In this document: positions 1 through 64,000 of the stretch, one piece after another
Layout: each line of letters begins with the position of its first letter
Numbering within the stretch: position 1 is the stretch's first letter
NCBI RefSeq assembly: GCF_004346685.1
Contig: NZ_SMCO01000008.1
Coordinates: 62,001 to 126,000 of the forward strand
Reading direction: 5' to 3'
Origin: Sulfurirhabdus autotrophica
GTDB taxonomy: Bacteria; Pseudomonadota; Gammaproteobacteria; Burkholderiales; SMCO01
Length of the DNA: 64,000 nucleotides
Program-made: the position numbers and the translations under genes
Notes under the pieces: model-generated
The model's input: the letters and a program-made list of their open reading frames with translations, nothing else
Told to the model about the DNA's origin: nothing
The model's database searches: none

Positions 1-411
1 AATCACCTTTGCGTAGCCGAAATTACGTGCTGCAATCCCGCCGAAGACACTGGACGTCATTTTGCAAAGCTCTGGGGCCTGCATGACAGCTTCCCCAAAG
101 GGGCAGCGCGTGTTGACCACTCGCACCATGCCCGGTTCGCTTGATGCACGGGAAAAATTTCCGCCGATCTTATTCTTGATCTCAACAATCATGTCCGCGT
201 ACTTGTCATGATCCAAGGGTCCGTCTTGCGCCAACTTTTGGCGATATGCGGTCTCAAAGCAACCACTCGCGGTGAGACCAAGCTGCTCGATGTAATTGAG
301 GCGATCATTACCTTTGCCGCCCCCCATCTTTGCGCTGACCTCAATGCTCTGGGCAACAAAGGTTTGCAAAAACAGGATGGGACTAAGATGGGAAAAAAGC
401 TTATCGGGCAT
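1..411 (-). CDS. Partial MetOD1/V4R-like sensor-domain protein (tentative)
   Basis: The reading frame opens at an ATG preceded by an AGGAG ribosome binding site and runs off the left edge, leaving 137 residues. The visible part has an early MGGGKGNDRLNYIEQ stretch, and near the end the segment CPFGEAV followed by PELCKMTSSVFGGIAARNFG. From memory this Cys-containing arrangement resembles the small output/sensor domain called MetOD1 (related in shape to V4R and heme- or metal-binding regulators), but the match is not certain. Soluble: no signal peptide or membrane segment. It lies upstream-facing on the same strand as the FmdB and CS2-hydrolase-like genes but is separated from them by 121 bases. 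That it is a gene is well supported; its function is not. Confidence 0.6.
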   Translation of the reverse strand, partial: MPDKLFSHLSPILFLQTFVAQSIEVSAKMGGGKGNDRLNYIEQLGLTASGCFETAYRQKLAQDGPLDHDKYADMIVEIKNKIGGNFSRASSEPGMVRVVNTRCPFGEAVMQAPELCKMTSSVFGGIAARNFGYAKVI

Positions 412-532
412 AGTGGTTCTCCTCAAATCTGACACCGCTATCGCAAGTCGCGCGCTATTGTGCGCTGGGCTTAGTCATTCCAAGGTTCCGCGATGGCTAT
501 CTGCCAAGGCTACACCAAAAAATTGATTGCGT

Positions 533-784
533 TTAAGAATGTTGGTGATGCCCACATCCGCACCCAGGTCCGTGTACATGTTTTTCCTGGCCCGGTTTCG
601 GCTGAAGTGAGCGCATTGCCAGATCACGGCCACGCGCCATGTTGCCATGCGTCGCGGGGGCCGAGAGGATCACTTTTTCAGTCGTGCCCCCACATACCGA
701 GCAATCCGGGCTGGACGCGTTGATTGCATGACGTGCTTCGAATTGCAGCTTGCATTGTGTACACAGGTAATCATAAGTTGGCAT
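533..784 (-). CDS. FmdB-family zinc ribbon protein
   Basis: An 83-residue protein that begins MPTYDYLCTQC, the hallmark of the FmdB family (PF09723-type putative regulators). Two Cys pairs, C8/C11 and C28/C31, would form a small zinc ribbon. The C-terminus is rich in His and Cys (a GPGCGCGHHQHS tail), which could bind further metal. FmdB proteins were named for their place beside formamidase/amidase genes and are presumed regulatory; no biochemical role is firmly known. Here the gene follows the CS2-hydrolase-like gene on the same strand with about 100 bases between, so co-transcription is possible. Family assignment is confident, role is not. Confidence 0.85.
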   Translation of the reverse strand: MPTYDYLCTQCKLQFEARHAINASSPDCSVCGGTTEKVILSAPATHGNMARGRDLAMRSLQPKPGQEKHVHGPGCGCGHHQHS

Positions 785-885
785 TTGGAACCCCCATCCA
801 TTGTGTTAACGCGTTTCTCAGAAATGCTAAGACGTGGACACCTGTTACGCCAGGCAGCCCACGTTTCCGGCTTTCTCTTTTGGAC

Positions 886-1539
886 TTAGCTCCAACGAGG
901 CGGTTGCTTCCCTTTGACGCCGAACTGGGCTGAGGTGACATCGGTCCTTGCCCGTTTTTCAGGGTCTTGGGTCGGCGCCCTCAACCGACGCGTCTCAACC
1001 TCCCAGACCCAGCCGCTGATGACCACATCCTTGGGAATAAGGGGATGATTTTTAAATGCCGCTATTGTTTTCATGCAGGATTCGTCCACATCGTCCATCA
1101 TCCCGATCCACTTGGCGAACGCGCCTTTCTCCAGCTTCAGTTCCGGCAGCGTCGGGTCCATCGCGATATTGTCCGTATCAATCCCCTTGTCGCGTAACAT
1201 CTTTTCCAGATCGGTCGCATTCGCAGACAACATGCCGCATTGTGTATGCTGCACGATGACGATTTCCTTGGTGCCAAAAAAATTGCAAGTCAGCATCGCC
1301 GAGCGAATTGCATCGTCGGTGACGATTCCTCCGGCATTACGGAAGCAGTGTGCATCCCCACCGCCGGCCGGTGTATCTACGTGAATGCCGAGCGCTTCAT
1401 CTACCGGCAGGCGTTCGTCCATACAGGCAAGTACCCACAAGCTTCGGTTGTTATGCCCATCCGGTCCATAGCGGCGACGTTGTGCCCAGAGGTCATATGC
1501 GGCGACGTGTGTGCTCAGTTGCTCTTTGAGAGTGGTCAT
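886..1539 (-). CDS. Carbon disulfide (CS2/COS) hydrolase-like beta-carbonic anhydrase
   Basis: A 217-residue beta-carbonic-anhydrase fold protein. Zinc ligands are visible as C39, H98 and C101, with the D41/R43 dyad in CMDER. Long stretches (the segment leading into CMDER, the FRNAGGIVTDDAIRSA helix, NFFGTKEI, and NHPLIPKDV near the C-terminus) resemble, as I recall them, the CS2 hydrolases of Acidianus A1-3 and Acidithiobacillus rather than ordinary CO2-hydrating enzymes. Those enzymes turn CS2 via COS into H2S and CO2. The start ATG has a GAGGAG site upstream. It sits on the island side of the window next to an FmdB gene, so it was probably acquired. Alternative: a COS hydrolase or a true carbonic anhydrase of the same clade. 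Confidence 0.8.
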   Translation of the reverse strand: MTTLKEQLSTHVAAYDLWAQRRRYGPDGHNNRSLWVLACMDERLPVDEALGIHVDTPAGGGDAHCFRNAGGIVTDDAIRSAMLTCNFFGTKEIVIVQHTQCGMLSANATDLEKMLRDKGIDTDNIAMDPTLPELKLEKGAFAKWIGMMDDVDESCMKTIAAFKNHPLIPKDVVISGWVWEVETRRLRAPTQDPEKRARTDVTSAQFGVKGKQPPRWS

Positions 1540-2630
1540 TTTGAATCTCCTCGGTAAAAGTCTGCAAATTTAAAACCCCTAGAGCGGCCTAATTTCTTCG
1601 GTAGCAGCCCAAGGGGATTGGTAACGGGGGTTTTACCCGCACACTTAAATTAGCAAGACTCGTGCCAGATAATAATCATAGCAAAAACAATGGCTTAAAT
1701 TTGCACGTACTCTCTCCAGTGATTTTATTTTTCTGCTGAAAACAAGTTAAGTGCGCATAACATATTGAAAAATATAAATAACACTGAAATGAAGTAACGC
1801 TTCATAGTGGGAAGTGATGTTGCTTGTTGCGGGGAAAATTGAGGCAAACATTGTCCATAAGGACTTCCCTGTCAACACCTAGGACTGAGCAGCAAATTTT
1901 ACTGTTACCGATTTGCCCCCTGTTTTAACCGAAAGTGACTACCAGCGAGTTCGAAGCGAATGACAGTCCCTTCAGGGTCGAAGGCTGCCAACCAGCTTAT
2001 CTGCAAGCAGACACTCGAGTCTATTTCTCTGAATTTTTTCAAAAAAATGTCGTGACTGGCCGGTGTTGAGCATAGAGCAGCCACTAGCGCTAGATGCTAA
2101 AACTGGTCCATTGATTCTTTAGCAGTCATTCGTTATCACAGATTTTCTGGCCTCGCTGACCGGCAACTTAGGCCGAACTTCAGCCCATACTGGTGATCGT
2201 GACTTACTTCCGATTCTCGACCTAAGCGGCCACTTGCCTTTACGCTGAACTGAGCGCCAATAGCGCACACCTGTAGGGTGTCAGACCGCACTACCATAGA
2301 CCTATTGATGGTCGGGGAAGAAAGGACGCCGAGGAGCGGGCCAGCCTCCAGAATCCATCTCTGCTGCCAGATCGGCGCTTACTATGCGGCGCAGTGCTGA
2401 AGCGGCGATAAACTGAACACTCAATGCTAAGCGCACAACCTCCAGTCGGGCAGACCTGCCGGACTATATCGGCTATCGACGTAAGGCGGTAACCTCGACA
2501 CGATTGATGCTACCAGTGGATCATCGCGATGTGGACTTGCCTGCGCCAAGCGTTCGGCAAGAAGAGTGAGATTATGACCTCCTTTGCCTTTAAACCCATT
2601 CGGATCGGCACCATTCCAGACGAGAGCACC
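1540..2630. other. Long stretch without a recognised gene
   Basis: About 1.1 kb with no convincing coding frame on either strand. The first part (to about 1,850) is AT-rich and should hold the promoter of the hydrolase gene. The rest (about 1,900-2,600) is more GC-rich with many short open stretches and stops in all frames, which looks like decayed DNA. No RNA gene, repeat array or terminator was recognised. Confidence 0.5.
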
Positions 2631-3191
2631 TTACATCGCCAACTCGGCAACCATGCAGATTGGCTGAATCACGGAATCCACACTAAAGGTTGAGGGCAAT
2701 ATGTTCGCCACGTCTTCGAGGTTCGACTTCGCCATTCTCCACAATGTCGCTGCATTAACGCAGCGATCATCTACTTCGTTCAAGCCGTATGTGAAATCGT
2801 AGAGATCTGCGAAAGCAAATGACGCCTCCGAGGCAATATCATGCCTCTGTCGGCACCACGCCCACCATTCCTCAATGCTATTAAACCCGGTCGCTTGCCA
2901 AGGCTCAATCGATTGCCCGCCAAAGATGACCGCTAAAGTGAGCTTGCGTACTCGATCGACGGATACGGCTAAACCGACACCAGCACCTGGCCAGGTCGTA
3001 TTCACCTCGGGCACCAGTTCGGCATAGGCGTCCATAATCTTTTTGACCTCGGGATTTCTCCCAACGCCAAGAGCGAAGGCTGCCCCAAGCAATTCCGTTG
3101 CCGCACGGAAAGGACGTTGATGCAGATGCACGCCTTCCTGCGCGTACTTAACGTCGAGTTTATGAAGATCGTCTTTTGTCCAACTCGCCAT
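2631..3191 (-). CDS. Hypothetical protein of the XRE/ImmA cluster
   Basis: A 186-residue soluble protein with no recognised domain. It is rich in Trp and aromatic residues (an EEWWAWC segment around residues 107-113) and has no signal peptide or membrane segment. It starts 49 bases after the ImmA/IrrE gene on the same strand, so the three genes XRE, ImmA and this one probably form one transcript. By position it could be the effector or partner controlled by the XRE/ImmA switch, but nothing in the sequence shows what it does. Codon use looks typical for the island part of the window. Confidence 0.65.
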   Translation of the reverse strand: MASWTKDDLHKLDVKYAQEGVHLHQRPFRAATELLGAAFALGVGRNPEVKKIMDAYAELVPEVNTTWPGAGVGLAVSVDRVRKLTLAVIFGGQSIEPWQATGFNSIEEWWAWCRQRHDIASEASFAFADLYDFTYGLNEVDDRCVNAATLWRMAKSNLEDVANILPSTFSVDSVIQPICMVAELAM

Positions 3192-3240
3192 TTACGTTTC
3201 TCCCAAGCCCATAGCACTTGTTAACGCTGTACAAATCTTT

Positions 3241-4119
3241 CTAGCGCCTGAAATGCGGAGTCCAGGATTCCATGAGGGATTGCTCGCCTTCCTCGTCCTC
3301 TGGGTCTGGCACGTCGATGTCATACAGCACAGTAAGGGTCTTGCCATAACGGCCAAGCCCGACAACGTCTTCGCTGATCTCAATGCTGCGCCGTCCGCCG
3401 AACCAATGCTGAAGGTTGGAAGTTTCCTCGATTCGGACTCCGTGCAACACGTTGGTTGGAACCTTGTTGAATGCGGATGTGGTCGTATTGCGCGGCAGCC
3501 CTTCTCTTTTCCTAAGCCAGTTAATGCCGTCAACGTTTTTGATCGCCTCAGACATAAAGCAGTGGTCGATAATCCCGCCACGGCTGATGACTATTGCAAC
3601 TGGATCGCGGGTGCATTGCGTATACCGAATAGCCGTAGCATGCAGCGAGGTCTTACACAGCGCCGCAAGATTTTCGATAGCCGCAAGGCCACTACCAGCC
3701 TTCTCAAGCGCTGGGAAGAACAGATGGCGTGGCATTAGAAAGCCTGCGGCAAAACGATCCGCCTCCGCTTCATACTTGTCGCCTGATGAGTACCCTGCGC
3801 GCGACGCATGTGAGCCGGTGTCACCTGCAATAACGGCGTCGACATGTCCGGGCAGGAAGTAGTGCCCTAGCTCATGGGCAACGCTGAAGTTTTCAAACCC
3901 TTCGTTCTGATGGTGTGTAGCGTAGGCAATCGCGAACTCGCTATCATACCGTACCAACATTCCCGAAACGCCCTCGTTTTCCATGGGCTTTGCGACAACA
4001 TCGATTCCTCGTCCGCGAGCTATCCCTTTCGGATCGATGGGTAACGTAACGATCCCTAGGCCCTTGACAATTTGTTCCGCAACGAGCGTAGCAAAGGCGT
4101 AGGGATCGGTTGTGATCAT
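3241..4119 (-). CDS. ImmA/IrrE-family zinc metallopeptidase
   Basis: A 292-residue protein with the zincin motif HELGH at residues 82-86 and the downstream glutamate-rich segment KYEAEADRFAAGFLMP (about 115-130), the standard layout of the ImmA/IrrE (M78, DUF955) family. Such peptidases cleave a partner XRE repressor to induce genes of mobile elements (ImmA of ICEBs1) or stress genes (IrrE of Deinococcus). The start codon overlaps the stop of the XRE gene by four bases (ATGA), so the pair is translationally coupled. The C-terminal third (about 190-292) is outside the peptidase core and may be a sensor part. Likely substrate: the adjacent XRE protein. Confidence 0.9.
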   Translation of the reverse strand: MITTDPYAFATLVAEQIVKGLGIVTLPIDPKGIARGRGIDVVAKPMENEGVSGMLVRYDSEFAIAYATHHQNEGFENFSVAHELGHYFLPGHVDAVIAGDTGSHASRAGYSSGDKYEAEADRFAAGFLMPRHLFFPALEKAGSGLAAIENLAALCKTSLHATAIRYTQCTRDPVAIVISRGGIIDHCFMSEAIKNVDGINWLRKREGLPRNTTTSAFNKVPTNVLHGVRIEETSNLQHWFGGRRSIEISEDVVGLGRYGKTLTVLYDIDVPDPEDEEGEQSLMESWTPHFRR

Positions 4120-4469
4120 GGTTTGCCTTTCTCCTCGGCGCGTTTGGCCAACATGGTTATGAGCTCGTCGGCCATCTTCCGATCCGACCCATCAAGCGAC
4201 TCGTAATGGCGGTGGAGGCGATCTGCGCCAGCGAGGGCCTTAAACTCTTCAACGCGGCCCAGAAGGTAGTCAGTAGTGACATCGAGGCTATCAGCTAGGA
4301 TGCGCAGATTATCGAAAGAAGGTTTGCGGGTACCGGTTTCAAAGTGGGAAATGGCGGAAGGCTGCATACCAGCTTTCTGGGCCAGTTCTGCCTGATTCAG
4401 TCCGCGATATTCACGCGCTCTACGCAATCGGTCTGGAAAAACAGCGGATGGGGGTGTTGACAAATTCAT
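4116..4469 (-). CDS. XRE-family helix-turn-helix repressor
   Basis: A 117-residue DNA-binding protein. Residues about 13-68 form a Cro/C1-type HTH (RLRRAREYRGLNQAELAQ, then AISHFETGTRKPS). The short C-terminal helix (residues 75-117) may be the dimer part or the cleavage target of the coupled ImmA/IrrE peptidase. It is divergent from the DUF3892/YjzC-like pair; the 127-base gap holds palindromes with TGACG half-sites that are plausible operators, so it may repress both its own operon and the divergent one. Confidence 0.9.
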   Translation of the reverse strand: MNLSTPPSAVFPDRLRRAREYRGLNQAELAQKAGMQPSAISHFETGTRKPSFDNLRILADSLDVTTDYLLGRVEEFKALAGADRLHRHYESLDGSDRKMADELITMLAKRAEEKGKP

Positions 4470-4530
4470 GACGATTCCGTATAGTTAACATTGACTATTT
4501 CGTCACGGCCCAACAGGGCCTCTCTTTTGG

Positions 4531-4574
4531 CCAGGAGCATGACGAATTCGTCACATTATAGATGACGCTCCTGG
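4531..4574. promoter_or_regulatory. Nested palindrome, candidate XRE operator
   Basis: The outer arms CCAGGAGC (4531-4538) and GCTCCTGG (4567-4574) enclose a perfect 14-base palindrome TGACGAATTCGTCA (4540-4553). Related TGACG/CGTCA half-sites lie at 4469-4482, 4499-4505 and about 4562. The cluster sits between the XRE gene and the divergent DUF3892 gene, where an operator is expected. Binding by the XRE protein is inference. Confidence 0.55.
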
Positions 4575-4596
4575 CGCAAGCAAGAAAGGAAATTCC

Positions 4597-4890
4597 ATGG
4601 CTGACGTACAAGTAACTTGCATTTTGAAGTCTCACCCGCAGAGCACACACGAACACATCACACATCTCGGCAACCCGGCCGCGAACTGGATATGGACTCG
4701 TGAATCGGTGATCAGCAGCATCGACGCCAAGACTAATACGTTCTACGTGTTGGATGTGGCCAACAGCAAGCGTGCCGACATCGGAGTTGTCCGCGAGACG
4801 GGGAAAGCTCCATATCTTCGCACCTATGCGGATGGCCGTTGGAACAACAACCTGTTGTCCCTGAATCAGTGTCCGTTGAAGCAACATTAA
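4597..4890 (+). CDS. DUF3892 domain-containing protein
   Basis: A 97-residue protein matching the DUF3892 pattern: an N-terminal strand (MADVQVTCILKSHP), a HITHLGN turn, and a middle with WTRESVISSID and FYVLD, then a central VRETGKAPYLRTYADG hairpin. The family is small, soluble and of unknown function, often on plasmids, phages and islands. A good ribosome binding site (AGAAAGGAAA) precedes the ATG. It is followed after 19 bases by the YjzC-like gene, with a strong terminator after that, so the two form a short operon divergent from the XRE/ImmA genes. Confidence 0.8.
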   Translation: MADVQVTCILKSHPQSTHEHITHLGNPAANWIWTRESVISSIDAKTNTFYVLDVANSKRADIGVVRETGKAPYLRTYADGRWNNNLLSLNQCPLKQH

Positions 4891-4909
4891 TCTACCTAAG
4901 GAGCACCAC

Positions 4910-5095
4910 ATGGCAACGACAAAGAAACCCGGTGAAAGCACCGGCAATAGGGGTGGGATTTACCAAGAGGTAGGTCCCCGTGGCGGCAAGCAACCAAACT
5001 ACACCACTGTGCCGGACAACCGGCAACTTCCCCCAACGACCAAGCCCGGGCACACCTGGACTCCGGTTAAGGTGACGCCGGACAGTAATCGCTAA
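4910..5095 (+). CDS. YjzC-like small protein
   Basis: A 61-residue basic, Gly/Pro-rich protein: KPGEST near the start, then GGIYQEVGPRGGK and a closing HTWTPVKV. This is the pattern of the YjzC-like family known from Bacillus (function unknown), where a KPGE start, GxYxEVG core and a Trp-containing end recur. AAGGAGCACC stands upstream of the ATG. It is the last gene of a two-gene unit ended by the hairpin at 5114-5139. Its presence in a proteobacterial island suggests spread by mobile elements. Confidence 0.7.
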   Translation: MATTKKPGESTGNRGGIYQEVGPRGGKQPNYTTVPDNRQLPPTTKPGHTWTPVKVTPDSNR

Positions 5096-5113
5096 CCCGT
5101 GCGACGCCTTATT

Positions 5114-5139
5114 AAACGAGCGGCTACAGCCGCTCGTTT
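5114..5139 (+). terminator. Rho-independent terminator of the DUF3892/YjzC-like unit
   Basis: A 12-bp perfect stem (AAACGAGCGGCT paired with AGCCGCTCGTTT) with a minimal loop, followed by T residues. It lies 19 bases after the YjzC-like stop codon. It also lies beyond the end of the oppositely oriented integrase gene and could stop transcripts from both sides. Confidence 0.85.
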
Positions 5140-5255
5140 TCTTTGGCAAGCGGACGCTCGTTAACGACTTGTTCTGTCGCTGTTCGACGTCAGCTTAGGC
5201 CGACATGCAGACAACTTCCCTGTTAGACTTGACAGTCTGTTGACAGCATAGAAAC

Positions 5256-6350
5256 TTAGCCCATCTTCCTTGCCAAGTCTTCGGCCCGCAAATGTGTATA
5301 ACGCTTAAGCATCTGGAGTGTCTTGTGCCCTGTAATGCTGGCCACCTCCATAGAATCGAATACTCCACGTTCGAACAACCTACTAGTCGCTTCATGGCGT
5401 AAATCGTGGAAACGGAGATTTCGCAAGAAACCTGGATTTGAATCCCTACCAATCTTTTCACATTCGAGCGCGTACTCTTTTCTGGCCCGCTTTAAAGCTG
5501 CTGCAAGCGCAGCCCTCAATTGGACTTTATCGACGTTAAAAACCTGACCACCCTTGATTGGCCTAGTCAACCCCTTTAGGACAGCCACCGCTTTGGTCGA
5601 CAGAGGAACTACGCGATTTTCACCATTTTTGGTGTCATAGAGGGCTGCAGTTCCGGTCCCATCGTCATGGTACGTAATATCTTTCCATTGCAGTGATAGT
5701 AATTCGCCGCGCCGCATCGCAGTTTCCACTGCAAGTTTTGTAATTGGCAATACGAATTTATTGCGCGCTTTCCCCAGCTGTGCATAGAACCGAACCTCTT
5801 CCCCAGATTCAAGACGACGGTCACGCGACGGGCCATTACTGGGTAGCTCAATTGACGAAGCAGGGTTACTAACAGCCATCCGCCAACGTTTTAAGGCTAT
5901 GTTATATAAGTGTGAGAGAATGAGTGCGTACTTGCGTCTGCCGTTATCGCTCATCCCCTCATCTTTAAGGGTAGATAGAAACATTGCAATATCATCGGCA
6001 GAACAGCTATAAAACCCTATTTTGGCAATATCGTAACGTTTCAGCTTGCCAATCTTATACTTCTCTTCTGCCGCACCCTTTTTTAATACTGTCACTTCCC
6101 GCAGATAACGATCAAGTGCTTTTGATATGGTAAAACTTGCCGCCTCTTGCTTCTTGATTCGCGAAGCAACGACCCGCTTAAAATCCGGGTCAAGTGCTTT
6201 GGCAACATTTTTTGAATCACGAAAAGCACGGGCTTCCAGAATGGTATCGAACGTCTCAGTCACACGATGACCGTTCACCATCATTTTGACCTGAAAGCTG
6301 TACTCACCCCGCTTGTATATCCCTTTCTCGACACGAACGAAATCCGCCAT
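5256..6350 (-). CDS. Tyrosine recombinase (phage-type integrase) of the left island
   Basis: A 364-residue integrase. The N-terminal part (to about 75) looks like an arm-binding domain, then a SAM-like core-binding domain (about 85-175), and the catalytic domain with the conserved residues in AMRRGELLSL (Arg), HDLRHEATSRL (His-x-x-Arg), GHKTLQMLKRYTHL (His and the Tyr nucleophile). The ATG at 6350 is chosen over a TTG seven codons upstream. The gene points away from a tRNA-Leu 3' fragment only 83 bases upstream, the usual place for an integrase at one end of its element; the rest of that element should lie to the left. Confidence 0.93.
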   Translation of the reverse strand: MADFVRVEKGIYKRGEYSFQVKMMVNGHRVTETFDTILEARAFRDSKNVAKALDPDFKRVVASRIKKQEAASFTISKALDRYLREVTVLKKGAAEEKYKIGKLKRYDIAKIGFYSCSADDIAMFLSTLKDEGMSDNGRRKYALILSHLYNIALKRWRMAVSNPASSIELPSNGPSRDRRLESGEEVRFYAQLGKARNKFVLPITKLAVETAMRRGELLSLQWKDITYHDDGTGTAALYDTKNGENRVVPLSTKAVAVLKGLTRPIKGGQVFNVDKVQLRAALAAALKRARKEYALECEKIGRDSNPGFLRNLRFHDLRHEATSRLFERGVFDSMEVASITGHKTLQMLKRYTHLRAEDLARKMG

Positions 6351-6432
6351 ATTTTTCCCAAATTGTCCCAATTAATCAGATATATTTTGCTGAAATCAGT
6401 ATACAGACTTGATATTGCCGATTTCAAGGTCA

Positions 6433-6490
6433 GGACTCAAAATCCCGCGACTGTGAGGTCATGGGGGTTCGATTCCCCCTCCCGGCACCA
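6433..6490 (+). other. 3' fragment of tRNA-Leu(CAA): shared attachment site
   Basis: From the anticodon loop CTCAAAA (anticodon CAA) through the variable arm, T-arm (GGGGG-TTCGATT-CCCCC), the 3' acceptor strand TCCCGGC, discriminator A and encoded CCA, this is the 3' half of a class II tRNA-Leu. The 5' half is missing: no D-arm or matching GCCGGGA strand lies upstream. This is what an attR or tandem att site left by integration into a tRNA 3' end looks like. Integrases flank it on both sides. Confidence 0.85.
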
Positions 6491-6604
6491 AGGAACACTT
6501 CTAAGCAGTTCAATACAGAATAATTCAGCAATAAAAATCAGCAGTTTACCTAGTTAGTCAGTACAAACCCTTTCAACACAATTCAATTGAACTTTAATGT
6601 GGTT

Positions 6605-6626
6605 GGGGGTATAAATGGGGGTATAA
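6605..6626 (+). repeat. Left arm-type direct repeats of the P4-integrase element
   Basis: Two tandem copies of GGGGGTATAA lie between the att core and the integrase start. Near-identical tandem copies recur at 10908-10930 close to the other end. This paired layout fits arm-binding sites of the DUF4102-type N-terminal domain of the adjacent integrase; the assignment is inferred from position and repetition. Confidence 0.7.
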
Positions 6627-6658
6627 GTTTTCACCACTTAACTTAAGGTGCTGATTAT

Positions 6659-7864
6659 ATGCCACTTACTGATATTGCCACACGCAAAGCCAAGCCAAGA
6701 GCCTCTCAATACAAGCTAGGGGCTGGCAATAGCCTATATCTTCTAGTACATCCTAACGGTTCAAAATATTGGCGCATGAAGTACCGCTTCAACGGTAAAG
6801 AAAAAACCTTATCATTCGGCCAGTACCCAGAAATTTCCTTAGATAAAGCCAGAGAGTTGGCGGCGGATGCCAAGAAATCGATAAAGGCTAGTATTGACCC
6901 AATGGCAAAAAGTACGCACAGCACTTTTGAATCTGTAGCAAACGAATGGCACGATAGCAAAGCCCTGCCAGGTACAAACGCCAAAGCAACAAAATGGGCA
7001 CCCGTTACCGCAGGCAAAATTAAAGCCATGCTTGAAAATCATTTATACCCCCATATTGGCAAAAGGCCGATTGCTGAAATTGATTCAGACGAATTACTAA
7101 CAACACTCCAAAAGATAGAGTCAGATGGCAAGCATGAAACGGCTAATCGCGCATTGCAGGTATGCGGACAAATATTCCGTTATGCAGTACGCAAGAAAAA
7201 AACCAGTTCCGACCTCAGCGTATTGATTCGCGGCGACTTAATCCAGACTAAAGAAAAAAATCACGCTGCCATTAAAGACCCCAAGAAGTTAGGCGAATTA
7301 CTCCGCAAGCTAGAGAATTACCAAGGATATTCCACAAAGTGCGCCTTAAAACTCATTGCCATGCTATTTGTGCGCCCCGGCGAGCTTCGCCATGCAGAAT
7401 GGGCAGAGTTTGACCTTGATGCTAGCGAATGGCGCATTCCTGACCACAAGATGAAAATGAAAACCATGCACCTTGTACCCCTATCAACTCAAGCTGTAAC
7501 GATTATCCGGGAGCTACAAGCTTTGACGGGTGACAGCAATTATCTTTTTCCTGCTATCAGCAACAACGATAAGCCTATGAGCGAAAATACCTTAAATAAT
7601 GCCCTAAGACGCTTAGGCTATGACACGCAAGCGGATATATGTGCTCATGGTTTTAGGGGTACTGCCTCCACCATTCTTCACGAACAAGGCTGGCCACATG
7701 AAGCAATAGAGCGACAACTTGCTCATATTGAAGGCAACAAGGTGAGCAAAGCCTACAACCACTCGCAACACTTACCCAAGCGCAAAGAGATGATGCAAGC
7801 ATGGTCAGACTATCTCGAAGGGTTGGCCGCTGGTGGCGAAGTAGTCAACATAAGAGCGGCTTGA
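6659..7864 (+). CDS. P4-type tyrosine integrase (DUF4102 arm-binding domain)
   Basis: A 401-residue site-specific recombinase. The first about 90 residues are the DUF4102 arm-binding domain (MPLTDIATRKAKPR..., GNSLYLLVHPNGSKYW, LSFGQYPEISLDKAR). The catalytic domain shows RPGELRHAEW (Arg), HGFRGTAST (His/Arg) and the C-terminal His and Tyr in QLAHIEGNKVSKAYNH. It starts just inside the tRNA-Leu fragment and arm repeats, typical of P4-like integrases next to attL. It should integrate and excise the element ending at about 11,003. All catalytic residues appear intact. Confidence 0.95.
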   Translation: MPLTDIATRKAKPRASQYKLGAGNSLYLLVHPNGSKYWRMKYRFNGKEKTLSFGQYPEISLDKARELAADAKKSIKASIDPMAKSTHSTFESVANEWHDSKALPGTNAKATKWAPVTAGKIKAMLENHLYPHIGKRPIAEIDSDELLTTLQKIESDGKHETANRALQVCGQIFRYAVRKKKTSSDLSVLIRGDLIQTKEKNHAAIKDPKKLGELLRKLENYQGYSTKCALKLIAMLFVRPGELRHAEWAEFDLDASEWRIPDHKMKMKTMHLVPLSTQAVTIIRELQALTGDSNYLFPAISNNDKPMSENTLNNALRRLGYDTQADICAHGFRGTASTILHEQGWPHEAIERQLAHIEGNKVSKAYNHSQHLPKRKEMMQAWSDYLEGLAAGGEVVNIRAA

Positions 7865-7866
7865 AA

Positions 7867-8307
7867 ATGACAACAGATAAAATTAATCCCAATTCTATGC
7901 ATGTACCAGATTGGTGGATGCCTGATTTGAAGCAGCGTTTTGAGAGCGGCGAAGAATGGGCGATAATGCAGGTTATTCATACCTGTGCTAGCAAGGGATG
8001 GGCTTTACCTGATTGGGCTGCACTTGCTTACATATCAGCATTCGAAAAAATACAGAAATCCGATGAAAAATCTTGGGATGACGTATTTGGTAAGCGTCAT
8101 AAAAAGGGTACCAATCTAAACGCGACTAACAAGAAAAAAAGAATAATGTGGCCATTGTTTGGCCATGTTCAACACATTATTGAACATTCCCCAGAAACAC
8201 CAATTGATAATGAATTTTTTGAGCAGGTAGGCAGTAAGTTTGCAATCGGTAAAACATTAGCAAGTAAGTATTACTACGAAGCAAAAAAAAATGCAGAACT
8301 TTGCTGA
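7867..8307 (+). CDS. Hypothetical protein of the integrative element
   Basis: A 146-residue soluble protein starting two bases after the integrase stop, so probably cotranscribed. It has many aromatic residues (VPDWWMPDL near the N-terminus, WALPDWAALAYISAFEKIQ in the middle) and a Lys-rich centre (GKRHKKGTNLNATNKKKR). The C-terminal helix (GKTLASKYYYEAKK) may be helix-turn-helix-like. I do not recognise the family, though proteins of this shape often follow P4-type integrases in small elements and may aid regulation or excision. Confidence 0.65.
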   Translation: MTTDKINPNSMHVPDWWMPDLKQRFESGEEWAIMQVIHTCASKGWALPDWAALAYISAFEKIQKSDEKSWDDVFGKRHKKGTNLNATNKKKRIMWPLFGHVQHIIEHSPETPIDNEFFEQVGSKFAIGKTLASKYYYEAKKNAELC

Positions 8308-8426
8308 CTTTCCACAAATTTTGAAAAGTTTGCGGTTATCGCGATAGTAATTGAATAACTAGTATTCCAATCATGCAGGGCCATTCGGTCTTGTGCAATC
8401 CGGTTTTACTTAAGGAATTTGCAAAC

Positions 8427-8624
8427 ATGGCTGAGATTACAAGAAAATTACTACGCATCAACACACTGGCTGCAAAACTGGACGTTTCTACCAGCACCAT
8501 CTGGTACTGGCTAAAAAACGGGAATTTCCCCAAGCCTATCAAGCTTGGTGCAAACTCAACGGTATGGCTAGAAAGTGATATAGAGGCATGGCTTCAATCC
8601 CGTATTGAAAACGGGGTGCAATAA
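8427..8624 (+). CDS. AlpA-family transcriptional regulator/excisionase
   Basis: A 65-residue winged-helix protein of the AlpA/MerR-like type: LLRINTLAAKLDVSTSTIWYWLKNG, FPKPIKLG, then VWLESDIEAWLQSRI. The ATG at 8427, preceded by AAGGA, is preferred over an ATG 18 codons upstream that lacks a good site. AlpA proteins activate P4-type integrase genes or act as excisionase. The stop overlaps the start of the next gene (TAATG), so this begins a coupled set of small genes reaching to the relaxase. Confidence 0.9.
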   Translation: MAEITRKLLRINTLAAKLDVSTSTIWYWLKNGNFPKPIKLGANSTVWLESDIEAWLQSRIENGVQ

Positions 8625-8959
8625 TGAGAGCCGCTACACTCACCAAAGCAACAGCGGCTCCCGAACAACAATGGCTGTTTAACCCAACAGATTTATTTTA
8701 CCCTAAGCTACCAAACCGCAATAGTCTCGCATGGCGTTTATTAGATGTTTTGCTTGCTGGCAATTCTCTAACACAAATTGAATGGCTGGATAATTCATGG
8801 AGGCTCGGTGCAACAGTTTGGGATTTGATTCGGCTTGGCTGGCCGATTGATTCTCACCCAGTACCACACCCAGATAAACCTGATACGGCAATAGCGCGAT
8901 ATTCCTTGCCTAAATGGGTTATCGCTTGGCATGACGGTATTGGTGCCAATCATGAATAG
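8624..8959 (+). CDS. Hypothetical helix-turn-helix-like protein of the element
   Basis: A 111-residue protein of unknown family. After a short N-terminal tail, residues 35-75 (AWRLLDVLLAGNSLTQIEWLDNSWRLGATVWDLIRLGWPI, shown here only in outline) have the spacing of a small winged-helix DNA-binding domain, as in proteins that follow mobilisation regulators. Its start overlaps the AlpA stop and its end overlaps the next small ORF by eight bases. Likely a regulator or mobilisation accessory. Confidence 0.65.
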   Translation: MRAATLTKATAAPEQQWLFNPTDLFYPKLPNRNSLAWRLLDVLLAGNSLTQIEWLDNSWRLGATVWDLIRLGWPIDSHPVPHPDKPDTAIARYSLPKWVIAWHDGIGANHE

Positions 8960-9098
8960 GCTCGAATGGTTTGAACGCCTTGAAACACTCTTAAACCGCT
9001 TTTCATACCTCGGCATTGATGCTGATATAGCCTCGCTTACCTTATTTGAGCTATGGGCGCTTTATTTGCATCTATCACGGCTGGTGGATGCCCAGTAA
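8952..9098 (+). CDS. 48-residue ORF between the HTH gene and the relaxase
   Basis: A short frame starting inside the end of the preceding gene (eight-base overlap) and ending with TAA that overlaps the relaxase ATG (TAATG). The peptide starts MNRLEWFERLETLL and is largely helical with many Leu. The precise overlaps at both ends are the main evidence that it is translated, because they fit the coupled arrangement of the whole set. No homologue is recognised. Confidence 0.55.
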   Translation: MNRLEWFERLETLLNRFSYLGIDADIASLTLFELWALYLHLSRLVDAQ

Positions 9099-9850
9099 TG
9101 GCGGCAAGTCAGTTATTAAGAATTGGCAAGCTAAAGGGTAGCGGACGTTTGCTTGTCGCTGCTAAACACAACAGACGAACGATTCAGGCAGAGTTAGGAG
9201 CAGATAGCCACATTGATGCTACACGCTCATGCTTGAATTATTCGTTGGTTGGCGCTGAAACCCCTGCACTTATAGCAAGCCAAGCTAAAGACTTAATGCT
9301 CAATGCTGAAATAAGCAAGTTGCGAAAGGATGCTGTTCAAGGAATTGAAATAATCTTTTCGCTACCCCCTGCCAAGCATCAAGAAGATACACGTCAATTT
9401 TTCTATGATTGCATGACCTGGACTTGCAAACACTTTGGCGGCGTTATCTTGTCATTCGATGTTCACCTTGATGAAGCTGCACCACACGCACACGCATTGA
9501 TTCTACCGCTAGAAAATGGCCGCATGATAGGCTCGGATATGGTTGGAAATAGAAAACACCTCAGAGCGTTACAAGATAGCTTCTATATCCACGTTGCTAG
9601 TAAGCATGGATTAAGAAAACCAAACCGAAAACTATTGGGTTTTGCCAAAACAGACACAGAGCAAGCTATCTTGAATCATCTAAAGAATGATTCTGTGATG
9701 CTTTCCGCTTGTTGGCCTCTTGTTCGTGATTTAGTTCATCAAGACCCTTTCCCATTTGCTGAACTTTTAGGTATCAAACCAGCAAGAAAAAGAGATAACC
9801 GAACGTTTACACAAATAATGATTAGCAAAGGTAAAGGACAAACCCTATAG
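9098..9850 (+). CDS. MobV/Pre-family relaxase-like mobilisation protein
   Basis: A 250-residue protein whose start (ILRIGKLKGSGRLLVAAKHNRR) and core motif (HLDEAAPHAHALILPL, with H123, E126, H130 and H132) match the MobV/Pre plasmid-recombination family. The three-His motif binds the metal for nicking at oriT. The ATG at 9098 is chosen because it overlaps the preceding stop and puts the family start in register; an upstream start would add 15 unrelated residues. MobV proteins are often 400 or more residues, so this is a short form ending soon after the catalytic domain. It suggests that the element can be mobilised by a helper. Confidence 0.85.
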   Translation: MAASQLLRIGKLKGSGRLLVAAKHNRRTIQAELGADSHIDATRSCLNYSLVGAETPALIASQAKDLMLNAEISKLRKDAVQGIEIIFSLPPAKHQEDTRQFFYDCMTWTCKHFGGVILSFDVHLDEAAPHAHALILPLENGRMIGSDMVGNRKHLRALQDSFYIHVASKHGLRKPNRKLLGFAKTDTEQAILNHLKNDSVMLSACWPLVRDLVHQDPFPFAELLGIKPARKRDNRTFTQIMISKGKGQTL

Positions 9851-9895
9851 GGTTCAGTCATCAATAAAACATCAAACCCTATCCTGTGTAGGGTT
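9841..9895 (+). terminator. Twin AACCCTA/TAGGGTT palindromes after the relaxase
   Basis: A perfect palindrome AACCCTATAGGGTT (9841-9854) overlaps the relaxase stop. A second hairpin with the same arms (9875-9881 and 9889-9895, seven-base loop) follows, with a T-rich run (ttatttt) after it. The second hairpin is a plausible terminator; the repeated arm may also be a protein-binding site. Confidence 0.6.
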
Positions 9896-10059
9896 CGTTA
9901 TTTTAACCATGCAAATTGAAAAGCGAAAGTTGTATATAAAGCGGCATTGCTGGAAATAATGAATGCAACGCGAACGCTCGGACATACTTATTAAGGGTGC
10001 TAAATGACCAGCATTCAAACGAATCAGGGAAAGGCGATAGTTTCAAATCCATTCACTGG

Positions 10060-10539
10060 TTAATCCAATACAACCATATCATATTGCTTCCCTGCATTAT
10101 CTTGGCAGACACCCAAACCAGTACCATGACGGGAAAGATTAACTGTAAATTCACAACGTATAGCATCGCCTTTTGCATTTGTTGCTAGCAGCCTTCCATT
10201 ACCCGAGCCTTGTTCAAATGTATTTCCAACAGTGGTGCCATACGCTTGTCCAAAACCTGTTCCATAAACTGTGTTATTTCCAGAAGTTGCACTTGCATTT
10301 GTATTTAATGTAGCAGTTGAATTGGATATATAAGTTTTAACTCTACCGGCATCCAATACAAAAGTGCCCGAGTAGGTGTTTCCATTCAGCGAAATTTCCA
10401 CTGTTTTTTTGAATCCATATGCAACTCCCTGACCAGATGCACCTGGCTCTCTAGGGTTAATTGTAAAATGGTGCAGGGATTCACAACCAAAAAGAGTTAA
10501 GGTTGTAAACAATGCCACAGTGAATTTTAAATTACGCAT
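10060..10539 (-). CDS. Putative lipoprotein of the integrative element
   Basis: A 159-residue secreted protein. MRNLKFTVALFTTLTLFGC gives a short basic start, hydrophobic core and lipobox with Cys at residue 19, so it should be lipid-anchored. The rest is Gly/Ser/Thr/Asn-rich and predicted mostly beta, with two further Cys (residues near 128 and 146). ATG 10539 is preferred because GGAGAGAG stands just upstream and the signal peptide is then in place. It is the last gene inside the right att site, on the opposite strand to the mobilisation genes, as cargo genes often are. Function unknown. Confidence 0.75.
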   Translation of the reverse strand: MRNLKFTVALFTTLTLFGCESLHHFTINPREPGASGQGVAYGFKKTVEISLNGNTYSGTFVLDAGRVKTYISNSTATLNTNASATSGNNTVYGTGFGQAYGTTVGNTFEQGSGNGRLLATNAKGDAIRCEFTVNLSRHGTGLGVCQDNAGKQYDMVVLD

Positions 10540-10907
10540 GCATCTCTCTCCGAATTTGCCTGACCCAGTTTGCAACGATAGCACGGATTTTTAAAGCTAG
10601 TGCACAGCCAATACTTTAATAGCGATTACCCTTTCAAGTCCGTTTTATACGGCATTTAACGGACAAGTCAGTCATTTAACTTATTGATAGGTCAGCTATA
10701 AAATTATCTTTTACTACAATGTGTTAGATACCATAAAATGAATGGTTGCTTTCCTTCAAGCTAGAGTTGAGTCAACAACCATTTTAAAAGGTAAGTAATG
10801 GCTGATTTTGATTGAACGCTTTATCTATAGTAGATAGCAGTAGAAAACATAATGAGTGAAATTTATATTTAATCGGTTCAATAAACAGTGTCAAGCAGCA
10901 TGCGAAT

Positions 10908-10930
10908 GGGGGTATAAATAGGGGTATAAA
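10908..10930 (+). repeat. Right arm-type direct repeats of the P4-integrase element
   Basis: Tandem GGGGGTATAAAT and AGGGGTATAAA copies that repeat the pair at 6605-6626 in the same orientation. They stand about 55 bases inside the right att site, fitting an arm site for the P4-type integrase. Confidence 0.7.
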
Positions 10931-10983
10931 ATTAAACAAGGCCAATGAAACCTTTATATATATTACGTTTCAGATTGCTTGTG

Positions 10984-11003
10984 GTGCCCCCTCCCGCACC
11001 AAG
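10984..11003 (+). other. Degenerate right attachment site of the 4.5-kb element
   Basis: CCCCCTCCCGCACCAAG here repeats CCCCCTCCCGGCACCAAG at the tRNA-Leu fragment (6475-6492) with one base missing. It closes the element that starts there and is directly followed by core chromosome (panD). Confidence 0.75.
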
Positions 11004-11011
11004 AAAATCAT

Positions 11012-11043
11012 AAAAAAAGCAGCCAGATCTGGCTGCTTTTTTT
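11012..11043 (-). terminator. Bidirectional terminator downstream of panD
   Basis: Perfect palindrome: AAAAAAA, then GCAGCCAGATCTGGCTGC, then TTTTTTT. It lies 38 bases past the panD stop and directly outside the right att site, so it both ends panD transcripts and insulates the chromosome from the integrated element. Confidence 0.92.
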
Positions 11044-11081
11044 ATGATTTCAATTTAACTGAAAGCTTCCTACGAGAAAAA

Positions 11082-11462
11082 TCAGGCAACCTGTACAGGA
11101 ATCTCCTGGCGCGTGTTCACAATACAGTTTTTTTCATCCACGTAAACAAGCTGCGGATGAAATTTTTGCAGCTCCAATTCATTGTATACCGCATAGGTAG
11201 TAATAATCAGAATATCATCTGGATTCGCCTTATGCGCAGCAGCACCATTGACTGAAATGATACCTGAGTCCCGCTGAGCACGAATGGCATACGTGGTGAA
11301 GCGTTCACCATTCGTCACATTATAGATATCAATCTGCTGATATTCGCGTATATCTGCAGCTTCCAGCAATGTTTCGTCGATCGCACACGATCCCTCGTAA
11401 TGCAATTCAGAATGCGTCACATGTACACGATGCAGCTTGGACTTCAGCATAGTTCTTTGCAT
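11082..11462 (-). CDS. panD: Aspartate 1-decarboxylase
   Basis: A 126-residue pyruvoyl enzyme making beta-alanine from L-aspartate for pantothenate and CoA synthesis. [13 protein letters not shown] at the start and YEGSC with the self-cleavage pair G24-S25 are diagnostic; the Ser becomes the pyruvoyl group. Also seen: [12 protein letters not shown] in the middle. The start at 11462 follows the family; an upstream ATG would add 11 residues. It stands alone here, about 3 kb from panC and panB, with the GGDEF/EAL gene between. Length and key residues are normal. Confidence 0.97.
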
Positions 11463-11728
11463 AGGATATTTATTGCGAAGCTGTATAAAGGGCAATTATT
11501 ATACCGCCTGATCAATTTTGAAACAATTACGTAATTTTTTCTTTTAAAAACAATCACCAAAAAACACAAACCAAAATTCCTGCCTTCAAAAAAACCACTT
11601 GCCGCCAACTTTTACCATTTTCTGTCATGGCAAAAAAAAGCACGCAGTCCATTTTTCTACTGTAATATCATTGTTATACAATTATAAATACACACCATTA
11701 GAATGAATTCACTGGTGTCAGAACTATA

Positions 11729-14095
11729 ATGACCGACTTAATAAACAAAATAACGAAATCCATTTATTGGGACTTAAAATCCATTGTTGCAATAGGCTTT
11801 ACCCTTTTACTTGTGGTTATGCTTATTTTGGCTGCCGTTGGTTTAACCAGTATGGCAAACAATAATAGCCGTCTTGAACAAACAATCAATGAACAAAATT
11901 TCAAGCTTTCCGTGGTTACTTCCATGCGAAACATTGCCAGAGAACGATCACTGAATCTATTCATGGCAATATCCTACGACGACCCCTTCCAAAGGGATCA
12001 GGCCTTGTCAAAATTCAGGGAACTGGCTTCTGATTTTATTGCGCTACGAGAGCAATTTGAAGCTCTTAACCTGGATGAGGAAGAAAAAGCGCGCTTTGCA
12101 GAAATGCAACGGTCCGTACGTACCGCTTCCGCATCCCAAAATCAGGTTGCCACCCTTATAGGCAATGACAACATTGCAGAAGCGCAAAAAACAATGCTCA
12201 ACGAAACAATTCAAGAGCAACATTTCGTAATCCAGGCCTACAACAAATTTGTCGATTTACAAACGAATAAAGCAAAGTCCGCAATTGACGTAGCAAATCA
12301 AGCCAACCACTTCACTTACCTGATCATGTTTCTGCTGGTTATTGCGGCATTAATTACCGGCGCTTTCATTGCGCTTTTCGTTATACGTCGCATAGCCAGT
12401 ATCGAAAATGCTTTGTTCACTGAAAAAGAGTTTGCAGAAGTCACCTTACATTCCATTGCAGATGGCGTAATCACGACAGATAAAAACGGTGAGGTTACTT
12501 ACATCAACCCTGTCGCTGAACGGTTAACCGGATGGAAAGCAACAAATGCAACGAATCAACACATTTCAGCTGTTTACAACATTATTGATGCTACCACCAG
12601 GCTGCCAATCGACCCTTCATTATTACTGGACCAACTGGAAGGTCCCACAGCCAATCTTGAGGAACGCACATTAATCCGGCAGGATGGCCAGGAGTTTGCC
12701 ATTGAAGATTCTTCTGCCCCCATTCGCAATAAAGAAGGGGAAACAATTGGCGCTGTATTGGTGTTTAACGATGTATCTGAAGCACGAAACCTGACCCAGC
12801 AACTTTCCTGGCAAGCCAGCCATGATCCTTTAACAGGGTTAGCAAATCGCCTCGAATTTGAACGGGTTTTATCAATCTTACTGGATCAGGCAAAAAACAA
12901 TAATAGACGCCACGTATTGTTATTTCTGGATTTGGATAAGTTCAAATTAATCAATGACACATGTGGCCATATTGCTGGCGATGAATGTTTGCGACAATTG
13001 TCGCGCATGCTTGAATCCAGAATAAGAGAAAACGACACATTAGCGCGCCTCGGTGGGGACGAATTCGGAATACTGCTGGCCAGCTGCCAACTTGATCATG
13101 CGCTCACCATTGCTGAAAATATTCGCCAGCTGATTGCTTCTTTCAAGTTTATTTGGGAAGGTAAAATATTCGACGTAGGCGTCAGTATCGGTGCCGTTCC
13201 CTTTGGCTCGGAAAGTGAAAATTCCGTGGACATTATGACCTCGGCAGATACCGCCTGTTACAAAGCAAAAAGCGAAGGACGTAACCAGATTCAGGTATTT
13301 CAGCCTGAGCATTTGGCCGACAATACCAATGGTGAAAAACTTTCCATTAAAAAAATTACTCAGGCATTGAATGCAAACCGCTTCCAGCTCTATTATCAAA
13401 AAATCATTGCTACTGATCGAAAACTACAACCTCATTCGCATTATGAAATTTTGCTACGAATGATAAATGAAGATGGCCAAATTGTTGCGCCCGGCGCTTT
13501 CATTCCTGCTGCAGAGCGTTACCATTTGATGCCAAATATTGACCGTTGGGTAGTTCAAGCCATGTTTGAATGGCTAGCAGATCACGCTGCAGAAATCAGT
13601 GAACATTCCATTTTTTCAATTAATCTTTCGGGGCAGTCTTTAGGTGACAAGCGCTTTTTGGGGTTCGTGATAGATCAGTTAAAACAAATTAGTATCCCAC
13701 GCGGCACCATTGGATTTGAAATCACAGAAACATCCGCTATCGCTAACCTCAGCAATGCTGTACGTTTTATTTCTACGCTCAAGGGTTTGGGTTGTAAGTT
13801 TTCACTGGATGATTTTGGCAGTGGAATGTCTTCATACAGTTACTTGAAGAATCTTGATGTGGATTTCCTGAAAATCGATGGTGCCTTCATAAAAAACATC
13901 ACGCACGATATGGTGGACCTTGCAATGGTTGATTCAATCAATCGAATCGGCCATGTCATGGGGATTAAAACAGTCGCTGAGTTTGTTGAGAACAATGCTA
14001 TTTTCGACGAACTGGAAAGCATCGGCGTCGACTTCGCCCAAGGTTATGGCATCCATATTCCGGAACCTTTAGCAAATTTCAACCTTACCCATTAG
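11729..14095 (+). CDS. Membrane GGDEF/EAL c-di-GMP protein with 4-helix sensor and PAS
   Basis: A 788-residue inner-membrane protein. TM1 at about 20-42, a periplasmic helical bundle of the MCP 4HB type (about 43-195), TM2 (about 196-218), PAS (about 238-355), GGDEF (about 365-525), EAL (about 540-785). The cyclase motif is RLGGDEFGILL with an intact RxxD inhibition site (REND) five residues before. The EAL part has YEILLR, INLSG, FEITE, LDDFGSG, LKIDG, AEFVE and QGYG, so both activities may be functional. Its stop codon overlaps that of convergent panC. The signal sensed is unknown. Confidence 0.93.
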   Translation: MTDLINKITKSIYWDLKSIVAIGFTLLLVVMLILAAVGLTSMANNNSRLEQTINEQNFKLSVVTSMRNIARERSLNLFMAISYDDPFQRDQALSKFRELASDFIALREQFEALNLDEEEKARFAEMQRSVRTASASQNQVATLIGNDNIAEAQKTMLNETIQEQHFVIQAYNKFVDLQTNKAKSAIDVANQANHFTYLIMFLLVIAALITGAFIALFVIRRIASIENALFTEKEFAEVTLHSIADGVITTDKNGEVTYINPVAERLTGWKATNATNQHISAVYNIIDATTRLPIDPSLLLDQLEGPTANLEERTLIRQDGQEFAIEDSSAPIRNKEGETIGAVLVFNDVSEARNLTQQLSWQASHDPLTGLANRLEFERVLSILLDQAKNNNRRHVLLFLDLDKFKLINDTCGHIAGDECLRQLSRMLESRIRENDTLARLGGDEFGILLASCQLDHALTIAENIRQLIASFKFIWEGKIFDVGVSIGAVPFGSESENSVDIMTSADTACYKAKSEGRNQIQVFQPEHLADNTNGEKLSIKKITQALNANRFQLYYQKIIATDRKLQPHSHYEILLRMINEDGQIVAPGAFIPAAERYHLMPNIDRWVVQAMFEWLADHAAEISEHSIFSINLSGQSLGDKRFLGFVIDQLKQISIPRGTIGFEITETSAIANLSNAVRFISTLKGLGCKFSLDDFGSGMSSYSYLKNLDVDFLKIDGAFIKNITHDMVDLAMVDSINRIGHVMGIKTVAEFVENNAIFDELESIGVDFAQGYGIHIPEPLANFNLTH

Positions 14096-14928
14096 GCGGG
14101 TAAAAATACTTCCAGATTATCAATCAGGCGGGTCCCACCAAGCCAGCATGCAGCAAGAATGACTAAATCAGTATCTGCTACCTGAGCAGGGGAAAGTGAA
14201 TGCTGATGACGAATAGAAAAATAGTCCACACGCCAGCCATATTTTTCCAGCTCGGCTTTCGCATTGTTTTCCAGAAATGCAAAGTCACGACTCCCAGAAA
14301 CCAAAGCATGCATGATAAATTCCAGATTCCTGAATAACCGAACGGCTTCATCCCGTTGAGTTTCACTTAGAAAGCCATTACGAGAACTGAGCGCTAATCC
14401 GTCTGCTGCTCGCATGGTTTCACCGGCAACCACCTCCACCGGTATATTTAACTGTCTGACCATAGAGCGGATAACATGCAGCTGCTGGTAATCTTTTTTT
14501 CCAAATACCGCTACAGATGGGGTCACAATATTAAACAGTTTCAACACAACGGTAGCCACCCCTCGAAAATGCCCGGGACGGTAGGCACCGCATAATTCAT
14601 TGGCAATGGGCGGCGGTTCAACCAATACTTGTTGTGGTTCGGGATAGAGTGTCTGTTCAGTTGGCGTAAAAACCACATCAACGCCAGCCGCCTGCAACTT
14701 GTGGCAGTCTTCAGCCAGCGTGCGCGGATATTTGGCAAGATCTTCTTGCGGGCCAAATTGCATGGGGTTGACAAAAATACTCGCCACAACACATTTACTG
14801 CGCTTTTTGGCCAGTGCCATCAAAGCTAAATGCCCTTCATGCAAATTGCCCATTGTCGGCACAAAAGCTATGTCAGTTTCTGGCTGCAACCTTTCTTGCA
14901 GAACAGGAATTTTTGAGATAATTTCCAT
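14092..14928 (-). CDS. panC: Pantothenate synthetase (pantoate-beta-alanine ligase)
   Basis: A 278-residue cytosolic enzyme that joins pantoate and beta-alanine with ATP. The HIGH-type motif is in PTMGNLHEGH, followed by SIFVNPMQFGP, RPGHFRGVATVV, FGKKDYQQL and the LSSRN nucleotide-binding loop. Normal length. It follows panB after 32 bases in the same operon. The last codons overlap the stop of the convergent GGDEF/EAL gene by four bases. Confidence 0.97.
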   Translation of the reverse strand: MEIISKIPVLQERLQPETDIAFVPTMGNLHEGHLALMALAKKRSKCVVASIFVNPMQFGPQEDLAKYPRTLAEDCHKLQAAGVDVVFTPTEQTLYPEPQQVLVEPPPIANELCGAYRPGHFRGVATVVLKLFNIVTPSVAVFGKKDYQQLHVIRSMVRQLNIPVEVVAGETMRAADGLALSSRNGFLSETQRDEAVRLFRNLEFIMHALVSGSRDFAFLENNAKAELEKYGWRVDYFSIRHQHSLSPAQVADTDLVILAACWLGGTRLIDNLEVFLPA

Positions 14929-14960
14929 AAACGATGAGTGACTGCTGTAATTGCCGTATG

Positions 14961-15752
14961 CTAAAAACTATGCTCTACAGAAGGGAAATCTGCACTTTTA
15001 ACTGCTTTAACATAGCGTTCAACCGCGTCCTGAATACTTGAGGAGCCCTGCAAAAAGTTCTTGGCGAATTTAGGCGTTTTACCTGGAAAAACACCTAGCA
15101 AGTCATGCAACACCAACACTTGCCCGGAACAATCAGCGCCTGCGCCAATACCGATGGTAGGAATTTGAAGCGTTTCTGTAATTTGTTGCGCCAAAACAGC
15201 CGGAATAGCTTCCAGCACTATCATGCTTGCGCCTGCTTGCTCCAGTGCAGCTGCATCGGTTTTCAAGCGAACTGATTGCGCTTCATCCTTGCCTTGTACT
15301 TTATAGCCACCGAGTTGATTCACAGACTGAGGCAGCAGCCCCAGATGACCGCAAACAGGAATGCCGCGGCTAGTCAGAAACGCCACAGTTTCCAGCATCA
15401 CCTGGCCACCTTCCAGCTTTACCATGTGGGCACCAGCAGCCATCAGGAAAGCAGCATTGCGCATCGCCTGCGCAGGACTTTCCTGATAACTGCCAAATGG
15501 CATGTCTGCGACAATAAACGCCTGATTTGCTCCACGCGCGACACATTGCGTGTGGTAAATGATGTTTTCCATGCTAACCGGCAGTGTGGAATCATGCCCT
15601 TGCAGCACCATACCCAGAGAATCACCAACCAGCAACACTTCTACCCCGGCATTCTCCAGCAGCGAAGAAAAACTGGCATCGTAGCAAGTGAGCACAGCGA
15701 TTTTCTCGCCAGCACTCATCATTTTTTTCAGGGTTGTAAGCGTAATTTTCAA
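14961..15752 (-). CDS. panB: 3-methyl-2-oxobutanoate hydroxymethyltransferase
   Basis: A 263-residue TIM-barrel enzyme that adds a hydroxymethyl group from methylene-THF to ketoisovalerate, giving ketopantoate. Motifs: [38 protein letters not shown] (metal-binding Asp), [23 protein letters not shown] and [20 protein letters not shown]. Start and length fit the family. It lies between the deoxynucleoside kinase gene (124 bases upstream) and panC. Confidence 0.97.
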
Positions 15753-15876
15753 AGCAACTCGCGCAATTTAATTTTCACAGTTTATTTTAACTCAGATATT
15801 ACTATGGAACGAGATGAGGTGAGTGATCTTGCATTTTTTGGCTCAGCACAGCCAGGACAAGTGCTGAGCTTAAAGT

Positions 15877-16518
15877 TCAAACTGCACGATTAAAAAATTC
15901 CCGTTGCCCGCGCATTTCACCCATACGAGTCAGCAGCAATTCAAAATCCTGCTTATCTTCCACAAAATTCAGATTCTCACTATTTACAATCAGCAAGGGT
16001 GAGGATTCATATTGATAAAAAAACCGGCTGTAACTCTCTGCCAAATCACTCAGATAGGTTTCGGAAATTTGGCGCTCATACTGCACTCCACGCCGCCTTA
16101 CCCGTTCAACCAGCACACTGACAGGCGCCTGAAGATAGATTACCAGATCCGGCTTAACTGTTTGCGGTTGCAGGTGACTATAAATCTGCTGATACAACTG
16201 AAATTCGTCATCATTCAGGTTAAGCCGTGCAAACAACAGATCTTTATCCAGAATAAAATCTGAAACGGTTACCTGATTAAACATGTCCATTTGTGCCATA
16301 TCGCGCACCATGTTTGAACGCTGAAACAGGAAAAATAATTGTGTTGATAACGCATAACGCTGCGCATCATGATAAAACTTGGGCAAAAAAGGGTTTTCGT
16401 CTGCATTTTCCAGCAGGGTTTCTGCACGAAAACGATCAGCCAGACACTTGGCCAGACTGGTTTTTCCGGCACCTATCGGGCCTTCCACAACTACGTATCG
16501 ATACCGATTTAATATCAT
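15877..16518 (-). CDS. Deoxynucleoside kinase family protein
   Basis: A 213-residue P-loop kinase of the deoxyguanosine/deoxyadenosine kinase type. GPIGAGKTSLAK is the Walker A loop; DFILDKDLLFA and the Arg-rich lid RVRRRGVQYER follow. These enzymes phosphorylate deoxynucleosides for salvage. In beta- and gammaproteobacteria this gene commonly stands between folK and panB, as here (five bases after folK), so the gene order supports the assignment. Substrate preference cannot be read from the sequence. Confidence 0.9.
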   Translation of the reverse strand: MILNRYRYVVVEGPIGAGKTSLAKCLADRFRAETLLENADENPFLPKFYHDAQRYALSTQLFFLFQRSNMVRDMAQMDMFNQVTVSDFILDKDLLFARLNLNDDEFQLYQQIYSHLQPQTVKPDLVIYLQAPVSVLVERVRRRGVQYERQISETYLSDLAESYSRFFYQYESSPLLIVNSENLNFVEDKQDFELLLTRMGEMRGQREFFNRAV

Positions 16519-16523
16519 GCGTG

Positions 16524-17033
16524 CTAATTATCCGTGACCTGCTCAATTTCCTGCTCGTCACAGTCTTCCATAAACTGTGATGCCTGCCCACGCCCAATAA
16601 TGAAGCATTCAGGGAAAATTTCCAATAGTGGTTTTAATACAAACGCGCGCTCATGCATTCTGGGATGCGGCAAGGTTAAACCATGTTCATGGCACTGCAA
16701 TCCATCATACAGCAATATGTCTAAATCCAGTGTGCGTGGACCATTCAATACATCCCGCACGCGACCATGCTGGTGTTCCAGCTCAAGCAATGCGTCAAGC
16801 AAAGCATGAGGCTGGAGGCTGGTTTCAACTTCCGCTACCGCATTAATAAAAACCGGTTGATCCAGAAAGCCTACGGGGGCAGTCAAATACAGTGAAGATC
16901 TTGCAACCATTCTTGTTTCCGGTAACGCGCCCAGCGCATCGAATGCCTGCAACACCTCTTCTTTGGAATTCCCTAAATTACTACCCAGAGCGATAAAAGC
17001 CCGACAAGGTTTACTTGAAGAGAAGCACTTCAT
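16524..17033 (-). CDS. folK: 2-amino-4-hydroxy-6-hydroxymethyldihydropteridine pyrophosphokinase
   Basis: A 169-residue enzyme of folate synthesis that transfers pyrophosphate from ATP to the pterin. FIALGSNLGNS, SSLYLTAPVGFLDQPVFINAV, and the signature GPRTLDLDILLYD with HPRMHERAFVLKPL are all present. It begins six bases after the pcnB stop and ends five bases before the kinase gene, so pcnB-folK-kinase are one transcript. The C-terminal acidic tail (EDCDEQEIEQ) is slightly longer than usual. Confidence 0.97.
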   Translation of the reverse strand: MKCFSSSKPCRAFIALGSNLGNSKEEVLQAFDALGALPETRMVARSSLYLTAPVGFLDQPVFINAVAEVETSLQPHALLDALLELEHQHGRVRDVLNGPRTLDLDILLYDGLQCHEHGLTLPHPRMHERAFVLKPLLEIFPECFIIGRGQASQFMEDCDEQEIEQVTDN

Positions 17034-17039
17034 AAAAAC

Positions 17040-18392
17040 TTAATCTACCTGATCTTGATTGGATGAAGGCACATCGGCAACTGATTGCGCACTGTTTTTG
17101 CGGCGACGACGCTTTTTCTTGGGAACGGTATCAGCTATCAGCATATCGCTTCTTTCATGTTCTGTCGCCGACTGGAATTTCTCCCACCATTTTCCCAACT
17201 CCAACGTCGCTTCGCCACTTTCGCAACGCAACAGCAGAAAATCATATCCCGCACGGAACCGAGGGTGGCTTAATAACCGGAAAGGCCGACCACCAGAGCG
17301 TTGTTCAAAGCGGGGCTGCATTCCCCATATTTCTTTCATATTTGCGTCAAAACGGCGTGGAATAGCTAGTCGTTGCTCTTGTGCACGCATCACATCGTCC
17401 ATGGCCAATTGCAAAGCCGGAACAGGCTTTGCTTCTTTGGCCTGATAAGCTTGCCAGGCAGCCAACACTTCGTGCCAAAGCAGCGTGGCAAACAGAAAAC
17501 CTGGTGATACTGTTTTGCCGATTTTGACTCGTTCGTCGGTGTTTTTTAACGCCAGGGTGATAAAACGCTCTCCCATAGGCTGTTCCAGCACGACATCCAG
17601 CAATGGAAGCAGTCCATGATGCAAGCCCTCGGCACGTAACTGATGCACTGCGCGCAAAGCATGTCCGGAAAGCAGCAGCTTGAGCATTTCGTCGAACAAA
17701 CGGGAAGATGGCACATTCTCAAGCAAATTGGCCAGTTCAGCGACAGGGGCGCGGGTACGCTCGTCTATATGAAAATCCAGTTTCGCGGCAAATCGCACTG
17801 CGCGTAACATGCGCACGGGGTCTTCGCGATAACGTTGTTCCGGATCACCAATAATGCGTAGTGTTTTGTGCTTTAGGTCACGTACCCCGTTCTGCGTATC
17901 CCATATTTCCTGGGTTGCCGGATTATAATAGAGCGCATTGATTGTAAAGTCGCGCCGGACGGCGTCATCTTCCTGACAGCCAAATACGTTATCTCGCAAA
18001 ATCCGGCCATTTTCGTCAGACTTGCGACCATCTTCTTCTGAGGGTGCGGCGCGAAAAGTAGAAACCTCAATCGTCTCACTTCCACACATGACATGCACAA
18101 TGCGAAAGCGCCGGCCAATAATGCGAGAACGTCTAAAGAGTGCCTGCACCTGCTCAGGTGTGGCATTGGTGGCAACGTCAAAATCTTTGGGTCGCGTACC
18201 CATTAACAGATCTCGCACCGCGCCACCAACAACAAAAGCAGAGAAACCAGCAGACTGCAAACCATCCGTCACTTTAAGCGCGCAGAAAGATAGCTGCTCA
18301 CGAGAAATTTGATGTTCTTTAAACGGGAGGATTTTCGCCGCAGTTGTCGCTTTGTCTTTATTCAGGACGCGATTGATAAATTTTCGGATCAT
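17040..18392 (-). CDS. pcnB: Poly(A) polymerase I
   Basis: A 450-residue nucleotidyltransferase that adds poly(A) tails to RNA for decay. The class II catalytic core has GGAVRDLLMGTRPKDFDVATNATPEQV with the DxD carboxylates, then RRDFTINALYY, the D-loop region RIIGDPEQRYREDPVRMLRAVRFAAKLDF (in outline), and a Lys/Arg-rich RNA-binding end (PKKKRRRRK). The ATG at 18392 (MIRKFINRVL) matches the family start; an upstream ATG at 18470 would add 26 residues and neither has a clear ribosome binding site. First gene of the pcnB-folK-kinase-panBC operon. Confidence 0.95.
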   Translation of the reverse strand: MIRKFINRVLNKDKATTAAKILPFKEHQISREQLSFCALKVTDGLQSAGFSAFVVGGAVRDLLMGTRPKDFDVATNATPEQVQALFRRSRIIGRRFRIVHVMCGSETIEVSTFRAAPSEEDGRKSDENGRILRDNVFGCQEDDAVRRDFTINALYYNPATQEIWDTQNGVRDLKHKTLRIIGDPEQRYREDPVRMLRAVRFAAKLDFHIDERTRAPVAELANLLENVPSSRLFDEMLKLLLSGHALRAVHQLRAEGLHHGLLPLLDVVLEQPMGERFITLALKNTDERVKIGKTVSPGFLFATLLWHEVLAAWQAYQAKEAKPVPALQLAMDDVMRAQEQRLAIPRRFDANMKEIWGMQPRFEQRSGGRPFRLLSHPRFRAGYDFLLLRCESGEATLELGKWWEKFQSATEHERSDMLIADTVPKKKRRRRKNSAQSVADVPSSNQDQVD

Positions 18393-18700
18393 TGGAGGCT
18401 GAGCGACATGGATAGAAGCAAAAAATTGTGAGTTGTAAAACTTGCCAAAGTAAATTTTCCGGGGGAACACGGTTGTACATAGTTGGCCTTTTTCAAAGGC
18501 ATTGGGGCATTATACACGGCAAAAACCATTTACGCCTTTAACCATCTATCTTGACGACCGTATCAACTGAAAAATGTGTACCAGCAATAGCAAACACCCC
18601 ATAAAAGTGATTTTCGCAATAAAAATCTCAACCCATGTCGCTATTTATATCTAATAAAAATCAATATTATTCAATAAGTTAAACAAATTTTCATTTTGCC

Positions 18701-18725
18701 ATGTCGCTTTCAGGCGACATTTTTT
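18701..18725 (+). terminator. Terminator-like hairpin upstream of the BON gene
   Basis: ATGTCGC and GCGACAT form a 7-bp stem with a six-base loop, followed by six T. It lies in the gap between pcnB and the BON gene with no gene on the plus strand directly upstream, so it could act as an attenuator or end an unseen short transcript. Confidence 0.55.
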
Positions 18726-18855
18726 ACCGCCATTTCTATACAGGATAACTTCAACATATTGTTTTAAATAATAAAACAATATCTGGCACACGTCTTGCTA
18801 CTTATCAAACTGCCGACGACTTCTACCCCTTTCAATTTTCCGCGGAAGCTGTCGG

Positions 18856-18885
18856 GGCCTTTCTGGATCGCATACCAGAAAGGCC
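18856..18885 (+). repeat. Strong inverted repeat in the leader of the BON gene
   Basis: GGCCTTTCTGG and CCAGAAAGGCC are perfect 11-base arms around an eight-base loop. No T tract follows. It lies about 130 bases before the BON start codon in a 620-base gap otherwise without genes, so it may be a leader-RNA structure or an operator. Confidence 0.6.
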
Positions 18886-19016
18886 ATCCTTGGGCTTCGC
18901 AATCGCTGCAAATGAATCAAATTCTCAGCGATATCGATAATGATCTAACAAGCTACCGGTCTGAAGCCTGGTTACATAAAGCTCAAACAAACGTAAAACT
19001 TAGGAGATGTATTAGT

Positions 19017-19367
19017 ATGAAAAGCAATCTACGCGTATTAAAAATGAGTATGTTAGCAGCGATATTTACATCAGCTTTTAATCCTGCGGCCTATGCACAA
19101 ACCGATACAACTGAAGCCGATGCCATGACTCCGAAGTTGTCTGCGGAAAACAATGTTGACGATAATGCCATTACTGCAAAAGTAAAGGGAGAACTTATGC
19201 GCAATGCCATTACCAACGGCCTTGATGTACAAGTAGAAACCAGCCAGGGCCAGGTAATCCTGAGCGGTACTGTCAACAGTGAGATACAACTGCAAAGCGC
19301 CGAACAGATTGCTGCCAGCGTGGCGGGTGTCAAAAAGGTGGTCAACAAACTTGAGCGCAAAGGATAA
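19017..19367 (+). CDS. Periplasmic BON-domain protein
   Basis: A 116-residue secreted protein. Residues 1-27 are a signal peptide ending at an AYAQ-type cleavage site. Residues about 48-115 are one BON domain (DNAITAKVKGELMRNAIT, VQVETSQGQVILSGTVNS, AEQIAASVAGVKKVVNKL). BON domains bind membranes or polymers and single-domain forms resemble the second half of OsmY, an envelope-stress protein. ATG 19017 with AGGAG upstream is chosen; a longer upstream frame lacks a start signal. The broken lipoprotein gene follows about 150 bases later. Confidence 0.88.
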   Translation: MKSNLRVLKMSMLAAIFTSAFNPAAYAQTDTTEADAMTPKLSAENNVDDNAITAKVKGELMRNAITNGLDVQVETSQGQVILSGTVNSEIQLQSAEQIAASVAGVKKVVNKLERKG

Positions 19368-19520
19368 AAACTTCACATTAATCACGATTCGCTGAATGCT
19401 GATAAATTCGGCAAATCGTGGTGCTTTCATTACCATCAGAACGAAGAAGACACTGATCAACAGCAACGAGACTGTCGACATTTACGTCTTCATTATCAAA
19501 TTTCAAGGGAGAAAAAAGTT

Positions 19521-19820
19521 ATGCGCTTCAATTACAGAGCAATCATTCCACTTATAGCAGCCGGCATTGTCGGACTCACCGCTGTTGGCTGCCAGAAAAA
19601 TTAGGGACCTGCAGAACAAGCTGGCGCCAAAATCGACCAGGCAGCTGAGCAGGTAAAAGACAGTGTAGAACACGCGACTGATAAATTAACCGGACAAACC
19701 GAACAAAAACTGGAAGAAACCACTCAAAAAGCCGGTGAGAAATTGGAGGAAGCGGCAGGTAAAGTCGGAGAAAAAATCGAAGAGGCAGGTGAGGCAATCC
19801 AGCAAAAAGCCCACCAATAA
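19521..19820 (+). pseudogene. Small helical lipoprotein gene with an in-frame amber codon
   Basis: From the ATG at 19521 (with a GGGAGA site upstream) the frame encodes a lipoprotein signal with lipobox AVGC, then QKN and a TAG (19602-19604, codon 28). The same frame then runs on without a break for 71 codons (GPAEQAGAKIDQAAEQ, then repeats of Lys/Glu-rich heptads) to a TAA. Related small lipoproteins, as I recall, read through this point with Glu or Lys, so the TAG is a point nonsense change or is suppressed. The downstream half keeps perfect amphipathic helix periodicity, so the change is recent or tolerated. Confidence 0.8.
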
Positions 19821-19901
19821 GCAGGACTGATTTCTCGGGGAGAACCAGTAAACGCTTGTATTTCAACTAGTGAAATAGATAAATTCCGTGGTTAAAGGCC
19901 G

Positions 19902-22313
19902 TTACGCCTTTAACCGTAGATCTTCATCAAAAACATATTCCGGAATCGCTTTAGGCCGCCCAAAATAATACCCTTGCCCGTACTTTACCCCCAGTTGTAT
20001 CAAACGCTGACAGGTTTCTTCATTCTCTACGTGCTCTGCAACTGACAATGCGCCGAAAATTTTGGAAAGCTCGATAATTTGTTCCACTATCTTGGCATCT
20101 TCTTGATTGGTGGTGACCTGCTGCACGAAGCTACCATCAATTTTCACAAAATCCGGGCGTAGTTGCCGCATATAACCATATGAAGAATAACCGACACCGA
20201 AATCATCCAGCGCCAACTTGCAGCCAGCATCGCGCAACTCGTTAAAATACTGCATGAAGCTTTCTGTGAATGAAGTTGTTTGGCGTTCTGTAAACTCAAT
20301 GGTGATATTGCGACCTAGCACATCAGGTGACAGCAAGATGTTGCGCAGATCATGACTAAATTCCGGGTTATAAAAAGAACACAAGCTGATATTCAGAAAT
20401 AAATGTGTATGCTTTGGCACTTGTTTTAATGCCTGCTTGATAATGAACAAATCCATTTCACGAATCAGTCCCAGATCTTCAGCCATCAATACAAATACAT
20501 CCGCAGCGATATACTCCTCGTTGCGTTTGAGGCGTGTCAGCACTTCATACGCAAACACTTCGCCAGTTTTTAGTTCAACAATGGGCTGAATAAAGGGCGT
20601 TAACATCCCTGCAGACACGGCATTTCGCAGTTCGAATCCTCGGGAGAAAATATCCATAATGGCTTCGCCCATATCCTTGGAGAGCGTATCAACCCGATTA
20701 CGGCCGCTTTTCTTGGCGTGATAGAGCGCCACATCTGCCGCACTGATGAGTGACTGAGGTGTTTTACCATGCTTAGGTGCTAACGCAACGCCCATTGAAG
20801 ACTGTATACGAAGCTGACCTACAGCCATATCTATCACGATTTTTCCGATGCGATTATGAATCTCATTGGCAATGTTATTTGCCTGCTCCTCTGTCACGTC
20901 TTGCAAAATCACTGCAAATTCATCACCGGCCAGTCTTGCCACTTCCACGCCAGCATAATCGAGGCTATGCAGTGTACTTGATAATGCCTTCAGCACTGCG
21001 TCCCCGACAGGATGGCCATAGGTATCATTAATGAACTTGAAACCGTCTATATCAATGACAAGCAATGCCATTTGCTGCTGATTGCGCAAGCTGGACTCGA
21101 TGAGCTTATCCAGAATTTCATCAAAATATCGCCGGTTATATACGCCTGTCAAAGGATCTGTAATGGCCAGCTTATAGAGATTTTGCTCATGTTCTTGCTG
21201 CAATTTCTGTAGCCTTAAATTTTCAGTGATATCCACCAATGTGCTGATGGAGCCACTAAATTCACCGGCATTGTCAAATTGGAGAGTGGTATTCATCTGA
21301 AGCCATACCGATGCACCGTTTTCCGCTCTCAGTTCCAGTTGCAAATCATTGAGCGCAATATGCGCCAGATTTCCTTGTTCAAAATACTGTTGCTGCGATT
21401 CCTGAACAAGAAAAAATGAAAAGGGTTTTGTCAGTGAAAAAGCGGTCGTGTAACCCGTCAGGGTTTCCCAGATTGGATTCAGAAACTGGATGCGACCGCC
21501 CTTATCCAGTTCCAGCAGCACTTCCTGCATGTTGTTCACAAGGTTACGCAGCCGCAATTCATTTTGCGCCAGTTGGCTGCGTGTTTGCTCCAGTTCATGA
21601 ATTTGCTTACGCATGATTTTGGCGCTATCGACAAACGCATTGGTCAGGTGTTTTACTTCAACAGAAGCCCGTGCCGAAGGTTTTGTTACACCATCAAGCG
21701 TCCCGCGAGATAAATCCTGCGCCATCAGCGTCAACGAACCCAAAGGCGACACAAGGTATTTGACCAGCAACTCAGACGCCAGTAAATCTATGGCCAACAA
21801 AATCAGAAAAAGATACAGCACGTTATGCAACAGGATACTGATATTATTATTAATTTCGTAATTTGAAAGGACAATGTTAAGCAGCCCGGCATAGTGATCA
21901 CCATCCCGTAATGCTGTACTGACCTGAGCATCCAGATTGGATAAATTGAGCCAACCTGCAACTGGATGCAACGCGACAGGTGGTTTTTCCCGGGAAAACA
22001 TTACCTTCCCTTGTGCATCCTTTACTTTGATATCTGACAGCGCTGAATCGCTATACAGTCGATTCAGGTAAGCAACCAGTCCGGATTTATCCTGCTCGAT
22101 CACCATGCGCTCAACGGCAGGGGCAGTCAGAATAATAATTTTATGGCCCAGCACCTGGCGGTTGGTGACTTCATTTCCCACCAATTGCACGATCATATAA
22201 ACACTGAACAACCCCACTACAATGAACTGCAGGGCTGCAATCGCCAGCATGATGCGCATGTGCAATGTGTGCGGCAAAGGGATTTTAAAAGCCATCAAAC
22301 TTTCCTGATTCAA
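19902..22313 (-). CDS. Membrane PAS-GGDEF-EAL c-di-GMP protein
   Basis: An 803-residue inner-membrane protein: TM1 about 22-44, periplasmic part about 45-160, TM2 about 162-185, a HAMP-like linker, PAS (about 255-370), GGDEF (about 380-540), EAL (about 555-795). The cyclase motif is RLAGDEF, an AGDEF variant found in active enzymes, without an RxxD inhibition site. The EAL motifs YEVLTR, LNIS, IEFTE, LDDFGVG, VKIDG, AEHVE and QGYYFGRP look intact, so phosphodiesterase activity is likely. The start could also be at the next Met (MAFKIPLPHTLHM). Single gene. Confidence 0.92.
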   Translation of the reverse strand: MNQESLMAFKIPLPHTLHMRIMLAIAALQFIVVGLFSVYMIVQLVGNEVTNRQVLGHKIIILTAPAVERMVIEQDKSGLVAYLNRLYSDSALSDIKVKDAQGKVMFSREKPPVALHPVAGWLNLSNLDAQVSTALRDGDHYAGLLNIVLSNYEINNNISILLHNVLYLFLILLAIDLLASELLVKYLVSPLGSLTLMAQDLSRGTLDGVTKPSARASVEVKHLTNAFVDSAKIMRKQIHELEQTRSQLAQNELRLRNLVNNMQEVLLELDKGGRIQFLNPIWETLTGYTTAFSLTKPFSFFLVQESQQQYFEQGNLAHIALNDLQLELRAENGASVWLQMNTTLQFDNAGEFSGSISTLVDITENLRLQKLQQEHEQNLYKLAITDPLTGVYNRRYFDEILDKLIESSLRNQQQMALLVIDIDGFKFINDTYGHPVGDAVLKALSSTLHSLDYAGVEVARLAGDEFAVILQDVTEEQANNIANEIHNRIGKIVIDMAVGQLRIQSSMGVALAPKHGKTPQSLISAADVALYHAKKSGRNRVDTLSKDMGEAIMDIFSRGFELRNAVSAGMLTPFIQPIVELKTGEVFAYEVLTRLKRNEEYIAADVFVLMAEDLGLIREMDLFIIKQALKQVPKHTHLFLNISLCSFYNPEFSHDLRNILLSPDVLGRNITIEFTERQTTSFTESFMQYFNELRDAGCKLALDDFGVGYSSYGYMRQLRPDFVKIDGSFVQQVTTNQEDAKIVEQIIELSKIFGALSVAEHVENEETCQRLIQLGVKYGQGYYFGRPKAIPEYVFDEDLRLKA

Positions 22314-22437
22314 TTTCGACCAAACTGTTCATAGACACAAATCAATTTACACTGCCATGCCCGTGAATCAAGCTTTCCCAACAGAGCTCGCACATCCATG
22401 AGTGCCAAAGGAATAACCCGAATTTGCTAAGATCGCC

Positions 22438-23202
22438 TCAATATGGCACATAGTGGACTTCTTTATCGATTATTAATGCTTGCATCTTACACCCGTACAA
22501 TTCTTCCAGGTTATCCTTGCTCAACAAATCTTTTGCTGCCCCACTCAATGCGTTGCCATTTTCATATAACAACAATACATTATCGCAATATCGACTTGCC
22601 CAAAGCGTATCATGCAATACCATCACGACTGTTTTGCGCTGTGTTGCAGCAAGATCACGCAATAGCTTCATGGCAGTCGCCTGATGGCAGATATCCAGAT
22701 GCAATAGCGGTTCATCCAGACCATATATCACCGGGGATTGAGCCAAAAGCATTGCGATACGCACACGTTGCCGCTCACCACCGGAAAGCGTACCAACCAA
22801 CCGTAAAGCCAGGGCATTCAACTCCATCTGTTCCAGAGCATTTTGCACAAGTGCCTCACCCAATTCATCCCTGCCTGCCAGGGAGCCATTATGAGGAAAT
22901 CGGCCAAACCGGACATAATCTAAAACTGTGCCAGAAAACAGACTGGATTCTTCCTGCAACAATAAGCCCATGGTCTGCGCCAATGTAATCCTGGGCAACG
23001 ATGCAACTGGATTACCCTGAATAGAGACACTACCGGAAAGTGGCTTGATCAACCCACCCAAAGCATGCAGCAAGGTGCTTTTACCGCAGCCGTTTCTTCC
23101 CAGAATCCCCCAGCATTCACCAGGCAGCATGGTAACATTCAGGTTCTGGTACAACGATTTTCCGGAGTAACCCAGCGTGAGATTTTCTGCAGAAAGTGTC
23201 AT
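22438..23202 (-). CDS. ABC transporter ATP-binding protein, BtuD/FecE type
   Basis: A 254-residue ATPase. Walker A GRNGCGKST, signature LSGGERQR, Walker B VIYGLDEP with the H-loop VMVLHD. It overlaps the permease gene by four bases (ATGA), so it forms a BtuC2D2-like importer with it. The family moves cobalamin, heme or ferric siderophores across the inner membrane. A substrate-binding protein gene is not adjacent. A CbiM-like gene nearby makes a cobalamin or cobalt link more likely, but the substrate is not shown. Confidence 0.92.
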   Translation of the reverse strand: MTLSAENLTLGYSGKSLYQNLNVTMLPGECWGILGRNGCGKSTLLHALGGLIKPLSGSVSIQGNPVASLPRITLAQTMGLLLQEESSLFSGTVLDYVRFGRFPHNGSLAGRDELGEALVQNALEQMELNALALRLVGTLSGGERQRVRIAMLLAQSPVIYGLDEPLLHLDICHQATAMKLLRDLAATQRKTVVMVLHDTLWASRYCDNVLLLYENGNALSGAAKDLLSKDNLEELYGCKMQALIIDKEVHYVPY

Positions 23203-24164
23203 CGGATTTTTCTAAGCAGCATGAGTAGTACGGGCACGCCCAATAACGCAGTCAGTACACCTACCGGCAGTTGGCCGGGCGCTACGATGGTTCTTGCCAG
23301 GGTATCCGCAACCGTCAAAAACCCGCCCCCCAGCAGAAGCGCCATGGGAATCAACCATCGATAATCAGAAATCCCTAACAAACGCACCATATGGGGTATC
23401 ACCAAGCCAACAAAGCCAATGGCACCCGCCTCCATTACGGCAGCAGATGTCGCAACAGCTGCCAGAAAGTAAATACCGATTTGCAATGGCACCACAGATA
23501 CACCCAACGTCTTTGCCTTGATTTCGCCCAGACTGAGAATATTCAAACTCTGTGCTTGCCAAAGGGAAAAGCCTGACACAAACACCATCGTTCCCCACAC
23601 GACAGCAGGATTTTGCGCATGAGACAAATCTCCCATCAACCAGAACAACATACCTTGAACCTGCGCCGTTGGCGCCAGCACCAGCATTAAACTGATCAAC
23701 GCACCAAATCCGGCTGATAACACAACCCCTGTCAGCAACAAGCGCCGCATATCCCAAAATCCGTCGCCGTAACTCAATCCGAATACCAAGCCGATCGCTG
23801 CCAATGCGCCTGTCAGCGCGAGCAGATTAACCCCACCCCAAGACAGCCCCAGCAACATTCCGCCCAAAGCAGCCACTGCCGCACCGCCGGAAATACCCAG
23901 AATATAGGGATCAGCCAGCGGGTTACGCAATAACACTTGCAGCAATGCACCTGCAACAGCCAGCAATCCACCGCAGGCAAAGGCACTTAACACTCGTGGC
24001 AAACGTAACTGGAGCACAATTTGCGCATCCAGCCCGGAAGCATTCCCCAACAAGGATTCGATTACTTTTGCAAAGGGGAGATTAGCGCTCCCCATGAGCA
24101 TGCCCGAGACAATACTTGCCAAGGCAAACACAACCAACAACAGTAGGAGTATAAAACGCGGCAT
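23199..24164 (-). CDS. ABC transporter permease, FecCD/BtuC family
   Basis: A 321-residue integral membrane protein with nine to ten hydrophobic segments. RLPRVLSAFACGGLLAVAGALLQVLLRNPLADPYILGISGGAA (outlined) is the typical BtuC/FecCD signature, and FVGLVIPHMVRLLGISDYRWLIP is the cytoplasmic loop touching the ATPase. It starts 31 bases after the HAD gene and overlaps the ATPase gene by four bases. No cobalamin riboswitch (no B12-box GCCACTG) was found upstream of the three-gene unit. Confidence 0.93.
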   Translation of the reverse strand: MPRFILLLLLVVFALASIVSGMLMGSANLPFAKVIESLLGNASGLDAQIVLQLRLPRVLSAFACGGLLAVAGALLQVLLRNPLADPYILGISGGAAVAALGGMLLGLSWGGVNLLALTGALAAIGLVFGLSYGDGFWDMRRLLLTGVVLSAGFGALISLMLVLAPTAQVQGMLFWLMGDLSHAQNPAVVWGTMVFVSGFSLWQAQSLNILSLGEIKAKTLGVSVVPLQIGIYFLAAVATSAAVMEAGAIGFVGLVIPHMVRLLGISDYRWLIPMALLLGGGFLTVADTLARTIVAPGQLPVGVLTALLGVPVLLMLLRKIR

Positions 24165-24195
24165 GTAATCTCAGATTTGTGATTTCACAGCAATT

Positions 24196-24858
24196 TTAGC
24201 GCAGGCTGATTACTGGCCACCCTTGTTTCTCGGCATAGTCACGCAGGGTGTCGTCAGGGTCAACAGCTACCGGGTTGGTAACACGTTGCAACAGCGGCAA
24301 GTCATTCAGAGAATCGCTATAAAACCAGCTTTCAGTGATTGAAGACCAGGTTAGCCCTTTCAGTTTTAGCCATTCATCCAGTCGGGTGATTTTTCCTTCC
24401 CGGAAGCTAGGCGTACCAAAAACCTCGCCGGTGAACTCCCCATTTTTCTGTTCGGGTTCAGTTGCAATCAGATGAAAAATACCAAAGGCTTTGGCAATAG
24501 GCGCCGTTACAAAACTATTGGTCGCTGTAATAATCGCCATCAAATCTGCGTCTTGAGCATGATGGGCAACCAGTTCCCTAGCCTTAGGGGCAACGATAGG
24601 CAGAATTTTCTCCTGCATGAATTGTTCATGCCACGCATCCAACTGGCGGCGGGAATGACGTGCAAGCGGCTTCAGCTGAAAATTCAGAAATTCGTGAATA
24701 TCCAGCGTACCGGCCTTATATTGTTCGTAAAACGCCAGATTACGGGCTTCATACACTTCACGGTCGAGCACGCCCTGTTCAATCAAAAATTGCGCCCACT
24801 CAAAATCACTGTCTCCTGCCAGGAGTGTATTATCCAAATCAAACAGTACTAAACGCAC
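24196..24858 (-). CDS. HAD-IB family phosphatase (SerB-like)
   Basis: A 220-residue HAD hydrolase. Motif I DLDNTLLAGDSD gives the nucleophile and acid Asp, motif II ITATNS, Lys in motif III near REGKITRL, and motif IV YSDSLNDLPLL. The four-helix cap and the lengths fit the TIGR01490-type HAD-IB group close to phosphoserine phosphatase; substrate unknown. First gene of the unit with the BtuCD-like transporter, 31 bases before the permease. Confidence 0.88.
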   Translation of the reverse strand: MRLVLFDLDNTLLAGDSDFEWAQFLIEQGVLDREVYEARNLAFYEQYKAGTLDIHEFLNFQLKPLARHSRRQLDAWHEQFMQEKILPIVAPKARELVAHHAQDADLMAIITATNSFVTAPIAKAFGIFHLIATEPEQKNGEFTGEVFGTPSFREGKITRLDEWLKLKGLTWSSITESWFYSDSLNDLPLLQRVTNPVAVDPDDTLRDYAEKQGWPVISLR

Positions 24859-25042
24859 AATAACCCCTTCATTCTTAATCCAGTTTAACTAAAACGATGC
24901 TTACTCAAAAACACGCTTTCGCAACAGAAAAACATAGAAAACATTCCACCACGGAATAATTATTTGAAATGTTGTTTCTCTGCTACGAACAAATTGCTTT
25001 TCAGGCATTAAAAATCAGAAGAGTATAGCGTAAAATAAGCTA

Positions 25043-25708
25043 ATGAATTTATCAGACAATCTATTACCTGCCCAGTGGTATTGGTTCGGACATGCGCTAC
25101 TCGCCATCCTGCTGATCAAAACCGTGCCTGCCACCCCATGGCAACGCTTAAAAATCCCTGCCAATCATAATCTTTGGTTAGGAGCGTGTGTTGCCTTAAT
25201 GACCATCTGGAGCATCAAAGCCGGGATCAAACCGGGCTTGAATTTTCATTTATTAGGCGCAACCGCTTTCACCCTCATGTTCGGGCCGCAGCTGGCTATT
25301 TTTGGATTATTAATTGTATTAGCCGGCGTAACACTTACCGGCTTAGGCGGATGGGAAGCCTTTTCGCTTAATGCTCTGATCATGATTTTCTTACCGGTAT
25401 GGTTAAGTTACACCCTGTTCAGAATAGTGGACCAAAAATTACCCAACCATTTTTTCATTTATATTTTCATTAACGCCTTTATTGGCGGCGCTTTCGCAGT
25501 GACTGCCACAGGCCTTGCTTCTACCTGGCTGCTGGCAGCAGGGGATGCCTATAGCCTGAAATATCTCTATTCACAATATCTGCCCTATTACATCCTCATG
25601 AGTTGGTCCGAAGCAATGTCTACAGGCATGATCATGACGCTGATGGTGGTGTTTCGCCCTCAGTGGGTCAGCACGTTTGATGATGAACGGTATATTCGGA
25701 ACAAATAG
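25043..25708 (+). CDS. CbiM-like energy-coupling factor membrane protein
   Basis: A 221-residue protein with six or seven hydrophobic segments. The segment FHLLGATAFTLMFGPQLAIFGLLIVLAG and GGWEAFSLNALIMIFLPV resemble CbiM (cobalt/nickel ECF permease component) and the COG3235 group common in betaproteobacteria. CbiM normally uses its N-terminal Met-His for metal; here the N-terminus is longer and lacks that MHI start, so direct metal transport is uncertain. It lies divergent from the HAD-BtuCD unit, about 180 bases away, suggesting a shared cobalt/cobalamin theme. Confidence 0.75.
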   Translation: MNLSDNLLPAQWYWFGHALLAILLIKTVPATPWQRLKIPANHNLWLGACVALMTIWSIKAGIKPGLNFHLLGATAFTLMFGPQLAIFGLLIVLAGVTLTGLGGWEAFSLNALIMIFLPVWLSYTLFRIVDQKLPNHFFIYIFINAFIGGAFAVTATGLASTWLLAAGDAYSLKYLYSQYLPYYILMSWSEAMSTGMIMTLMVVFRPQWVSTFDDERYIRNK

Positions 25709-26101
25709 AAAGTTTAGAAATGACGAATTCAGGTTATCTGTGATTCATAGATTTATTTTATTGAACCCTCAGCCACAAAGCAAGACTCAAGCAACCACTA
25801 AATTTCTTGCTTAAATCATATTGATTACCTTCTACACCAACAGGCAGCAATATGCCAATTCTAGAAACTGGTAATTGCCCATTTTTAGGTAACAAAATGA
25901 ATGCAATGAAGTTTACGTTCGTACCAAAAAGAGACGAGTTACTTCTGGTTCTAGCTGGCTCCACAATCAGCACTTGAACCAGAAACTTTCTCTACTGGAA
26001 GATTATGGCTTTTGCTGATAAATTGTTCCTTGTTGTATCTGTAGCTTCCTTGTGTTAAGTGAACAGGGAAAATTGCTTGCTACCATGGAAGATAATATTA
26101 A
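25709..26101. other. Intergenic stretch without a recognised gene
   Basis: About 390 bases, AT-rich, with one short minus-strand frame (25758-25973) that has no start signal or family likeness. No terminator or promoter stands out beyond AT-rich tracts just before 26102. Confidence 0.4.
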
Positions 26102-26518
26102 ATGACACCTACAAAGCAGAATCGTTTACTTTCCATCCTACTGGTTGTTTTTGGATTGATTATGAGCAGCGCCACCAATGTTTTTGCCTACGACGAGCAT
26201 GGGAAATTTTTAGCTTGGGGGGATGGGAGTTGTGGGCAACTTACCGAGGAATTAAAAACAGGTCAAGGTGCAGCAACCGTTAACAAAATGTATATCCAAG
26301 GTTTTGTTGCGGGAATCAATGCATCAGTACCTGGGAATGTCGATTTCTTTGCAGGATCAGATATGGACTCCAGATTTAATTTTGTAGCCAAGTATTGTGA
26401 AGAAAATCCTCTAAGCTATGTTATTGGAGGTCTGGCTGAAATGGTGAGGAAAATAACAGGCAAGGATATGCAGCACTTAGCGCCACAGCCATTTCAAAAA
26501 CCTAAGCACGGGATGTAG
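26102..26518 (+). CDS. Small secreted protein, Rap1a/HdeA-like
   Basis: A 138-residue exported protein. The N-terminal 29 residues are a signal peptide (LLSILLVVFGLIMSSATNVFA). The mature part has two Cys (in DGSCGQ and AKYCEENPLS) spaced as in the Rap1a/HdeA-type helical periplasmic proteins, with YIQGFVAGIN between, which fits a disulfide-linked helical bundle. That family includes acid-stress chaperones and immunity proteins of type VI secretion; no effector gene is adjacent. The start has no strong Shine-Dalgarno. Function tentative. Confidence 0.65.
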   Translation: MTPTKQNRLLSILLVVFGLIMSSATNVFAYDEHGKFLAWGDGSCGQLTEELKTGQGAATVNKMYIQGFVAGINASVPGNVDFFAGSDMDSRFNFVAKYCEENPLSYVIGGLAEMVRKITGKDMQHLAPQPFQKPKHGM

Positions 26519-26608
26519 TTTCTGATTTTTTAGGAATACAGTTGCTTACTGCCCCAGTTTTATACATATAAGTATTGCAGCCTAGTGATTAACTATTAGC
26601 CCCGGATC

Positions 26609-27211
26609 ATGAAATTTTTTGCCTATTCAAACAGAGCAACACAACGACAATCTGAGCTAGTAATTGAAGTCTTGAGGATTGCCGAAGTTGATACGTTACC
26701 GGGATTAATTGTCATCGATCGTGAACAACAAGATCTAACTCAATCTTTAATAGGAGGCCAATACGATTTTGGTTTATATCGCAGGCCTGGGGAGCAATTG
26801 CCGCGTGGGCAAGTGCCTGATCACATTTGGAACCTAATTAATAATGCTCCCGACGATCATCTCATATGGTTGGCTGCACGAATAGTGGAACAGGAAGATA
26901 TTCACTTTACTTGGATCGTCGCTCACGAGTGTGGTCACGTTCGGCAAGTAGCTTGCTCCCAATCTTTCGTTAAACTGGCGCGAATCAAACAGCGCCTGCG
27001 CCAGAACACGGAATTCACCCAACTACCGCCAACGTGTATGGAAAATATTGAAATCGATAGCGACTTACTGGCGATGCAAATCACCGAAAATATCTTCGGT
27101 AAGGAAAAACTCCATGAATTTTTTGATCGCCATGGGATAGCTCGCTGCCCATTCCCCAGCTACCCAGAGTTTTTGAGGAATTTAAGCGATGCCCTTGCTG
27201 AGTCAGTTTGA
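26609..27211 (+). CDS. Putative zincin-like protein of unknown family
   Basis: A 200-residue soluble protein with HECGH at residues 106-110 in the segment FTWIVAHECGHVRQ, preceded by hydrophobic residues, as in zinc metallopeptidases. A later acidic stretch (ENIEIDSDLLAMQITE, about 148-163) could give the third ligand, like the E-x-x-A-D/A helix of ImmA-type enzymes. No signal peptide. No XRE gene is next to it. It probably belongs to the ImmA/gluzincin-like group, but I do not recognise a family. Confidence 0.65.
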   Translation: MKFFAYSNRATQRQSELVIEVLRIAEVDTLPGLIVIDREQQDLTQSLIGGQYDFGLYRRPGEQLPRGQVPDHIWNLINNAPDDHLIWLAARIVEQEDIHFTWIVAHECGHVRQVACSQSFVKLARIKQRLRQNTEFTQLPPTCMENIEIDSDLLAMQITENIFGKEKLHEFFDRHGIARCPFPSYPEFLRNLSDALAESV

Positions 27212-27506
27212 GATGGTGGCAACCGACAGCTATGGGTAATGTCGATATCCAAAGTTGGAACCTACACCTGAAAAATTCAATAATTCAGTTAAATAGACTC
27301 TATCCAATGCCCAGTTTTGTCCGAACCGGTGAGCCAAACACAATCCGAAAACAAAACTACCGCTGCTGCTTGCTGTGTGATCGTCTGCAAGATGTCAGAT
27401 GCCACATATCTCGATAGTTAGGACTTAGGGGAAGCGTATTTACAAGATTGAATGGCCGCATGGCTTGTAAATAATCACATTTGTTAGAAAATAATCATTT
27501 TAAACT

Positions 27507-30500
27507 TTGCATTTAAGCATAGAGCGATGCATCCAAAATGCCGTGTATAATCCCAAATTCTTTAATATTCATGACGTAACCGTGCAAAAGCAACTCCAGC
27601 AACTGGCCGCAGACATTCCCTCCTGCATGGGTGCAGACCAGTACCCTCTGCGCAGACAACTCGACAAAATCCGTTCTGTTGCCAGCGCGGGTAAACCCTT
27701 CGAAAACCTGCTGGAAAAGCTGGTGCTTGCCATACAGCTATCTGCACAAAAGCGGGCGCAACGTGTTGCTTCATTGCCTGTCCCCACCTTCCCGGAAGAA
27801 CTACCCGTTTCGGAAAAGCGTAGCGAAATCGCACGGGCGATTATGGATCATCAAGTCGTCATCGTGGCAGGTGAAACCGGTTCCGGAAAAACTACTCAAA
27901 TTCCGAAAATTTGTCTGGAAATCGGGCGGGGGGTCGGTGGTTTGATTGGCTGTACCCAACCTCGGCGGATTGCTGCGAGATCTGTGGCTTCGCGCATTGC
28001 AGTGGAGCTGAATTCTTCCCTTGGGCAGACGGTGGGCTACAAAGTGCGTTTCACTGACAAAATCAGCCAAGAAAGCTTCATCAAAGTCATGACGGACGGC
28101 ATTTTGCTGGCTGAAACTCAGAATGATCGTTTCCTGAATGCCTACGATACGATCATTATCGACGAGGCTCATGAGCGCAGTCTCAATATTGATTTTCTGC
28201 TGGGTTATTTCAAGCAATTATTACCGAAACGGCCTGATCTTAAACTGGTCATCACATCAGCCACTATCGACACTGAGCGCTTTGCCAAGCATTTCAGTAA
28301 CGCGCCGATTATTGAAGTATCGGGCCGCCTGTATCCGGTTGAAGTGCGTTATCGGCCTATTCGATCTGATGATGAAGATGAGCAGGAACGAGATCAGGAA
28401 CAGGCCATTCTAGATGCGGTTGACGAATTATCCCGACTGGGCCGAGAAGGGGATATTCTGATTTTTCTGCCGGGTGAACGGGAAATTCGCGAGACTGCGG
28501 AAGCGCTGCGCAAACACCACCCGGCACACACGGAAATTCTCACGCTGTTTGCCCGACAATCGGCTCAGGAACAGGAACAGATTTTCAAACCATCCGGTGC
28601 GCGGCGTATTATCCTGGCGACCAATGTCGCAGAAACTTCGCTCACTGTGCCCGGTATCCGTTACGTGATAGACCCAGGCCATGCCAGAATAAAACGCTAC
28701 AGTTATCGCAACAAGGTAGACCAACTGCTGGTTGAAAAAATATCACAGGCTTCTGCCAACCAGCGCTCTGGACGGTGCGGGCGGGTAGCTGCGGGCGTGT
28801 GTGTGCGCTTGTATGGCGAAGATGATTTTAAAGCGCGCGCGCCTTTCACGGACCCGGAAATTCTGCGTACTTCACTGGCCGGGACAATTTTGCGCATGCA
28901 AGGTTTACGGTTAGGCACAGTAGATACCTTCCCCTTTTTGGAAGCACCCATACCCCGCATGATTGCAGACGGTTATCAACTTCTGCAAGAACTCAACGCA
29001 ATGGATACCGAACGCAATCTCACTGCAGTCGGAACACAGTTGGCGAAACTGCCCATTGACCCAAAAATTGGCCGCATGCTGCTTGCCGCCGAGAAAGAAA
29101 ATTGCCTCAATGAAGTACTGATTATTGCCTCTGCCATGTCTGTTCAAGACCCTCGCTTGCGGCCGATGGAAGCGCAAGGACGTGCAGACGAACGACACCG
29201 CCGATTTGCAGATGAACGCTCGGACTTTATGGGCTTTCTGAAACTGTGGGATTTTTACGATGATGCGCTCAAGCATAAAAAATCCAATCGCAAACTGCTG
29301 GAACAGTGTCACGAAAACTTCCTTTCGCTGATCCGCATGCGTGAGTGGCGTGACATTCACGGCCAGCTGCATACCCAAATTGCAGAAATGGGTATGCGGT
29401 TAAATCAGATTCCCGCTGCTTTTGAAGAAATACACCGTGCGCTATTAACCGGTTTGCTCGGGAACATCGGCGTCAAAGCGGAAGAAGGACACTATCAGGG
29501 TACCCGTGAGATCAAGTTCAATATTTTCCCCGGCTCCGTCCTGCACAAGAAAAATCCTAAGTGGGTCGTAGCTGGCGAGCTAGTTGAAACCACTAAACTG
29601 TTTGCACGAACCGTTGCAAAAATCGAACCGGAATGGGTTGAAACAGTTGGCGAACATCTGATCAAACGCCACTACTTTGACCCCCATTGGGAAAAGGCGC
29701 CCGCTCAGGTAGTGGCGTTTGAACGCACCTCACTGTACGGCCTTACCCTGAGCCCGAAAAGACGTATACATTACGGCCCCATCGATCCTAAACTTTCGCG
29801 GGGACTGTTTATCCGGCAAGCGCTAGTAGAAGGCAACTACGATAGCAAGGCCCGGTTTTTTGAACACAATCGCAAGCTGGTGGAAGAAATTCGCGAACTG
29901 GAGCACAAATCACGGCGCCAGGATGTGCTGGTAGATGAAGAACGCATGTTTGCTTTCTTTGATAAGCATATTCCACAAGGCATCTTTAACGGCTCTTCTT
30001 TCGATAAGTGGCGGCGGGAAGCCGAGAAAGAACAACCACGTTTGCTGTTTATGACACGTGAAGACCTGATGTGCCATGGTGCAGAAATGGTGACTGTAGA
30101 ACTGTTCCCACAAACACTTAATATTGGCGAAACTCCCTGCATATTGACTTATCGATTTGAACCGAGTCATCCTTTAGATGGTGTCACGTTAACTGTACCA
30201 CTGCATTTGCTGAATCAGGTCAATGAAGCGCGTTGCGAATGGCTGGTGCCGGGTATGATCCGAGAAAAAATCACCTCCCTGATAAAGGGATTGCCTAAAC
30301 AAATACGCCGGGCTTGCGTACCGGTACCCGAGTTTGTGACAGCTGCTCTGACTGATATACCGTTTGGTAGCGGCCCGCTGACAGAATCCCTTGGGCGATT
30401 CATTCTCAAAAAAACCGGTGTTGAAGTACCACCGGACAGTTGGAACAGTGCTGATATACCCACCCATCTTCAAATGAATTTCCTGGTAGTAGATGATGCC

Positions 30501-31460
30501 AAGCAGGAACTGGGCATGGCACGAAACCTGGCTGCGCTGAGAGAAAAACTGGGCCAAGCCGCGCAAGTGACTTTTGCACGGGCCCCATCGCTGGATTTTG
30601 AACGGGAAAATATCACCACTTGGGACATTGGTGATTTGCCGGAAGTGATCACTTTCAAGCGCGGCGAAACGCAACTGACCGGCTACCCCGCACTGGCGGA
30701 TGAAAGTGGGATTGTTTCAATCCGATTATTTGATACACAGGAAGCAGCCAATACTGCCATGCGAGAAGGTGTGCGCCGGCTGCTCAGACTGGTACTGCGT
30801 GAGCAGATCAAGCAACTTGAAAAGAGCCTGCCTGGTTTTACGCAAATGGCTATGCAGGCACGTACCATTGAAAACCCGGACGAACTCAGGGAAGATCTGC
30901 TGATTGCGATCACGGACCGTGCTTTCATTGGCGACGATGAGCTTCCCCGCAACGAAAAACAGTTCATCGCCCAGAAAGACCGTGCCCGCACCCGGCTAGC
31001 CGCTGTGACACAGGGAGCCTGCCGCATCACTGGGGAAATATTTACCGAATACCATGCCATCCAATCCAAACTTGGTGGCAAACTCCCACCGCCTTTGGTG
31101 ACAGATATTCGGGAGCAGCTCGCCCACCTCATTTATAAAAATTTCATTTCGGCCACACCATGGGAGCAGTTGCAGCACCTGCCTCGTTACCTCAAAGCCA
31201 TTTTGCGCCGAATTGAAAAATATCCTGGTGCTGCCGCACATGATGCACGCCATAGCGCTGCAGTCAAAGAACATTGGCAAGCTTACCAAACGCGGCTGGA
31301 TAAACAGCGCAAAGCTGGCAACTCGGGTGCTGAACTCACCCAATTTCGCTGGATGATTGAGGAACTAAGGGTTTCGCTATTCGCGCAGGAATTAAAGACG
31401 CCTTATCCGGTATCAGCAAAGCGATTACAAAAGGTATGGGAAGGGATTAACAAGTCTTAA
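27507..31460 (+). CDS. hrpA: ATP-dependent RNA helicase HrpA
   Basis: A very large DEAH-box helicase (about 1,300 residues, as in E. coli HrpA). Walker A GETGSGKTTQIP, DEAHERSLN, SATID, and the motif VI region QRSGRCGR; then the helicase-associated and OB-fold regions and a long C-terminal DUF3418-type part. It unwinds RNA; in E. coli it acts in mRNA processing and in rescue of stalled ribosomes. The frame opens at a TTG (27507); the true start may be further in (for example GTG 27582) since neither has a clear site. Confidence 0.96.
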   Translation: MHLSIERCIQNAVYNPKFFNIHDVTVQKQLQQLAADIPSCMGADQYPLRRQLDKIRSVASAGKPFENLLEKLVLAIQLSAQKRAQRVASLPVPTFPEELPVSEKRSEIARAIMDHQVVIVAGETGSGKTTQIPKICLEIGRGVGGLIGCTQPRRIAARSVASRIAVELNSSLGQTVGYKVRFTDKISQESFIKVMTDGILLAETQNDRFLNAYDTIIIDEAHERSLNIDFLLGYFKQLLPKRPDLKLVITSATIDTERFAKHFSNAPIIEVSGRLYPVEVRYRPIRSDDEDEQERDQEQAILDAVDELSRLGREGDILIFLPGEREIRETAEALRKHHPAHTEILTLFARQSAQEQEQIFKPSGARRIILATNVAETSLTVPGIRYVIDPGHARIKRYSYRNKVDQLLVEKISQASANQRSGRCGRVAAGVCVRLYGEDDFKARAPFTDPEILRTSLAGTILRMQGLRLGTVDTFPFLEAPIPRMIADGYQLLQELNAMDTERNLTAVGTQLAKLPIDPKIGRMLLAAEKENCLNEVLIIASAMSVQDPRLRPMEAQGRADERHRRFADERSDFMGFLKLWDFYDDALKHKKSNRKLLEQCHENFLSLIRMREWRDIHGQLHTQIAEMGMRLNQIPAAFEEIHRALLTGLLGNIGVKAEEGHYQGTREIKFNIFPGSVLHKKNPKWVVAGELVETTKLFARTVAKIEPEWVETVGEHLIKRHYFDPHWEKAPAQVVAFERTSLYGLTLSPKRRIHYGPIDPKLSRGLFIRQALVEGNYDSKARFFEHNRKLVEEIRELEHKSRRQDVLVDEERMFAFFDKHIPQGIFNGSSFDKWRREAEKEQPRLLFMTREDLMCHGAEMVTVELFPQTLNIGETPCILTYRFEPSHPLDGVTLTVPLHLLNQVNEARCEWLVPGMIREKITSLIKGLPKQIRRACVPVPEFVTAALTDIPFGSGPLTESLGRFILKKTGVEVPPDSWNSADIPTHLQMNFLVVDDAKQELGMARNLAALREKLGQAAQVTFARAPSLDFERENITTWDIGDLPEVITFKRGETQLTGYPALADESGIVSIRLFDTQEAANTAMREGVRRLLRLVLREQIKQLEKSLPGFTQMAMQARTIENPDELREDLLIAITDRAFIGDDELPRNEKQFIAQKDRARTRLAAVTQGACRITGEIFTEYHAIQSKLGGKLPPPLVTDIREQLAHLIYKNFISATPWEQLQHLPRYLKAILRRIEKYPGAAAHDARHSAAVKEHWQAYQTRLDKQRKAGNSGAELTQFRWMIEELRVSLFAQELKTPYPVSAKRLQKVWEGINKS

Positions 31461-31505
31461 TAACTCTCGGCAGCATTCGTTAGGCTGATAAAAGGCATTT
31501 GGATA

Positions 31506-31626
31506 ACCGCTGAGGCGCGGAGGCGCTGAGAAAAAACAACCCTTGCACCAACTCATTATTGAGGCAAGGAATTACTTTCGTGCAACGTCTTGAAAAACCT
31601 CTGCGCCTCCGCGCCTCTGCGGTTAA
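31506..31626. repeat. Palindromic repeat pair with GGCGC-rich arms
   Basis: CCGCTGAGGCGCGGAGGCGC (from 31508) and its near reverse complement GCGCCTCCGCGCCTCTGCGG (to 31622) flank about 65 bases that contain a smaller inverted repeat (CCTTGC/GCAAGG). The same arms recur at 38495-38788, and a degenerate arm at 59889. The pair would fold into a long hairpin downstream of hrpA. Confidence 0.85.
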
Positions 31627-31647
31627 AACTGTTTTTCTAGCGTGAAA

Positions 31648-32217
31648 CTATTTCTTTTCCGGCTTCAAAAAAGTAATTACCTGCGCGTTAGGTGCATTTC
31701 TGGTGCCGCAACCTGCTTCACCATTTTCCAAGTCCAGCTCGGCTTCATGGATCAGATTGATTACATCCACATAATCCTTGTCTTTCACCATCATCAAAGC
31801 GGTTCTGCCGCCTTCGTTTTTAGCCTTGGGATCAGCACCGGCTTTCAGCAATACTTCTACCACACCGGCTTCACCGTAACCCGCAGCCACCATTAGCGGA
31901 CGCGTACCGTATACAATCTGATGTTCGAAATCCGAACCAGCATCGATCAGCGCTTGCACCACATCCGGAAAGCCCCGATCCTGTTCAGCGTTATAGATCC
32001 CCTTCATCAAAGGGGTCCAACCCACTTCGTTTGTTGCCTTGATATCGGCTCCTGCTGCCAACAGCGCTTTGACCATTGCCAGATTGCCAGAATTAGCCGC
32101 AATCATAAGCAGGGTATCCCCTTCTGCATCACGCATATTCACATCGGCACCTGAGAGCAAACCGCTTACTTTTGATACATCACCGGATTTTACCGCATCC
32201 AATAATTCGTTAGACAT
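31648..32217 (-). CDS. Ankyrin repeat protein
   Basis: A 189-residue cytosolic protein of about four ankyrin repeats: DAVKSGDVSKVSGLLS, AEGDTLLMIAANSGNLAMVKALLAAGADIKA, GWTPLMKGIYNA, TRPLMVAAGYGEAGVVEVLLKAGADPKAKN and GRTALMMV. ATG 32217 with GAGGAA upstream is chosen; the upstream extension of 19 residues is not ankyrin-like. Ankyrin proteins mediate protein binding; the partner is unknown. A single gene between hrpA and tex. Confidence 0.88.
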   Translation of the reverse strand: MSNELLDAVKSGDVSKVSGLLSGADVNMRDAEGDTLLMIAANSGNLAMVKALLAAGADIKATNEVGWTPLMKGIYNAEQDRGFPDVVQALIDAGSDFEHQIVYGTRPLMVAAGYGEAGVVEVLLKAGADPKAKNEGGRTALMMVKDKDYVDVINLIHEAELDLENGEAGCGTRNAPNAQVITFLKPEKK

Positions 32218-32475
32218 GTGACATTCCTCTGCAAAATAGCCCTCTATTACCTCAAACCCTTTGCGTTTCGTCAACCCCTCTCTTGAAAGGGTAAATCCAA
32301 ATCTAGCCGAAGCCCCCTATATAGCTAGTGTTTCTGGTATTACATCAAAAAAATTCCATGTCAAAGATTCCGGATTAAGTCTTAGGCGGGCAATAAAATC
32401 CGAATAATCTAAAAACCGACTTGATGGTATGATTTCATTTTTCGCAAAATCGTCTCTGAGCAAAATCACCCAAGC

Positions 32476-34782
32476 ATGAATAAAACCATTACACAACGCA
32501 TTGCTGAAGAAATTTCAGCACATGAGAAACAAGTCATTTCCGCCATTCAATTATTGGATGAGGGCGCGACCGTTCCTTTTATTTCCCGCTACCGTAAAGA
32601 AGTGACCGGTGGCCTGGATGACACACAATTGCGCAATCTTGAAGAAAGATTGGGTTATCTGCGTGAGCTGGAAGATCGCCGTTCCACGATCATCAAAAGC
32701 ATTACTGACCAAGGGAAACTCACGCCTGAACTGGAGCTATCCATACAGACCGCAGCTACCAAGACAGATCTGGAAGACCTGTATCTTCCCTACAAACCCA
32801 AACGCCGCACCAAGGCACAGATTGCGCGTGAAGCCGGGTTAGAACCTTTGGCTCTGGCCTTGTTTGAAGACCCCACCCTGGATCCCGAACAAACCGCGCA
32901 AACTTATATTGATGCAGAAAAAGGAGTAGCAGATACAAAAGCGGCGCTGGATGGCGCGCGCCAGATACTGATGGAAAAGTTTGCTGAAGAAGCCACCTTG
33001 TTAGGCAAGCTGCGTGAATATATGTGGGAAAACGGTATTCTGAAATCTGCCATCGTTGCCGGCAAAGAAGAAGCCGGTGCAAAATTCGCTGATTATTTCG
33101 AATACAGTGAAGCCCTCAAGGCCATTCCGTCTCACCGTGCTTTGGCACTTTTCCGTGGCCGCAATGAAGAAATTCTGCAACTCACTTTGCTGTTGCCGGA
33201 AGATCTGGAAGAAAACGCCAGAATGCAACCCAATACCTGTGAACGCATGGTTGCCCAGCAATTTAATATCCGCGATGCCGGGCGCCCTGCAGACAAATGG
33301 CTGCTGGAAACAGTACGCTACACCTGGCGCATCAAGATTTTCCTGCACTTGGATGTAGAACTCATGATGCGCCTGAAAGAAAGCGCAGAACTGGAAGCCA
33401 TCAAGGTATTCGCCCGTAATCTGCACGATTTGCTGTTGGCCGCCCCTGCTGGACCTAAGGCTATTCTCGGCCTGGACCCTGGTCTGCGTACCGGTGTTAA
33501 AGTGGCTGTTGTGGACGTCACCGGCAAGATGGTGGATACCGCTACCATCTTCCCGCACGCACCGCGCAATGACTGGGACAGATCGCTTGCCACACTTGCC
33601 CAACTGGCTAAAAAACACAAAGTGGAACTGATCAGCATTGGTAACGGCACCGCATCCCGCGAAACCGACAAGCTGGCTATGGATCTCATCAAACAGCTTC
33701 CTGAAATGAATATGAATAAGTTAGTAGTATCGGAAGCTGGCGCGTCAGTCTATTCCGCATCCGAATTCGCCGCAAAGGAATTCCCTGAACTGGACGTTAC
33801 CCTGCGCGGAGCTGTTTCCATTGCCCGTCGCTTGCAAGACCCGTTGGCTGAACTGGTGAAAATCGATCCAAAATCCATTGGTGTCGGCCAATATCAGCAC
33901 GATGTCAGCCAACCTGCATTGGCGCGCAGTCTGGTTGCTGTAGTGGAAGATTGTGTGAATGCAGTGGGTGTAGACGTCAATACCGCCTCGGCACCTTTAC
34001 TCACGCGTGTTTCAGGGCTGAATGCCACTTTAGCGAAAAATATCGTGGATTACCGTGATCAGAACGGTGCTTTCAGTTCCCGTGACCAGCTAAAAAAAGT
34101 GCCGCGCCTGGGCGACAAAACCTACGAACAAGCTGCCGGATTTTTACGCATCATGAACGGCAACAATCCGCTGGATGCCTCCAGTGTTCACCCTGAAGCT
34201 TACCCGGTTGTAGAACGCATCGTGGCAGCCATCAAACGCGATATCAAATCAATTATCGGTGATACCGCCCTGCTACAAAAGCTCGACCCACGACAATTCA
34301 CCGACGAACATTTCGGCTTGCCGACAGTAACGGATATTCTCAAGGAACTGGAAAAACCGGGACGTGACCCCCGCCCTGAATTCAAAACCGCCACCTTTCA
34401 GGAAGGCGTGGAAGATCTGAAAGACCTGATTCCCGGCATGATCCTTGAAGGCGTTATCACCAACGTCACCAATTTTGGCGCATTCGTGGATATTGGCGTT
34501 CATCAGGATGGGCTGGTGCATATTTCGGCATTAGCGGACAAGTTTGTCAAAGATCCGCATTCCGTAGTGAAAGCCGGAGATGTGGTAAAGGTAAAAGTAC
34601 AGGAAGTGGACGAAAAGCGCCGTCGCGTTGCGCTGACCATGCGTTTGAATGATACTGGCAGCCCAGTACAGGCAAAAACCTCGTCACCGGCTAACAACAA
34701 GCCACAACGCAAACCTGAATCCAAACCTCAAGTGCAAGACGGTGCCATGGCTGCAGCTTTTGCCAAGTTTGGTAAAAAATAA
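32476..34782 (+). CDS. tex: Tex transcription accessory protein (S1 RNA-binding)
   Basis: A 768-residue nucleic-acid-binding protein. N-terminal helical Tex domain ([23 protein letters not shown]), a YqgF/RuvX-like domain with [18 protein letters not shown] (about 335), a helix-hairpin-helix part ([38 protein letters not shown]), and a C-terminal S1 domain ([32 protein letters not shown]). Normal length. Tex is a conserved transcription/RNA factor. The low-complexity tail is Pro/Lys/Gln-rich. Confidence 0.97.
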
Positions 34783-34837
34783 GCCTTCATGCAATTTATT
34801 GCACAGGGCCAAATTACACCAATTGGATAGCAGCAGG

Positions 34838-34876
34838 TTCCCTCACCCCTTGTGGGAGAGGGACAGGGGGAGGGAG
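34838..34876. repeat. CCCTCACC/GGGAGAGG intergenic palindrome
   Basis: CCCTCACCCCTTGTGGGAGAGGG followed by ACAGGGGGAGGGAG. It is a relative of the unit at 38573-38604. It lies between tex and the HIT-like gene, and its GGAGGGAG end happens to stand seven bases before a TTG, which could act as an alternative start for that gene. Confidence 0.75.
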
Positions 34877-34931
34877 TAACTTGTCAGTTTGCTTTACTCA
34901 CAAAGAAATCAGCATTAACGTAAATAACGCT

Positions 34932-35969
34932 ATGAATACCAACCCGTTTTCTTCACTACCCGCCTTTCGCCATGCATTTAACACTGGCCTTTCAGCGATG
35001 CTTAAAAATGGCGGACTGGGTCCATTTATTCTAGTTTGCGCCAACGCATCTTTTGATCAGGAAATTCAAACAGCCACTTCAACAGCACTTTCCACCTTGT
35101 ATGAATCACTCAAAACAAGCTTCGGCAACGCGCTGGAAGAAGGCAGGACCCTACAGGAAGTAGAAGAAGATCTGCTGGTGTTTCTCAAAATTAATGCGAT
35201 TGGATTAGACAAACTCAAATCCACAGAAAATCGGACAGAAGATAAATGGACGCTGCAATTCAACCATCTGCGTGCTTTCCGTCCCAAACGTATTACCACC
35301 ACTATTCCGCCGGGTATTCGTGCTGATTTTGACGACAATGGTTTCCACTTCAACAAGGGGTTCATGCAGAAGGAAGCCTTCTGGGCTGGCGAAGTCGCCG
35401 ATAAATCTACCACGCTCTATTACAATAAATACCCCTTTGTGGATTTCCATGGATTACTGGTACCAGAGCGCGAAAAATGCCACCCCCAGTACCAGACAGA
35501 AGCTTTCAACAGCTATATGTGGGCATTGACACAAGAGCTGGCGCAGACTCTGCCGGGTGTGGGCTTTGGCTATAATTCCCTTGGGGCTTTTGCTTCGGTC
35601 AACCATTTGCACTTCCAGATGTATGTCCGTCCAGCCGGTATGCCTGTGATGCATCCCGACTGGCAACACAATGGGGGCACAGATGCTTACCCAACTTCGG
35701 TTACAGTTTGTCTCACGGCACAAGATGCCTGGCATGCAATCGAACGCCTGCACCAATTAGAAATCCCCTACAACCTGCTCTACACGCCGGGCAAGCTGTA
35801 TCTGTTCCCGCGCAAGAAACAAGGCACTTACCCTCAGCCTGCATGGACCAGCGGGTTTACCTGGTATGAAATGGCGGGGGGCATGATCAGCTTTAACCGA
35901 GATGATTATGAAAAACTAAATACCCAGACAATCTCTCAAGAACTAGCACAGTTAGCCATTACGGCATAA
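34932..35969 (+). CDS. HIT-like nucleotide phosphorylase/hydrolase (GDPGP/Ap4A-phosphorylase-like)
   Basis: A 345-residue protein. VNHLHFQMYVRP (about residue 230) is the HIT-type H-x-H motif that forms the nucleotidyl-His intermediate. DFHGLLVPERE upstream and FNKGFMQKEAFW also fit the GalT/Ap4A-phosphorylase/GDP-glucose-phosphorylase side of the superfamily. ATG 34932 (MNTNPFSSLPAFR) is chosen; a TTG 17 codons upstream has a strong site that comes from a repeat. Probably cleaves or transfers a nucleotidyl group; substrate not determined. Confidence 0.7.
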   Translation: MNTNPFSSLPAFRHAFNTGLSAMLKNGGLGPFILVCANASFDQEIQTATSTALSTLYESLKTSFGNALEEGRTLQEVEEDLLVFLKINAIGLDKLKSTENRTEDKWTLQFNHLRAFRPKRITTTIPPGIRADFDDNGFHFNKGFMQKEAFWAGEVADKSTTLYYNKYPFVDFHGLLVPEREKCHPQYQTEAFNSYMWALTQELAQTLPGVGFGYNSLGAFASVNHLHFQMYVRPAGMPVMHPDWQHNGGTDAYPTSVTVCLTAQDAWHAIERLHQLEIPYNLLYTPGKLYLFPRKKQGTYPQPAWTSGFTWYEMAGGMISFNRDDYEKLNTQTISQELAQLAITA

Positions 35970-36041
35970 CCTGTTCTTCACCAAACTAAAAACATGCATA
36001 GAATCATATCGATTCTGCTCTGCTTCGCGTAAAATAAACAA

Positions 36042-38246
36042 ATGATACAGACTCCCCCACCAATAAATTCCTACCGTAAATACTGGGCAAAACGCTTCGG
36101 CGTTGCCCCTGTACTGCCCATGTCACGTGCCGAAATGGACAAGCTTGGCTGGGATAGCTGCGACATTATTCTCGTCACCGGTGACGCCTATATTGACCAC
36201 CCTAGCTTCGGCATGGCACTGGTAGGAAGACTCCTGGAAGACCAGGGGTTCCGCGTGGGGATCATCAGCCAGCCGGACTGGCAAAGCGCCAAAGCCTTTG
36301 CTGCACTGGGCAAACCCAATCTGTTTTACGGAGTGACGGCCGGCAACATGGATTCCATGGTCAACCGCTACACTTCAGATCGTAAACTGCGTTCAGATGA
36401 CGCCTACACGCCTGATGGTGCAGGCGGTAAGCGCCCTGACAGAACCGTGGTTGTTTACTCTCAGCGCTGCAGGGAAGCGTATGGTGGTGTGCCTGTTATC
36501 ATCGGCGGCATTGAAGCCAGCCTGCGCCGTATTGCCCAGTATGATTACTGGTCAGACAAAGTACGCCGCTCAGTACTGCCGGATTCCAAAGCGGACATGC
36601 TGCTTTTCGGCAATGCAGAACGCGCCCTGGTAGAAGTAGCGCACAGATTGGCCCGTGGCGAAGCCATTTCAGATATAAAAGATGTGCGCGGCACCGCAAT
36701 CATGCGCAACGAAGTACCGGAAGGCTGGAGCGAAATCGACTCCAGTCACCTGGACACTCCCGGCCCTGTTGCGCCTAAGCTCAATCCCTATGACTGGGAT
36801 GAAAACAAAAAAGATAAAGCCTGCGATCAGGATAATCCAAAGCCGCCAGCAGAAAGCAATGTGCTGCCGCTACAGTTCCAGCACCGCAAGGTAATGAAGC
36901 TGGACCGCGCAACCAGCGTTATCCGCCTGCCATCTTACGAGCAGGTCGGTGAAGATCCGGTGCTCTACGCCCATGCTTCACGTATTCTGCATACGGAATC
37001 CAATCCGGGTAACGCGCGTGCATTAGTGCAAAAACACGGCAAACGCGATGTATGGATCAACCCGCCACCCATTCCGCTGACCACACCTGAGATGGACCAT
37101 GTCTATGGTCTGCCTTACAACCGCCTGCCGCATCCGTCTTACGGCAATGCCAAAATTCCCGCATATGAGATGATCCGGTTTTCGATCAACATCATGCGCG
37201 GCTGTTTTGGCGGGTGTACCTTTTGCTCTATTACAGAACATGAAGGGCGTATTATCCAGAGCCGGTCAGAAGAATCCGTTTTAACCGAAATTGAAGAAAT
37301 CCGCGACAAAGTACCGGGTTTCACCGGCATTATTTCTGATTTGGGCGGCCCTACCGCCAATATGTATCGCCTCGCTTGCAAAAGCCCCAAAATCGAATCC
37401 GCCTGCCGATTATTATCCTGCGTCTTTCCGGAAGTCTGCAGTAATCTGGGCACCGATCACGCTCCGTTGATTCAACTCTACCGCAAAGCCAGAGCGATTC
37501 CTGGCATCAAGAAGATTCTGATCAGTTCAGGCCTGCGATATGACTTGGCTGTACTCAATCCAGAATACGTTAAAGAACTGGTCACACACCATGTGGGCGG
37601 CTATCTCAAGATTGCACCGGAACACATTGAGGAAGGCCCACTTTCCAAGATGATGAAACCGGGTATTGGTGCGTATAACAAATTTAAAGAGTTATTTGAA
37701 AAATACTCGAAAGAAGCAGGTAAAGAGCAATATTTAATTCCCTATTTCATCGCAGCCCACCCCGGCACCACAGATGAAGACATGCTGAATCTTGCGCTAT
37801 GGCTTAAAAAGAACAGCTTCCGCCTGGATCAGGTACAAAACTTTCTGCCCTCTCCAATGGCGCTGGCAACGGCCATGTACTATTCAGGCAAGAATCCGCT
37901 ATGCAAAGTCACTAGAGATAGCGAAGCCGTCAAGAGCCCTAAATCAGCCACAACACGCAGACTGCATAAAGCTTTTTTGCGGTATCACGACCCCAACAAC
38001 TGGCCACTCATCCGCGATGCGCTCAAAAACATGGGCCGCAGCGATTTGATCGGCAATGGCAAACAACACCTCGTACCCCACTGGCAACCAATGGGAACAG
38101 GCCTGGCACACGAAGGTGCCCGACGCCCCGGAGCAGATGCGACGCGCCGCACCCCACACCCGGCAACAACAAGAACCATTACCCCCACGCGCAAAGCCCC
38201 CACCAGGACTTCAGGGAAGCGCAAAGCCGAAGGACGAGGACGTTAA
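36042..38246 (+). CDS. ygiQ: YgiQ-family radical SAM protein
   Basis: A 734-residue protein with an N-terminal UPF0313 domain ([30 protein letters not shown], outlined) and the radical SAM cluster motif CFGGCTFC (Cys-x3-Cys-x2-Cys) in [38 protein letters not shown] and [16 protein letters not shown] are family hallmarks. The C-terminus is basic and low complexity ([21 protein letters not shown]). The reaction is not known. The stop TAA is directly followed by the ATG of the next small gene. Confidence 0.96.
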
Positions 38247-38435
38247 ATGGATCAGGCCAGGATCAATCAGTGTATTGAGATAGCGTGCGAGAAGGGATGC
38301 ACAGAAGTGAACGCAATTATCGAAAAACTGGAAACTGGCTTGCCTGTTCCTGAAGCCAGCATGCTGAACGAAGCAGAACAAGAAGTGCTGCTTCAGGAAT
38401 TGAAGTCCATCATGGCAGTATACGAAAGTAAGTAG
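38247..38435 (+). CDS. Small hypothetical protein coupled to ygiQ
   Basis: A 62-residue acidic helical protein (MDQARINQCIEIACEKGCTEV..., ending LKSIMAVYESK). Its ATG follows the ygiQ stop with no gap, so translation is probably coupled. Two Cys lie in the first helix. Several betaproteobacteria seem to carry a short acidic gene of this sort after ygiQ, but this is from memory and no function is known. The composition and spacing support a real gene. Confidence 0.65.
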   Translation: MDQARINQCIEIACEKGCTEVNAIIEKLETGLPVPEASMLNEAEQEVLLQELKSIMAVYESK

Positions 38436-38494
38436 GCTTAATAGGTTTGGCGCTTAAGTTTGATAATGACAAGAGGTGGTTAAATGCATTTTTT

Positions 38495-38788
38495 AACCGC
38501 AGAGGCGCAGAGGCGCGGAGGCGCTGAGAAAGATTGCGTCACCTAGCTAGTTCCCATCTGGAGACGCTATATCCCCTCTCCCCTTGTGGGAGAGGGGAGA
38601 GGGGTTAAATTTCAAGGCGTCACCACCCTCTCCCTGGCCCTCCCCCATCAAAGGGGAGACAAAAATAGATGTTTCCGGATGAGAACTAGCTATTTCTATC
38701 AGAGCGTTTTGGCTTTATCTGTCTCTGGATTGCACTTATTCAGTTTAAAGTACTAGTTGTTCTCTGCGCCTCCGCGCCTCTGCGGTAA
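38495..38788. repeat. Composite nested palindromic repeat
   Basis: Three levels of inverted repeat. Outer: CGCAGAGGCGCAGAGGCGC (from 38498) against GCGCCTCCGCGCCTCTGCGG (to 38785). Middle: AGCTAGTTCCCATCTGG (38545-38561) against CCGGATGAGAACTAGCT (38675-38691), 14-15 of 17 bases matching. Inner: CCCTCTCCCCTTGTGGGAGAGGG (from 38574). It looks as if one mobile palindromic unit was inserted in another. No coding frame. Confidence 0.85.
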
Positions 38789-38827
38789 AGTTTTTAAAAA
38801 AACCATTACCCGCCTGCTAACATTTGC

Positions 38828-39382
38828 CTAATGACTAGCCAGCTTGCCCATCTCTGTCAGGATTGAATAAACCAGCTCACGCCCCTGCACGCTCATCCCT
38901 TTGGCCAACTTATCGGCATCCCGCTCACCGTTCACCAGTTGCCGCATCATCCCGCCCAATTTCGCCATATCCCCACCGGCCTTGACCATTTGCTCAGCCA
39001 TATTCGCCAAAAGCTGCAATGCCTGCGTATCACCCTTGCCTGCTGCATCAATCATGGTGGCCAAGCCTGGTGCAGCCAGACCGGCATCCGGTTTGGCGTT
39101 AGGGTCAGGCAACGTTGCCGGATTTTGAATACCGCGAAGAATCGCTTCAACAATCACGCCATCTTCCTCATCTAACCCCATAGTCAGACTGACATCGCGA
39201 CGTCCATTCAAAATCTGGCGAATAATCATGACAAGATTGCCCCAACCATTCTGGACAGACATTTCAAGTACAGGTTCCAGTTCCGGGAGCATTGCACGGT
39301 TACTGCAAGCCATCACAACGCGCGTAATAAGCGCTGCATGCGCCTGAATAATTTGTTGCTGCCTTGGGGGCAATGCTGACAT
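38828..39382 (-). CDS. Conserved hypothetical protein
   Basis: A 184-residue soluble, helix-rich protein beginning MSALPPRQQQIIQAHAALITRVV. The middle holds a Pro/Ala linker (NPATLPDPNAKPDAGLAAPG), and the C-terminal half has ADMAEQ-like helices with MMRQLVNGERDADKLAKGMS. No signal peptide, membrane segment or catalytic motif. Such proteins are scattered in betaproteobacteria; function unknown. It is a single gene, with its tail facing the composite repeat. Confidence 0.7.
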   Translation of the reverse strand: MSALPPRQQQIIQAHAALITRVVMACSNRAMLPELEPVLEMSVQNGWGNLVMIIRQILNGRRDVSLTMGLDEEDGVIVEAILRGIQNPATLPDPNAKPDAGLAAPGLATMIDAAGKGDTQALQLLANMAEQMVKAGGDMAKLGGMMRQLVNGERDADKLAKGMSVQGRELVYSILTEMGKLASH

Positions 39383-39504
39383 CTTATCGATCTCCAGAAA
39401 TAGGTAAAAGCCGAAAAAGGCATAAGTAATTTATATAATAACAAAACTCAGCAATCAATAAACAACTGTTGCCGATATGAGCAATCTACGCAATACTAGA
39501 TTCC

Positions 39505-39972
39505 ATGAAAAAACTTACCTGCTTATATGTTGTATTAGCCCTGCTTATTGGCGGATGTACAGGCCTGCCAAGCAAAATGGAGCAACCAACCGTCACCATT
39601 TCCAGCATCAACTTGCTACGTGCTACTTTTCTGGAACAAACCTACCAGATGCAGCTACGCATTCAAAATCCAAACGATTTTGCACTGCAGATTGATGGCC
39701 TTTCGTACGAACTGGAAGTCAATGACAAACCCTTTGCCAAAGGCTTAAGCAACAAACCTATTACTGTTCCGCAATATGGTACAGAATTATTAGAGGTGGA
39801 AGGTATCAGCACACTGGCCAGTTTGCTACGCCAGTTTTCCGAAATGGATAAAACCCAAACCAGCATGCATTACCACCTGAAAGGTAAGTTAAACCTGCGC
39901 AATGCTGCAATGCCCATCCCATTTGACTACAAAGGGGAAGTTGCGATACCCACGCGGGAAAAAACATTGTAA
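39505..39972 (+). CDS. LEA type 2 (WHy) domain lipoprotein
   Basis: A 155-residue lipoprotein. MKKLTCLYVVLALLIGGC is a lipoprotein signal with Cys 18. Residues about 30-140 form a LEA_2/WHy-type beta-sandwich: PTVTISSINLLRATFLEQTYQMQLRIQNPNDFALQIDGLSYELEVND (outlined) with the NPNDF signature and LLRQFSE later. WHy proteins are linked to desiccation and cold stress and to envelope proteins in bacteria. Start and length are normal. Confidence 0.88.
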   Translation: MKKLTCLYVVLALLIGGCTGLPSKMEQPTVTISSINLLRATFLEQTYQMQLRIQNPNDFALQIDGLSYELEVNDKPFAKGLSNKPITVPQYGTELLEVEGISTLASLLRQFSEMDKTQTSMHYHLKGKLNLRNAAMPIPFDYKGEVAIPTREKTL

Positions 39973-40291
39973 ATGTTTAAAGTTTGTCGAAAAAGTGCAA
40001 TGCCTTTATAAAAAATAATGGGACTTGCATGATCATACCAATGAAATCAATGAAAGTTATATTGCAAGTTTTTTCCTCTGAATACACAAAGCATCCATCC
40101 CCTGCAATAAGTGAGATGACAAGAATGTGGTGGTTGGTTGAAAGTCCAGAATATGATGCCTAATATGTACCAAAATATGACGTTATTGTATATATCACAT
40201 TGTTATATGACAAAAAGTTATCTTATTTATGGAAGTATCAGACGTCAATTAGGACGCCTAATAAATGTTAGAACTCTCAAAGGAGACAAGT
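39973..40291. other. Intergenic stretch, possible terminator
   Basis: About 320 bases. ACTTGCA and TGCAAGT arms with a long loop (40023-40070) and six T after the right arm may end the LEA_2 transcript. The remainder is AT-rich and probably carries the promoter of the small gene at 40292; no other gene was seen. Confidence 0.4.
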
Positions 40292-40494
40292 ATGACCTCT
40301 ACTAGGCAATCATTCACCACACAAGGGCAGTGCCCAGTTATTGGTCGTCCTGTTTCATTGAGCGGCATTCGAGTGTCATTGATCGGTTCCACCGCAATCG
40401 CAGAAAAAACTGTTCAAATGCAGTGAAGTGCCTCGAAGCAAACGGCAATCTTGAGCGCATCCAAGGGTGCTTGCTCCACAATTTCAACGGGTGA
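40292..40494 (+). pseudogene. Small Cys-containing protein gene, frameshifted at an A6 run
   Basis: An AAGGAGACA site precedes the ATG. The first frame gives 44 residues (MTSTRQSFTTQGQCPVIG, then SLSGIRVSLIGSTAIAEK) and stops at TGA 40424. Moving one base back at the run of six A (40404-40409) opens a second frame, NCSNAVKCLEANG then CLLHNFNG, ending at 40492-40494. Joined, the two parts give a 67-residue protein with four evenly placed Cys, one of them in CPVIG, that reads as a single domain. A single missing A or programmed slippage would explain it. Confidence 0.6.
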
Positions 40495-40498
40495 GCAT

Positions 40499-40750
40499 AT
40501 GTCAGGGGAACCAATCAAACTCACCAAACTTCAACGCGAAGTCCTTGAAGCATTGAAGTCAGGTAAGCTAATCACGCACGACGACCACAACATGCCGTGG
40601 CTCGGTGAACACGCCCTTCAATCACAAACCAGATATTTCCTCACCGAAAACCGTCTCATCACACGTCAAGACAAAACACGCTCCATAGAGGCGAAAGGCA
40701 ATGGGTTCATTATTTCGCCAAAGGGTCTGGCACTGATTAACGCGTCGTAG
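40499..40750 (+). CDS. Small hypothetical winged-helix-like protein
   Basis: An 83-residue basic protein starting MSGEPIKLTKLQREVLEALKSGK and ending in NGFIISPKGLALINAS. The helix pattern (LQREVLEALKSG, LGEHALQSQTRYFLTENRLI, then a two-strand end) is like a small winged-helix DNA-binding domain. It starts four bases after the end of the frameshifted upstream frame, so the two were probably one operon. GTG-ATG context is weak. No family recognised. Confidence 0.6.
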   Translation: MSGEPIKLTKLQREVLEALKSGKLITHDDHNMPWLGEHALQSQTRYFLTENRLITRQDKTRSIEAKGNGFIISPKGLALINAS

Positions 40751-40836
40751 TCCATGATCATTACACGAGGCCCAACCCATCAATCCACGTAAGAGGCAAA
40801 GATCGTCGTGGAAAAACCAGTATTGAAGCTGCACCT

Positions 40837-40925
40837 GAACGTAAAGAGGGCAATACCATTCGATCATCTCCGCACGCAAAGCTACAAAAAATGAAATCCA
40901 GTACTACTCTGGTGAGAAGCCATGA
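40837..40925 (+). pseudogene. C-terminal remnant of a BrnT-type toxin
   Basis: The end of a BrnT-like toxin is readable: ERKEGNTIR in one frame, then, after loss of one base at about 40862, IISARKATKNEIQYYSGEKP in the next frame, closing with a TGA that overlaps the antitoxin ATG (ATGA), as in intact BrnTA operons. RIISARKATK is the BrnT C-terminal signature. The N-terminal two-thirds is not recognisable upstream. Confidence 0.7.
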
Positions 40926-41146
40926 AAACTGAATATGATCTTTCTAAAATAAAGTCTCGCAAAAATCCCTATGCCGCAAAACTAAAAAAATCAGTCACTA
41001 TGCGCCTGAGCGAAGATGTAATTGGCTACTTTAAGCAAATGGCCGAAGAGGCGGGGGCACCCTATCAGAGCCTTATCAATTTATATCTTCGTGATTGCGT
41101 TGCATATCACAGGAAAATTGATATTACGTGGCAAGAAACGCCTTAA
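40922..41146 (+). CDS. BrnA-type (CopG-like) antitoxin
   Basis: A 74-residue protein: DLSKIKSRKNPYAAKLKKSVTMRLSEDVIGYFKQMAEEAGAPYQSLINLYLRDC. The ribbon strand KKSVTMRLSE and helix pair are a CopG/ribbon-helix-helix DNA-binding domain as in BrnA, which binds the BrnT toxin and represses its own operon. The cognate toxin next to it is reduced to a fragment, so this antitoxin is an orphan. An antitoxin kept alone can still protect against the same toxin from incoming plasmids. Confidence 0.83.
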   Translation: MKTEYDLSKIKSRKNPYAAKLKKSVTMRLSEDVIGYFKQMAEEAGAPYQSLINLYLRDCVAYHRKIDITWQETP

Positions 41147-41237
41147 CTAATAAGTTCAGTACGTGCGTAGCCACGTTCTGAACTGTACTCAAGGCCTATC
41201 CAGCGCATCATCTGTAAATATTTTATATGATATCCCT

Positions 41238-41717
41238 ATGTTTGAAATAGTCAGAGCAGATCTAAATAATCATATCCATGCAGAAGCGCTCATACACTTG
41301 ATGCGAGAATATGCCTTGGATCCAATGGGGGGAGGCAAGGATTTATCAGCATTTGCAATAGACAACTTGGCTTCTTTTCTCAACAACAGGAATGATGCCC
41401 ATGTGATCTTTGCTTTCCATAACAATGAAGCTATAGGACTGGTTACTTGTATGGAAGGATTTTCAACATTTGCTTGCAAACCCTTACTAAACATTCACGA
41501 TGCCATAGTTAAAACTGCATATCGAGGTCAAAGGGTTTTGAAAACTTTACTTCTCGAAGCTGAGAAGATTGCCATTGAAAAAGGTTGTTGCAAAATGACC
41601 CTGGAAGTATTGGAAGGCAATATTCCCGCTCGATCAGCCTATGTAAAGTTTGGTTTCCATGGGTATGAACTAGACCCCAAAATGGGTAAGGCGCAATTTT
41701 GGGAGAAACGATTATAG
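41238..41717 (+). CDS. GNAT-family N-acetyltransferase
   Basis: A 159-residue enzyme. The acetyl-CoA binding motif is in IVKTAYRGQRVLKTLLLEAEKIAIEKGC (outlined); LEVLEGNIPARSAYVKFGFHGYE gives the C-terminal signature. The start ATG 41238 puts the N-terminal strand (MFEIVRADLNNHIHAEALIHL) in place; the upstream 25-codon extension is not family-like. Substrate unknown; small single-domain GNATs act on amines of antibiotics, polyamines or proteins. It stands alone in an accessory-looking region. Confidence 0.87.
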   Translation: MFEIVRADLNNHIHAEALIHLMREYALDPMGGGKDLSAFAIDNLASFLNNRNDAHVIFAFHNNEAIGLVTCMEGFSTFACKPLLNIHDAIVKTAYRGQRVLKTLLLEAEKIAIEKGCCKMTLEVLEGNIPARSAYVKFGFHGYELDPKMGKAQFWEKRL

Positions 41718-41851
41718 CAATTCATTTGATGAAAGCGCACCTACTATCCTATTGCATCGTAAAACCCTACTTCAGCTTTGACAGATTCATCTATTGCCTA
41801 CCAACCATCAAAAACGTTACGCTTTTAAAAAGCATAATATAAAGGTGACCC

Positions 41852-42334
41852 ATGGCCCCATTAAAATTCGAAAGTAATTCTGGAAAGCAAACAGCACTTT
41901 CGCTGATGAGTATTATTGCTGGCGTAACCTTGGCAATGGGCTTCCGTCACTTCGATGGACCAGGCATGACAAGCAACCTTGCGGGATTTTTATTGGGGCT
42001 GCTCTTGTTGTTCATTGGCATTGCTGCCTTTTTAGTCAGTGGTAAGCAAAAAATCGTCATTGATCCCCAAGCTCGGCATATCGCTATCGAAGACACCACC
42101 CGGTTCAGAACAAACAAAAGAACGATTTTTTTCAACGACATTGTTGATACCGGCATTGGTTTTCTCGGAAAAAAATCGAATTTTGTCAGTTACTATTACA
42201 TCAATCTCCACCTCAAAAATGGAGAAATATATCCACTGTTTTCACCCGGACGTTTCTTTGACGGAAGTTCGGATAGATCGATTATGGAAACCCGGCGACA
42301 GCAGCTTGAAGAACTCATTAAAAATAAACAGTAA
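41852..42334 (+). CDS. Small membrane protein
   Basis: A 160-residue protein with two membrane segments (ALSLMSIIAGVTLAMGF about 14-30 and LAGFLLGLLLLFIGIAAFLV about 44-64), then a cytoplasmic beta-rich part (KIVIDPQARHIAIEDTTRF, YYINLHLKNGEIYPLF). This two-TM-plus-PH-like-strand layout is common in small conserved proteins of unknown role. AGGTGACC stands before the ATG. No link to its neighbours is visible. Confidence 0.65.
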   Translation: MAPLKFESNSGKQTALSLMSIIAGVTLAMGFRHFDGPGMTSNLAGFLLGLLLLFIGIAAFLVSGKQKIVIDPQARHIAIEDTTRFRTNKRTIFFNDIVDTGIGFLGKKSNFVSYYYINLHLKNGEIYPLFSPGRFFDGSSDRSIMETRRQQLEELIKNKQ

Positions 42335-42477
42335 ATTCAGTGCTGTGTGCTGCATACAGACTGATAAATTTTATTTTGGAATGCTTTATACATTGCGTAC
42401 CCAATATTGCACACTTTCACGAAGCTACCAGTGATTAGAATATTTAAGATCAACACCTATAGCTATCGAGGCACTAC

Positions 42478-43455
42478 ATGATTGTTCCACAATATTGGGC
42501 TGAGAGCCGTACTAAGCATCGGAAACAGGGAAAGCAAATCACTGCGCATCGTTTTGGCTGGTCTGACACCAGCCAGGAAGAAGCTCAGGCCAACGCAGAT
42601 AGCCGTGCACAAGAAGCACTCAAAAGATTAATCTCCGGTGAAAAATTAGTTCGCAGAGAACCGAAAACTCCCTACAACGGAGCTGAAGGCGTACCGATTC
42701 GTGAAGAGATTGTCAGCCGTCACGGCGAGACCATTATTACAAGAAACGCATACGGTGCAAGATGCCTGAACACGCCTGACGTGTTTTTTGCCGATATTGA
42801 TTTTCAAAATAAACCGTCAACGCGGTCTACATTAAATGTTTATACAATTCTGCTAGGTGCTGCAGCGGTTATCTGGTGGTTTACACAATCCAAAGTGCTT
42901 GGCATTTCCCTGCTGGTTTCTGCAATTTTATTCAGCAGTTATATCTCCAATGCTTTTTACCGAGCGATGCTACTGGCAAAGGGTGGTGCGGAGCGTGTTG
43001 CACGCAATCGCATAAGCCATTTTTTAGAACAACACCCAGCATGGAACATGCGTGTTTATCGCACCCCGGCAGGCATGCGCGTGATGGCTACCCATCAAAC
43101 TTTTAATCCTGGCGATCCTGCCGTAACAGCATGTTTTAATGCGTTGGGCACTGATCCTATTTATATGGCGATGTGTCTGAATCAGCAATGCTTTCGTGCG
43201 CGCGTCAGCGCAAAACCTTGGCGCATAGGCGTCGATCAGCACATAAAACCCCGCCCGGGAACATGGCCTGTCACCCCAGAGCGTTTGCCAGATAGAAACG
43301 CCTGGATCCAAACATACGAAACTGCGGCCGAGTCGTTTGCCGCTTGCACCCTGATTGAAACGATAGGCAGTGGCGTCACGCATCCTGACGCAAAACTCGT
43401 GCAGGAGTTACACGACAAACTATGCAAGGCAACCAGTCAATTGCCCATCGCTTGA
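42478..43455 (+). CDS. Conserved hypothetical transmembrane protein
   Basis: A 325-residue protein. The first part is cytosolic and basic (MIVPQYWAESRTKHRKQGKQIT), with a segment RNAYGARCLNTPDVFFADID (about 103-122) that looks conserved. Two membrane segments follow (about 138-152 and 157-175, YTILLGAAAVIWWFT and LGISLLVSAILFSSYIS), then a C-terminal cytosolic domain. I have seen similar proteins in proteobacterial genomes without a known role. It is followed by a 374-base gap that carries the promoter of the DUF2589 cassette. Confidence 0.7.
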   Translation: MIVPQYWAESRTKHRKQGKQITAHRFGWSDTSQEEAQANADSRAQEALKRLISGEKLVRREPKTPYNGAEGVPIREEIVSRHGETIITRNAYGARCLNTPDVFFADIDFQNKPSTRSTLNVYTILLGAAAVIWWFTQSKVLGISLLVSAILFSSYISNAFYRAMLLAKGGAERVARNRISHFLEQHPAWNMRVYRTPAGMRVMATHQTFNPGDPAVTACFNALGTDPIYMAMCLNQQCFRARVSAKPWRIGVDQHIKPRPGTWPVTPERLPDRNAWIQTYETAAESFAACTLIETIGSGVTHPDAKLVQELHDKLCKATSQLPIA

Positions 43456-43715
43456 GCATTGCACAAATGAACATTAATAGCAGGTTATTTCACCAGATAA
43501 ACACGCGTATATCACACGATAATCAGATGCACTTTCAATGACAATTACTTAAAGAGCAATGCACATTACGAAAATTTAATGTGACGCGGGATATGACTTT
43601 CAAGTCTTTTGCACTTTTACTACAGATCTTCTCTTATCCCAGCAATACCGCCAAAATCAGAAAATTCAAGGCATACCGAGCCTGTCTTAATTAATCAAAA
43701 CTTTTACAACTTGTC

Positions 43716-43743
43716 TTGACAGTCGTTTTCGCTGAACTATATT
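43716..43743 (+). promoter_or_regulatory. Sigma70-type promoter of the DUF2589 cassette
   Basis: TTGACA (43716-43721) and TATATT (43738-43743) with a 16-base spacer. The start should fall near 43750, about 80 bases before the ATG at 43831, leaving a short leader with an imperfect palindrome (GATGAATCAG/GACTCATC). The rest of the 43,456-43,830 gap holds no gene. Confidence 0.7.
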
Positions 43744-43830
43744 GATTTTTAGATGAATCAGACGACTCATCCAATGAGGCACGAACATTCCGTGGCGTCT
43801 TAACTTTCAATTTTTTTGGAGGACGAAACA

Positions 43831-44487
43831 ATGCCAAGTCCAGGACAAGAATTATCCAGTATCGACTTCGAATCGATGATAGGCGGGCCTTTAGTCGCGG
43901 TAATCAACGCGCAAGCCTAGGCAGCAATGTCAACCGTCAATTTTATTAAAGAAGTTGGTTTTAAAAAGCCCAGTGCAGAGCAAGATGCAGGCGGCGACAC
44001 ATCTACAGAAGAGCCGATATACGTCAGTTTCAAATACCCTAAAGAACTGAGTCCGTACGTCCCGGCTGTTCCGGCAAATCCATCTGCAACGCCACCGGTT
44101 GCGGCTTCTCCTGCAGTACCGGCCGTTTATGAGACTCAGGAGTTAAAAGTACCTATCCTGACGATTTTACCGATTCCATTTATTCGTATTGAGTTGGCAA
44201 CTGTAGATTTCAACGCAAAAATCAATTCGATTGAGTACCGTAAAACCAATACTGATCTCAAGGTTAACGCATCACTGGAAGCAAAAGCCGGTTGGCTTTG
44301 GGGCTCTGCAAAACTCAAGGTATCAACCTCTTTCCAACGCACGACCCAGGAAGGAAACTCTGTCAATCGCACCTACTCTATGGCAGTCCATGTAAAGGCT
44401 GTACAAGATGAAATGCCTGCGGGTATGGAGAAGATGCTGGGAATACTGGAAAGCGCGATCACTTCTACTCCGGTAGCAGCGGCATAA
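43831..44487 (+). CDS. DUF2589 domain-containing protein with an in-frame amber codon
   Basis: A GGAGG site precedes the ATG 43831. The frame gives MPSPGQELSSIDFESMIGGP and VAVINAQA, then TAG (43918-43920, codon 30), then in the same frame AAMSTVNFIKEVGFK and the rest to 44487. DUF2589 proteins, as I recall, read NAQAQAAMSTVNFIK here, so a Gln codon CAG has become TAG. ATG 43927 lies six bases after the amber, so re-initiation could give a 186-residue shortened protein. VPILTILPIPFIRIE and VQDEMPAGMEKMLGILE are the DUF2589 signature. First gene of a four-gene cassette; function unknown. Confidence 0.8.
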
Positions 44488-44532
44488 AGTTTGTTTGCTT
44501 AATTAATCGATTTTAAGGCCTGTGGAGTAGTC

Positions 44533-45213
44533 ATGCCAAAATTAGGTGATTATTTAGGGCATATTTTGTCTGAAATAACAGTGGCAAGAATGCATGCCGA
44601 TATTGAATCTGTACGGGTGGCCGAGCTATATGCCGACCACCCATTATTGAAAAACATGCCTGTTCCCCGCTTCCGCATGCCTGATATCGATATCGACGTT
44701 CCAGTTGTCGTAAAGGAAATGGAGGAGCCTTCAGGTGGCGTATCTTCCCACGGCATTCCGCCTGTCGCAGACATGCGAAAAGTATTTGATAAAGCACTTT
44801 CTTCCGTGTTGGCTGAAAACCGTATCAACTTAACCGATGCCGTCAGAAGCAAGCTTAATACGATACTGGATCAAAGGGTAACGGCACTTACTCGCCCTTC
44901 TGAAACGGCAATTGATACAGGGCGTGTTTCACGTGATTTCATTAGTGTTTCCATGAAGACTTTGAGTACTGTTATGAAACCAGAAAAACAAGCAGAACTG
45001 GAGGCCCGGCTCAATGATGTACTACGTGTTGAATTGATCAAAATTCGAAAACCACCGGCACGTCTGAATGTGCTGGTTACGACAGCAGAAATTCGTGAGG
45101 CAGGCCCCTCTGAGGTCATTACGCACTTGCGCTTGAAAATTTCAGAAGAGGCCTTTGAATGGACAACCATCGAATCGGACGAAGGCAAAGATGATCGTTT
45201 AATCATCGAGTAA
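44533..45213 (+). CDS. Second protein of the DUF2589 cassette
   Basis: A 226-residue soluble protein. It starts MPKLGDYLGHILSEITVARM and has HPLLKNMPVPRFRMPDIDIDVPVVVKEME (outlined), a beta-type segment like the P-I-P motif region of DUF2589. The rest is helical (RKVFDKALSSVLAENRINLTDAVRSKL, ETAIDTGRVSRDF) with a final beta segment. It follows the DUF2589 gene after 45 bases and precedes gene 3 by six. In my memory this partner recurs next to DUF2589 genes in other genera, but no function is known. Probably physically associated with the DUF2589 protein. Confidence 0.72.
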   Translation: MPKLGDYLGHILSEITVARMHADIESVRVAELYADHPLLKNMPVPRFRMPDIDIDVPVVVKEMEEPSGGVSSHGIPPVADMRKVFDKALSSVLAENRINLTDAVRSKLNTILDQRVTALTRPSETAIDTGRVSRDFISVSMKTLSTVMKPEKQAELEARLNDVLRVELIKIRKPPARLNVLVTTAEIREAGPSEVITHLRLKISEEAFEWTTIESDEGKDDRLIIE

Positions 45214-45219
45214 CTTAAT

Positions 45220-45813
45220 ATGCTACGCATTGTCAATATTGAAGAAATTCAGAACATGCTGAGCAGCATTTCAGGGCTGGTTGATCTGCAGCAACGGCGC
45301 GATGCCAATTTCGATGACAAGGTTAAATTGTGGTTAGCGAAACTTGAAAAAATGCTTGAAAGAAATCGCATAATGCAAGTGGGCGAAGTGGCTACTTTAC
45401 GAGGTTTAATTCTTTCAGCAGAAAATGGGATTACCCCTCCCGGCATAGAGATACATGGCAACTCAACCAAACGAAAAATAATTGAAGCTGCAGTCACCTT
45501 TTCCCTTCGTCAGGCAAGCAGCGTGGTGTCGACAATTCTGCAAAAAGAGGTGGACAGGATATCTGATGCTGAACGTATGATGCGCCAGATCATTGCAATG
45601 GCCAAGTCTAAAGGACTTATTCCGGAAATTCCCGAAGCCAGCGATCATACTGAAGTGCTTAAATTCATCTGGCGTACACTTTCTGCCAATCCTGAAATAG
45701 CCCCTGGAACAACCAATGTGGAGGGTCTTGTTGGTCCCCATGATGCGCTTATTATTCTTGACCGTATCATTGCAAGCGATCTTCAAACGACAAAGCTTCA
45801 CCTGGAATCATGA
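45220..45813 (+). CDS. Third protein of the DUF2589 cassette
   Basis: A 197-residue, largely helical soluble protein (MLRIVNIEEIQNMLSSISGLVDLQQRRD..., DRISDAERMMRQIIAMAKSKG, KFIWRTLSANPEIAPG). No catalytic motif, signal peptide or membrane segment. Six bases after gene 2, so probably coupled. It resembles a scaffold or adaptor in composition, but I do not recognise a family. Confidence 0.65.
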   Translation: MLRIVNIEEIQNMLSSISGLVDLQQRRDANFDDKVKLWLAKLEKMLERNRIMQVGEVATLRGLILSAENGITPPGIEIHGNSTKRKIIEAAVTFSLRQASSVVSTILQKEVDRISDAERMMRQIIAMAKSKGLIPEIPEASDHTEVLKFIWRTLSANPEIAPGTTNVEGLVGPHDALIILDRIIASDLQTTKLHLES

Positions 45814-45841
45814 CCTGTATACAGGAAGAAAGAGCAATACA

Positions 45842-46393
45842 ATGCCTTTACAAGTAAATGTAAATACCGGCACTACGCCCTCCCCCCAGATTGTTGCAGC
45901 GAATACAGTGGTGGAACGTGCGCGCTCAATTGGCGATCCAAATGCATCCCGGGCGTTGGCTGTTACGATACCCGTTTGCAGAGTAGACCAGACTAAGCTG
46001 GAATATGAACAGCGGCGCAACGCAGGTCAGGTTGAGTTTCGCTTCAAGACTGGCATTCTTCAGCTGACATTGCGACAATCCATTTTCATCGCAAACAATA
46101 TCTCCGGTTGCGCGCAAGATATCTGGGCTGAACACGAACAGGATCATGCCACTGACAATCAGCAAATCATGAGCAGGATGGAGCGCGCTATCAGAGCACA
46201 TCGCGATTTGCAGAGCATTCTCATTTCACCCATTTGGCGCCCACGCAGGGCATTCAATACCGTGCAGGATACAATTCAGTCGACTGTTGGTAGCATTTTC
46301 ATGGAATTTACAACTGAGGCAGTACGAAGCCGCGACACCACTGCCGTCTACTCTGCCGTACGTGACCGAATTCGCCGTCAATGCAATCCTTAA
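45842..46393 (+). CDS. Fourth protein of the DUF2589 cassette, zincin-like HEQDH
   Basis: A 183-residue protein starting MPLQVNVNTGTTPSPQIVAANTVVERARS. The segment IWAEHEQDHATDNQQIM holds H98-E-Q-D-H102, the HExxH zinc motif of metallopeptidases, with a possible third ligand further on. ATG 45842 is preferred over the longer frame. It closes the cassette 28 bases after gene 3. If active, it could process the DUF2589 proteins; this is inference. An accidental HExxH match is possible in a short protein. Confidence 0.65.
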   Translation: MPLQVNVNTGTTPSPQIVAANTVVERARSIGDPNASRALAVTIPVCRVDQTKLEYEQRRNAGQVEFRFKTGILQLTLRQSIFIANNISGCAQDIWAEHEQDHATDNQQIMSRMERAIRAHRDLQSILISPIWRPRRAFNTVQDTIQSTVGSIFMEFTTEAVRSRDTTAVYSAVRDRIRRQCNP

Positions 46394-46683
46394 ACAAACT
46401 CATTAAAGTCTGCCAGAATCCAAGGTTTACCTTATAGGCCAACAGGACTTCGGCGACTCTTATCTCAGAATCATGGACACCAACTATCTCATTCCCACAA
46501 CTACAGATACCTGTTTGATTCATTTAAAGATTGATTTGACAGCCACAGCATCATGCCCGACAATTCTGTGCTGAAAGCTAATTAAGATCAACAATCATCA
46601 TTCAACCCTGATGCACTGACTTCGGGGAATAAGCCACATCGATCTATTCGCTTAAACAACAGAATGCCAGGAACCCCGACAAA

Positions 46684-47943
46684 ATGATCAAATCTCCATC
46701 ACCTATTCGCAAAGTTATTTTATTCAGTTTGGCGAGTTTAGCCTGTGGATTGTCATATGATGCAACCGCTTCAGGTTTTGCCTTGATTGAAGACAGTGGA
46801 AGCGGCTTGGGAAATGCTTTTGCGGGAGGTGCAGCCAGTGCTGAAGGGGCCAGTACGATTTATTACAATCCCGCCGGTCTGGTGCTGCTTGACCAGCAGC
46901 AGTTGGTGTTAGTCGCACACGCTATCAGACCTACAATCAAATTTACTGATCAAGGCTCTTCTAATGCGCCTCGGCCCGTTGGCGGCAACGGAGGAGATAT
47001 GAAAGATATCACCCTTGTGCCCAATTTCTATTATGCAGTGCCTGTTAGCCCGGCCCTGAGATTAGGTATTGGCATTAATGCGCCTTTTGGGCTGAAAACA
47101 GATTACGACCCAGCCTGGGCAGGTCGTTTTCAGGCGGTCAAGTCTGAATTAAAAACCGTTAATGTCAATCCTGCTATCTCATACAAAGTGAATGACCAGC
47201 TTGCCATCGGTGGGGGTATCAATTACCAGCATATTCAGGCCGAACTGACAAGCGCTGTCAATCTGGGTGTCTCAGAAGGTTACAGCACGATGAAGGGTAA
47301 TGATTATGCATGGGGTTACAATATGGGGGCACTCTTCCAAGCATCCCCGCAAACACGCATTGGTGCAAGCTATCGCTCACGTATCCGGTATCAACTCTCT
47401 GGTGACATTACTTTTACGGGCGTACCAAAGCCAAATGGCCCCGTTACAGCCGATTTAACGGTGCCTGATACTTTGTCTCTCAGCATTTTTCATCAAATAA
47501 ACCCTGAGTGGGATGTGATGGCTGACCTGACATGGACAGGCTGGAGCAGTTTTGACAAGCTGACAGTGGTGAGAACCACTGGTGAAGTAGTCAGCAGCAC
47601 GGATGAAAACTGGCGCAATACTTTACGTCCCAGCATCGGTATGAATTATCACTACAGTAAAAATGTTACTTTACGCAGTGGTGTTGCGTTCGATCAGAGC
47701 CCGGTTCGTGCCGAATATCGCACTGCCAGAATCCCTGATAGCGATCGCACTTGGCTGAGTTTTGGGGTGAAGTTTAATGTTTCTGCGCAAGGTGCTGTCG
47801 ATATAGGTTACGCACATATTTTCATGAAGGATGCAAATATCAACAGGATAGAAACACCCACGCCTTTGCCATCTTCGGCACTCAAGGGCAACTATAGCAA
47901 TTCCGTTGATATTCTGAGTCTGCAATATACGCATAATTTTTGA
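46684..47943 (+). CDS. OmpP1/FadL-family outer membrane channel
   Basis: A 419-residue outer-membrane beta-barrel. Signal peptide about 1-30, then the FadL start SGFALIEDSGSGLGNAFAGGAASAEGAST with the NPAGL motif, APFGLKTDYDPAWAGRF (a family hallmark), repeated amphipathic strands and a C-terminal Phe (TLQYTHNF-like end). These channels move long-chain fatty acids or other hydrophobic compounds by lateral diffusion. An RpfC-like kinase follows 32 bases later, so the pair may be cotranscribed and share a fatty-acid signal. Confidence 0.95.
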   Translation: MIKSPSPIRKVILFSLASLACGLSYDATASGFALIEDSGSGLGNAFAGGAASAEGASTIYYNPAGLVLLDQQQLVLVAHAIRPTIKFTDQGSSNAPRPVGGNGGDMKDITLVPNFYYAVPVSPALRLGIGINAPFGLKTDYDPAWAGRFQAVKSELKTVNVNPAISYKVNDQLAIGGGINYQHIQAELTSAVNLGVSEGYSTMKGNDYAWGYNMGALFQASPQTRIGASYRSRIRYQLSGDITFTGVPKPNGPVTADLTVPDTLSLSIFHQINPEWDVMADLTWTGWSSFDKLTVVRTTGEVVSSTDENWRNTLRPSIGMNYHYSKNVTLRSGVAFDQSPVRAEYRTARIPDSDRTWLSFGVKFNVSAQGAVDIGYAHIFMKDANINRIETPTPLPSSALKGNYSNSVDILSLQYTHNF

Positions 47944-47975
47944 TCCATAATGACTTAATTTGATTTCGGCTACAC

Positions 47976-50069
47976 ATGACACAAACAGAAAAAGCAGGAG
48001 GAAGCACAACTAGCCAATTGCTAGCTAAAATGCCGGAAGGTAAAAAAATTCGCGCTGTATTCGGGCGAGATCGCGAGTTTGAACAATCCCTGGTTCGTGT
48101 AGTTATCAGCTTACTCGTCCTGGCCTATTTATCCTGGAGCTGGTCTGAAGGGCAGCTGGTTAATCACGTCGGCGCTGTACTCTTCTGGAGCATTTCCTAC
48201 TTTTCGTTTGCCGTTCTGCTAGCTGTCTGGATTTTCCTGCGTCCTGAGACCATGAACTCTCGTCGCATCATCGGCACTATTTCAGACATGGTGTCTATCA
48301 CCTTCGCCATGAGCATGGGTGATCAGGTAGGTGCCGCATTGTATGGTGGCTACCTATGGGTAGTCATTGCCAATGGTTTCCGGTATGGACGGGCAGCGTT
48401 GTTTCAAACCCAGTTCATGTCTATCATCGGATTTATCTTTGTTCGCTTTTATAGCAAATTCTGGATGAACCAGTCACTTATGTGGGCGGGGCTGATGGTC
48501 TGGATGATTCTGCTTCCGGTCTACGTTTCGCTACTTCTTAAGAGGCTTGAACAAGCTCGTCAGAGCGCCGAACATGGCAATCAGGCAAAGAGCCAGTTTC
48601 TTGCCAATATGAGTCATGAAATCAGAACACCGTTAACAGCCATTATTGGTTTCTCGGAGTCATTACTCAACAGCCAGCAATCCATGTCGGATCGTATGGC
48701 CTCTATCTATACAATCATTCGAAATGGTAAACATTTACTTCAAATCATCAATGATATTCTGGATATCTCCAAAATAGAAGCGGGCAAACTGGATACAGAA
48801 CAAATTGAAGTTTCTCCGTTCAATGTACTCTCAGATATTCAAACCATGGCTCATCTTCAGGCTGAAGAGAAAGGCCTGATTTTTGCTATAGAATATATTT
48901 TTCCTCTACCAAAAATGATCATTTCTGATCCGGTACGACTGAAGCAGATACTGCTCAACCTTTGCAGTAACGCAATCAAATTTACCGAAAAAGGACGCGT
49001 GACTGTCCGGGTTGGCTTGGACCCTTTAAACGAACAGATGCAATTTGACGTCATAGATAGTGGTATTGGTATGACTGATGAGCAACAGGAAAAATTGTTT
49101 GCTCGTTTTACCCAGGCTGATTCCAGCATCACCAGGAAATTTGGTGGTACGGGCTTGGGGTTGCATCTTTCCCGCCAATTGGCAGAAAAGCTGGGGGGCA
49201 ATATTACCCTTGTGAGTCAGGCTGGCTCTGGCACAACCTTTACCCTCAGAATCAGCACTGGGCCACTCAAAAATGTTCAGTATGCCTACGATATTTCAGA
49301 AATTGCAGAGCATAAAACACGCCAGATTGCGCCACAACTGGCCAGACTGACTGGCAGCGTTCTGCTGGCTGAAGACAACCCGGACAATCAACGTCTCGTC
49401 AGCATGTACATCAAAAGAACAGGCGCAAATCACACCATTGCCGATCATGGGCTCGATGCAGTGCACAAAGCCTTGTCCGGCAAATTTGACCTTATTCTGA
49501 TGGATATGCAGATGCCGGTGATGGATGGTGTTAAAGCAACCGAAGTGTTACGCGAAAAAGGGTATACAGGACCAATCGTCGCACTCACTGCAAATGCGAT
49601 GCAGGAAGATAAAGACCGTTGCATTGCAGCCGGATGCAACGATTTCCTCACTAAGCCGCTAAATCTTGAACACTTTTATCAAATATTGGAAAAGTATCTC
49701 AAAGTGTCTGATGTGACTGGGCAACAGATACCCCCTATTTCATCCGAATTACTGAGTCAGGGGCCCGAGTTTGCTGAACTTGTGCATTCATTTATACAGC
49801 GCCTTCCCTCTATGGTAGAAAACATTCGAAATGCGTTTAACCAGTTAGACTGGACCACGATGAAAGAGCTGGTTCACGATTTAAAAGGTGTCAGTGGCGG
49901 TATGGGCTACCCACAACTCATGGATCATGCGCGTTCCATGGAAATGGAAATAATCAAGAATGACCACGAAGCAGTCACACACCAACTCAATAGCCTCGAT
50001 TTGCTTTGCGAACAAATCCAAGTGGGCGCCAAACAGGATTTGAGTGGCTTGGTTGCTGGCGGCAACTAA
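47976..50069 (+). CDS. RpfC-like hybrid sensor histidine kinase
   Basis: A 697-residue membrane sensor. Five to six membrane segments (about 35-175) with LRPETMNSRRIIGTISDMV and YGGYLWVVIANGFRYG match the RpfC input domain that senses DSF-type fatty-acid signals. H-box NMSHEIRTPL (H214), HATPase with NLCSNAIKF and GTGLGLHLS, receiver with DLILMDMQMP (D510), and HPt with VHDLKG (H634). The layout TM-HK-REC-HPt equals RpfC. No response regulator or rpfF-type synthase gene is adjacent. Its stop overlaps that of the convergent GST-like gene. Confidence 0.85.
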   Translation: MTQTEKAGGSTTSQLLAKMPEGKKIRAVFGRDREFEQSLVRVVISLLVLAYLSWSWSEGQLVNHVGAVLFWSISYFSFAVLLAVWIFLRPETMNSRRIIGTISDMVSITFAMSMGDQVGAALYGGYLWVVIANGFRYGRAALFQTQFMSIIGFIFVRFYSKFWMNQSLMWAGLMVWMILLPVYVSLLLKRLEQARQSAEHGNQAKSQFLANMSHEIRTPLTAIIGFSESLLNSQQSMSDRMASIYTIIRNGKHLLQIINDILDISKIEAGKLDTEQIEVSPFNVLSDIQTMAHLQAEEKGLIFAIEYIFPLPKMIISDPVRLKQILLNLCSNAIKFTEKGRVTVRVGLDPLNEQMQFDVIDSGIGMTDEQQEKLFARFTQADSSITRKFGGTGLGLHLSRQLAEKLGGNITLVSQAGSGTTFTLRISTGPLKNVQYAYDISEIAEHKTRQIAPQLARLTGSVLLAEDNPDNQRLVSMYIKRTGANHTIADHGLDAVHKALSGKFDLILMDMQMPVMDGVKATEVLREKGYTGPIVALTANAMQEDKDRCIAAGCNDFLTKPLNLEHFYQILEKYLKVSDVTGQQIPPISSELLSQGPEFAELVHSFIQRLPSMVENIRNAFNQLDWTTMKELVHDLKGVSGGMGYPQLMDHARSMEMEIIKNDHEAVTHQLNSLDLLCEQIQVGAKQDLSGLVAGGN

Positions 50070-50731
50070 GGAAAAATAACGACATCCGCTCCCGGTTCCC
50101 ACGGTTTGTATTTTTGCATCACAGAGACAAACAGCGATGATTCAATCTGGAATGCCAGCCATTGCTGCAGGCGAGGACAAGGCGTTTTTTCGAACCATTC
50201 CTCATCCACATGGGCAAACTGACGGACAAATGGAAATAATGCAATATCTGCCAATGTAATACGGTCTGATAATAAATAATGATTTGTCTTCAAACAGTTT
50301 TCCAGGCTCATCAAAAATACTTCGCCTTGACCTCGGTAGTACTCCATGGGGTGCTCTGGATATCTGTCAGCATACTTGTAACGATCCAGAATTTTTTTAA
50401 ACGCCTGATCATTTTCCTGAATCAAACGATGGGTCTGTTCAAACAATGCCGTATCGCTTCCGCCTGTCCAGTTGTCCGGATCATTTTCTGCCAGTGCCCA
50501 CTGCATGATTTCGACACTTTGTTCTATCACTCGCCCTTCTGGCAGTATAAGCACAGGAACGGTTCCTTTTGGTGACTGAGCCAGGAGTAATTCCGGCTTG
50601 TTGCGCAGCACCACTTCGCGTAGCGCTACTGATACACCACTATAGCTGATGGCCATTCGTGCCCGCATCGCATAGGGGCAACGACGGAATGAATACAATA
50701 CCGGGAGAGCACCTGCCATTGCCTGAGTCAT
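50066..50731 (-). CDS. GST/glutaredoxin-like protein with CPYA motif
   Basis: A 221-residue protein of glutathione-transferase fold. The thioredoxin-like N-terminal domain has RRCPYAMRARMAI, a CPYA active site like Grx2 and Omega/Beta GSTs. SPKGTVPVLILPEGRVIEQS is the cis-Pro/Ser glutathione-binding part, and the helical domain runs from about 95. Its start overlaps the ATP-grasp stop by four bases (ATGA). Last gene of the DUF971-radical SAM-ATP-grasp operon. Reaction unknown; a disulfide or glutathione-linked step is plausible. Confidence 0.87.
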   Translation of the reverse strand: MTQAMAGALPVLYSFRRCPYAMRARMAISYSGVSVALREVVLRNKPELLLAQSPKGTVPVLILPEGRVIEQSVEIMQWALAENDPDNWTGGSDTALFEQTHRLIQENDQAFKKILDRYKYADRYPEHPMEYYRGQGEVFLMSLENCLKTNHYLLSDRITLADIALFPFVRQFAHVDEEWFEKTPCPRLQQWLAFQIESSLFVSVMQKYKPWEPGADVVIFP

Positions 50732-51996
50732 GCGCAGCCTGCTTGTCCTGGGTGAGTAATGGCATTTGTTACAGGGATTTCTGTCTGAACATCAAATTGC
50801 AGGCAACTGTGCGCATGACGCAGTGAAGATTCGACTGCATCCGGGCTGATACCGCTAGCGAAAATAAACCCCAGATAACTCGCCCCTTCTGGCGATGGTG
50901 AGACTATCTGGCCTGCACTGGCGGTAATTTTTATGTCACTGATACCGGGAACCTGCCGTGCTTCATCCAGATGATGCACACTTTTCAAAATACCGCGCTT
51001 GGGAATCGGAATCATCATGACCCCTGTTGCTTCAGCTTGCCACACCTTCGGCAATGGCATGTTCAGGGCGTGACGCAAAATCAGTTCTTCCAGGCTCATG
51101 CCCAGCGCGTGTTGTAACATCCTGCCGCACAAACCGCCTATTGAACGTGTGGCAATTTCCAGCAACCATACACCTTGTTCGTTCAGGCGCATTTCCGCAT
51201 GAATCGGACCGCTTACTATTCCGGCCAGCTGACAGGCCTGCTGAACAGTATGAGCAATTTCATCCTGTTTAGCCTGCGAAAGTTGTGGTGGCGTGATATA
51301 AATGCTTTCTTCAAAATAAGGGCCATCCAGTGGGTCTGGTTTATCAAACAAAGCCAGAACACGCAGCTCCCCTTTTTCCAGCAATCCTTCTAATGCATAT
51401 TCGTGACCTGGGATAAACCGTTCCACAATCAACCCCAATTGTGCGCCGTCCCGGTCTGCTTTCTCCTGAATACGATTTACCCATTTCACTGCTTGTGTAA
51501 ATGCTTCCTGCGTATCAGCCCGAACAACTCCACGACTGGAAGAAAGTCGTCGCGCTTTAACCACAACAGGAAAAGAAAGCGAACAAGCCTGCTCAGGCTG
51601 AGTTTCAGAGGTGAGATGATAAAATTCAGGACAATGCAGCCCGCCATTGCGCAACAAACGGCGGAACGCCAACTTGTCACGCATCAACCATACTCCGGCG
51701 GGTGGATTTCCCGGCAACTGCAAACGCTCGCTCAACAGGGCTGCCAATTCCAGTCCGCTATCATCCACTGCCAGCACGGCATCCGGTTTGCGGCCTAAAG
51801 ACTCCATGACCTGATGAACCGCAATTTCAGGCTGATCGAAAGGCACTGAGCTGATAGGACTCATTCCCCAGCCAGGGGCTAGCCTGTGACAGTAATCGGC
51901 AGCGCTGATGATTTCTACATCGAGTTTTTTTGCAGCGGCAATAAAGTCTTCGTTACGATAACTGCTGGCTGGCAGCAATAACAAAATTCGTTTCAT
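50728..51996 (-). CDS. ATP-grasp ligase
   Basis: A 422-residue ATP-grasp protein with the three expected parts. N-terminal Rossmann-like domain (MKRILLLLPASSYRNEDFIAAAK), ATP-grasp centre (FPVVVKARRLSSSRGVVRADT, LIVERFIPGHEYALEGL) and the metal-binding end (GPIHAEMRL, WLLEIATRSIGG). Members of this carboxylate-amine ligase group join a carboxyl to an amine or thiol. Ten bases lie between it and the radical SAM gene, and it overlaps the GST-like gene by four. Substrate unknown. Confidence 0.88.
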   Translation of the reverse strand: MKRILLLLPASSYRNEDFIAAAKKLDVEIISAADYCHRLAPGWGMSPISSVPFDQPEIAVHQVMESLGRKPDAVLAVDDSGLELAALLSERLQLPGNPPAGVWLMRDKLAFRRLLRNGGLHCPEFYHLTSETQPEQACSLSFPVVVKARRLSSSRGVVRADTQEAFTQAVKWVNRIQEKADRDGAQLGLIVERFIPGHEYALEGLLEKGELRVLALFDKPDPLDGPYFEESIYITPPQLSQAKQDEIAHTVQQACQLAGIVSGPIHAEMRLNEQGVWLLEIATRSIGGLCGRMLQHALGMSLEELILRHALNMPLPKVWQAEATGVMMIPIPKRGILKSVHHLDEARQVPGISDIKITASAGQIVSPSPEGASYLGFIFASGISPDAVESSLRHAHSCLQFDVQTEIPVTNAITHPGQAGCA

Positions 51997-52005
51997 GATT
52001 CAGCT

Positions 52006-53466
52006 TTAAAAGCTCTGCAGTTGTTGCTCTGTCGGTTCGGCACAGCAGTACCAGGGTTCAGAAAGATGCGCGATCGTTTCGCCAAACTCAGCTTTTGTCA
52101 GCGGAGGAACAGCAATACCTAGCGCCTCGTGTGTGAGTTGCCATATTTGTGCAAAAATTTCACTACGCGGCATTTCCGCTTCTTCACCTTTAGCTGCGCA
52201 CACCTGCAAAGCCTGCTGCAAAACATCCACACGCGGGTCCTGATGCTGCCACGGATAGCCCAGTAATTTGGCATCAAATGGCTTGATCATTTGCATAAAG
52301 CCCGGCAATTGAAGCAGATAAGAACCTTCCGGGATCAATAAGCGAATACAGAGCTGGATAGGCGGCACGGCCTCCACCAGCTTCAAACGTAATAAAGTAC
52401 TTAGCAGGTCTAAATAGCCTTCCAGTGTTGTCCAGGGCGTAAATGGCACAAACGTAGGCGCCATGAATATCCCTGACTCGCGACATAATTCCAGCGCACG
52501 CTCAAAGTCTGCGCGGGTATGATTTTTAGCCAGATAATCCAACACTTTTTCATCTACCGACTCAACTGCAGCCGTAATAAACAGGCAACCTGCTCCCCTC
52601 AGCTTGGGCAGCAATTCAGCATGTTCAATAATATGCTGAATCTTGATGGTGGCATCAAAACTCACATTGGGGAATTTGGTATGCATCGCCGTAATCACTT
52701 TCATGGCATGGGTAGGGCCATTGAAAAAATCCGGATCACCAAAAGATATATGCCCTGCACCAGCCTGCACCTGCTGCAGTATATCTGCCATCACCACATC
52801 AACCGGCACAATGCGAAACTTGCCCTGATAGACCGGCACTACCGGACAATGGCGGCATAAGTGTTTGCATCCACGGCTTGCTTCGATAAAGCCCAGCATT
52901 TTTTTCCCACCATCCGGCAATATCAAATGCGCATAACGATGCAAGCGGGGCAAACCGGAACGATCCGGCGTCATAAATTCAATTTTAGACAGATTAACAA
53001 CAGGCTCGGTTTGCACGTCACATGCCTCGCCCGCACGCAACCGCTGCGCCAGACTGAGTAACGCCGGTTCACACTCTCCACCCAGAATGGTTTTCACACC
53101 CAAACCGCGCAACAGCGCTTCATTCATGGGTGCATACAAACCATATACGCATAAATGCGCTTCAGGCAATAGCTCACGAATACGGGGTATTGCCTCAACG
53201 GCAATACGTGTGGCGGTATGCATACCCACATACAACGCCACCAATTTCGCCCCAACCAGAAATGACGGATCGAGTTTTTGCAAGGAAAGATCAATGCACT
53301 GAACGTTAAACCCGTCTTGCTTCAGCCAGGCAGCAGGTTCGGCCAACGCAAAAGGCTGCCTTCCCAATTCATACGGATTAATCAGCACCACTTTAAACAT
53401 GGTCGCCGGGTCTACCCAGATCATTTCATCTGCGCTATCTAATTCACAGGAACTGTTGTTATCCAT
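52006..53466 (-). CDS. CUAEP/CCAEP-tail radical SAM protein with B12-binding-like domain
   Basis: A 486-residue radical SAM enzyme. N-terminal cobalamin-binding-like Rossmann region (FKVVLINPYELGRQP, GLGVKTILGGECEPALL), then RGCKHLCRHC with Cys-x3-Cys-x2-Cys for the 4Fe-4S cluster (about 210-217) and the barrel. The C-terminus reads WYCCAEP, the CCAEP tail after which this family is named; selenoprotein members have CUAEP. ATG 53466 is used; ATG 53400 (MFKVVLINPY) is equally possible. It lies seven bases after the DUF971 gene. Substrate unknown. Confidence 0.88.
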   Translation of the reverse strand: MDNNSSCELDSADEMIWVDPATMFKVVLINPYELGRQPFALAEPAAWLKQDGFNVQCIDLSLQKLDPSFLVGAKLVALYVGMHTATRIAVEAIPRIRELLPEAHLCVYGLYAPMNEALLRGLGVKTILGGECEPALLSLAQRLRAGEACDVQTEPVVNLSKIEFMTPDRSGLPRLHRYAHLILPDGGKKMLGFIEASRGCKHLCRHCPVVPVYQGKFRIVPVDVVMADILQQVQAGAGHISFGDPDFFNGPTHAMKVITAMHTKFPNVSFDATIKIQHIIEHAELLPKLRGAGCLFITAAVESVDEKVLDYLAKNHTRADFERALELCRESGIFMAPTFVPFTPWTTLEGYLDLLSTLLRLKLVEAVPPIQLCIRLLIPEGSYLLQLPGFMQMIKPFDAKLLGYPWQHQDPRVDVLQQALQVCAAKGEEAEMPRSEIFAQIWQLTHEALGIAVPPLTKAEFGETIAHLSEPWYCCAEPTEQQLQSF

Positions 53467-53472
53467 AAAATG

Positions 53473-53883
53473 TCATTTCGATTTTGGACGCGCCTGAAAT
53501 GCGCCTATTACAGCTTCCCTGCTTGCGCCTGCTTCTTCCATACGCTTTAAATACTCTTGCCACATTTCTTCCTGATGCATACCCAGCTTGTAGAAATAAT
53601 CCCAGGAATAAATACCACTATCGTGGCCATCAGAGAAAATCAGCACCACAGCGTACGCACCCACTGGCTCAACATTGACGATTTCCACATTTTTCTTGCC
53701 GATTTGCAGTACTTCTTGCCCGTGGCCATGCCCTCGGACTTCAGCTGAAGGGGAGTGGACACGCAAAAACTCGTAAGGCAACTCGAAACGCTTCCCATCT
53801 GCAAATGAAATTTCCAGCACACGGGATTTCTGATGCAACTTGAGCTCAAGCGGCGTAGGGGTGGACTTATCTAAACCTGCCAT
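53473..53883 (-). CDS. DUF971 (GBBH-like N-terminal) protein
   Basis: A 136-residue soluble protein. The DUF971 domain covers about 12-105: ELKLHQKSRVLEISFADGKRFELPYEFLRVHSPSAEVRGHG (outlined), then KKNVEIVNVEPVGAYAVVLIFSDGHDSGIYSWDYFYKLG. This is the fold found at the N-terminus of gamma-butyrobetaine hydroxylase. Often linked to Fe-S or ubiquinone genes. First gene of the four-gene operon with the CCAEP radical SAM protein, so it may be an accessory to that enzyme. Confidence 0.92.
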   Translation of the reverse strand: MAGLDKSTPTPLELKLHQKSRVLEISFADGKRFELPYEFLRVHSPSAEVRGHGHGQEVLQIGKKNVEIVNVEPVGAYAVVLIFSDGHDSGIYSWDYFYKLGMHQEEMWQEYLKRMEEAGASREAVIGAFQARPKSK

Positions 53884-54397
53884 GAAAATTCCTTATCTTG
53901 ATAAACAATTCTGCTTCACAGTATACGCGGTTCCCTATTGGGTATACGTATTCAACCTAGAAACCTCAGTTAACCGCTAAACTTAACATTTAACCAAATA
54001 ATTCTAATAGAATTTTAATAATTCCCCGGTTCACCCGGTTAGTCAGACCGCTATGGGTTGGATTGCACAGTTTTCGCAGCATAGGTCAGCGTTGCAACTC
54101 CTTGAAATGGAATGACCATTCTGCGTCATTGCGCCTTGCCCTGCGCTCCAAAAAAAGCAAACTCCAACCCATCCAACTAAGGTTTCTAGATTCAATGAGA
54201 CAGTATAAACCGTCAATTGTTACAAAAATCAATGAGAAATTCCACATCAGGAATTCACAGATGTGAAAATCCATTAGCAATTTGTTGATATGGCGGATTA
54301 ACTTAATATCCGTCAATGATGAAGTGGGTGTTGGATAACCAATATCTGAACAGGTTGCCTTGCAGATATTGGTTAATGAGGGAAAAAACGCTACTTA
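53884..54397. other. Intergenic region with an inverted-repeat element
   Basis: About 510 bases without a gene. At 54052-54064 ATGGGTTGGATTG and at 54160-54173 AACTCCAACCCAT are near reverse complements and bound about 120 bases that contain GAATGACCATTC, a palindrome. This may be a small non-autonomous mobile element. The start of the gap holds the promoter of the DUF971 operon. Confidence 0.45.
54337..54374 (-). terminator. Hairpin downstream of the LivK-like gene
   Basis: AACCAATATCTG (54337-54348) and CAGATATTGGTT (54363-54374) are perfect 12-base arms with a 14-base loop, 24 bases past the stop of the LivK-like gene. No T tract follows on that strand, so it may be a Rho-independent terminator of weak type or a transcript-stabilising stem. 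Confidence 0.6.
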
Positions 54398-55531
54398 TTA
54401 ATGCTGGAACTTACCGTCTTTACCAATGATCGTAATGTCCACAAAATTAGAAGCATTATGATCTGTTGGAGAATAATCAACATAGAACCCGCTCATTTCA
54501 TGCTTGCTCATGGACTCCATGGCAATAATCAACTTCTCGCGGGTAAGGTCTTTTCCAGCTCGTTTCATACCTTCCACCAATACTTTTGCTGCAATAAAAC
54601 CTTCCAGACTGGTAAATGAATAACCACTCTGAGAGAATTGCTTCATGCCTTCCTGATACTCTTTCACAATGGCATTAGCTGTATTCCATGGGAAAGGCAC
54701 TACTTGAGAAACGGCAACGCCACGACCATCCGCACCCAGTTCGGCTGCCAGTGCGCGGCTACCAACAAATGACACATTAAAGAATTGCACAGAGTTCATC
54801 CCTGCTTTCTTAGACTGGCGAATGTATTCTGCACACGCTTTGTATGCGCCAATCATGACTACAGCCTGTGGATTGGATTTGGCGATAGTATTAACCGCAG
54901 TGGAGACATCCGTAGTGTTACGCTCAAAAGTTCCAGTTGAAATAATTTTCAGGTTTCGGCGGTTCATGGCCTGCTCAACGCCTGTCAAACCGGCTTTACC
55001 GTAAGCATCATTCTGGTAGAAAACTGCAATATTTTTCATACCCAGAGAAGTAAGCTGGCGAACAATTTTCTCGGTTTCATCAAAATAGCTGGCACGGACA
55101 TTCATGATGTAATGGTTCACGGGTGTGCGCAGTAATTCTGCACCGGTAAACGCACCAATAAAAGGCACTTTGGCCGCAGTAAAGATAGGAATCGCTTCCT
55201 TGCTAGTTGGTGTGCCAACGTAGCCAAACAAAGCCAGTACTTTTTCTTCATCAATCAGTTTTTTGGTGTTGGCAATAGTTCTTGCTGGTTCATAACCATC
55301 GTCCATGGATATCAGTTGAATCTTTCTGCCATTCACGCCACCTTTGCGATTAACAGACTCAAAATAAGCGTTAGCGCCATCGCGCATTTCGGTGCCTAGT
55401 TCAGAGGCTGGACCAGTAAGGGCCGCAGACTGTCCAAGCTTGATTGTGGAATCCGTTACACCAACTTCTGCAAAAGAAGTGTTACTCAGTGCGATGCACG
55501 AGAAAAAAATACTGGAAAAAAAACGTTTCAT
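54398..55531 (-). CDS. Branched-chain amino acid-type ABC transporter substrate-binding protein (LivK-like)
   Basis: A 377-residue periplasmic binding protein. Signal peptide about 1-21 (MKRFFSSIFFSCIALSNTSFA), then IKLGQSAALTGPASELGTEMRDGANAYF, DDGYEPARTIANTKKLI and VLALFGYVGTPTSKEAIPIF, the Leu/Ile/Val- and amide-binding type I fold. Such proteins bind amino acids, urea or aromatic acids; no permease or ATPase genes are next to it, so it is an orphan binding protein. In betaproteobacteria orphan LivK-like proteins can act in sensing. Confidence 0.9.
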   Translation of the reverse strand: MKRFFSSIFFSCIALSNTSFAEVGVTDSTIKLGQSAALTGPASELGTEMRDGANAYFESVNRKGGVNGRKIQLISMDDGYEPARTIANTKKLIDEEKVLALFGYVGTPTSKEAIPIFTAAKVPFIGAFTGAELLRTPVNHYIMNVRASYFDETEKIVRQLTSLGMKNIAVFYQNDAYGKAGLTGVEQAMNRRNLKIISTGTFERNTTDVSTAVNTIAKSNPQAVVMIGAYKACAEYIRQSKKAGMNSVQFFNVSFVGSRALAAELGADGRGVAVSQVVPFPWNTANAIVKEYQEGMKQFSQSGYSFTSLEGFIAAKVLVEGMKRAGKDLTREKLIIAMESMSKHEMSGFYVDYSPTDHNASNFVDITIIGKDGKFQH

Positions 55532-56160
55532 AAAAATCCTTCAAAATAATAAAAAATTTGCTTTAACCATCAACTTCATCATGTTTTATCAGCAGTAATG
55601 TATCTGTGTTCACCACTTTTTAACCGCATTCATAATTGATCGTGGGGCAACTCAAAAAATGTCTGATTTTGAGCGCATAAGAATAGCCAAAGTTTTTTAA
55701 TGCAAGTACCATGCCATGAGCTCAACACCATGAATACAATTATATTTATTTTTATGGATTATTTTATATAGTAGATTAATGCTGAATAGGTGAACAAATT
55801 GACGAGAAACCAACTATCGTCACTTTGGGTCAAAGAAAATAATCACGAAGATAACAGTAACCAATTTATAAAAATAAATTATTTAACTTAAACAAACAAT
55901 TCATCCGAAATTGAGTATAGTCAAAATCCTGATTTTCACCAGTTTCATCAAAACTCGATTAAAAGCACTCCTGTTCAAGATGAAAGCTTAGCTAAATTGA
56001 CAATCAGGACAAATGTTGAAATAAAATCACAAAAAGAAGATTGAGCCTCAATTGCAAATGGCAATCGGTATCCCGAATTAATTTGGCAGCACTGTTACAT
56101 TTCGCCAAACCAGAATGGTTTCAAGTGATACACAGGACAACTGTTTATTTGAATCAAGCT
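55532..56160. other. Intergenic stretch without a recognised gene
   Basis: About 630 bases, AT-rich, with stops in all frames. The first 60 bases should carry the promoter and leader of the LivK-like gene. No repeats, RNA gene or hidden frame were recognised in the rest. Confidence 0.4.
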
Positions 56161-57321
56161 TTACGCTTTCAGTACATCCAGCGAAGAAAACCTCCCGCCT
56201 AATATCCGGCTGGCGCTCCCGCCCCACCATTTTTCAATCGCTGTAGCGTATAAACTGCGAAAATCTAAGCCATAGGATAAATTTCCCCCTTCCAATTGGG
56301 CAAGCTGAGGCCGAGTGCCGTATAACCCACCCTTGACACGTCCACCCAACATAAAATGCGCGTTGGCTGTTCCGTGGTCTGTACCGCCGCTCGCATTTTC
56401 CTTGGGGCGCCGGCCAAACTCCGCATAACTCATAATCAAGGTGGAGTCCCACCGATTAAGTTCTGTTAGCGCAGATTTAAACGCTACCAGCCCTTCCGCC
56501 ATTTCTTTCAGCAAACGCGCCTGTGTACCTATTTGATTGCTATGTGTATCAAATCCATTATGCGTTACTTTCACCACTGCAATACCGGCATTGCCGGCCA
56601 CTACCTGAGCGGCAGTTTTCAGCGCATTACTCAATTGCGACTTTGGGAATTCCGTTTTAAATGGAAAGTTAACGGTGATGTTGCTGGCTGCCTGTCTGAT
56701 GTCACTTTCCACCTTCAACACATGCGCCAGCGCAGCATTAGGAACACTCCCTGCCATATCGCCCGCCTCCTTTGACTGCCGAAGAAATTGCTCTGTATTG
56801 GATAACACAACAGCACGGGTATTACCCCCTCCCATCGGTCCCAGCTCCTGACTACCCACTACAATACCGTCAGCTGCAAAACTTTGCGGCGGCGGGTATG
56901 CATCAAACACCCGGGACAACCATCCTTCCGGCAGATAATCTTTACTGCTGGAAGCGGTTTCCCAGATTTCAATGGAACGAAAATGAGAAAGATTCGGCTC
57001 TGGATAACCCACCCCCTGAATCACTGCCATTTCCCCACCCTGCCATAGTGGCATCATGGCCTGCAGTGAAGGATGCAACCCTGTCACACCATCCAGTTGC
57101 AGTACATGATCACGTGGGATAGCAATACGCGGCCGCAGACTATAATATTCGCTGTCACTATAGGGGATGACCGTATTCAACCCATCGTTTCCCCCTTTCA
57201 ACTCAAGTAACACTAACAAATTACGATAATTTCCAGCAGGAGCAGCAGCGAACGCCAGATTACTGCTGTATGGGATCAAGGGGATCAACCCCAGTATTTT
57301 CAAAAATGCTCTGCGTTGCAT
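56161..57321 (-). CDS. DUF1501 domain-containing exported protein
   Basis: A 386-residue protein. MQRRAFLKILGLIPLIPYSSNLAFAAAPAG is a Tat/Sec-like signal (RR at positions 3-4). The body has LLVLLELKGGNDGLNTVIPYSDSEYYSLRP and SHFRSIEIWETASSSKDYLPEGW, and ends with GGTDHGTANAHFMLGGRVKGG, typical of DUF1501. ATG 57321 is chosen because AGGAG stands six bases before it; an ATG at 57339 overlaps the DUF1800 stop. DUF1501 and DUF1800 proteins are almost always paired and may act in the periplasm, perhaps as sulfatase-like enzymes; no activity is proven. Confidence 0.93.
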   Translation of the reverse strand: MQRRAFLKILGLIPLIPYSSNLAFAAAPAGNYRNLLVLLELKGGNDGLNTVIPYSDSEYYSLRPRIAIPRDHVLQLDGVTGLHPSLQAMMPLWQGGEMAVIQGVGYPEPNLSHFRSIEIWETASSSKDYLPEGWLSRVFDAYPPPQSFAADGIVVGSQELGPMGGGNTRAVVLSNTEQFLRQSKEAGDMAGSVPNAALAHVLKVESDIRQAASNITVNFPFKTEFPKSQLSNALKTAAQVVAGNAGIAVVKVTHNGFDTHSNQIGTQARLLKEMAEGLVAFKSALTELNRWDSTLIMSYAEFGRRPKENASGGTDHGTANAHFMLGGRVKGGLYGTRPQLAQLEGGNLSYGLDFRSLYATAIEKWWGGSASRILGGRFSSLDVLKA

Positions 57322-57335
57322 GGCTCGCTCCTGAA

Positions 57336-58772
57336 TCATTTGATCTGATAGGCTGGATCCAGCACCAGCTGCCGGATAAACTCCAGGTTGTTATTGAAAG
57401 GTTGTAACTTATTCACCGGCGTTGCTGCCAATAGCAGGCGCTCTGCCTGATCCTGACGCTGCATATCTGTGTCATTAAACTGAGCCATCCATACATCGCT
57501 GTCAAAATACATCGCTGTCAACCTTTGCTGCCCCCGCATAAAGTTCCTGTTTTGAGCTTTCAGCTGTGCTCGGCTTTCTTTTCTCATTTCCTGATCACGC
57601 ATTAATCGCTCCAGAAATTGTTTGCGAATGAGCAATGTATTACTGTTAATCCAGCTATCCCCACCGGGCCAGCCTTTCACATTAGGCGGCCCAAATACAT
57701 CCTGACCCAAACTACGTCCAACAAACAAAAACGGGCGCATATTTTCTGGCTGGATATCGAACTGCTGTAATGTACCAATAATAAATTCCACAGGAGATTT
57801 CACCAGAGTCGCACGATTCTGTTTTGCGTAGAATGCATCAGAAGTCAGCAGCGCGCGCATCAAAGCTTTAATGTCATATCCACTGGATCGAAACACACCC
57901 GCCAGACGTTTTACTTCTAATGGATCCGGTATTGGCGAGATAAATTCCAGCCACAATTTGCGCGTAATCAACTCGGCTGTTCGCGGCTGTGCCAGCAGGA
58001 TATCCAGCACTGCATCACCATCAAACCTGCCGCTCTGCCCCAGCACCACTTTTATCCCGTCATCGTGTAAACGCAGATAATTTCTGAACTGCCCGCTATC
58101 CCGATCCAGACTCCATCCGGTAAATGCGCGGGCAGCTTCCTTCACATCCTGTTCGCTGTAACCGCCTTCACCCAAAGTGAATAGCTCCATCACCTCTCGA
58201 GCAAAATTTTCATTAGGTTGGTTTTTTCGATTTGAAACATTATCCAGATAAATAATCATGGCCGGATCTATTGATATGGCATGCAGCAAATCGCCAAAAT
58301 TACCCAGCGCATATTTTCTCAACAACACATTCTGCTGATACATGAGAACAGGAGATTTCACTTTTTGCTGACTGGACACAAAATGATTGTGCCAGAATAA
58401 AGTCATTTTTTCTGTTAACGGAGATGGAGTATCAAGCATCTCCTGATACCACCAGGCGCGCAAGTTAATACCTTGCAGCACCGCCTCTTTCAGCAAAGCT
58501 TTGCGTTCCTCTTCCGTTTTGTCTTTCAACCTTGAGAGTTGGAAGCCTTCACCTATACTATCCGGCACAGGTGTTTGGGCTTCAAGTCGAACACCATCAA
58601 GTAATTTGGTAACAGCCTGTTGCCGTGTCAGTCGAGCATATTCCTGCACCTCTGACTCACTGGCAGAAAATCCGGTGCGATTCAAAAGATGCCGCGCCTC
58701 GTCATAGCCCATACCAGCTGCACCAGCCACAGAAGATATCAGCAAAAAAACCGTCAAAACCAACCAACGCAT
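57336..58772 (-). CDS. DUF1800 domain-containing exported protein
   Basis: A 478-residue protein. Signal peptide about 1-19 (MRWLVLTVFLLISSVAGAAG), then YDEARHLLNRTGFSASESEVQEYARL and the central LWHNHFVSSQQKVKSPVLMYQQN-like (MTLFWHNHF) and NPNENFAREVMELFTLGEGGYSEQDVKEAARAFTGW (outlined) signatures. ATG 58772 is preceded by GAGGT; an upstream start adds 19 unlikely residues. Translation of DUF1501 follows directly. Function unknown; the pair is common in Gram-negative bacteria. Confidence 0.93.
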   Translation of the reverse strand: MRWLVLTVFLLISSVAGAAGMGYDEARHLLNRTGFSASESEVQEYARLTRQQAVTKLLDGVRLEAQTPVPDSIGEGFQLSRLKDKTEEERKALLKEAVLQGINLRAWWYQEMLDTPSPLTEKMTLFWHNHFVSSQQKVKSPVLMYQQNVLLRKYALGNFGDLLHAISIDPAMIIYLDNVSNRKNQPNENFAREVMELFTLGEGGYSEQDVKEAARAFTGWSLDRDSGQFRNYLRLHDDGIKVVLGQSGRFDGDAVLDILLAQPRTAELITRKLWLEFISPIPDPLEVKRLAGVFRSSGYDIKALMRALLTSDAFYAKQNRATLVKSPVEFIIGTLQQFDIQPENMRPFLFVGRSLGQDVFGPPNVKGWPGGDSWINSNTLLIRKQFLERLMRDQEMRKESRAQLKAQNRNFMRGQQRLTAMYFDSDVWMAQFNDTDMQRQDQAERLLLAATPVNKLQPFNNNLEFIRQLVLDPAYQIK

Positions 58773-58844
58773 TACATTTACCTCAAATGAGCACCGACAT
58801 AAAAAAACCAGTTGTCTGTTACCAAACAACCGGAATCTATTCTG

Positions 58845-59201
58845 TTAACGTGGTCGCGAACGATGTTGTGTGACATGCTGTTGCGCACCAAAGTGATGAT
58901 TCACAGCATACATGCCATAGCGTGAATCATGTCGCTCTGTGCTGTTAGATCTTCTCTCAGAATAATGATGGCTTACCTTTTGATGAATACCGTGATAATG
59001 ACTATTCCCATGCCGAGATTCAAAATGTGCTCTATTCCCTGATCTAAGCTCGTAGGCTATCCGATTTTGATGCTGAATTGGATTTACATGATGATTATTG
59101 ACTGCACCGTTCTGGTATTGCGTTTGGTAAGCCAATGATGCATTGGATAAAATAGCCAAGTAAAGCACAGAAACAGTAGCAAATATTTTTAACGTTTTCA
59201 T
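58845..59201 (-). CDS. Secreted His-rich small protein
   Basis: A 118-residue exported protein. Residues 1-25 are a signal peptide (TLKIFATVSVLYLAILSNASLAY). The mature part is rich in His, Asn, Gln, Ser and Arg (for example HYHGIHQKVSHHYSE and HHFGAQQHVTQHRSRPR) and lacks hydrophobic core, so it is probably disordered; the His could bind metals. ATG 59201 with GGAGG upstream is chosen. Unknown function. Confidence 0.75.
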   Translation of the reverse strand: MKTLKIFATVSVLYLAILSNASLAYQTQYQNGAVNNHHVNPIQHQNRIAYELRSGNRAHFESRHGNSHYHGIHQKVSHHYSERRSNSTERHDSRYGMYAVNHHFGAQQHVTQHRSRPR

Positions 59202-59387
59202 CTTTACCTCCAATTTTAGGTGACATACCCACTCGAATTCTTTTCGAGTCAACCCTATCTTAGTTTCAAGATGTAAACCAAGTGTTGCCAGAAAAGCCTC
59301 AATTGTAAAAAAATGTTTCAGCTTAGGTATTTGAGATAGTATGAAAGTACTATATGATTAAGCCATTGGAATAATGACGGGGTTTCA

Positions 59388-59873
59388 ATGACGATATCAA
59401 TACATGCAATTGCGGATTGTTTTATTCTCGCTGTGGATCGATCCACAGGTGACAATATCAATACATTCAAACTTCAAAAACTGGTTTACTATGCACAGGT
59501 TTGGCACCTGGCACTGCATGGAGAGCCCTTGTTCAGCAATGATATTGAAGCCTGGGTGCATGGACCGGTGTGCATCGAGTTGCACCAGCGATTTCGTGAT
59601 CAAAAAGATATCCCTATTGAACCCGACGCAATCATCACAGACATCAACCAGCTCGACAGCAATACCAGAGAATTCCTGGATGAAGTATGGGCTGTTTATG
59701 GTCAGTACTCAGTGGCTCGGCTGGAAAAAATGACCCACGAAGAATCCCCATGGCTAGAAGCAAGGGCAAAATTGCCTGCTGATATCCGAGGCTGCAATGT
59801 CATTAATCAGGAGTCAATGCGGAAATTCTATTCAAGCCGGATGACAGCAAGAAGGCGGATCAGGGAAAACTGA
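59388..59873 (+). CDS. Panacea (DUF4065/SocA-like) domain protein
   Basis: A 161-residue protein: IADCFILAVDRSTGDNINTFKLQKLVYYAQVWHLALHGEPLF (outlined), then DIEAWVHGPVCIELHQRFRD. LQKLVYYAQ and AWVHGPV are the SocA/Panacea signature. Panacea domains serve as antitoxin parts in many toxin-antitoxin pairs and as adaptor in SocAB. Here no toxin gene lies on the same strand within 100 bases on either side; the neighbours point the other way. It is probably orphaned, or works as an adaptor. A degenerate palindromic repeat follows. Confidence 0.88.
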   Translation: MTISIHAIADCFILAVDRSTGDNINTFKLQKLVYYAQVWHLALHGEPLFSNDIEAWVHGPVCIELHQRFRDQKDIPIEPDAIITDINQLDSNTREFLDEVWAVYGQYSVARLEKMTHEESPWLEARAKLPADIRGCNVINQESMRKFYSSRMTARRRIREN

Positions 59874-59888
59874 CCATTCAATTGTACG

Positions 59889-59914
59889 TTAACCGCGGAG
59901 ACGCCGAGGCGCAA
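59889..59914. repeat. Single degenerate GGCGC-rich repeat arm
   Basis: AACCGCGGAGACGCCGAGGCGC resembles the arms at 31,508 and 38,498 but has several changes and no nearby partner. It lies directly after the Panacea gene. Confidence 0.6.
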
Positions 59915-60060
59915 AATTGAAGTGCCACATAAAATAAAACTATGATGATTTGTTATCTGGCGAGGCTGTTTACTATCACAAAGCTTTGGTTTTCTCCACT
60001 TAGCTGGGCTTTCTGCCTAATCAACCAGGATTATTGCCGCTGCTCTTCAAGCAAACAAAC

Positions 60061-60330
60061 TCACTTTTTTTTCTTACGGTCATGCTTGCTCCAGTATTGA
60101 AACTCATCTTCATGAACCTCGATATCCACCTCCATCACTCTTGATTGGAGGCGTTCCTGAACATCAGAAACAGCCTTGTTATAAACAATGGGGCCAAGTT
60201 CTTCCAGCAAAAAATCAAGGAGTGCTTCAGCTGCAATATTACCAATTGGCTCCTCCATATTTTCTTCAAAATAACGCTGCATAGAAACAATGATTTCTTT
60301 CCGTATTCCTTTTGTGATTTCAATAGTCAT
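60061..60330 (-). CDS. DUF2164 family protein
   Basis: An 89-residue protein with the DUF2164 pattern (RKEIIVSMQRYFEENMEEPIGNIAAEALLDFLLEELGPIVYNKAVSDVQERL, outlined), followed by an acidic VDIEVHEDEF stretch and a Lys-rich end. The family has no known role, but its conserved IG.....LL.F....LGP.IYN pattern is clear. Soluble. A single gene between the Panacea gene and the GH3 operon. Confidence 0.9.
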   Translation of the reverse strand: MTIEITKGIRKEIIVSMQRYFEENMEEPIGNIAAEALLDFLLEELGPIVYNKAVSDVQERLQSRVMEVDIEVHEDEFQYWSKHDRKKKK

Positions 60331-60405
60331 GTCAGTGTGTAAAAAACAGTAAATGAAAAATTATATCTAACGCTTTTCTGGGGTCCAGCCAAAGATTGAC
60401 TCACC

Positions 60406-61491
60406 TCACAAAATACAATTTACACCCAGACCATCACCCTCTATTAGCTCTGCAGTCACTTTCCCTTTTTTTCCAAACACAATGGGTTTTTCTGTCACAT
60501 CCCGCTCAAGCAAATACGTGCCAAATGCGCCTTCTTGTGCGAGCAGGCTTGTTTGATCCATATTGGCTAGCGACAGTGCAAGCCGCGTAAGTATACTGGT
60601 TTCGCCTACTTGGGCGCCAATCACATACTTTAAATTACGCGATTTGGCTTCCCTGACGATCTCTAGTGATCGGATAATCCCTCCCATTTTAGAAATGCGT
60701 ATATTCAGTATCCAGGGAATGGAATAAGTACAGAGTGTTTCTATTTGCTCTATTTTTAAGAAGCTCTCATCCAGAATAATGTGAGCGTTTAACCAATTCG
60801 CTATATTTTCCAGCCCATCGTAATCCCCGACACTTAATGGTTCCTCTATTGCCCAAAAAGGGTACCCGAGTGATTGTATATAACCCACCGCCTCGTTTGC
60901 ATTTTGCCAAAGATTGTTGGCATCCACTCGAACTTTGATATTGGACAATTTAGCCAGTTCGTCTATGTTTTTTTTATCGAGATCATAAGCACCGCACAAC
61001 TTAACTTTGAAATCATTAAAGCCAAGCTGGGTATACTGCTTCAGTTGATATAAAAAGGCTTTATGATTTGTTACACCCAACACCGCCGTATAAAGAAATT
61101 CATTTTGAAGATCAGGCAATTCAAGCAGCGCATCGATAGTTTTATTTTCTTCTTTACCCAACAAATCCAGTATCGCTGTTTCAATGCTGCACCACGCAGC
61201 CGGATTATCATTTATCATTTGTTGATGCGACATCACCCATATTTTAAGTGATGCGAGGTTTTCGATCTGAATAATGGTTGATTTGATTTCTTCAAAAAAG
61301 GATTTTGCAGAATCAACCGACTCTTGGGTAACATAACTTCGCGGACAACCTTCGCCATAACCCATGAGTCCCCGCTCCGATTTTGCAATCGTCACTACGG
61401 CTTCAGTCGCGCTTCGCTCAGCGGCAGCATGCTTGAATGTAACCCGAAAAGGAATTTCAAGCGCCTTTAGCTCAATACCAATCATTTTCAT
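60406..61491 (-). CDS. Enolase-superfamily epimerase/racemase (MLE subgroup)
   Basis: A 361-residue enzyme of the muconate-lactonizing subgroup. FKVKLCGAYD gives the KxK catalytic pair, VRVDANNLW and EEPL and ILDES give the three metal ligands, and ISKMGG is the second catalytic Lys. The C-terminal region lacks the DxD motif that binds the free amine of dipeptides in true L-Ala-D/L-Glu epimerases, so an N-acyl-amino-acid-type substrate is possible. It overlaps the GH3 gene by four bases and is the last gene of that operon. Confidence 0.85.
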   Translation of the reverse strand: MKMIGIELKALEIPFRVTFKHAAAERSATEAVVTIAKSERGLMGYGEGCPRSYVTQESVDSAKSFFEEIKSTIIQIENLASLKIWVMSHQQMINDNPAAWCSIETAILDLLGKEENKTIDALLELPDLQNEFLYTAVLGVTNHKAFLYQLKQYTQLGFNDFKVKLCGAYDLDKKNIDELAKLSNIKVRVDANNLWQNANEAVGYIQSLGYPFWAIEEPLSVGDYDGLENIANWLNAHIILDESFLKIEQIETLCTYSIPWILNIRISKMGGIIRSLEIVREAKSRNLKYVIGAQVGETSILTRLALSLANMDQTSLLAQEGAFGTYLLERDVTEKPIVFGKKGKVTAELIEGDGLGVNCIL

Positions 61492-63146
61492 ACTTCGACA
61501 TACTCATCAAATGAAAAAGACACATCCTTTCGATATTGCAACTTCACTATTTTGAATTGCCCTTCACGCTGGCCTGCACTGATGCAGTGCTTTTTGAAAG
61601 CTTCCAGCGCACCGGATTTCAAACGGTTTACAGTGGCAGATTTAATTCGACCGCTCTGAATCTTGGCAAGATACTCCATATTTAATTCGCCGATAGTCTG
61701 GTTAAGCAACGCAGTAAATGTTACTGGCAACAGAGATGTTTTGCTTTCCAGGTAAAGCACATAGGAAAAATCTGCTTCATCTGCCAGCATAATGAAAAAA
61801 TCCGGTTCCACAGCAAAAGCCAAACACGTTTGTTGCACCGCCTGAATAACCTGGCTTTCATACAACTTCTCACCCGAAAAGCTGGTTACCCCTTTTCCTT
61901 TTTGGACAAACGAAATGGTCGGTGTATTTTCGTATTTACCTGTCACTTCGATGATGTCATTGATAAAATAACGATATAAACCATGCAACGCAGTCACCAG
62001 AATGTAGTAACGCTTTCCTGCTTCAATTTGCTCAATCGTTAGCGTGGTATGAATATCTTTGGACCAATCCGTTATTTCAATGAATTCGAAAAATACATCC
62101 TGAATAGCTGGCAGACCCAGATTTCTGATGCAGTCCAGGGTGATTGTGCCGCGAAACTCACTACTCAGGTAACCCATTTCTATAATGGCTACCTCTGTGG
62201 GCAACAGCCTCTTGAGTTTGGGGATCAGCAATCCACAACTACCGCTTGTCCAAGTCACAACCGCTTTGATATTTGGCCACAGATCATGGAATTTTAATGC
62301 ACCATGCTTGCTTAATATACGCTTTAGATGCTCTGCACGCCTTGCATTTACTCGACAATAGGGCAGCAGCTTGACGACAACCTCTTTATCTATGGAACCA
62401 TCAACTAATGACATCAAGTCTCCGGTTGCAACAAAATGAATCAGCTTGTCGGTATGCTGCTGAATAATCTCTTCCAGACGCAAAAAAGTAGAAGGATTTG
62501 CGCTGGCGAGAACAGTAATATTTTCTTCAGCCAGGGCGAATGCAGCAATTAACTGATACTTTATTTCGTAATCAACACATTCAAATATCTCGGATGGCAA
62601 TACATATTGTGAACGTACAATATCAGGCATATTTTTATAGACAATGCCAGACATTGAGCCATAAGGCATGCCATTTTCCAGGTAGCCCTCTATTGCAGGA
62701 CTGACAACTGCCAGAATTTTTCCTGAAAAAATGCCCGGTACATCTCGGTATTCCGCATAAGAAGCAATTTTCTGTGCCCTCTTATATGCAACGATCGATT
62801 CTTCAAGAATGGGAATGTACTTTGCTTTGCCCGTCGTCCCGCTGGTCTGAGCATACATGACGGGGGGAGTGGCAGTGAGACTTGCGAAATGGCCACTGAT
62901 CTGTTTTTCTATATAGGGGCGTAGTTCTTCATAAGTATGAACAGGTACAATACGCTGATAATCTGTATAGGAACGAATGGCAGATAAATTGAACTTTATG
63001 CCGAAATCCGTTGCCGCATTCCGTTTAAGGATTTCCAGTAAAAGACTTTCCTGAGTTTCCCGTGGGCGCTTTGCATCACGTTCCAGTTTCCTGAAATATC
63101 GAAAACGAATGACCCACATTTTAAGATAGATCAGCAAACCTATCAT
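61488..63146 (-). CDS. GH3-family acyl-acid amido synthetase
   Basis: A 552-residue member of the GH3 family, best known from plants, where it adenylates jasmonate or auxin and joins it to an amino acid. TSGTTGKAKYIPI (about 107-119) is the ATP motif, LYRYFINDIIEVTG (about 408-421) the second nucleotide motif, and GKGVTSFSGEKLYESQV the conserved end. Substrates cannot be read from sequence. It overlaps the hydroxylase gene and the epimerase gene by four bases each, so the three are a coupled operon. Confidence 0.9.
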   Translation of the reverse strand: MIGLLIYLKMWVIRFRYFRKLERDAKRPRETQESLLLEILKRNAATDFGIKFNLSAIRSYTDYQRIVPVHTYEELRPYIEKQISGHFASLTATPPVMYAQTSGTTGKAKYIPILEESIVAYKRAQKIASYAEYRDVPGIFSGKILAVVSPAIEGYLENGMPYGSMSGIVYKNMPDIVRSQYVLPSEIFECVDYEIKYQLIAAFALAEENITVLASANPSTFLRLEEIIQQHTDKLIHFVATGDLMSLVDGSIDKEVVVKLLPYCRVNARRAEHLKRILSKHGALKFHDLWPNIKAVVTWTSGSCGLLIPKLKRLLPTEVAIIEMGYLSSEFRGTITLDCIRNLGLPAIQDVFFEFIEITDWSKDIHTTLTIEQIEAGKRYYILVTALHGLYRYFINDIIEVTGKYENTPTISFVQKGKGVTSFSGEKLYESQVIQAVQQTCLAFAVEPDFFIMLADEADFSYVLYLESKTSLLPVTFTALLNQTIGELNMEYLAKIQSGRIKSATVNRLKSGALEAFKKHCISAGQREGQFKIVKLQYRKDVSFSFDEYVEV

Positions 63147-64000
63147 AAGCGTTCGTTCCCATCTTGCTGTGCTTTGTCGAGGCCCGGAATAAAGGGGGTT
63201 TTCATCTGACTTAAAAATCCCATCGGGTAATGGCGGTTAAGCAAACCCAGATCACCTACAGACGCACCTTTTGGCAAAAAGAATGTGCCAAATAAAATGT
63301 CCCATACGATTATATTGTTCCCATAGTTTGTGTTGGATTCTTTAATGGTTCTGGAATGATGCCAACGGTGCAATTCAGGGCCGCTAATAAGGTAATTCAG
63401 CCATCCCAGTTTTATATCTACATTACTATGCTGAAAAAACCCCTTGATCGAATACACGACGAAATATAGCGCCAATACTTCGTACGAAACGCCTACTAAA
63501 ATAAATGGCATGGCATCACAGAGAAATTGCAGGAATTTATCAACCGGATGGAATCTGCCCACATTGATCCAGTTCAACTTTTGAACGGAATGATGAACCG
63601 CATGAAAACGCCATAGGGGAGTCCATTCGTGTGCGGCCCGATGCAGCCAATATCGGGGGAAATCTGCAACAAACATCATCAACAACATTTGAATCCACGC
63701 AGGGTAACTATGCGGCCACCATTCATCAAGCGCCCACCCTGCGCTTTTAACGTATTCAAGCAACCACATTGCAGTCATGATGGACAACAACTTAGGCAAC
63801 AACACCTGTATAAGAATCATAAAGGTAACGTCACTTTGCACTTCCGCCCTATTTGGCGCCCAATCTTTACGGTAAGGCAATATATTTTCCAGGAGGGTAA
63901 TCAATCCAACACCCCCTATGATTGCCGCGATATAACTAGCCAGGCTCCAGTTTATCCCTTGATGGGCTAGCCCATAATAAATTGACAAGGTAATTATCAT
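63143..64000 (-). CDS. Sterol desaturase/fatty acid hydroxylase-family membrane protein
   Basis: A 285-residue (at least) integral membrane di-iron enzyme. Histidine clusters HRAAHE (about 120), HAVHHS (about 133) and HRWHHS (about 210) are the eight-His signature; four or so membrane segments surround them. The ATG is exactly at the window edge, so the true start may lie outside. It is the first visible gene of the GH3 operon and could hydroxylate a lipid chain before or after the amide is made. Confidence 0.88.
   Translation of the reverse strand: MIITLSIYYGLAHQGINWSLASYIAAIIGGVGLITLLENILPYRKDWAPNRAEVQSDVTFMILIQVLLPKLLSIMTAMWLLEYVKSAGWALDEWWPHSYPAWIQMLLMMFVADFPRYWLHRAAHEWTPLWRFHAVHHSVQKLNWINVGRFHPVDKFLQFLCDAMPFILVGVSYEVLALYFVVYSIKGFFQHSNVDIKLGWLNYLISGPELHRWHHSRTIKESNTNYGNNIIVWDILFGTFFLPKGASVGDLGLLNRHYPMGFLSQMKTPFIPGLDKAQQDGNERL

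Follow-up and report, generated by a model that had tools for sequence, protein, structure and literature searches.

A three-gene DUF2589 unit shared by Bacteria and Archaea, with an amber codon in gene 1 of the Sulfurirhabdus autotrophica copy

DUF2589 has so far been merely a name. A related system on record is a set of 'DUF2589 related genes' in Archaeoglobus fulgidus, AF0414-AF0417, which are up-regulated on lactate (PMC3949148); this paper, with a single mention, is the only one that our search of the literature on DUF2589 returned. Our analysis of a locus in Sulfurirhabdus autotrophica, and of its relatives in other genomes, shows that DUF2589 belongs to a defined system, a fixed three-gene unit in which it is accompanied by a paralogous partner. 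The system spans both prokaryotic domains under very strong constraint, and it can be expressed, purified and knocked out.

The window, by which we mean the whole stretch of 64,000 nucleotides that was analysed, carries four genes on one strand between 43831 and 46393, with gaps of 45, 6 and 28 bases (Table 1). This layout agrees with an earlier note on the same DNA, and so does the assignment of gene 1 to DUF2589: with its TAG codon read as Q, gene 1 matches PF11655 over profile positions 2-153 of 154, far above the cut-off. That note also suggested that the four genes may be a self-contained, undescribed unit. The proposal stands for genes 1-3, whose order is kept across Bacteria and Archaea, and falls for gene 4, which is a local accessory. 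The unit is thus a three-gene core with one accessory gene. The strong promoter described in the note is present as well. By chance, a match this good would be expected in 1.3% of composition-matched random sequences for the upstream gap, and alignment with L005 and L011, two loci of close relatives, gave no conserved block at this promoter. The start codon of gene 1 (ATG, 43831) follows a strong ribosome-binding site, and homologues keep the same start. No RNA element was found in the cassette region. Further upstream, a 325-aa ORF (window 42478-43455) contains a membrane-like stretch by inspection and has no Pfam match. A large radical-SAM-like gene, of the YgiQ type by inspection, lies upstream of the cassette both in the window (36042-38246) and in L011 (6379-8649), which hints at a common neighbourhood.

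Table 1. Features of the DUF2589 locus in window coordinates.
Feature	Position	Strand	Basis
Sigma-70-like promoter, TTGACA-16-TATATT	43716..43743	+	11/12 consensus matches
GGAGG ribosome-binding site of gene 1	43817..43821 (approximate ends)	+	Sequence; comparable sites in most homologues
Gene 1, DUF2589 protein, interrupted; 218 aa if read through	43831..44487	+	PF11655, 98.8 bits (cut-off 23); frame 1 with one TAG
TAG within the frame of gene 1 (codon 30; conserved N-terminal helix)	43918..43920	+	CAG/CAA in closer homologues
Rest of gene 1, open from Met33 (186 aa; possible restart)	43927..44487	+	Without a strong ribosome site
Hypervariable Pro/Ala-rich linker of gene 1, about residues 72-99	44044..44127	+	Low conservation
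Gene 2, 226 aa, remote DUF2589 relative	44533..45213	+	Predicted model (mean pLDDT 84.8) and profile searches
Gene 3, 197 aa, no family	45220..45813	+	After gene 2 in most loci
Gene 4, accessory, 183 aa; HEQDH at residues 98-102	45842..46393	+	75-76% identical in L005 and L011

A genome scan with gene 1 alone yielded 79 loci. The order gene 1, gene 2, gene 3 is kept in most of 77 loci, and in nearly all of those from the scan that have enough sequence. Loci with the cassette occur in Proteobacteria, Bacteroidota, Chloroflexota, Planctomycetota, Armatimonadota, methanogens and Bathyarchaeota, and no neighbour other than genes 1-3 is constant within 10 kb. Among 369 gammaproteobacterial genomes, DUF2589 and gene 2 are found in the same three, side by side. 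The earlier note had proposed co-occurrence across genomes as a check on the cassette, and the outcome divides it: genes 2 and 3 accompany DUF2589 elsewhere, and gene 4 is missing from most loci. Some copies of gene 3 were missed by tblastn and recovered by transitive BLAST.

The protein distances of genes 1, 2 and 3 correlate with one another (r 0.83-0.94, Mantel p <=0.0005), and in a tree built from the three proteins, Methanobacteriota, Bathyarchaeota, Thermodesulfobacteriota and Pseudomonadota are intermingled, with strong support. Here the window copy clusters, with full support, alongside Thiodiazotropha, a Methanotrichaceae MAG, Smithella and a gammaproteobacterium, and Methanocellales and Bathyarchaeota adjoin this group. 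Some tree members are binned contigs; the Bathyarchaeota copies, at 81% identity for gene 1, come from contigs that are 2.15 Mb and 278 kb long. Given that the three genes co-vary and that archaea and bacteria are mixed in the tree, we conclude that they have been transferred as a unit.

A second architecture, that of another branch, places a further, diverged DUF2589 in the third position (L063, L068, L080, G167, G313), followed in all of these except G313 by a small Zn-ribbon protein. The order DUF2589, gene 2-like protein, second DUF2589 and Zn-ribbon protein can be read at L063:10001-12661, L080:10001-12662 and L125:6431-9049. In L125 the next gene encodes a 329-aa protein without a Pfam family.

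Gene 1 evolves under strong constraint. Its dN/dS is about 0.03 (0.026-0.034), while genes 2 and 3, at 0.06-0.18, change several times faster. Synonymous sites in gene 1 are near saturation, so gene 1 is 80-95% identical across phyla through constraint and not merely through recent transfer, which we rejected as the cause. Within the protein, the linker has a mean conservation of 0.37-0.52, while the N-terminal helix and the C-terminal motif reach 0.66-0.84. The linker also tolerates inserts, with longer insertions and GSGYT-type repeats in L021, L027, L033 and L074; repeats of the GSGYTSAPTV type lie within the linker at L027:9983-10819, L033:6058-6792 and L074:5658-6359. The predicted model of gene 1 is poor (pLDDT 64.8), with a helix at residues 13-43 followed by strands. 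Searches against solved folds gave no convincing match for gene 1 or gene 2, and one viral model resembles gene 1 (BFVD A0A516MP19, E 8e-6).

Gene 2 is a remote DUF2589 relative, as reciprocal profile searches show. Against about 1,430 neighbourhood ORFs, the first 19 non-self places in the search with the gene 1 profile are all gene 2, and the first ten non-self matches of the gene 2 profile are all gene 1. These searches bear out the suggestion, made in the earlier note, that the two proteins share a segment, which we describe as a helix and a Pro-x-Pro strand. Both elements are collinear in a direct comparison of the two profiles (E 0.0017 for one comparison, at a low stated probability). 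The Pfam DUF2589 profile matches 4 of 50 gene 2 proteins weakly (best E 0.0024), and it is the sole Pfam family matched by more than one of the 25 gene 2 homologues listed. Gene 2 of the window has no Pfam match and so lies below the curated DUF2589 cut-off. Its predicted model contains an N-terminal helix (residues 4-35), the Pro-x-Pro strand (51-64), a helical bundle (78-171) and C-terminal strands. A known fold was also considered for gene 2; searches of PDB and viral folds gave merely common helical arrangements. Gene 3 has no relative in Pfam, NCBIfam or PDB, and the adaptor role suggested for it in the earlier note is conjectural.

Gene 4 carries the HEQDH sequence, an HExxH motif, as previously reported, and on this motif it may be a metallopeptidase. 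The gene is intact in L005 and L011. In two of five copies within this closest group it has decayed to frameshifted pieces, and since genes 1-3 are intact in these loci (L006 and L007), gene 4 seems dispensable. Both the intact copies of L005 and L011 and the broken ones (L006:2081-2378 and L007:12112-12424) keep HEQDH, although these sequences are so close that its retention is weak evidence. Beyond immediate relatives, no homologue of gene 4 was found in 339 class-level genomes or in viral contigs. The protein has no Pfam, NCBIfam or PDB sequence match and so matches no known metallopeptidase family. We considered DUF922 (PF06037) as its family and rejected it, as a profile comparison with four DUF922 proteins was not significant (0.3% probability, E 0.21).

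Other hydrolases lie beside the core elsewhere. S8 subtilases are near it in Bacteroidota, and a patatin is upstream of it in Chryseobacterium. L015 and L021 carry a PG_binding and VanY protein near the core; in L016 and L026 the protein there is M15-like by motif (187 aa) and has no Pfam match, in L017 it is a metallophosphoesterase and in L027 a GH18-like protein. In L045, L053, L057, L062 and their relatives, the gene just after gene 3 encodes an S8 subtilase with no obvious signal peptide; many of these loci have a separate protein of 64-68 aa after it, which resembles propeptide-type inhibitors. Many loci have no adjacent hydrolase. In a control, sharing of families across phyla is about thirty times background among adjacent genes, and nearly all of it is gene 3. 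Once gene 3 is set aside, two families are left that adjacent genes of different phyla share, where distant neighbours would predict about 1.4 pairs; the link between core and hydrolases is therefore suggestive only.

The window copy differs from its relatives within gene 1. The earlier note took 43831-44487 to be an intact frame and overlooked the TAG at codon 30, which leaves only residues 33-218 open. Every aligned homologue has a sense codon at this position, which among the closer ones is nearly always CAG or CAA. In a search of 29 further genomes, no DUF2589 gene had an internal stop. The surrounding helix is among the most conserved parts of the protein. TAG is an ordinary stop in the window, since 11 of the 48 ORFs of at least 150 aa end with it, and a scan of the organism's own genome with one narrow pattern found no amber tRNA. 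Both results disfavour amber recoding. The simplest reading is a recent nonsense mutation; a sequencing error is possible. We consider it improbable that the codon is instead read through, or that a programmed restart gives a shorter protein. Such an arrangement would fit with intact genes 2-4, with a remainder of gene 1 that is closely conserved (93.5% identical to L005) and with an ATG six bases past the TAG. However, it would have to accommodate the sense codon of every homologue, the ordinary use of TAG as a stop, a genome in which the narrow pattern met no amber tRNA, a Met33 without a strong ribosome site and the loss of a highly conserved segment before it. Under a nonsense mutation, what would be the main subunit is truncated in this genome, and the window copy is therefore probably inactive or the source of a fragment from Met33. 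Given the amber codon, it is a poor choice for experiments.

What might the unit do? We tentatively favour a protein assembly in the cytoplasm, possibly in the service of a lineage-specific hydrolase, a function that we infer with less than even confidence. Genes 1-3 would form a mobile operon for a hetero-oligomeric assembly, in which the DUF2589 protein would be the main and presumably highly expressed subunit. The diverged relative encoded by gene 2 would dock through the shared helix and Pro-x-Pro strand and add its helical bundle, and gene 3 would supply a third, lineage-bound component. Gene 1 would expose its variable Pro-rich linker on the surface of the assembly. In many lineages the assembly may be linked to a hydrolase that lacks a signal, and here gene 4 would take that slot. 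A bolder form, which we regard as unlikely, is that DUF2589, gene 2 and gene 3 make up an unrecognised, cross-domain molecular machine, a self-assembling cytoplasmic particle or filament of paralogous subunits that passes between bacteria and archaea and either carries interchangeable hydrolases or controls them.

Just as unlikely, in our estimate, is a housekeeping or stress structure such as a storage body, shell or filament, with gene 4 and the other hydrolases as chance neighbours. The constraint on gene 1 is like that of a self-assembling structural protein, the enzyme association does not exceed background in the cross-phylum control, and the Archaeoglobus genes rise together on lactate (PMC3949148). 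Chance neighbours are nevertheless harder to reconcile with S8, M15-like and HExxH genes that lie within about 50 bases of the core, or overlap it, in several lineages, and a housekeeping role sits poorly with presence in 3 of 369 genomes.

Less probable again is defence or self-killing, in which the core would sense phage or stress and activate a variable effector (patatin, S8 peptidase or HExxH protein). In favour of such a system, the core is conserved while its enzymes differ between lineages, the unit has spread patchily by transfer, and the enzymes belong to classes that are known effectors in other systems. However, the four window proteins have no significant PADLOC match (gene 3 gives a sub-significant one, to ZorB, E 0.019), there is no sensor or NTPase domain, and some of the linked enzymes are directed at peptidoglycan, which would be odd for a cytoplasmic suicide effector. 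The extreme conservation of gene 1 is also atypical of a component in an arms race.

The search for a mobile-element source gave little. Of 2.9 million viral contigs one matched, as did a 4 kb phage record that is unverified, and a viral origin was rejected; for a plasmid origin, also rejected, there were two distant matches, one of them to two DUF2589 genes in tandem on a plasmid of Vibrio tubiashii. The four window proteins have no significant PHROG match. PHROG virion families are matched by 2 of 50 DUF2589 copies, and by inspection both matches probably come from the inserted GSGYT-type repeat. A carrier that loads lytic enzymes or delivers them out of the cell, as an apparatus for antagonism or lysis, appears the least probable of these functions: inspection shows no signal peptides in the linked enzymes, among which are M15/peptidoglycan-binding, patatin and GH18-like proteins, and some DUF2589 linkers hold the repeats that probably account for the virion matches, but no secretion, sheath, tube or membrane component lies in or near the cassette, and DUF2589, which in the window copy has no PHROG counterpart, is rare in viral collections.

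The favoured assembly can be set beside three described families or gene groups. DUF922 comprises HExxH zinc peptidases with HEDGH-type motifs in related genomes; gene 4 has a motif of the same class, HEQDH, and no significant profile similarity to them. AF0414-AF0417 of Archaeoglobus fulgidus are likewise a cluster of short, co-regulated DUF2589-related genes; we liken them to the present unit by description, from a single mention that gives neither function nor architecture (PMC3949148). The third comparison is with DUF2589 itself (PF11655), which gene 1 matches over its whole length. The family describes a domain alone, of unknown function, whereas at this locus the domain is part of a conserved three-gene unit, in a copy that carries a nonsense codon.
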